From NCBI GenBank assembly GCA_002428445.1, contig DIWJ01000082.1, forward strand, positions 1 to 8,413: 8,413 bases of DNA, given 5' to 3'. A model generated the notes under the pieces. The model was not told the origin of the DNA, ran no database searches, and saw only the letters and a program-made list of their open reading frames with translations. Position 1 is the first letter of the stretch; each line of letters opens with the position of its first letter. The position numbers and the translations under genes are program-made. Source of the DNA: Syntrophaceae bacterium UBA6109 (GTDB lineage: Bacteria; Desulfobacterota; Syntrophia; Syntrophales; UBA6109). Below are positions 1 through 8,413 of the stretch, one piece after another.

Positions 1-253
1 TTTTCAACATAGAGGGGACGACAGAAAGTTTCTTTAATTTGTCATTCCCGTTTTCTTTTTTGTCATTCCCGCGCACGCGGGAATCCAGGGCATGCGGGAC
101 TCGCCTCCGACATTGTACCGGACACTGGATCCCGCCTTCGCGGAGCGGCAGACAGGGGTGCAATGCCGTTCAGGGGGAATCCAAAATCCAAAACTGGATG
201 CCGGATCAAGTCCGGCATGACAAATATACAGAAGCCTCGCCGCCTCTTTCTCC
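1..253. other. Non-coding region left of hisF, largely repeat
   Basis: No credible gene lies here. The short open frames on both strands, including one on the minus strand containing MPDLIRHP, are the usual translation of this class of palindromic repeat and show no protein family. The region lies downstream of the hisF stop and contains two copies of TTTGTCATTCCCG (38-50 and 59-71), plus the palindromic element described separately. I see no classical terminator with a T-run for the leftward operon, although the repeat hairpins could serve as weak transcription stops. Confidence 0.7.
59..224. repeat. MITE/REP-like palindromic element with terminal inverted repeats
   Basis: The left end TTTGTCATTCCCG (59-71) and the right end (212-224, reading TTTGTCATGCCGG on the minus strand) form an imperfect 13-bp terminal inverted repeat with 11 matches. 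Inside are two perfect hairpins: ATTCCCGCG-CA-CGCGGGAAT (65-84, 9-bp arms) and ATGCCGGA-TCAAG-TCCGGCAT (198-218, 8-bp arms). The first hairpin has the ATTCCC-N8-GGGAAT form of the Neisseria dRS3 repeat, and similar elements are scattered through many proteobacterial genomes. An extra copy of the left end lies 21 bp upstream (38-50), suggesting nested or partial copies. The element is non-autonomous if mobile; no transposase is seen. Confidence 0.65.
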
Positions 254-1018
254 TCACAGGATGACGGCGATCCCTCTCTCCTTCAGGTACTCCTTGACCT
301 GCCTGATGGTCAGCAAGCGGAAGTGGAACACGGAGGCGGCCAGCAGGATCGATGCCCCCGCTTTCGCCACCGCATCGTAAAAATCGTCCAGTTTTCCCGC
401 TCCGCCCGAAGCGACGACGGGCAGCTTCACGGCATCGGCGATCGCCCTCGTGAACTCCAGATCGTAACCGGCCTGCGTCCCGTCACCGTCCATGCTGGTC
501 GGCAGGATCACGCCGGCCCCCAGCGCTTCGCACTGCTTCGCCCAGGCGACCGCATCCTTTCCCACCGGCTTCGTCCCCCCGGCCACGACCAGCTCGAATC
601 CCGACGGCATGGCGGGATTGCGGCGGCCGTCGACGGCCACGGTGATGCGCTCCGACCCGAACTTTTTCGCCGCCTCTTCCACCAGCGCGGGCCTCTTGAC
701 GGCGGCGCTGTTCATGGAGACCTTGTCCGCACCGGCCGCAAGGAGCAGGTCGATGTCCTCGAGGGCCGAGATGCCGCCGCCCACCGTGAGGGGGATCGAA
801 ATCACGGAAGAAACCTTATTCACCCACTCGAGGCGCGTCTTGCGGTTCTCCAGCGTCGCCGCGATATCCAGCATGGCCAGTTCGTCGGCCCCTTCCTTCT
901 GATAGAGGGCGGCGTTTTCCACCGGATCGCCCGCGTCCTTGATCTCAACGAAGTGAACGCCCTTGACCACCCTTCCCTCTTTCATGTCCAGACACGGCAT
1001 GATCTTTACGATTTGCAT
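254..1018 (-). CDS. hisF: Imidazole glycerol phosphate synthase cyclase subunit HisF (solitary, slightly variant)
   Basis: This is a 254-residue (beta/alpha)8 barrel of normal HisF length. In histidine synthesis HisF takes ammonia from HisH and converts PRFAR to imidazole glycerol phosphate and AICAR in the cytoplasm. The catalytic aspartates fall at the canonical positions, D11 (PCLDMKEG) and D130 (VAVDGRR). K19, D51, the GGGI phosphate loop (80-83), N103 and the SGGAG phosphate loop (204-208) are also present. The TSMDGDGT strand (174-181) carries ILP where most HisF have ILL or LLL, and there is a short insertion around 131-140. The start is set by GAGGAGGAA just upstream of the ATG. The gene begins 16 bp after the LUD stop, so it is the last gene of the nupC operon. 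No hisH, hisA or hisI is nearby, so it may be either the only HisF or a diverged paralogue. Confidence 0.9.
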   Translation of the reverse strand: MQIVKIMPCLDMKEGRVVKGVHFVEIKDAGDPVENAALYQKEGADELAMLDIAATLENRKTRLEWVNKVSSVISIPLTVGGGISALEDIDLLLAAGADKVSMNSAAVKRPALVEEAAKKFGSERITVAVDGRRNPAMPSGFELVVAGGTKPVGKDAVAWAKQCEALGAGVILPTSMDGDGTQAGYDLEFTRAIADAVKLPVVASGGAGKLDDFYDAVAKAGASILLAASVFHFRLLTIRQVKEYLKERGIAVIL

Positions 1019-1034
1019 GATTCCTCCTCGCCTC

Positions 1035-1673
1035 TCATAATCCGAGTTCTTCGCCGACGATGATGACGCTCATGACGGGCGTGTATCGGTTGTTGTCGAA
1101 CTGCCCCTCGATGATGACCGTCTTATTGCAGATCCGCCACGGTCCGCTGCAGTTGCCGCATTCGCCGGTGATGGCACATGGGGGCAGAGGGATGACGTGG
1201 GGTTTTTGCTTCACATTGCGGGGTGCGGCAATCGTCTTGATGCGGTTCAAAGCCTCTTCGACGTTCGCGACGATCTTGTTGACGCCGACCACGATGATCA
1301 CCTTTCGAGGTCCGAAGAGCATGGCCGCAGTCCGGTTCCCGTGGCCGTCCACGTTGACGATCTTGCCGTCCAGCGTCACCGCGTTCGACCCGGTGACGAA
1401 GACGTCCGAAACGAGGGAACGCCGTTTGAGGTCCATGCTTTCCTCCGGACTGAGACCTTCCCGCCAGGCGTTGAAGAAGGTATAATTTCCCTTTTCCAGA
1501 GCGTCGATCACGCCGATCTGCTTCAACGTAAGCGAATCCCCGAGGCCGACCTTGCTGCCTTCGGGGATCATGGACATCACCTTCGCGAACGCTTCCTTGG
1601 CATTACGAACGAAGACGGCTGGAATGTTGTTTCTGCCCATGATCCCGATCATTTCACGAATCTTGTCATGCAT
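1035..1673 (-). CDS. LUD-domain protein (DUF162/lactate-utilisation family) with C-terminal Cys cluster, possible independent start
   Basis: Read from its internal ATG this is a 212-residue LUD-family protein. The fold is related to LutC/YkgG and to the LUD part of LutB, which take part in lactate oxidation, but stand-alone members are mostly uncharacterised. Visible are the glycine-rich VGLGDSLTL (42-50), FVTGSNAVTLDG (92-103), the GNRTAAMLFGP block (112-122), and a C-terminal cluster C166, C172, C175, C182 (spacing C-x5-C-x2-C-x6-C), which could bind a metal or an Fe-S centre. GGGGAAAGGA with a 2-base gap precedes the ATG, so free LUD protein could be made even though the frame is open from the GNAT gene. 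No lutA or lutB partner is in the window, so lactate use is not supported by context. The hisF gene follows after 16 bp. Confidence 0.8.
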   Translation of the reverse strand: MHDKIREMIGIMGRNNIPAVFVRNAKEAFAKVMSMIPEGSKVGLGDSLTLKQIGVIDALEKGNYTFFNAWREGLSPEESMDLKRRSLVSDVFVTGSNAVTLDGKIVNVDGHGNRTAAMLFGPRKVIIVVGVNKIVANVEEALNRIKTIAAPRNVKQKPHVIPLPPCAITGECGNCSGPWRICNKTVIIEGQFDNNRYTPVMSVIIVGEELGL

Positions 1674-2204
1674 AATCCTTTCCCCTTTCGTCAAATCTTT
1701 CGTCATTTGGTAGTCGTCCATGACGAACCCGCCGCCGATATCCTGAACGAGCGCGGCGATCTTCTCGAAACCGAGTTTTTCGTAGGCCCTGATGGAGCTG
1801 CTGTTGTCCTTATTGACCGTAAGGGTGATCCGCGCCAGTTTCCGTTCCCCCGCAAAATCCTCGGCGAAACGCACCGCCGCCCTCCCGTGTCCCCTGCCCC
1901 GTTCGGAGGCCTTCACGTAGATCTTGCTGAGGAAGAGCTCATCTGCCCGCGGCTGAACGGCCAGATAGCCGATCCGGCCCCCGCTCTCCTCAAGCAGGAA
2001 ATAGGCGTAACCTTCCCGGATCTGTCCGGCGATCGCCGCTTTCGGCTGGAACTTCTCCAGCATGTACTCGACCTGCGCCCTGCCGATGATCGGTGTGAAG
2101 TGCTCCGTCCATATCTCTCTTGCCAGGGCCTCGACGGCGCCGATCTGCTCGTCCGTCGCCACCGGTACGATTCCGAGGAGACATCTGCCGCTTGGATCTG
2201 CCAT
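1035..2204 (-). CDS. GNAT acetyltransferase reading without a stop into a LUD-domain protein (389-residue fused frame)
   Basis: The first 177 residues are a GNAT N-acetyltransferase, a family that moves acetyl from acetyl-CoA to an amine. Residues 93-110 give motif A, with the acetyl-CoA loop R-G-R-G-H-G (102-107), and N131 to F146 (ending YEKLGF) give motif B. The acceptor is not predictable. The expected GNAT end (DDYQMTKDL, residues 163-171) is followed by TKGERI and then, in the same frame with no stop, the LUD protein. The bases coding TKGERI contain GGGGAAAGGA just before the LUD ATG, which looks like a ribosome binding site and suggests two ancestral genes whose stop was lost, or an indel in this sequence. 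I chose the start at 2204 because GGAG lies 6 bases upstream; an ATG at 2216 is possible but poorly placed. The gene starts 38 bp after the nupC stop, in the same operon. Confidence 0.75.
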   Translation of the reverse strand: MADPSGRCLLGIVPVATDEQIGAVEALAREIWTEHFTPIIGRAQVEYMLEKFQPKAAIAGQIREGYAYFLLEESGGRIGYLAVQPRADELFLSKIYVKASERGRGHGRAAVRFAEDFAGERKLARITLTVNKDNSSSIRAYEKLGFEKIAALVQDIGGGFVMDDYQMTKDLTKGERIMHDKIREMIGIMGRNNIPAVFVRNAKEAFAKVMSMIPEGSKVGLGDSLTLKQIGVIDALEKGNYTFFNAWREGLSPEESMDLKRRSLVSDVFVTGSNAVTLDGKIVNVDGHGNRTAAMLFGPRKVIIVVGVNKIVANVEEALNRIKTIAAPRNVKQKPHVIPLPPCAITGECGNCSGPWRICNKTVIIEGQFDNNRYTPVMSVIIVGEELGL

Positions 2205-2242
2205 AGTCTTCTCCATGCCTTGACGGGGCGAATTTCCGGGTT

Positions 2243-3481
2243 TCACAGAAGCCCCACGATCGCGCCGGTCATACAGGTCGCCATCGTCCCGGAAATGATC
2301 GTCTTCCCGCCCAGCGCCACGATCTCGCCGCGCCGCTCGGGGGCCATCGCCCCCATCCCGCCGATCAGGATCCCCAGGCTCCCCAGGTTGGCGAAGCCGC
2401 ACAGGGCGTAGACCATGATCCGCTTGCTGTCCGGGCTCAGGGCCGCTGCGGGAAGGGCGGCCAGGTCCACGTAGGCGACGAATTCGTTGAGGACCGTTTT
2501 CGTCCCCAGGAGCGAGCCCGCCGTCATGGCTTCCGACCAGGGGATGCCGATGAGCCAGGCGACCGGGGCAAAAAGCCAGCCGAGGATGCGCTGCAGTGTC
2601 AGCGGTTTTCCCGCCGCGAAGGGCAGCAGCGACAGCGTCTCGTTGACGAGCGCCACCAGGGCGATGAGGACGATCAGCATGGCGACGATGTTGATGAGGA
2701 GCACGATGCCGTCGGCGGTCCCCTTCACGACGGCGTCCATCGTTCCCGTCGCCGCCTGCGGGGGCTCGACGCGGCCGGCCGTGACCTCTCCGGTCTCCGG
2801 AATCAAGATGAGCGACAGCAGGATCGCCGCCGGCGTGCTGATGATCGAGGCGACGAGGATGTGCCCCAGGGCGTCCGGCATCACCGGCCCGAGGATGAGG
2901 GCGTAGATCACCATGACCGTCCCGGCGACGTTGGCCATGCCGCAGGTCATCGTGACGAAGAGTTCGCTGCGCGTCAGTCTGGCGAGATAGGGCCGGATGA
3001 GAAGCGGCGCCTCCACCATCCCCAGGAAGACGTTCGCCGCCGCTCCCACGGCGACGGCCCCGCCGATATTCATCGTCCGTCTCAGCATCCACGAAAAACC
3101 GCGGACGATCCAGGGAAGCACCCGCCAGTAGAAGAGAACCGAGGACAGTGCGCTGACGACGAGGACGATCGGCAGCGCCTTCGCGGCGAAGACGAAGCTG
3201 GCGCCGGGCTCGGTTTCTGCGAAGGGAAGCCGTCCGCCGCCCAGGTAGCCGAACACGAAGGTCGTGCCCGCCGTCGTCGCCCGGTCGAGGATCTCCACGG
3301 CCCGGTTCAGGACGAAGAAAATGTCGCGGAAGAAGGCGATCTTGAGGAGGACGAGGGCGATCGCGAACTGGGCGACCAGTCCGGCGAGGATCGTCTTGAT
3401 CCGCACCTGTTTCCGGTTCTCGCTGATCAGCCAGGCCAGCCCGATCAGGAACGCCAGTCCCAGCACTCCCTGCAGGTTCAT
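2243..3481 (-). CDS. nupC: CNT-family concentrative nucleoside transporter (NupC-like)
   Basis: This is a 412-residue inner-membrane protein with many hydrophobic segments, the usual size for a bacterial CNT transporter, which imports nucleosides with Na+ or H+. The family signature G-x-K-x3-N-E-F-V-A-Y is complete (GTKTVLNEFVAY, 326-337), and the C-terminal half has CGFANLGSLG (361-370), which in the Vibrio homologue lines the ribose site. In the first hairpin the nucleobase-contacting GQTE of the Vibrio and animal proteins reads GMVE (154-157), so base recognition may differ; I believe this form occurs in other bacterial members. The start at 3481 has GGAGGT 9 bases upstream. A GTG/ATG 26 codons further up is rejected because it lies inside the promoter. 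It is the first gene of the leftward operon. Confidence 0.9.
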   Translation of the reverse strand: MNLQGVLGLAFLIGLAWLISENRKQVRIKTILAGLVAQFAIALVLLKIAFFRDIFFVLNRAVEILDRATTAGTTFVFGYLGGGRLPFAETEPGASFVFAAKALPIVLVVSALSSVLFYWRVLPWIVRGFSWMLRRTMNIGGAVAVGAAANVFLGMVEAPLLIRPYLARLTRSELFVTMTCGMANVAGTVMVIYALILGPVMPDALGHILVASIISTPAAILLSLILIPETGEVTAGRVEPPQAATGTMDAVVKGTADGIVLLINIVAMLIVLIALVALVNETLSLLPFAAGKPLTLQRILGWLFAPVAWLIGIPWSEAMTAGSLLGTKTVLNEFVAYVDLAALPAAALSPDSKRIMVYALCGFANLGSLGILIGGMGAMAPERRGEIVALGGKTIISGTMATCMTGAIVGLL

Positions 3482-3529
3482 CGTCTGCCCACCTCCGGGC
3501 GAAAGAAAACATCGCAAAGGAACAGCGGC

Positions 3530-3559
3530 ACTATAAGGAAAAACCGCTTCCGCTGTCAA
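3530..3559 (-). promoter_or_regulatory. Sigma70-type promoter of the nupC operon
   Basis: Read on the minus strand, TTGACA (3554-3559) is followed after 18 bases by TATAGT (3530-3535), close to consensus at both boxes. Transcription would begin near 3523, leaving a leader of about 40 bases before the nupC ATG at 3481. It points away from the divergent XRE promoter roughly 100 bp to the right. Confidence 0.7.
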
Positions 3560-3658
3560 CGGAAAGCCTGACGCATTGCCTCACCACTATCAGAAGCGTT
3601 TCCCTGCCTTGTCATCGCTAGATCTTCGGAAAAATGTAAATCATTCCCCATTTGGGTA

Positions 3659-3686
3659 TTGACATTTAAATCATCCGTTGTAATAT
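3659..3686 (+). promoter_or_regulatory. Sigma70-type promoter of the XRE-peptidase pair
   Basis: A perfect TTGACA (3659-3664) is followed after 16 bases by TAATAT (3681-3686), or after 17 by AATATT. The -10 lies inside a 19-bp palindrome, so binding there would block RNA polymerase. TAAATCAT occurs twice upstream and within the spacer (3637-3644 and 3667-3674), 30 bp or about three helical turns apart, which may be a second binding site. Confidence 0.65.
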
Positions 3687-3695
3687 TCATACAAC
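3677..3695. promoter_or_regulatory. 19-bp palindromic operator candidate over the -10 box
   Basis: GTTGTA and TACAAC form perfect 6-bp arms around a 7-base AT-rich centre (ATATTCA). The site overlaps the -10 box of the XRE promoter and sits about 20 bp before the start codon. That is the position expected for autorepression by the XRE protein encoded immediately downstream. The binding protein is inferred, not shown. Confidence 0.6.
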
Positions 3696-3714
3696 AGGGA
3701 AGGGGGTGACCTGC

Positions 3715-4095
3715 ATGGCGATCACGAAAACATTCGGTGATTTGTTCAAGGCGAAGAGAGTCGAGAAAGGGCTGACGTTAAGGGAGTTTTGCCGGATCAA
3801 CGGGTTCGATCCAGGCAACGTCAGCAAAATTGAGCGCGGGCTGTTCCCGCCGCCTCAGTCGAAAGAAATGCTTTCGAAATACGCGGCGGCCCTTGGCATC
3901 GAAGAAGGAACCGAAGGCTGGTTGACATTCTGCGACCTGGCCGTCCTCAGCGCAGGGAAAATACCCGACGATGTCGTGTCGAGCGAGGAGTTGATGAATG
4001 CACTGCCGGTTTTGTTCAGAACGGTAAGGGACAGGAAGCTCGATGAAGAAGACCTCGAAAAGCTGGTAAAAGCGATCAAGAAAGAATTGCGCTGA
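3715..4095 (+). CDS. XRE-family helix-turn-helix transcriptional regulator
   Basis: This is a 126-residue DNA-binding protein. Residues 7-62 form an HTH_3/XRE domain, with KAKRVEKGLTLREFC in helices 1-2 and NVSKIERG (35-42) as the recognition helix, followed by a charged C-terminal tail (108-126). The start is taken as ATG 3715 because AAGGGGGTGA, nearly the full anti-Shine-Dalgarno complement, ends 5 bases before it; the upstream GTG at 3706 lies inside that site. The stop overlaps the start of the peptidase by one base (TGATG), implying translational coupling. Genes of this type paired with an ImmA/IrrE peptidase usually act as a repressor or antitoxin-like partner that the peptidase cleaves; that role is inference here. 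It probably controls its own promoter through the palindrome at 3677-3695. Confidence 0.85.
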   Translation: MAITKTFGDLFKAKRVEKGLTLREFCRINGFDPGNVSKIERGLFPPPQSKEMLSKYAAALGIEEGTEGWLTFCDLAVLSAGKIPDDVVSSEELMNALPVLFRTVRDRKLDEEDLEKLVKAIKKELR

Positions 4096-4715
4096 TGTTC
4101 GAATGCCCGGTTATCAGTCACAGCGAAATAGGCAGAAGAGTAGAATCGTTCCTCAAGCAGTATCATCCTTCGCTCGAGATACCGATTCCTGTCGAGGAAA
4201 TTATCGAGCTAAAATTGGGTCTCAATATCTTTCCCTTTCCGAGATTATACAAGGACCACGGTTTGAATGGATTTCTGAGCCGCGACCTTTCGACGATCCA
4301 TGTGGATGAAGTCCAGTACAGTCAATACAATGAAAAATATCGCTATACGCTGGCACACGAACTGGGACACTACGTCTTGCATCGGGCCTGTTATGAGGAC
4401 CTGACATTTCAATCTATCGACGACTACAAGCGCTGGAGGATTTCCGTTCCGTCGGAGGACATCAGTTGGTTCGAAACACAGGGAGGATGGTTCGCGGGCC
4501 AATTGCTGGTTCCTACAAAACAACTGTTCGGCGTTTGCAGCGCCGTCGTCGAAAAACATCAGATGGATTTCAGGAGGCTGGCATCGCTGCCGGAAGACAC
4601 CTGGTCCTACATAGCGAACGAAGTCGCCAGCTATTTCGATGTGAATCCGCCCGTAGTGGAGATCCGCATCAAAAAAGAGAACATTCCGGAGAAGATACCG
4701 ATACTGGGGAAGTGA
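4095..4715 (+). CDS. ImmA/IrrE-family zinc metallopeptidase
   Basis: This 206-residue protein belongs to the ImmA/IrrE family (PF06114, COG2856). The zinc site is visible as YTLAHELGHYVLH with H88, E89 and H92, and a third ligand is probably E127 in WFETQGGWFAGQLLVP (125-140). The N-terminal segment (to about residue 75) has the usual helix plus the NGFLSRDLSTIHVDE strand pair seen before the active site. Characterised members cut an XRE-type repressor (Bacillus ImmA on ImmR, Deinococcus IrrE/PprI on DdrO) to switch on stress or mobile-element genes. The gene overlaps the XRE gene by one base, which fits that partnership. Both genes are visibly more AT-rich than their neighbours, a hint of lateral transfer. 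No integrase or phage gene is in the window. Confidence 0.88.
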   Translation: MFECPVISHSEIGRRVESFLKQYHPSLEIPIPVEEIIELKLGLNIFPFPRLYKDHGLNGFLSRDLSTIHVDEVQYSQYNEKYRYTLAHELGHYVLHRACYEDLTFQSIDDYKRWRISVPSEDISWFETQGGWFAGQLLVPTKQLFGVCSAVVEKHQMDFRRLASLPEDTWSYIANEVASYFDVNPPVVEIRIKKENIPEKIPILGK

Positions 4716-4830
4716 ATTCCATCAACTTGAATCACCTGCGATTCCTTTTCTGGAGGAACCCCGGATAATCGCTCACCCCTATCACGACTATGGTGGAAAA
4801 TTTGATTACGCTGTTACCGCATACCATCAT

Positions 4831-4848
4831 GTTCACCGCTCGGTGAAC
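4831..4848. repeat. Perfect inverted repeat GTTCACCG-CT-CGGTGAAC, possible operator
   Basis: Eight-base perfect arms surround a two-base centre, and a third GTGAAC half-site follows at 4861-4866 in the same orientation as the right arm, 18 bp on. No T-run follows, so this is not a standard terminator. The spacing fits a dimeric regulator site better. It differs from the GTTGTA palindrome upstream of the XRE gene. Confidence 0.5.
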
Positions 4849-4880
4849 CTGTAAATTAGAGTGAACATATAGTGAGCCCA

Positions 4881-4892
4881 TCCTCCGGAGGA
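4881..4892. repeat. 12-bp palindrome TCCTCCGGAGGA
   Basis: This is a perfect self-complementary 12-mer. Its right half GGAGGA looks like a ribosome site and sits two bases before an ATG (4895) that opens a frame of only six codons ending at 4915. The spacing is too short for efficient initiation, so I do not call a gene. Confidence 0.4.
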
Positions 4893-4993
4893 CCATGACG
4901 AACGCAGGAACCTGACACATCAAAAAAAGATGCAAATCCCGAAATTCCCGGCTACCATAGACGTGGAAAACGTTTCGCCGGGGATGCCTTTGT

Positions 4994-6262
4994 ATGAAAG
5001 TCCTCCTGATCTCCGCCAATACCGAACGGATCAACGTGGCGCCGCTTCCTCTGGGACTTGCCTCAGTCGCCGCGGCGACGCGGCGCGCCGGGTACGATGT
5101 CCGGCTGCTGGACCTGATGACGCAGGAGGACCCGCAGTCCCGGATCCGCGAGGCGATCGAGGCCTTTGCCCCCGGCGTCATCGGAATCTCCGTCCGCAAC
5201 ATCGACGACCAGGTCCGGCGCGGCGGGCGGTTTCTCCTCGAGGAGGTCGGGCGCGTCGTCCGCTGCTGCCGGAACTTTTCCGATGCACCGTTGGTCCTCG
5301 GCGGCGCCGGCTACAGCATCTTTCCGGAGAGCGTTCTGGCCTATCTCGGCGCCGACATGGGAATCCGGGGCGAGGGGGAAACCGCTTTCCCCGCCCTGAT
5401 CGACCGCCTGGCCCGGCATGCGGACCTTGCGGACGTGCCGGGGCTCTACCTGCCGGGGCGCGGCCGGGGCGCCGAAAGGATCTGCAAGCGAAACCTGGAC
5501 GCGTTGCCTCTGTCCGGGGCGCTGGAATTCCTCACCTCCCGGGACGAAGAGCTCTGGCTCCCCTTCCAGACGAGACGCGGCTGTCCGATGGGGTGCAGCT
5601 ACTGTTCGACGGCGGCCATCGAGGGACGAAGAATCCGGAAGCGGTCGCCCGGGAGAGCTGTGGATGACCTGGCGCGCTATGCGGCGGCAGGATTCCGGCG
5701 GGTCTACTTCGTGGACAACACCTTCAACCTGCCCCGGGGCTATGCGAAGAACCTTTGCCGCGCGATCCTCGGCCGCGGCCTCAGGATCCGCTGGCGGGCC
5801 ATACTCTACCCGGTAGGAATCGACGAGGAACTGGCCGTCCTCATGGCGGAGGCGGGCTGCGGGGAGGCGAGCCTGGGATTCGAAAGCGGCTCTGCGCGGA
5901 TGCTGCGCAGTCTGAACAAGCGCTTTTCTCCCGGGGAGATCCGGCGGACTTCCGAGCTCCTCGCGCGGCAAGGCATCAGCCAGACCGGGTTTCTGCTGCT
6001 GGGCGGTCCGGGCGAGACGAAGGAATCGGTGATCGAGAGCCTCCGCTTCGCCGATTCCCTCCCCCTGGCGCAGTTGAAAATCACGGCGGGCATCCGCATC
6101 TATCCGGGCACGGCGCTCGCGGAGACCGCCGTTGCGGAAGGGGTGATTGCGCCTGAGGACGATCTCCTGCGGCCGAAATTCTACATCGCCCGCGGCCTGG
6201 AGGACTGGCTTCCGGAACTCGTCGGGAAGTGGCTGGAGAAGCGTCCCACCTGGATGAGATGA
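4994..6262 (+). CDS. B12-binding-domain radical SAM protein of unknown substrate
   Basis: This 422-residue protein has the two-part layout of cobalamin-binding radical SAM enzymes. Residues 1-130 form a Rossmann-like B12-binding region (MKVLLISANT, GLASVAAATRRAGYDV, GVIGISVRNID, and GGAGYSIFPE near 103-112). Residues 190-380 are the radical SAM core with C197, C201 and C204 in the CxxxCxxC motif (RRGCPMGCSYC) that binds the [4Fe-4S] cluster. GFESGS (295-300) and GGPGET (337-342) are typical later core motifs. The DxHxxG cobalamin-ligating motif is not seen, as in many members of this superfamily, so cobalamin may bind base-off without a His ligand or not at all. Such enzymes often methylate or rearrange unreactive carbons. 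The ATG is preceded only by a weak GGGGAT. PolX follows after 99 bp with no obvious functional link. Confidence 0.85.
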   Translation: MKVLLISANTERINVAPLPLGLASVAAATRRAGYDVRLLDLMTQEDPQSRIREAIEAFAPGVIGISVRNIDDQVRRGGRFLLEEVGRVVRCCRNFSDAPLVLGGAGYSIFPESVLAYLGADMGIRGEGETAFPALIDRLARHADLADVPGLYLPGRGRGAERICKRNLDALPLSGALEFLTSRDEELWLPFQTRRGCPMGCSYCSTAAIEGRRIRKRSPGRAVDDLARYAAAGFRRVYFVDNTFNLPRGYAKNLCRAILGRGLRIRWRAILYPVGIDEELAVLMAEAGCGEASLGFESGSARMLRSLNKRFSPGEIRRTSELLARQGISQTGFLLLGGPGETKESVIESLRFADSLPLAQLKITAGIRIYPGTALAETAVAEGVIAPEDDLLRPKFYIARGLEDWLPELVGKWLEKRPTWMR

Positions 6263-6285
6263 GGACCGCGGGGACAAGGCGATAC

Positions 6286-6345
6286 AGGGATCGCCGCGTC
6301 GCGGAGTTTATCCCGAGTGCAGCCGAGGGACTCCTCGCGATGACA
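6286..6345 (-). repeat. Dispersed palindromic repeat remnant (GTCATCGCGAGGAG type)
   Basis: On the minus strand the segment starts GTCATCGCGAGGAG, passes through CTCGGCTGCACTCGGGAT, and ends CCGCGACGCGGCGATCC. These strings resemble the GTCATTGCGAGGAGCGAAGCGAC intergenic repeats common in Desulfobacterota and related genomes. They fill most of the gap between the radical SAM gene and polX, so no promoter is evident there. The repeat family assignment is from memory, not a search. Confidence 0.5.
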
Positions 6346-6361
6346 AGAAAGCGGTAGCCTG

Positions 6362-8083
6362 ATGACCAATTCCGAGATTGCAGAAATCTTCCTGGACATG
6401 GCCGACCTCCTGGAGATGAAGAACGATAACCCGTTCAAGATCCGGGCCTACCGGCGCGCCGCCGAGTCGATCAAGCAGCTGCCGCGGGAGATGAAGGCCA
6501 TGCTTGCCGCGGGTGAGGACTTCCGGGAGATCCCCGGCGTCGGCGAGGCCGTCGCCACGAAAAGCGAAGAGCTTCTCCGGACGGGCCGGCTCGCCGCTTA
6601 TGAGGACTTGAAGGCGGCCATGCCGGCCGGCGTCCTCGACCTCATGGCCGTGCCGGGGGTGGGCCCGAAGACCGCCTACCGTCTCGCCGCGGAGCTGGGC
6701 ATCCGGTCCGTCGACGACCTGGAGCGGGCGGCATCGGACGGGCGCATCGCCGCCTTGCCGCACCTCGGGGAAAAAACGGCCGAGAAGATCCTGCGGGAGA
6801 TCCTGGCGCTGCGCCGCAAGGACCGGCGCTATCCGCTGGGAACCGCCCTGCCCGCCGCCGAAGAGATCCTGGCGGCGCTCCGCAAGGTGCCCGGCGTCCG
6901 GAATATCACGCCCGCCGGCAGCCTGAGACGCTTCCGGGAGACGGTGGGCGACATCGACATCATGGCGACCGCCGACGACCCCGAAACGGCCATCGCCGCC
7001 TTCGCCGGCCTGCCGCAGGTGGCGGAGGTGCTCGCCAGGGGAACGACGAAGGCCAGCGTCCTTCTCGCGGGAAACCTCCAGGCGGACATGCGGATCGTCG
7101 CGCACGAATCCTTCGGATCGCTGCTCCAGCACTTCACCGGAAGCCGCGACCACAACATCGCCCTGCGCGCCTTCGCCCAGAAGATGGGGCTCAGCCTGAG
7201 CGAATACGGGATCGCGGACGACATGGGAAAAATCGAGACCTTCACCGACGAGGCGTCCTTCTACGGCCGGCTGGGCCTCTCCTTCATCCCCCCGGAAGTG
7301 AGGGAAAACCAGGGCGAAATCGACCTTGCCGCCCGGGCAATGCTGCCCAGGCTCCTGAAGGCCGGGGACATCCGCGGAGACTTCCACACCCACAGCAACT
7401 GGAGCGACGGGCAGGCAACGATCGAGGAGATGGCGGCCGCCGCCGAGGCCCTCGGCTACGAGTACCTCGTCGTCACCGACCACTCGGCGGGCCTCGGGAT
7501 CGCCAACGGCCTTGCCGCCGACCGGCTCCGCGACCAGGCGGCGCACATCCGCGCGGTCAACGGCGCGCGGAAGCGAACGCGGCTCCTCGCGGGTGTCGAG
7601 GTCAACATCAGGGCCGACGGACGGCTCGCCCTTCCCGATGAAGCGCTTGCGGAACTCGATGTCGTCGTCGCCGCCGTCCACTCCTCCCTGGACCAGAACG
7701 AGCAGAAAATGACGCGGCGCATTGTCGCGGCCCTGGAAAATCCCCACGTGGATATCCTCGCCCATCCGACCTCGCGCCTCATCGGCCGGCGCGAACCCGC
7801 CAACCTGGACATGGAAGCCGTCCTCGCCGCAGCCGCCCGTTTCGGCAAGGCGCTGGAAATCAACGCCATGCCGGACCGCCTGGACCTCAACGGCGCGCAT
7901 ATCCGCCAGGCCCGCGAACGGGGGGTCATGCTCGCGATCGGAACCGACGCCCATGCCGCCGCCCACCTTTCCCTGATGCGCTTCGGCGTCGGCACGGCGC
8001 GCCGCGGCTGGTGCGGCTCGGAAAACGTCCTCAATACGCGAAGCCTCGGCGATGTCCTTGCCTGGCTCAGGAAACCGGCGTGA
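6362..8083 (+). CDS. polX: Family X DNA polymerase (PolX) with C-terminal PHP phosphoesterase/exonuclease domain
   Basis: This 573-residue protein is a bacterial PolX of normal length, a repair polymerase that fills short gaps, as in base excision repair. The N-terminal 8-kDa region (MKNDNPFKIRAYRRAAESI, 19-37) and three helix-hairpin-helix motifs (IPGVGEA 57-63, VPGVGPKTA 97-105, LPHLGEKTA 132-140) bind DNA. The polymerase palm has GSLRR (186-190) with catalytic D197, D199 and a third carboxylate D242 (ADMRI). From about 335 follows a PHP domain with H342, H344, D349, D373-H374, E413, H440, H468, D529 and H531. All the metal ligands that I can recognise are present, so Mn-dependent 3'-5' exonuclease or AP-endonuclease activity is likely. 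The start MTNSEIAEIF aligns with homologues, but the ribosome site is weak. A terminator follows at once. Confidence 0.95.
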   Translation: MTNSEIAEIFLDMADLLEMKNDNPFKIRAYRRAAESIKQLPREMKAMLAAGEDFREIPGVGEAVATKSEELLRTGRLAAYEDLKAAMPAGVLDLMAVPGVGPKTAYRLAAELGIRSVDDLERAASDGRIAALPHLGEKTAEKILREILALRRKDRRYPLGTALPAAEEILAALRKVPGVRNITPAGSLRRFRETVGDIDIMATADDPETAIAAFAGLPQVAEVLARGTTKASVLLAGNLQADMRIVAHESFGSLLQHFTGSRDHNIALRAFAQKMGLSLSEYGIADDMGKIETFTDEASFYGRLGLSFIPPEVRENQGEIDLAARAMLPRLLKAGDIRGDFHTHSNWSDGQATIEEMAAAAEALGYEYLVVTDHSAGLGIANGLAADRLRDQAAHIRAVNGARKRTRLLAGVEVNIRADGRLALPDEALAELDVVVAAVHSSLDQNEQKMTRRIVAALENPHVDILAHPTSRLIGRREPANLDMEAVLAAAARFGKALEINAMPDRLDLNGAHIRQARERGVMLAIGTDAHAAAHLSLMRFGVGTARRGWCGSENVLNTRSLGDVLAWLRKPA

Positions 8084-8105
8084 CCGGCGCATCCGCCGCC
8101 GGGTT

Positions 8106-8133
8106 GCCCCGGAGAGCCGGGCGGGATTTTTTT
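8106..8133 (+). terminator. Intrinsic terminator after polX
   Basis: A GC-rich hairpin, GCCCcGG-AGAG-CCGGGC (8106-8122, one bulged C), lies just ahead of seven T residues (8127-8133), 23 bp after the polX stop. The outer CCGCC (8093-8097) could extend it by pairing with GGCGG (8120-8124) in an alternative fold. It ends rightward transcription just before the promoter at 8139. Confidence 0.7.
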
Positions 8134-8138
8134 AGCTG

Positions 8139-8167
8139 TTGACAAATAAAAGGCGGCATTCTATAGG
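8139..8167 (+). promoter_or_regulatory. Strong sigma70-type promoter of the attenuated synthase gene
   Basis: TTGACA (8139-8144) is followed after exactly 17 bases by TATAGG (8162-8167). The transcript would start near 8174 and run through the small isoleucine-rich ORF to the terminator at 8317-8356, giving a leader of about 180 bases. The promoter lies immediately after the polX terminator, so the downstream gene is a separate transcription unit. Confidence 0.8.
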
Positions 8168-8200
8168 GAACCCTCCTCGAAAGGGGGAAGGACAGGCAGC

Positions 8201-8296
8201 ATGACGAAGATCACGATCGGCATCGTCATATCCATTATTCCCGCGGGCATCATTACCGGGCCCGCATACCGTGGAGACCTGACCGCCGCTTCGTGA
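8201..8296 (+). CDS. 31-residue isoleucine-rich leader peptide of a putative attenuator
   Basis: This small ORF of 31 codons has a good ribosome site (GAAGGA, 8 bases before the ATG). The peptide starts MTKITIGIVISII and ends GDLTAAS. Eight of its 31 residues are isoleucine (positions 4, 6, 8, 10, 12, 13, 17 and 18), coded by ATC, ATT and one ATA. Thr occurs four times and Val and Leu once each. It sits between a strong promoter and a strong terminator that precedes a DTTLRD-type synthase. This is the layout of leader peptides such as those of the ilv, thr and leu operons, where ribosome stalling at scarce-amino-acid codons senses charged tRNA. Here the sensed amino acid would be isoleucine. 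The hydrophobic run (4-18) could be read as a short membrane segment, but the position and codon content make a regulatory role more likely. Confidence 0.8.
   Translation: MTKITIGIVISIIPAGIITGPAYRGDLTAAS
8243..8265 (+). promoter_or_regulatory. Leader hairpin next to the last Ile codons (candidate pause structure)
   Basis: GCGGGC (8243-8248) pairs perfectly with GCCCGC (8260-8265) around an 11-base loop that holds the Ile17 and Ile18 codons. It could act as an RNA polymerase pause hairpin that keeps transcription and translation in step, the role hairpin 1:2 plays in classical attenuators. I could not find a good 1:2 partner for the antiterminator segment itself. Confidence 0.4.
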
Positions 8297-8336
8297 CATC
8301 CGCACACACTCACAGCAAAACCGTTATCAGGCCTCC
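8273..8336 (+). promoter_or_regulatory. Candidate antiterminator pairing
   Basis: GGAGACCTGA (8273-8282, inside the last codons of the small ORF) can pair with TCAGGCCTCC (8327-8336) at nine of ten positions, with one A-C mismatch. The second segment is the upper 5' arm and loop of the terminator, so the two folds exclude each other. A ribosome held at Ile17/18 (8249-8254) leaves 8273-8282 free. A ribosome at the stop (8294-8296) would cover much of it and let the terminator form. Confidence 0.6.
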
Positions 8337-8356
8337 TGGTAACGGTTTTTTATTTT
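8317..8356 (+). terminator. Attenuator terminator before the synthase gene
   Basis: AAAACCGTTATCAGG (8317-8331) pairs at all 15 positions, one as a G-U wobble, with CCTGGTAACGGTTTT (8335-8349) around a CCT loop, and TTATTTT follows. It is the strongest terminator in the window and lies between the small ORF and the ribosome site of the next gene. It therefore acts in cis on the downstream gene rather than ending an upstream operon. Confidence 0.9.
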
Positions 8357-8367
8357 CGGAGGAAGCC

Positions 8368-8413
8368 ATGAAAGAAAGACCGGTAAGGATCTACGACACC
8401 ACGCTTCGCGACG
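8368..8413 (+). CDS. cimA: Start of a DTTLRD-type acyl-CoA synthase, probably citramalate synthase (partial)
   Basis: Only 15 codons are in the window, beginning MKERPVRIYDTTLRD, after a good ribosome site (GGAGGA, 4 bases before the ATG). IYDTTLRD is the N-terminal metal-binding signature of the LeuA/homocitrate/citramalate synthase family. The wording fits the CimA branch, which condenses acetyl-CoA and pyruvate to citramalate, the first step of a threonine-independent isoleucine route. The isoleucine-rich leader supports this over isopropylmalate synthase (LeuA), where leucine codons would be expected. The family call is strong; the exact substrate remains open until the rest of the gene is read. 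Expression should be under the attenuator at 8201-8356. Confidence 0.65.
   Translation, partial: MKERPVRIYDTTLRD

Follow-up and report, generated by a model that had tools for sequence, protein, structure and literature searches.

A probable isoleucine-codon attenuator upstream of a putative citramalate synthase gene in a Syntrophales-type bacterium

Positions 8139-8413 of the window, the 8,413-nucleotide stretch of DNA analysed here, very likely form a ribosome-mediated attenuator by which the supply of charged tRNA-Ile governs the transcription of cimA, a citramalate synthase gene, in a Syntrophales-type bacterium. In the switch that we propose, a ribosome translating a short isoleucine-rich leader ORF would, when isoleucine is plentiful, run on to the stop codon at 8294 and cover an RNA segment that we call strand 2; with strand 2 covered the 8317-8349 terminator would form and cimA would be off. 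When isoleucine is short the ribosome would stall on Ile codons, chiefly codons 17 and 18, with its leading edge at about 8262-8265, leaving strand 2 (8267-8282) free to pair with 8327-8341 (strand 3) once that segment has emerged. This 2:3 pairing would pre-empt the terminator, and cimA would be transcribed. Without translation, strand 2 would pair back with 8225-8235 and the terminator would win. An isoleucine-codon attenuator had been put forward in an earlier, sequence-only reading of the window, and it gains support here from the resemblance of the switch to three proven Escherichia coli attenuators in the same folding test. We also lean, with less assurance, towards a broader view: that a leader of nearly pure Ile governs entry to isoleucine synthesis by way of citramalate and is conserved in a group of Syntrophales, the logic known from enteric bacteria having evolved or been rebuilt for a different first enzyme, with isoleucine sensed independently of valine and leucine.

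Promoter, leader ORF and terminator

The features of the region and of the rest of the window are collected in Table 1. The putative promoter has a perfect −35 sequence, and its −10 sequence matches the consensus at four of six positions and lacks the last T; a consensus promoter scan of the region listed no promoter, because this −10 sequence is weak. We infer that the promoter is used, in which case transcription would start near 8174. Folding of the leader had been proposed together with the sequence-only reading, and the RNA from 8172 to 8352 does fold better than all of 200 shuffled sequences (z −3.97). That reading had also described a TTGACA-17-TATAGG promoter, a 31-codon ORF with a ribosome site and eight Ile codons, and a 15-bp terminator with a T-run, all of which are found in the sequence, at 8139-8167, at 8201-8296 with AAGGA as the ribosome site, and at 8317-8349, respectively.

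Table 1. Features of the window and the basis on which each was assigned
Feature	Position	Strand	Description or basis
hisF	254-1018	-	identity comparison
Overlapping genes for an HTH protein and a protein with an IrrE N-terminal-like M78 peptidase domain	3706-4715	+	
B12-binding radical SAM protein	4994-6262	+	between the HTH/M78 pair and polX
polX	6362-8083	+	upstream neighbour of the leader
Terminator-like hairpin and T-run 3' of polX	8108-8133	+	stem 8108-8121; terminator scan, sequence
Putative promoter	8139-8167	+	TTGACA 8139-8144, 17-nt spacer, TATAGG 8162-8167; read from sequence
5' hairpin, start of predicted transcript	8172-8191	+	MFE fold
Leader ORF ribosome site AAGGA	8188-8192	+	sequence; ends 8 nt 5' of the ATG
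Leader ORF	8201-8296	+	MTKITIGIVISIIPAGIITGPAYRGDLTAAS; 31 codons, 8 Ile; homologous small proteins P0242, P0243, P0244
Strand 1	8225-8235	+	pairs with 8271-8283 without ribosome; MFE fold
Ile codons 17-18, the final pair, where stalling is chiefly predicted	8249-8254	+	folding with stalled ribosome
Strand 2 of antiterminator	8267-8282	+	YRGDL codons and first base of the T codon; pairing, invariance of PAYRGDLTA
Intrinsic terminator	8317-8356	+	15-bp stem 8317-8349 and T-rich tail; terminator scan; fold of 8308-8355, −20.1 kcal/mol
Strand 3	8327-8341	+	terminator upper 5' arm, loop and upper 3' arm; pairs with strand 2 (14 pairs)
Synthase ribosome site GGAGGA	8358-8363	+	sequence
Start of probable CimA-type citramalate synthase	8368-8413	+	MKERPVRIYDTTLRD; 15 residues, cut by the window end

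With its ribosome site and its many codons for the presumed pathway product, the ORF at 8201-8296 looks like the leader ORF of an attenuator. Ile occupies codons 4, 6, 8, 10, 12, 13, 17 and 18, and eight Ile in 30 codons is improbable at the frequency found in the six coding sequences of the window (129 Ile in 2022; binomial P 4.5e-4). Among 180 nested short ORFs compared, the leader ORF ties with a 47-codon frame (1570-1713) for the most Ile, and a 24-codon frame has a higher Ile fraction. Ile accounts for eight of the nine I, L or V residues 5' of PAYRGDL, against a share of 0.249 in the window (P 1.0e-4). These codons are four ATC, three ATT and one ATA, the corresponding numbers in the coding sequences being 110, 12 and 7.

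Between the leader ORF and the structural gene, where an attenuator would have it, lies an intrinsic terminator (8317-8349 and a T-run) of 15 pairs with a loop of 3. Terminator-like sites number two in 514 bases, against a mean of 0.5 in shuffled sequences, the other being the hairpin behind polX at 8108-8121. The sequence-only reading had placed an antiterminator at 8273-8282, complementary at nine of ten positions to the upper arm of the terminator. The complementarity stands, with 8327-8336 as the partner, but the helix proved longer than that and its target is not the upper arm alone, since it spans the loop and the upper 3' arm as well. Helix 2:3 (8267-8282 with 8327-8341) comprises 14 pairs, one bulge and one A-C mismatch, and the best duplex of the two strands, two extra pairs included, has an energy of −21.0 kcal/mol, which was equalled by 24 of 5000 dinucleotide shuffles. 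When codons 22-31 were recoded at random with synonymous codons, 516 of 5000 recodings paired as strongly as the actual sequence, so the pairing of strand 2 could largely follow from the peptide, and the nucleotides of strand 2 could be tuned only as far as the peptide demands.

Folding with a stalled ribosome

A stalled ribosome was modelled with an Ile codon in the A-site and its leading edge at the first base of the P-site codon plus 16. So placed, the edge stands at 8262 for a stall at codon 17 and at 8265 for codon 18, four and one bases, respectively, before helix 2:3. With the RNA extended to 8342, helix 2:3 forms with a probability of 0.97-0.98 when the ribosome stalls at Ile codon 4, 8, 17 or 18 and of 0.53 when it stalls at Ile codon 13; the value drops to 0.00 for a ribosome that has reached the stop codon and to 0.04 if there is none. 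The probability of the terminator pairing (3:4) with the ribosome at the stop codon is 0.98. The two pairings are mutually exclusive in silico, and in this model stalling at Ile codons would free an antiterminator that excludes the terminator, as in an attenuator. The switch score exceeds shuffled controls only moderately: of 600 shuffles, 16 equalled the stall-minus-stop score at exit 8342 and 24 did so at exit 8340.

At exit 8342 helix 2:3 has a probability of at least 0.53 wherever in codons 3-20 the ribosome stalls, non-Ile codons included, so specificity must depend on slow translation of the Ile codons in particular. When the RNA extends to 8355 the terminator is favoured at equilibrium in all seven ribosome states (0.97-0.98), and antitermination would therefore be kinetic and rest on timing, a kind of switch modelled for E. 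coli attenuators (PMC1183508, in extract). By a broader measure, upstream pairing of the upper arm in ribosome-free RNA has a probability of 0.72-0.74 at the first three RNA lengths and of 0.04 at the fourth and last.

As a yardstick, the E. coli leaders thrL, ilvL and leuL were run through the same folding script as the window, the script taking a 13-pair, 7-loop version of the window terminator. All four profiles have a similar shape: a ribosome on the earlier regulatory codons leaves the upper arm of the terminator bound to upstream RNA, and by the time it reaches the stop codon the arm has been released. From the end of the stop codon to the first base of the terminator the distance is 21 positions in the window, 20 in thrL and 21 in both ilvL and leuL. 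The profiles do not all fall at the same point: the fall comes three codons beyond the final Ile codon in the window, at the final Thr codon or one codon later in thrL, as early as the final two Ile codons in ilvL, and two codons beyond the Leu run in leuL, whose profile is visible only at the shortest RNA length tested. The ilvL leader of E. coli ilvXGMEDA is like the window in having a short ORF with many branched-chain codons, Ile among the regulatory ones, and a stall-dependent antiterminator, but it mixes Ile, Val and Leu codons whereas the window leader is nearly Ile alone, and it controls the ilv genes rather than a probable citramalate synthase. Both thrL and leuL share the anatomy of the window with different regulatory codons (Thr and Ile in the former, Leu in the latter), and the target of leuL, alpha-isopropylmalate synthase, is a relative of CimA.

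The downstream enzyme

The start of a DTTLRD synthase, noted in the sequence-only reading, is in place behind the terminator with its ATG at 8368. The further claim that this gene belongs to branched-chain amino acid synthesis finds backing in a CimA-type IYDTTLRD, within the scope of the first 15 residues. The N-terminal YDTTLRD motif of CimA (TIGR00977) is present in MKERPVRIYDTTLRD, and the residue before DTTLRD is Tyr in the window and in every one of the 28 loci that score over the TIGR00977 cut-off. Below the cut-off there were 30 loci; ten had internal or partial matches and were left out, and among the 20 that were scored the motif was in place in 14 (preceded by Phe in 11, Thr in three and Tyr in none) and six gave no motif. 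Tyr also precedes DTTLRD in 116 of 116 proteins with the motif in the first 40 residues, a narrow and mainly Omnitrophota-like sample drawn from the CimA search. The only locus from a scan for viral CimA (L049), 51% identical to CimA, has Phe before the motif, so the Tyr mark is not absolute. From its first 15 residues the downstream enzyme is likely CimA, and we infer the same for the remainder of the protein. Citramalate leads to isoleucine via 2-oxobutyrate, a route that fits an Ile-only leader.

DTTLRD is widespread in the DRE-TIM family and 15 residues of the enzyme are visible, which leaves room for a genuine isoleucine attenuator that controls, by a cross-pathway logic, an enzyme other than CimA, for example LeuA or a Re-citrate synthase. 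We consider this unlikely, since Tyr before the motif separates the loci over the TIGR00977 cut-off from the 14 below it and since an Ile-only leader suits an Ile-only enzyme.

We also surveyed the stretches upstream of 29 cimA loci (the 28 over the cut-off, from 27 genomes, and the one on the viral contig). ORFs of 8-60 codons were sought within at most 500 nt 5' of the gene (246 nt for locus L128), and the two frames richest in Ile, where a locus had two, were compared. By eye, no leader comparable to that of the window was seen upstream of cimA in any of the 29 loci; none of them is known as Syntrophales, and the survey therefore says nothing on the window's own group. A 16-codon frame with four Ile in locus L096 was rejected as a leader, its hairpin being followed by A and not T. 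In many of these loci (L017, L019, L030, L045, L096, L097 and others) an aspartate kinase gene ends just 5' of cimA, at the place where the window has polX. An aspartate-kinase tail motif occurs in the stretch upstream of cimA in 23 of the 29 loci; six upstream proteins, those of L096 and L097 included, all have Pfam amino-acid kinase and ACT domains, and the two of the six that were tested against NCBIfam both match aspartate kinase models.

Conservation of the leader peptide

A conserved Ile-rich ORF in relatives, which the sequence-only reading had expected of an attenuator, is present at the peptide level. A search with the leader ORF and nine upstream codons as query returned three candidates, and all three small proteins proved homologous: P0242 (31 aa, eight Ile) is 94% identical to the leader (E 2.3e-8) and occurs on 10 contigs; P0243 (31 aa, nine Ile), from Syntrophaceae bacterium PtaU1.Bin231 and annotated as a hypothetical protein, is 87% identical; and P0244 (32 aa, six Ile) is 81% identical. 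The share of Ile among the I, L and V residues before PAYRGDL is high in each (P 4.0e-4, 1.2e-4 and 4.1e-3, respectively), and PAYRGDLTA, which contains the antiterminator strand, is invariant in all four leaders.

PtaU1.Bin231 is placed by the NCBI taxonomy in Thermodesulfobacteriota, Syntrophia, Syntrophales. The closest named relative of the window PolX, P0005 (Syntrophales), is 88% identical to it, and judged by PolX the organism of the window is close kin of PtaU1.Bin231. The records of P0243 and P0005 give the same length, 293794, for their longest contig, a hint that leader and polX may stand in the same gene order in PtaU1.Bin231. Relatives of PolX in genome contigs gave 16 loci, none of them named Syntrophales or other Desulfobacterota; of five phyla reached from these loci, with 40, 3, 6, 7 and 2 genomes, none was shown to be that of the window. 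One of two pattern scans of viral contigs yielded 18 loci, whose frames looked unrelated by eye, and the other yielded 0; a tblastn search of plasmids gave 372 records, every one below 60% identity.

Since the leader has a hydrophobic, Ile-rich stretch of 20 residues that resembles a transmembrane helix, and since the peptide is conserved, with gene calls in other genomes, it could be read as a functional small membrane peptide, with the terminator as the end of its gene and cimA expressed by read-through or from another promoter. This seems to us slightly less likely again than an enzyme other than CimA. The hydrophobic residues are nearly all Ile, and it is the hydrophilic, antiterminator-bearing tail that is most conserved (10 of the last 11 positions of the window leader are invariant in the four leaders, against 11 of the first 20); moreover, the distance from stop codon to terminator and the folding profile match those of the E. 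coli attenuators. It is very improbable that an Ile-rich frame lies by chance near an ordinary terminator with no translational regulation. The shuffles that equal the switch score, the synonymous recodings that pair as well and the second short frame with eight Ile in the window all speak for such a coincidence, but the conservation of the leader in three other records (81-94%, PAYRGDLTA included), which weighs most heavily against chance, and its location directly between promoter and synthase speak against it. A terminator in a 5' leader might bring to mind a T-box, a riboswitch or another RNA element of a known family, but this is scarcely credible, given that no Rfam family, leader and riboswitch families including the T-box among them, matched the window at gathering score and that the sole match in 8090-8413 at E up to 1 was mir-451 (16.2 bits against a cut-off of 66.5).

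Relation to known attenuators

The sequence-only reading had regarded attenuation of this kind as little described outside the gammaproteobacteria. That is too narrow for attenuation as such, as leader-peptide attenuation has been reported in Actinobacteria (PMC1262725) and, for his leaders, in bacilli (PMC2965389), both in extract, but the cimA target is indeed unusual. With attenuation already reported in those groups, the unusual points are thus the cimA target, the near-purity of Ile and the lineage. In the extracts available, actinobacterial ilvB leaders combine runs of Ile, Val and Leu codons with terminators outside the enteric bacteria (PMC1262725, PMC11857589, PMC10272879) and differ from the window in their mixed codons and their ilvB target. 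An attenuator peptide of Staphylococcus aureus ilv likewise acts on branched-chain synthesis outside the Proteobacteria (PMC5794164, in extract); compared with the window leader it is leucine-rich and serves Gram-positive branched-chain synthesis genes. Classical attenuation is described as frequent in Proteobacteria (PMC4833913, in extract, citing Lopatovskaya 2010).

No leader attenuator of cimA was found among the literature matches listed, which were represented by extracts, and the surveys of Vitreschak 2004 and Lopatovskaya 2010 may contain one. The terms 'leader peptide' and 'isoleucine' are absent from the main text of PMC545781, as are 'citramalate' and 'isoleucine' from PMC2965389. 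It is well supported that the switch is of a known kind, ribosome-mediated attenuation, with a target and lineage for which no description was found in the literature searched. For uncultured syntrophs that would make isoleucine from citramalate, it would provide a simple rule of isoleucine control that can be tested. Its signature, an Ile-rich ORF with a PAYRGDLTA-type tail followed some 20 nt later by a terminator, may help to annotate cimA and could re-label 'hypothetical' proteins of 31 residues as leader peptides.

Other genes of the window

The named relatives of PolX near 60% identity are a mixture of Dehalococcoidia/Chloroflexi, Deltaproteobacteria and Syntrophales, which suggests transfer of polX. 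The product of hisF shares 79% and 76% identity with its counterparts in two genomes from small phyla (G092 and G123) and at most 61% with those in the other genomes compared, a hint that it belongs to a separate HisF lineage or was transferred. Pairs of HTH and M78 genes such as that in the window are frequent in mobile or stress-response modules. Positions 1-260 contain a repeat-like stretch that translates as SFPRTRES and WMPDQVRHD, with a 21-nt tandem pair at 29-71, and presumably represent a dispersed palindromic repeat.
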